7,717 nt of DNA, from NCBI GenBank assembly GCA_026985515.1, contig JALSQH010000216.1:1-7717 (forward strand), in the 5' to 3' direction. This DNA comes from a bacterium. Its GTDB lineage: Bacteria > JALSQH01. Both the position numbers and the translations under genes were made by a program. The notes beneath the pieces are model-generated. The model saw only the letters and a program-made list of their open reading frames with translations. It had not been told where the DNA came from and did no database searches. Position 1 is the stretch's first letter. Every line of letters begins with the position of its first letter. Shown in pieces: positions 1-7,717 of this stretch.

Positions 1-838
1 AATTTTTCCCTTTTTCAACTCTGAATCTTTCACCCTGACTTTTTGAGTGGATGTATTCATGCACCACGTTGTAGAATAGATGAGGTAGTTCCCTTTTTAT
101 CTTTTCCACTTTTTCTTCATTTAATATAGGTACACCATGACCTGGAACTATCATTTTTACAGGAAGCTCCTTTATTTTTTCAAGTGATCTGAAAAGATCA
201 AAGCAGTTTGACCCCTGAGGTCTCAGAGTGCCGGCTTTAATCAATTCCTCTCCATTTTTTCGGACAAAAGCAACCAGAAGGTCTCCCACCACTGCCAGTC
301 CCTTGTCTTCCAGGAAGTAGGTAATGGAATCTGGAGTGTGACCGGGGGTATGGATAACCCTGAATTTGAATCGTCCAATTTCAACTTCTCCTTCTTCAAT
401 GAATTCTGCCTGATAGTGTCGCAGCAGTGCAGGATCAATGTCAAAATATGTTTTCATAACATCAAAAAAATTTATATGGCCTGTGGTGAAACCAGGATGA
501 TACTGGATCGCCTCATCTGTTATGGGATATGCGAAAACTTTTCCGGAATATTTCAGAACATTCATTATGGCGAAATGATCAAAGTGACGGTGGGTAAGAA
601 AAATATTTCTGACATTGAGTGACTCAAAAAATTCTTTTTTCTCCTCAAAGAGAGGATCATTTTTTCTGTAAAAGCCAGGATCAATAAGATCCACAAACTT
701 ACCATTTTCTCCTTCCACTATGGTGGTGTTGCAGTCAAAGATGTAGTATCCTTTTGGATTCACAGGCGAAAAGATCTTCTCACCTCGTAAGATTTTGATT
801 CCATCAACAGCTTCAATCACTCTTTCTTTGATACTCAT
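1..838 (-). CDS. MBL-fold metallo-hydrolase, C-terminus cut by window edge
   Basis: The reading frame starts at the ATG at 836-838 and stays open for 279 codons to the left edge, so the C-terminus is missing. The metallo-beta-lactamase signature is complete: THRHFDH at residues 82-88 (His83, His85, Asp87, His88), HTPGHT at 163-168 (His167), VGDLL with Asp186, and PGHG with His234. This predicts a dinuclear metal hydrolase of the glyoxalase II-like superfamily, cytoplasmic since no signal peptide is visible. A segment at about 113-145, between the first and second metal motifs, may shape the substrate pocket. The start lies 9 nt after the bioF stop with no good Shine-Dalgarno site in between; an AGGGG inside the bioF end is rather far, so translation is probably coupled to bioF. 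The substrate is unknown. Its place behind bioB and bioF hints at a thioester or ester hydrolase role near biotin synthesis, but that is inference only. Confidence 0.9.
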   Translation of the reverse strand, partial: MSIKERVIEAVDGIKILRGEKIFSPVNPKGYYIFDCNTTIVEGENGKFVDLIDPGFYRKNDPLFEEKKEFFESLNVRNIFLTHRHFDHFAIMNVLKYSGKVFAYPITDEAIQYHPGFTTGHINFFDVMKTYFDIDPALLRHYQAEFIEEGEVEIGRFKFRVIHTPGHTPDSITYFLEDKGLAVVGDLLVAFVRKNGEELIKAGTLRPQGSNCFDLFRSLEKIKELPVKMIVPGHGVPILNEEKVEKIKRELPHLFYNVVHEYIHSKSQGERFRVEKGKN

Positions 839-847
839 GTCAATTTA

Positions 848-2038
848 TTATACCCCTATTTTGAGGGTAATTCCATATTTTTTTCCCAGGGAGAGGAGAG
901 ATTCAAGAAGATCAGATATTTCTTCGAAAGTGTGGGTGGCCATAAGAGATACTCTCAGCCTTGAGGTTCCAGGAGGTACAGTTGGTGGTCTTATTGCCCC
1001 CACAAAGAATCCCTTCTCATACAGATCCGCTGATATCTTAAGCGTGGTTTCCTCCCTCCCAATGATAACAGGGACTATCTGGGATGAGAGATGAATCTCC
1101 CTTTTGAATAGTTCCTCTGCCCTCTTTTCAAAGAATCTGATGTTTTCCCATAATTTTTTTCTCAATCTTTCATCTTTTCTCATTATTTCCATTGCCTTTA
1201 TAATGGCAGACGCAAGTGGAACCGGGTAGCCGGTGGTAAAAATAAAGCTTCTGCTCCTGTTAATAAGGAAATTGATTAGATTTTTGCTTCCAGCCACATA
1301 TCCTCCTGAAACTCCCACAGCCTTGCCAAGGGTGCCCATGTGTATTTCAATTTCATTTTGTAGACCCAGATGAAAGGCAAGTCCTCTTCCCTCTGGGCCG
1401 AAAATTCCCGTTGCATGTGCTTCATCTACCATTACAGCGGCATTGTACCGCCCGGCAATTTCAACTATTTCCTTTAAAGGTGCCAGATCTCCATCCATGC
1501 TGAAAACTGTGTCTGTGACTATCAATTTTTTTTCTGCCCTGCTTTTTGAAAGGAGTTCTTCCAGGTGTCCTGTGTCGCGATGTCTGTAGATGCTTATTTT
1601 TGCTTTACTCAGTCTGCAACCATCTATGATAGATGCATGGTTGAGCTGATCGCTGAATATTTCATCCTCCTTACCCATCAGGGCTGTTATAATACCGACA
1701 TTTGTGTGATAGCCACTTGTATAAACCAGTGAAGCTTCCTTTTCTTTAAACTCAGCTATATATTTTTCCAGCTGGTTGTGTGGTGAATGATTACCAACAA
1801 TCAGTCTCGCCGAGCCAGAACCTACACCCCATTTTTCCGCAGAATTAACCAGAGCTTTTATCACTTCGGGATGGGATGCGAGGCCAAGATAGTTGTTTGA
1901 TGAAAAATTTATAACCTCTCTGCCATTTATAATGATTCTGCTTCGCTGGGGTGAGGATACTTCCCTCAATTCCCTGTAGAGACCCTTCTGTTTTATTTCA
2001 TCTATTTTTTCCATTATCCACTTTTCTAACCAGCTCAT
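848..2038 (-). CDS. bioF: 8-amino-7-oxononanoate synthase (KAPA synthase)
   Basis: This 396-residue PLP enzyme of the alpha-oxoamine synthase family condenses pimeloyl-ACP or pimeloyl-CoA with L-alanine to give KAPA, the first committed ring-forming precursor of biotin. Visible motifs are NFSSNNYLGLASHPEV (44-59), GSGSARLIVG (73-82), NHAS (133-136, His134 stacking on PLP), SMDGD (180-184), VDEAHATGIFG (204-214, Asp205 binding the pyridine nitrogen) and GTLGKAVG (235-242) with Lys239 as the Schiff-base lysine. The C-terminal PPGTSRLRVSLMATHT (355-370) matches the family's GTxRLRxxLxAxHT pattern. Length is normal. The family also contains 2-amino-3-ketobutyrate CoA ligase (Kbl), which motifs alone do not exclude. 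The bioF call rests mainly on context: its ATG overlaps the bioB stop in an ATGA, so the two are co-translated. The local Shine-Dalgarno (GGAAA) is weak, consistent with coupling. Confidence 0.93.
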   Translation of the reverse strand: MSWLEKWIMEKIDEIKQKGLYRELREVSSPQRSRIIINGREVINFSSNNYLGLASHPEVIKALVNSAEKWGVGSGSARLIVGNHSPHNQLEKYIAEFKEKEASLVYTSGYHTNVGIITALMGKEDEIFSDQLNHASIIDGCRLSKAKISIYRHRDTGHLEELLSKSRAEKKLIVTDTVFSMDGDLAPLKEIVEIAGRYNAAVMVDEAHATGIFGPEGRGLAFHLGLQNEIEIHMGTLGKAVGVSGGYVAGSKNLINFLINRSRSFIFTTGYPVPLASAIIKAMEIMRKDERLRKKLWENIRFFEKRAEELFKREIHLSSQIVPVIIGREETTLKISADLYEKGFFVGAIRPPTVPPGTSRLRVSLMATHTFEEISDLLESLLSLGKKYGITLKIGV

Positions 2039-3006
2039 AATATTTCCAGCCCCAGTTTAGTGACCATTTTTATATCATCTTCAAAATTTCTTCCTTTTGT
2101 GGTGAGGTAGTTACCCACCATGAGTCCGGATACACCTGCAAGGATCAGATAAGATTGCAGATCACCCATAAGGTATTCTCTTCCTCCAGCAATAAGAATG
2201 TGTTTATCGGGAAATATTAGTCTGTATACTGCAACACTTTTTAACGCATCGAGGGGGGTTAGATAGTGAGCGTTTTCAAGAGGTGTTCCAGGAATGGGAT
2301 GGAGAAAATTTATTGGAATTGAGTCAACATCAAGTTTTTTTAACTGATGAGCCATTTCTATTCTCTGTTCAAAACTCTCACCCAGACCAAAGATCCCTCC
2401 TGAACATATTTCCAGACCTATTTCCTTTGCTTTTTCAAGAACTCTTATTTTATCCTCCTGTTTGTGTGTTGTAACAATTCTGGGATAGTATGAAGCTGAT
2501 GTTTCGAGGTTGTTGTGGTATCTTGAGAGTCCTGCATTTTTCAGATCTTTCAGAAAATCTTCATCTATCACACCGAGGGATGCGTCTGGAAGAATCTCTG
2601 CCTTTTCTCTTATGAGTTCAACTGCCTTTAGGATTTTCATCTTTTGTCTTTTGGTAAAGGAGCCTCTTCCACTTGTGACGATGGAGAAACGCCTTGCTTT
2701 CCCTTTCTTTGCAATCAGTGCCCTGTTAAGAATTTCTTCAGGTTCCATAAGAGGATAGATGGGCATTTTTGCTTTTGACACAGATGACTGGGCGCAGAAG
2801 GCGCAATCCTCCGGACACAGCCCCGATTTGGCATTAACAATGGCGCAGAATTCAATTTTATTGGTAAAGTGTTTCTCTTTGATGGCGGTAGCAGTTGAAA
2901 AAAGGTTTAAAAGATCCGTTAGTTTATCTATTTTTTTTATTCTGTTAATGAGTTCCTCATCCAGATTGAGATCTTCAACCAGCTTTGAAAAATCCCTTCC
3001 CTGCAT
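2035..3006 (-). CDS. bioB: Biotin synthase, radical SAM, variant auxiliary-cluster site
   Basis: This 323-residue enzyme inserts sulfur into dethiobiotin, the last step of biotin synthesis. The radical SAM cluster motif is CPEDCAFC, with Cys64, Cys68 and Cys71 binding the [4Fe-4S] cluster. Other BioB hallmarks are NAKSG (58-62), YHNNLETS (163-170), CSGGIFGLGE (201-210), INFLHPIPGTP (232-242) and AGGRE (273-277). In the E. coli enzyme the sulfur-donor [2Fe-2S] cluster is held by Cys97, Cys128, Cys188 and Arg260. Here the aligned residues appear to be Ser108, Asp141, Cys201 and Arg276, so two of three cysteines are missing. Only one further cysteine, Cys54, exists in the protein. This points to a biotin synthase with a different auxiliary cluster rather than a dead enzyme. 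The ATG is the first possible start, because an in-frame TAA lies 12-10 nt before it. No Shine-Dalgarno site is visible and a TATAAT sits just upstream. Confidence 0.95.
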   Translation of the reverse strand: MQGRDFSKLVEDLNLDEELINRIKKIDKLTDLLNLFSTATAIKEKHFTNKIEFCAIVNAKSGLCPEDCAFCAQSSVSKAKMPIYPLMEPEEILNRALIAKKGKARRFSIVTSGRGSFTKRQKMKILKAVELIREKAEILPDASLGVIDEDFLKDLKNAGLSRYHNNLETSASYYPRIVTTHKQEDKIRVLEKAKEIGLEICSGGIFGLGESFEQRIEMAHQLKKLDVDSIPINFLHPIPGTPLENAHYLTPLDALKSVAVYRLIFPDKHILIAGGREYLMGDLQSYLILAGVSGLMVGNYLTTKGRNFEDDIKMVTKLGLEIL

Positions 3007-3014
3007 AATTGAAT

Positions 3015-3043
3015 ATTATACAGTGATGGGGGAAGAATGAAAG
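3015..3043 (-). promoter_or_regulatory. Candidate bioB promoter, near-leaderless
   Basis: In the 41-nt gap before bioB the minus strand carries a perfect -10 box, TATAAT (3020-3015), preceded after 17 nt by a weak -35, CTTTCA (3043-3038). A start about 7 nt beyond the -10 would fall at or next to the bioB ATG, giving a leaderless or almost leaderless transcript. That fits the lack of a Shine-Dalgarno site. No convincing BirA or BioR operator palindrome and no room for a riboswitch were seen. Confidence 0.5.
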
Positions 3044-3047
3044 GCTC

Positions 3048-4136
3048 TTATCTTGTAAGAAGGTTTTTAAATTGAGTGAAAAAGTCAGGTATTCCGACGT
3101 TTATTAAATATCCCGTTTCTAACTCATTAGAACTTATCTCCATTCCCAAGAGAAAATTTTCGATGGTGGCAAGAATCAATAAATTTTGATTCGCCAACTG
3201 AATCAGGACATATTCCTTTATCGGTGGATATCCAATTTCTTTTTCTATTCTATGGTATGTGTTGAAAATAGATATAAAATTTGCCATAAAATCACCTTTA
3301 TCACCTTTTTTAAATACAACTTCAGGAGAACTTGAAATATGAACAATTCCAATGTTTAATAACGATGTTCCGAAAATATCTTGAAGTATTTGCTCTACCT
3401 TTGTTACCTCGCTATCTTGCTCATTGCTTTTAATAATTTCTTTCTGTTTTTCTCCTAAATTTCTTGTCTCTTCATCTATCTGTCTTGATGATTCCATAAG
3501 AATAAATTCAATTGGAGCTATTACCTCAGGTTTAACATTTTTGAATGGCAGTTGTTCGTAAAAATAACTCTTAAGTGAAAGAATCTTTTTTAAAGCATCA
3601 ACTCCTGTCAGGTCACCGAAGTTGCATCTTATCAGATTCCCGTCCTGTATGTAAATTTCTCCTTCCCCTTCCCTTGAAACTACCTTTATTCTCGCACTTC
3701 CCTTTTCAAATCCGACTACTGAGAGTAGAGTTGGCAGATCAATTTTTACTTTTCCTGTTACTGGAGTTTCTTCATCTTTTCTTGATAATAGGAATTCTAT
3801 TGATTCAATTAATTGCTCTTTGGTTACTGGTTTGCTTAACATGTAATCTATACCAATTTCTGCAATTCTCCTTGCGACTTTGTCATTTAAGTATCCGCTC
3901 ACTACAAGAAATTTTTGCATAGGATTGCGTTGTTTAATGTTCTTAATCAATTTAATCCCATCCATTTTTGGCATAACTAAGTCGGTTATAATGAGATCAT
4001 ATTTGTCAGGAGAATATTCTTTAATCAAAGAAAAGGGATTATTGTACAATTTAATGTTATATTTATCAGCAAGAAATGATTTATACTGTGACAATATCTT
4101 GTCCTCGTCATCTATGACGGCTATTCTGTAACTCAT
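3048..4136 (-). CDS. Response-regulator receiver protein with PATAN (DUF4388) and Roadblock-like domains
   Basis: This 362-residue soluble protein has three parts. Residues 1-120 form a CheY-like receiver: acidic pair Asp9-Asp10, phospho-acceptor Asp52 in LIITDLVMPKMDG, switch Ser80, and Lys102 in SKP. Residues 128-194 resemble a PATAN/DUF4388 domain (GKVKIDLPTLLSVVGFEKG, then EGEIYIQDGNLIRCNFGD and a GVDALKKIL helix). After a polar linker (about 215-243), residues 245-362 show a helix, two strands, a long helix, three strands and a last helix, the order of a Roadblock/LC7 fold; this third call is from secondary-structure reading and is weaker. There is no DNA-binding or enzymatic output domain, so output is probably by protein contact. 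It starts in an ATGA overlap with the upstream Roadblock-like gene, with GAGGA 9 nt before the ATG, so the two proteins are probably partners. No histidine kinase is in the window. Base composition is AT-rich. Confidence 0.88.
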   Translation of the reverse strand: MSYRIAVIDDEDKILSQYKSFLADKYNIKLYNNPFSLIKEYSPDKYDLIITDLVMPKMDGIKLIKNIKQRNPMQKFLVVSGYLNDKVARRIAEIGIDYMLSKPVTKEQLIESIEFLLSRKDEETPVTGKVKIDLPTLLSVVGFEKGSARIKVVSREGEGEIYIQDGNLIRCNFGDLTGVDALKKILSLKSYFYEQLPFKNVKPEVIAPIEFILMESSRQIDEETRNLGEKQKEIIKSNEQDSEVTKVEQILQDIFGTSLLNIGIVHISSSPEVVFKKGDKGDFMANFISIFNTYHRIEKEIGYPPIKEYVLIQLANQNLLILATIENFLLGMEISSNELETGYLINVGIPDFFTQFKNLLTR

Positions 4137-4510
4137 TTTCTGTTATCCTCTTTGAAAATATTATTGAATTTCTTTATCATTTCAGGCAGAATGACATTTA
4201 AGAATAAGCCAAGAGGGATTTTCACGGAATCAAAAAGTATACTCCATTGATAGTGATCATTTGGTATCACCACAAGTTTTTTATCGTTTTTAAGGTCAAA
4301 CAAATAATAATCACCAATTTTAGGAAAGTTTCCATCATGGAGTAATTTTTCAATTTTATAGGTTAACTCTGAGATTAATATACCGCCTTTTTTATGAAAA
4401 TTCTTTCCAGCTACTATCTTTTTTTCTTTATTGGACCAGATAAATGTACTAACTAAGGAATCTTTTAATTCATCTTCCAGCGAAGCTAAAATTCCTTCTA
4501 ATGGGCCCAT
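4133..4510 (-). CDS. Small divergent Roadblock/LC7-like protein
   Basis: This 125-residue soluble protein has no motif I can name with certainty. Its predicted order is helix (3-17), strand pair around STFIWSNKEKKIVAGK (21-36), helix (about 42-58), strands around YYLFDLKNDKKLVVIPND (68-85) and WSILFDS (89-95), and a long C-terminal helix (about 98-120). That is the Roadblock/LC7 order, although the classical glycine and Asp-Gly positions are not kept. Its stop overlaps the start of the receiver-PATAN gene by ATGA, so the products are likely made together and may interact. The ATG at 4508-4510 is the only reasonable start: an in-frame TAA lies about 18 nt upstream. The Shine-Dalgarno is poor (GGA at 8 nt); a better AAGGAG is about 23 nt upstream. 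GC content is clearly lower than in the biotin genes. Confidence 0.75.
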   Translation of the reverse strand: MGPLEGILASLEDELKDSLVSTFIWSNKEKKIVAGKNFHKKGGILISELTYKIEKLLHDGNFPKIGDYYLFDLKNDKKLVVIPNDHYQWSILFDSVKIPLGLFLNVILPEMIKKFNNIFKEDNRK

Positions 4511-4552
4511 TTTTAAAATCCAGTTTTATAAAAATTCTCCTTCCATACTTTT

Positions 4553-4581
4553 ATTATAAACTTTTTTTTGTAAAATGAAAG
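4553..4581 (-). promoter_or_regulatory. Candidate promoter for the Roadblock-like/receiver gene pair
   Basis: The 100-nt gap between the acetyltransferase-deacetylase gene and the downstream pair contains TATAAT (4558-4553) with CTTTCA (4581-4576) 17 nt upstream on the minus strand. The arrangement matches the candidate bioB promoter (CTTTCATT, then 15 nt, then TATAAT). Transcription would start near 4546, about 36 nt before the ATG at 4510. The -35 is weak by sigma-70 consensus. Confidence 0.5.
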
Positions 4582-4610
4582 TTTTCGGACAAATTGCTAA
4601 TAAAGAGCCA

Positions 4611-5948
4611 TTAATCTCCAACAATACCTCTTATTATTTCATAATTACACTTTGCAACTGATTCCAGATTATAGCCTCCCTCAAGAAGAAGAATTAGTCT
4701 TCCTGAAGCAAATTTTTCAGAGATTTCATTGATTATTTTTGCCATTTGATAGTAGGCATTTTCGCTGAGCATAAGACCTGTCATTTTCTCATCTCTGTGG
4801 GCATCCTGTCCAGCAGAAACAAGTATAATGTCAGGTTTGTACTCCTCTGCAATGTCATAAACAATTTTAAATTTTTCAAGATATTCATCATCCTCAATAA
4901 GTGGTGGTAATGGAAAGTTACGGGTGTAACCTTTTCCTGGACCAACCCCGGTTTCTTCTTCAGAACCTGTATTGGGATAAAGGTTTCTCTGATGGAAGGA
5001 AACATACATGATTGGTTTGTCATATAAAATTTCCTGGGTGCCATCACCGTGATGAGCGTCCCAGTCTATTATCATTGGCCTGTATCCCTTTTCAAAGAGA
5101 GAAAGAGCCAGTCCAGCCATATTGTTGAAAAAGCAGAAACCCTTGGCCTCGTTTCTTGTGGCATGATGTCCAGGTGGCCTGGCAAGCACAAAAATTTTTT
5201 TGTGTTCTTCCACTATTTCTCCAGCCAGCAGAGCACCACCGAAGGCTAATTTTGCAATGTCGTAGGTTTCTTTTGTTACGAAGTTGTTTCGTCCAAGAGG
5301 GGTAAGTGTCTCTGATGCCTTTTTTACTTTTTCCACAAGTTCTCTGGAGTGTACCTTGAGTAGTTCTTCCTCTGTTGCAGGTCTCGGAGGTATAAGGTTT
5401 AGTTTATGTAAAATACCCTTAATTCTGAGGTAGTTAATCGTATATGCAATTCTTTCGGCTTTCTCCGGATTGTAAGGATTGTCATAGATTAGGAATTTTT
5501 CTGTATATATCAGAGTAAGTGGTGCTTTTTTTATGATGGTGGGATATGGATCGTAAAGATCCATAATTAAACCTCTCTGAGCGACTTTTTCAAACTTATA
5601 ACCAAGTCTCTCATATATTTGGGGTCTTCCAGTTTGTACGAAGAGTTTCTTATAGCCCCGCTCTTTGAGATGGTCGATTAGCAGGTCAAGAGCTCCTTTA
5701 CCATATCCTTTTCCTCTATAAAATTTATCTATTTCAAAGAACAGAAGTTCGGGGAGGTCATCTTCATGATATATAATCAGCATCCCCCCTACAATTTTAC
5801 CTTCGGCTTTGATGGCAAGGTATTCTTTGTTATATTTTTTTTTTATTTTTTCGTAATAGGGTTTCCAGGGGAATTCATCCAGACGGATTTCAGTAAAAGG
5901 ATAATCCTCTACCCTCGCTGTTAAAATTGGAATAAGCTCAACTATCAT
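4611..5948 (-). CDS. Fused GNAT acetyltransferase and zinc-dependent deacetylase (HDAC/AcuC/APAH family)
   Basis: This single 445-residue chain joins two opposing activities. Residues 1-130 are a GNAT domain: KIVGGMLIIY (51-60), the acetyl-CoA loop YRGKGYGKGA (77-86) and the C-terminal signature IYERLGYKFEK (111-121). Residues about 145-445 are a histone-deacetylase-fold hydrolase: RPPGHHA (257-263, catalytic His261-His262), GFCFFNN (270-276), DWDAHHGDG (295-303, zinc ligands Asp297 and His299), SAGQDAH (378-384, zinc ligand Asp382; the common Phe is Gln) and EGGYN (423-427, catalytic Tyr426). Both halves look intact. By family knowledge the substrate could be acetyl-lysine on a protein (as with AcuA/AcuC acting on acetyl-CoA synthetase) or an acetylated polyamine; the sequence does not decide. 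GAAGGA lies 8 nt before the ATG at 5948, supporting the start. The gene follows a strong terminator by only 26 nt, so its own promoter is unclear. Confidence 0.93.
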   Translation of the reverse strand: MIVELIPILTARVEDYPFTEIRLDEFPWKPYYEKIKKKYNKEYLAIKAEGKIVGGMLIIYHEDDLPELLFFEIDKFYRGKGYGKGALDLLIDHLKERGYKKLFVQTGRPQIYERLGYKFEKVAQRGLIMDLYDPYPTIIKKAPLTLIYTEKFLIYDNPYNPEKAERIAYTINYLRIKGILHKLNLIPPRPATEEELLKVHSRELVEKVKKASETLTPLGRNNFVTKETYDIAKLAFGGALLAGEIVEEHKKIFVLARPPGHHATRNEAKGFCFFNNMAGLALSLFEKGYRPMIIDWDAHHGDGTQEILYDKPIMYVSFHQRNLYPNTGSEEETGVGPGKGYTRNFPLPPLIEDDEYLEKFKIVYDIAEEYKPDIILVSAGQDAHRDEKMTGLMLSENAYYQMAKIINEISEKFASGRLILLLEGGYNLESVAKCNYEIIRGIVGD

Positions 5949-5974
5949 ATAGGGATTCCTTCAATGTTGATAGG

Positions 5975-5998
5975 AAAAAAAGGGGGGAAGAATCCCCC
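5975..5998 (-). terminator. Rho-independent terminator after the Roadblock/LC7 gene
   Basis: On the minus strand a 6-bp stem, GGGGGA (5998-5993) with TCCCCC (5988-5983), closes a TTCT loop and is followed, after one C, by seven T residues (5981-5975). It begins 5 nt after the stop of the Roadblock gene at 6004. This is a textbook intrinsic terminator and should end most transcription from the promoter at 6401-6429. Confidence 0.9.
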
Positions 5999-6003
5999 GC
6001 CTA

Positions 6004-6372
6004 TTATCCTATTGTTTCATCAAAATCTTCCACAGCTTCGTCCAGCATCATTCTTACAAGACCAAGATTCATGTCTTTGCTACCAATGACGAAGATGAAT
6101 ACTTTTGCCTTTTCTGAATGCATAAGAACTATTTTACCTTCTGTTCCTTCAATTGAGATGGTGTCTGGTTTCCCAAGGGCAGCTTCTGTTATAACTTTCG
6201 TTGCAGTGTTAACTGCATGAGAAATCAATGCAGCGATTTTGTCCTGGGCGTATTTTTTATCCAATTTTGATGCTATGATCATTCCATCTGTACCAACAAT
6301 TGCAGCTCCCTCTGAACCTTCAATATGAGAAAGTTCATCAATGATTTTGTCGAATACTTCCTGTCGTCCCAT
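6004..6372 (-). CDS. Roadblock/LC7 domain protein, MglB-like
   Basis: This 122-residue protein is a single canonical Roadblock/LC7 domain: N-terminal helix (2-16), GAAIVGTDGMIIAS (22-35) with the typical Gly and Asp-Gly turn, helix (43-65), strands around TISIEGTEGKIVLMHS (71-86) and VFIFVIGS (91-98), then MNLGLVRMMLDEAVEDF (101-117). Family members dimerise and act as partners or GTPase-activating proteins of small Ras-like GTPases; MglB with MglA in Myxococcus polarity is the best-known case. No MglA-type GTPase is in the window, so the partner must be elsewhere or absent. The start is firm: AAAGGAGGT (6385-6377) precedes the ATG. It has its own sigma-70 promoter and strong terminator, so it can be a monocistronic unit, although read-through from the two upstream genes is possible. 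Its GC content is close to that of the biotin genes and above that of the divergent Roadblock-like genes. Confidence 0.93.
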   Translation of the reverse strand: MGRQEVFDKIIDELSHIEGSEGAAIVGTDGMIIASKLDKKYAQDKIAALISHAVNTATKVITEAALGKPDTISIEGTEGKIVLMHSEKAKVFIFVIGSKDMNLGLVRMMLDEAVEDFDETIG

Positions 6373-6400
6373 TGTAACCTCCTTTCAATTTTCAATAATT

Positions 6401-6429
6401 AATATAATCACGTTTACAGGAAAAGTCAA
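6401..6429 (-). promoter_or_regulatory. Sigma-70 promoter for the MglB-like Roadblock gene
   Basis: Minus strand TTGACT (6429-6424), a 17-nt spacer and TATATT (6406-6401) form a strong sigma-70-type promoter in the 70-nt gap before the gene. Transcription would start near 6394, giving a leader of about 22 nt that contains the AAAGGAGGT ribosome binding site. Confidence 0.75.
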
Positions 6430-6442
6430 TATAATTACCTAT

Positions 6443-6778
6443 TCAAGAGGTTCTCATGAGATTTTCAATTTCAAGAACAACTGCAAAGAAACTTGTATCT
6501 GATTTGTCAGTAATAGCTATTATTAGTAAATCTCTAAAAGTTTCACTTTGATTGAAAAAAATGTGTTTGTCGTCAGTTACTATAAAACCTCTATAATTTG
6601 AAAAATCAAAGTTTTCACCTTCGAGTTTCCTTGTAAAATTTCTTAAAATTTTCTTTACAAGTTCTTTACTGTCCAGATTGGTTTCACCGAATATTGCAAG
6701 TTTCTCACTTGTTGCGTTATATATTAAAATTGAATCCAATCCAAACTCATTTATAATTGAACTTATTTGCGGTTCCAT
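6443..6778 (-). CDS. Small divergent Roadblock/LC7-like protein
   Basis: This 111-residue soluble protein has no firm family motif. Its layout fits a Roadblock/LC7 fold: short N-terminal helix (3-12), strand pair SILIYNATSEKLAIFGE (16-32), helix (36-52), strands around YRGFIVTDDKHIFFNQ (62-77) and DLLIIAITD (83-91), and a C-terminal helix (96-109). The Asn-Ala-Thr turn replaces the usual Asp-Gly. The start is well supported by GAGGAG (6791-6786) 7 nt before the ATG; another ATG at 6783 is in the wrong frame. The gene begins 15 nt after the stop of the YHIQTE-motif gene, so they form one operon. Its AT-rich composition matches that neighbour. Function is unknown; heterodimerisation with the other Roadblock-type proteins here is a reasonable inference. 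Confidence 0.75.
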   Translation of the reverse strand: MEPQISSIINEFGLDSILIYNATSEKLAIFGETNLDSKELVKKILRNFTRKLEGENFDFSNYRGFIVTDDKHIFFNQSETFRDLLIIAITDKSDTSFFAVVLEIENLMRTS

Positions 6779-6793
6779 TTCATTTCTCCTCTT

Positions 6794-7465
6794 TTAGTTT
6801 AAATTTTCAATCAGCGGTAAATATCGGTTCAATTCGAGTGTAACGATTCCTGTGGGGAAATTTTTATAAAATTTAAATATACCTACATTGTCTCTATGAA
6901 TGATAAAAAGATATTTATTTAAATTTGTTTCAAAAAAAGAATATTTAACTTTATTTTTTAAGATAGATGTTGAAAGTGTAATTAAATTTTCTAAAAAAGA
7001 TTCCACAATTTCTCTCTCTTTGTTTTGGGTCTCAGTGAAATTTATTCTTTTCATGACTTTTGACTTATTTTTATGGCATACTTTTATTTCATGGCTATAT
7101 TCTTTTGATATATTTTCGGCAACTTTTATTAACCACTCTATAAATAATTTCTCATTACGGTTATCATATCCTGATTTATTGTTTTCATCTTTTAGCCATT
7201 TAAGACTTTTTTGATGTAATATCTTGACAAGTTTTATTATTCCCCTTTTAAGATTCTCATTGGTTATCGTCTCATCATTATAGAATTTTTTGAAAGAAAC
7301 GAAATCGCTATAGATAATTTCACCTTTGTGATAAATATGCGTGGACACAATTAATTTATTCGGTAAAACTTCTGTTTGAATGTGATAAAACCTGTTATTT
7401 AGGTTTAGATTCTCATTTATGCCGGGAATCGGGAAAATGTTATTTCTCTTAATAAGTGGTAACAT
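6794..7465 (-). CDS. YHIQTE-motif protein with probable C-terminal Roadblock-like domain
   Basis: This 223-residue protein is not one I can name. The N-terminal part (about 24-92) has RFYHIQTE (25-32), then LIVSTHIYHKGEIIYS (38-53) and a helix LVKILHQKSLKWLKDE (79-94). From memory this resembles an unnamed bacterial family with a YHVQTED motif, a TxxFxxGxI strand and a helix containing QHxxM, often seen in Deltaproteobacteria near signalling genes. The rest (about 105-220) reads as helix, strand pair (EIKVCHKNKSKVMKRI, 126-141), helix (148-169), three strands (173-211) and a last helix, which fits another Roadblock-like fold. No signal peptide or membrane segment is seen. The start is supported by GGAGGG (7477-7472), 6 nt before the ATG. 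It is the first gene of a two-gene operon behind a strong promoter. A hand-counted 60-nt stretch inside it has about 27% GC. Confidence 0.75.
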   Translation of the reverse strand: MLPLIKRNNIFPIPGINENLNLNNRFYHIQTEVLPNKLIVSTHIYHKGEIIYSDFVSFKKFYNDETITNENLKRGIIKLVKILHQKSLKWLKDENNKSGYDNRNEKLFIEWLIKVAENISKEYSHEIKVCHKNKSKVMKRINFTETQNKEREIVESFLENLITLSTSILKNKVKYSFFETNLNKYLFIIHRDNVGIFKFYKNFPTGIVTLELNRYLPLIENLN

Positions 7466-7490
7466 TTCAATCCCTCCAATTAAAATCTTT

Positions 7491-7510
7491 TTAGTTCTTA
7501 TTAGTTCTTA
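7491..7510. repeat. Tandem 10-bp direct repeat in an operon leader
   Basis: TTAGTTCTTA occurs twice back to back on the plus strand (TAAGAACTAA on the minus strand). It lies in the untranslated leader of the YHIQTE-motif gene, about 25 nt before its start codon and downstream of the predicted transcription start. It could be a protein or RNA binding site, or chance in AT-rich DNA. Confidence 0.6.
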
Positions 7511-7554
7511 ACCATTATAAATTCAATTATATAACATAATTTTATTTTGTTAAG

Positions 7555-7582
7555 ATTATAAAACCTTTTTTTATTTTGTCAA
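7555..7582 (-). promoter_or_regulatory. Consensus sigma-70 promoter for the YHIQTE/Roadblock-like operon
   Basis: The minus strand has a perfect -35 TTGACA (7582-7577), a 16-nt spacer and a perfect -10 TATAAT (7560-7555). Transcription should start near 7548, giving an AT-rich leader of roughly 83 nt before the ATG at 7465. The -35 begins 1 nt after the stop codon of the small ORF at 7584. Confidence 0.8.
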
Positions 7583-7583
7583 A

Positions 7584-7637
7584 TTAAGGGCCCTTTTGCT
7601 CAAAATTAAATCTTACTTTACTTGCTTGTTTATCCAT
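7584..7637 (-). CDS. Possible 17-residue small ORF
   Basis: ATG at 7637-7635 opens a 17-codon frame (MDKQASKVRFNFEQKGP) ending in TAA. A good Shine-Dalgarno, GGAGGAACAT, lies directly before this ATG. An in-frame ATG at 7649 would add four residues (MEEH) but has a poorer site. The ORF begins 13-25 nt after the stop of the partial gene at the right edge, as the next gene of an operon would. It may be a genuine small protein, the remnant of a longer one, or a chance frame; 17 codons cannot settle this. Confidence 0.35.
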   Translation of the reverse strand: MDKQASKVRFNFEQKGP

Positions 7638-7662
7638 ATGTTCCTCCATTTTATAGTTTGCC

Positions 7663-7716
7663 TCATTTGGTGTGTTCGTGTAGCCTCTTTTTTATCTCTT
7701 CTATTCTTTCCTCTAC
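7663..7716 (-). CDS. C-terminus of an unidentified gene entering from the right
   Basis: One minus-strand frame from the right edge reads VEERIEEIKKRLHEHTK and then TGA. The heptad-like spacing of Ile and Leu among charged residues looks like the end of an amphipathic helix or coiled coil. A competing frame is open to 7613 but has an implausible composition. Too little is visible to name the protein. It lies directly upstream of the small ORF and the promoter. Confidence 0.45.
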   Translation of the reverse strand, partial: VEERIEEIKKRLHEHTK

Positions 7717-7717
7717 T

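Follow-up and report, generated by a model that had tools for sequence, protein, structure and literature searches.

A GNAT acetyltransferase-zinc deacetylase fusion beside a conserved Roadblock/LC7 gene: a candidate single-chain acetylation switch

What would a protein do that joins an acetyltransferase to a deacetylase, and what would it act on? The question is raised by one gene in a 7,717-nucleotide stretch of DNA (the window), which is contig C216 of the 2.36 Mb, 268-contig draft genome G000 and is free of any N. The initial annotation proposed that an N-terminal GNAT domain and a C-terminal HDAC-fold hydrolase lie on one chain, where they would form a reversible acetylation switch. The features of this protein are as follows.

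4611..5948, minus strand: GNAT-HDAC fusion protein, 445 aa (open reading frame; Pfam; AlphaFold2 model)
5535..5948, minus strand: GNAT half, residues about 1-138 (Pfam; GNAT fold)
5700..5717, minus strand: acetyl-CoA loop RGKGYG, residues 78-83, of the form R-x-x-G-x-G, kept in all three known fusions
4614..5528, minus strand: HDAC half, residues 141-445 (Pfam; structure matches)
5163..5168, minus strand: catalytic histidine pair H261-H262, His in 128 of 128 aligned deacetylases
5052..5060, minus strand: zinc ligands D297 and H299, conserved in 128 of 128
4803..4805, minus strand: zinc ligand D382, conserved in 128 of 128
4671..4673, minus strand: catalytic tyrosine Y426, Tyr in 127 of 128

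The presence of both domains in one protein was borne out. The frame, which runs from 5948 to 4611 on the minus strand, opens with ATG, contains no internal stops and matches both Pfam Acetyltransf_1 over residues 21-117 (E 4.8e-12; 46.6 bits against a curated cut-off of 20.7) and Hist_deacetyl over residues 161-440 (E 5.5e-79, above its cut-off). The AlphaFold2 model of the whole protein has a mean pLDDT of 88.5 and a pTM of 0.77. A sequencing or assembly join between two neighbouring genes, which the annotation had named among the findings that would overturn its proposal, might be suspected in so fragmented a draft, but its probability is negligible: the frame is continuous, G+C content is even on either side of the GNAT/HDAC junction (37.4% and 39.5%), and full-length fusions in the same domain order in two independent assemblies with different organism labels refute it.

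Those assemblies emerged from the search for the same two-domain order that had been suggested earlier. Among 386 phylum-diverse genomes, G352 encodes a full-length homologue (about 45-46% identical over residues 14-444, E 9e-126). A contig collection covering about 85,000 species was also scanned with the patterns IIDWDAH or FNNMAGLA, sub-alignments that yielded generic deacetylase or GNAT motifs, as judged on a viral collection, having been discarded as queries; the best 80 of 174 deacetylase loci were kept, and the scan is blind to fusions that lack both motifs or rank below 80. Two of these best 80 loci are fused, namely L072, which like L060 is the G352 contig, and L071, from a metagenome genome labelled 'Acidobacteria', whose fusion is 72% identical to that of the window. 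In the other 78 of the best 80, the deacetylase frame contained no GNAT match. No further fusion came from another 385 genomes, a set that overlaps the first sample, or from the viral and phage collections, and a strict scan of genomes using just the GNAT portion found no relatives. Plasmids matched the deacetylase part only, with no record spanning 80% of the query; Padloc gave no match for the fusion protein and PHROGs only a generic acetyltransferase match. The fusion is thus rare, with three carriers in total, two of them close to each other. It is the sole deacetylase-family gene of its 97.6%-complete genome; the collection holds two genomes of this phylum, and no deacetylase-family gene was found in the other (80% complete).

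In a tree of 128 deacetylase domains, among which there was no AcuC reference, the three fusion HDAC halves are monophyletic with support of 1.0, which one fusion event would explain most simply. No published description of the GNAT-HDAC architecture was found in the open-licence literature, where absence is weak evidence, and no passage describing a GNAT fusion was found in a 2024 survey of bacterial deacylases (PMC11532494). A fungal 'acetyltransferase-deacetylase' match was rejected, as it proved to be two separate genes (PMC7002339).

The HDAC half has the arginase-deacetylase fold and a full catalytic set of six residues. The residues named in the initial annotation (RGKGYGKG at 78-85, H261-H262, D382 and Y426) were all confirmed, and D297 and H299 complete the zinc and catalytic set. 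In both sequence and structure searches the best matches were class II enzymes of the HDAC6/HdaH type; the AlphaFold2 model of residues 141-445 gives a Z of about 45 against HdaH-type deacetylases and about 43 against HDAC6, the fold being shared with P. aeruginosa HDAH (5li3) and zebrafish HDAC6 at Z 43-46. Catalytic residues and a hydrophobic gatekeeper are likewise common to the fusion and to the HdaH/class II enzymes of cluster 1 (PMC11532494), whereas the known enzymes of this group carry no GNAT domain. The position that serves as gatekeeper in HDAC6 and HDAC10 (seven residues after D382, at 389) is Met or Leu in the fusions, not the Glu of HDAC10. R321, K388 and an Asn or Trp at 326 occur in the fusions and are rare or absent in 125 other deacetylases; M277 and G279 also set the fusions apart, although the sampling of such residues is affected by the scan motif. 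By comparison with relatives, positions 321, 326 and 388 would lie in loops lining the mouth of the active site, and the substrate may therefore differ from that of ordinary HdaH.

This affinity bears on the earlier suggestion that the gene is a one-gene counterpart of AcuA plus AcuC, controlling acetyl-CoA synthetase. The resemblance is genuine in outline, since AcuA and AcuC of the B. subtilis acu operon are also an opposing pair of GNAT acetyltransferase and zinc deacetylase, but they are encoded by separate genes beside acsA and acuB (PMC13121692), whereas the fusion is one chain, has a Roadblock gene next to it and appears to belong to another deacetylase lineage. In favour of such a role, a synthetase-like gene of the window genome keeps the target lysine region (LPQTRNAKVIRR), with a score of 640 bits that falls short of the AcsA cut-off, and a true AcsA, containing LPKTRSGK, is present in carrier G395. 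Against it, no match to an AcsA-type synthetase exceeds 163 bits in carrier G394 (incompleteness of the genome is possible), the best matches of the HDAC half in sequence and structure searches are HdaH/HDAC6 and not AcuC, and no acs or acuB gene adjoins the fusion in any carrier; acsA, acuA and acuB were found neither in the window nor on the L060 and L071 contigs. We therefore regard the claim as weak and this function as improbable.

The GNAT half is less readily assigned. Its acetyl-CoA loop is intact, as had been claimed, with R78-G83 fitting R/Q-x-x-G-x-G/A in all three fusions, and its model adopts a GNAT fold with Z of 11-12 against NAA80, RimI, SpeG and ArgA. These top matches are tied, so the modelled structure singles out no GNAT substrate class; a profile search gave no functional-family match, and its weak matches include amino-acid N-acetyltransferases. 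E72, Y112 (a candidate general acid), FVQTGR and EFPW do not vary among the three fusions, which are as little as 46% identical. E67, which a hand alignment places at the position of the GCN5 base as a candidate general base, is Gln in the third fusion.

This substitution, the lack of a clear family for the GNAT half and the complete catalytic set of the HDAC half would all suit a protein in which only the deacetylase catalyses, while the GNAT half senses acetyl-CoA (or CoA) and switches its neighbour on or off. Such an arrangement would remove the problem of a futile cycle. The invariance of the acetyl-CoA loop, E72, Y112, FVQTGR and EFPW, however, suggests that an acceptor site has been kept, and we consider a purely sensory GNAT half unlikely.

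The strongest clue to function is one that the initial annotation did not mention, the conserved Roadblock gene next to the fusion. The neighbouring genes in the window are as follows.

3048..4136, minus strand: response regulator with DUF4388, downstream of the fusion (Pfam)
4133..4510, minus strand: 125 aa protein of no known family (open reading frame), overlapping the response regulator by 4 nt
6004..6372, minus strand: Roadblock/LC7 protein, 122 aa, 55 bp upstream of the fusion
6443..6778, minus strand: 111 aa protein of no known family (open reading frame)
6794..7465, minus strand: 223 aa protein with a sub-threshold RomY N-terminal match, its membership of the module uncertain

Each of the three carriers has a Roadblock/LC7 gene upstream of the fusion and on the same strand. 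On L060 it is 156 bp from the fusion and makes up the C-terminal portion of a frame encoding a response regulator with DUF4388 (48% identity to the window copy); on L071 (80% identity) one 146-aa gene separates the two. A response regulator with DUF4388 is found near the fusion in two of the three, the L071 contig ending just upstream of the Roadblock gene. The 111 aa protein has an uncertain relative adjoining the fusion in L071 (31% in a three-sequence alignment). At E <= 1e-14 the fusion-linked Roadblock subfamily occurs in two of 386 genomes, G000 and G352, both of which carry the fusion; the hypergeometric chance of this is 1.3e-5, a figure to be read in light of the sampling of genomes for kinship and the few independent events. 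With two of the carriers so close, it may count as no more than two independent observations.

MglB-like Roadblock proteins are encoded elsewhere in all three genomes and lack the LDK-[KR]-YA-x-DKIAAL stretch of the fusion-linked form. Three lysines are invariant in four fusion-linked copies, namely K39 and K45 within this stretch and one in G-K-[IM], and these are candidate acetylation sites. MglB/RomY and the Streptomyces conservon systems likewise place a Roadblock protein among signalling partners (PMC9481161, PMC13343842), and the window does hold a weak RomY-like gene. In contrast to those systems, in which the Roadblock gene adjoins one for a small Ras-like GTPase, the three fusion contigs showed no gene for an MglA-type GTPase, matches to the Arf family fall on other contigs, and the fusion-linked Roadblock differs from the genomes' own MglB-like proteins.

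These neighbours also weigh on the alternative raised in the initial annotation, that both halves act on a small molecule such as a polyamine, an amino acid or an acetyl-protected biosynthetic intermediate, at different points. The GNAT model resembles SpeG, RimI, NAA80 and ArgA to the same degree, its weak profile matches include amino-acid N-acetyltransferases, and the unusual Arg 321 and Lys 388 would suit an acidic substrate. The neighbours conserved among the carriers are nonetheless signalling and not biosynthetic proteins, residue 389 is Met or Leu where HDAC10 has Glu, and bacterial polyamine deacetylases are reported only in a cluster other than cluster 1 (PMC11532494). The polyamine version finds no sequence support, and a small-molecule role in general appears quite unlikely.

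Our preferred reading, held tentatively and at somewhat less than an even chance, is that the fusion is a single-chain writer and eraser of acetylation serving a module of Roadblock/LC7 protein and response regulator. With acetyl-CoA as donor, the GNAT half would modify an amine, most probably a lysine of a partner protein, and the zinc-deacetylase half would strip the acetyl group again. The dedicated upstream Roadblock protein would be that partner, either selecting which half is active, by which a futile cycle would be avoided, or serving as the acetylated substrate. That both halves are active, that they share a substrate and that this substrate is a protein are inferences, as is the way control would run. 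In favour are the recurrence of the fusion in three genomes with monophyletic HDAC halves, the retained catalytic residues and GNAT loop, an HDAC half that resembles the protein-lysine deacetylases HDAC6/HdaH with a hydrophobic gatekeeper, the linkage to one Roadblock subfamily, and the response regulator with DUF4388 near two of the three fusions. Against are the GNAT half's lack of a functional family, the Gln in place of E67 in the third fusion, the small and partly related set of carriers, the lack of an MglA-type GTPase gene on the three contigs and the gene interposed between Roadblock and fusion in L071. Of the original proposal of a writer and an eraser on one chain, the two opposing domains stand, in three genomes, and the switch activity is a prediction. 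The narrower version, in which the Roadblock protein is the substrate or controller and the level of acetyl-CoA is fed into the Roadblock/response-regulator pathway, is possible but doubtful.

The regulators GlnE, GlnD, AceK and HprK/P are bifunctional, each combining opposing activities in a single polypeptide. The proposed writer-eraser would share with them the need for futile-cycle control and would differ in its chemistry, acetylation in place of adenylylation, uridylylation or phosphorylation. We found no acetylation case of such a regulator in the literature, and a literature search returned no paper linking protein acetylation with Roadblock signalling. If both halves act on one target, the protein would be a self-contained reversible acetylation switch, and if the Roadblock protein is its substrate or controller, an acetylation counterpart of GlnE or HprK/P. 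Protein acetylation would then be tied to Roadblock signalling, and one gene plus one partner gene would offer a genetic handle by which the balance of opposing acetylation activities could be addressed.

Several further observations concern the surroundings of these genes. The 223 aa protein (6794-7465) scores 35.8 bits against the RomY N-terminal model NF053858, for which the cut-off is 50, and hints at a possible link to MglB-type polarity control. Downstream of the response regulator the window carries the common biotin genes bioB and bioF and a metallo-beta-lactamase-fold gene on the same strand (2-3006), apparently unrelated. On the G352 contig, a second unit of response regulator-DUF4388 and Roadblock (L060:3336-4645) and a PAS/CBS histidine kinase both lie upstream of the fusion, and in L071 the fusion is closely followed downstream by a Y1-type transposase gene (2596-3387). 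The nearest unfused deacetylases, from archaea and WOR-3, have a hydantoinase-like neighbour and no GNAT or Roadblock gene. In Archaeoglobales and Methanomicrobia, deacetylases that fall near the fusion clade follow a hydantoinase/oxoprolinase-like gene with a 4-nt overlap (L073:6100-8690, L074:421-3008, L084:6139-8666, L090:6139-8669), a second conserved deacetylase pair. Finally, a deacetylase of Methanosarcinaceae (L150:3296-5272) belongs to an open frame of 659 residues, about 330 of which precede the matched region.
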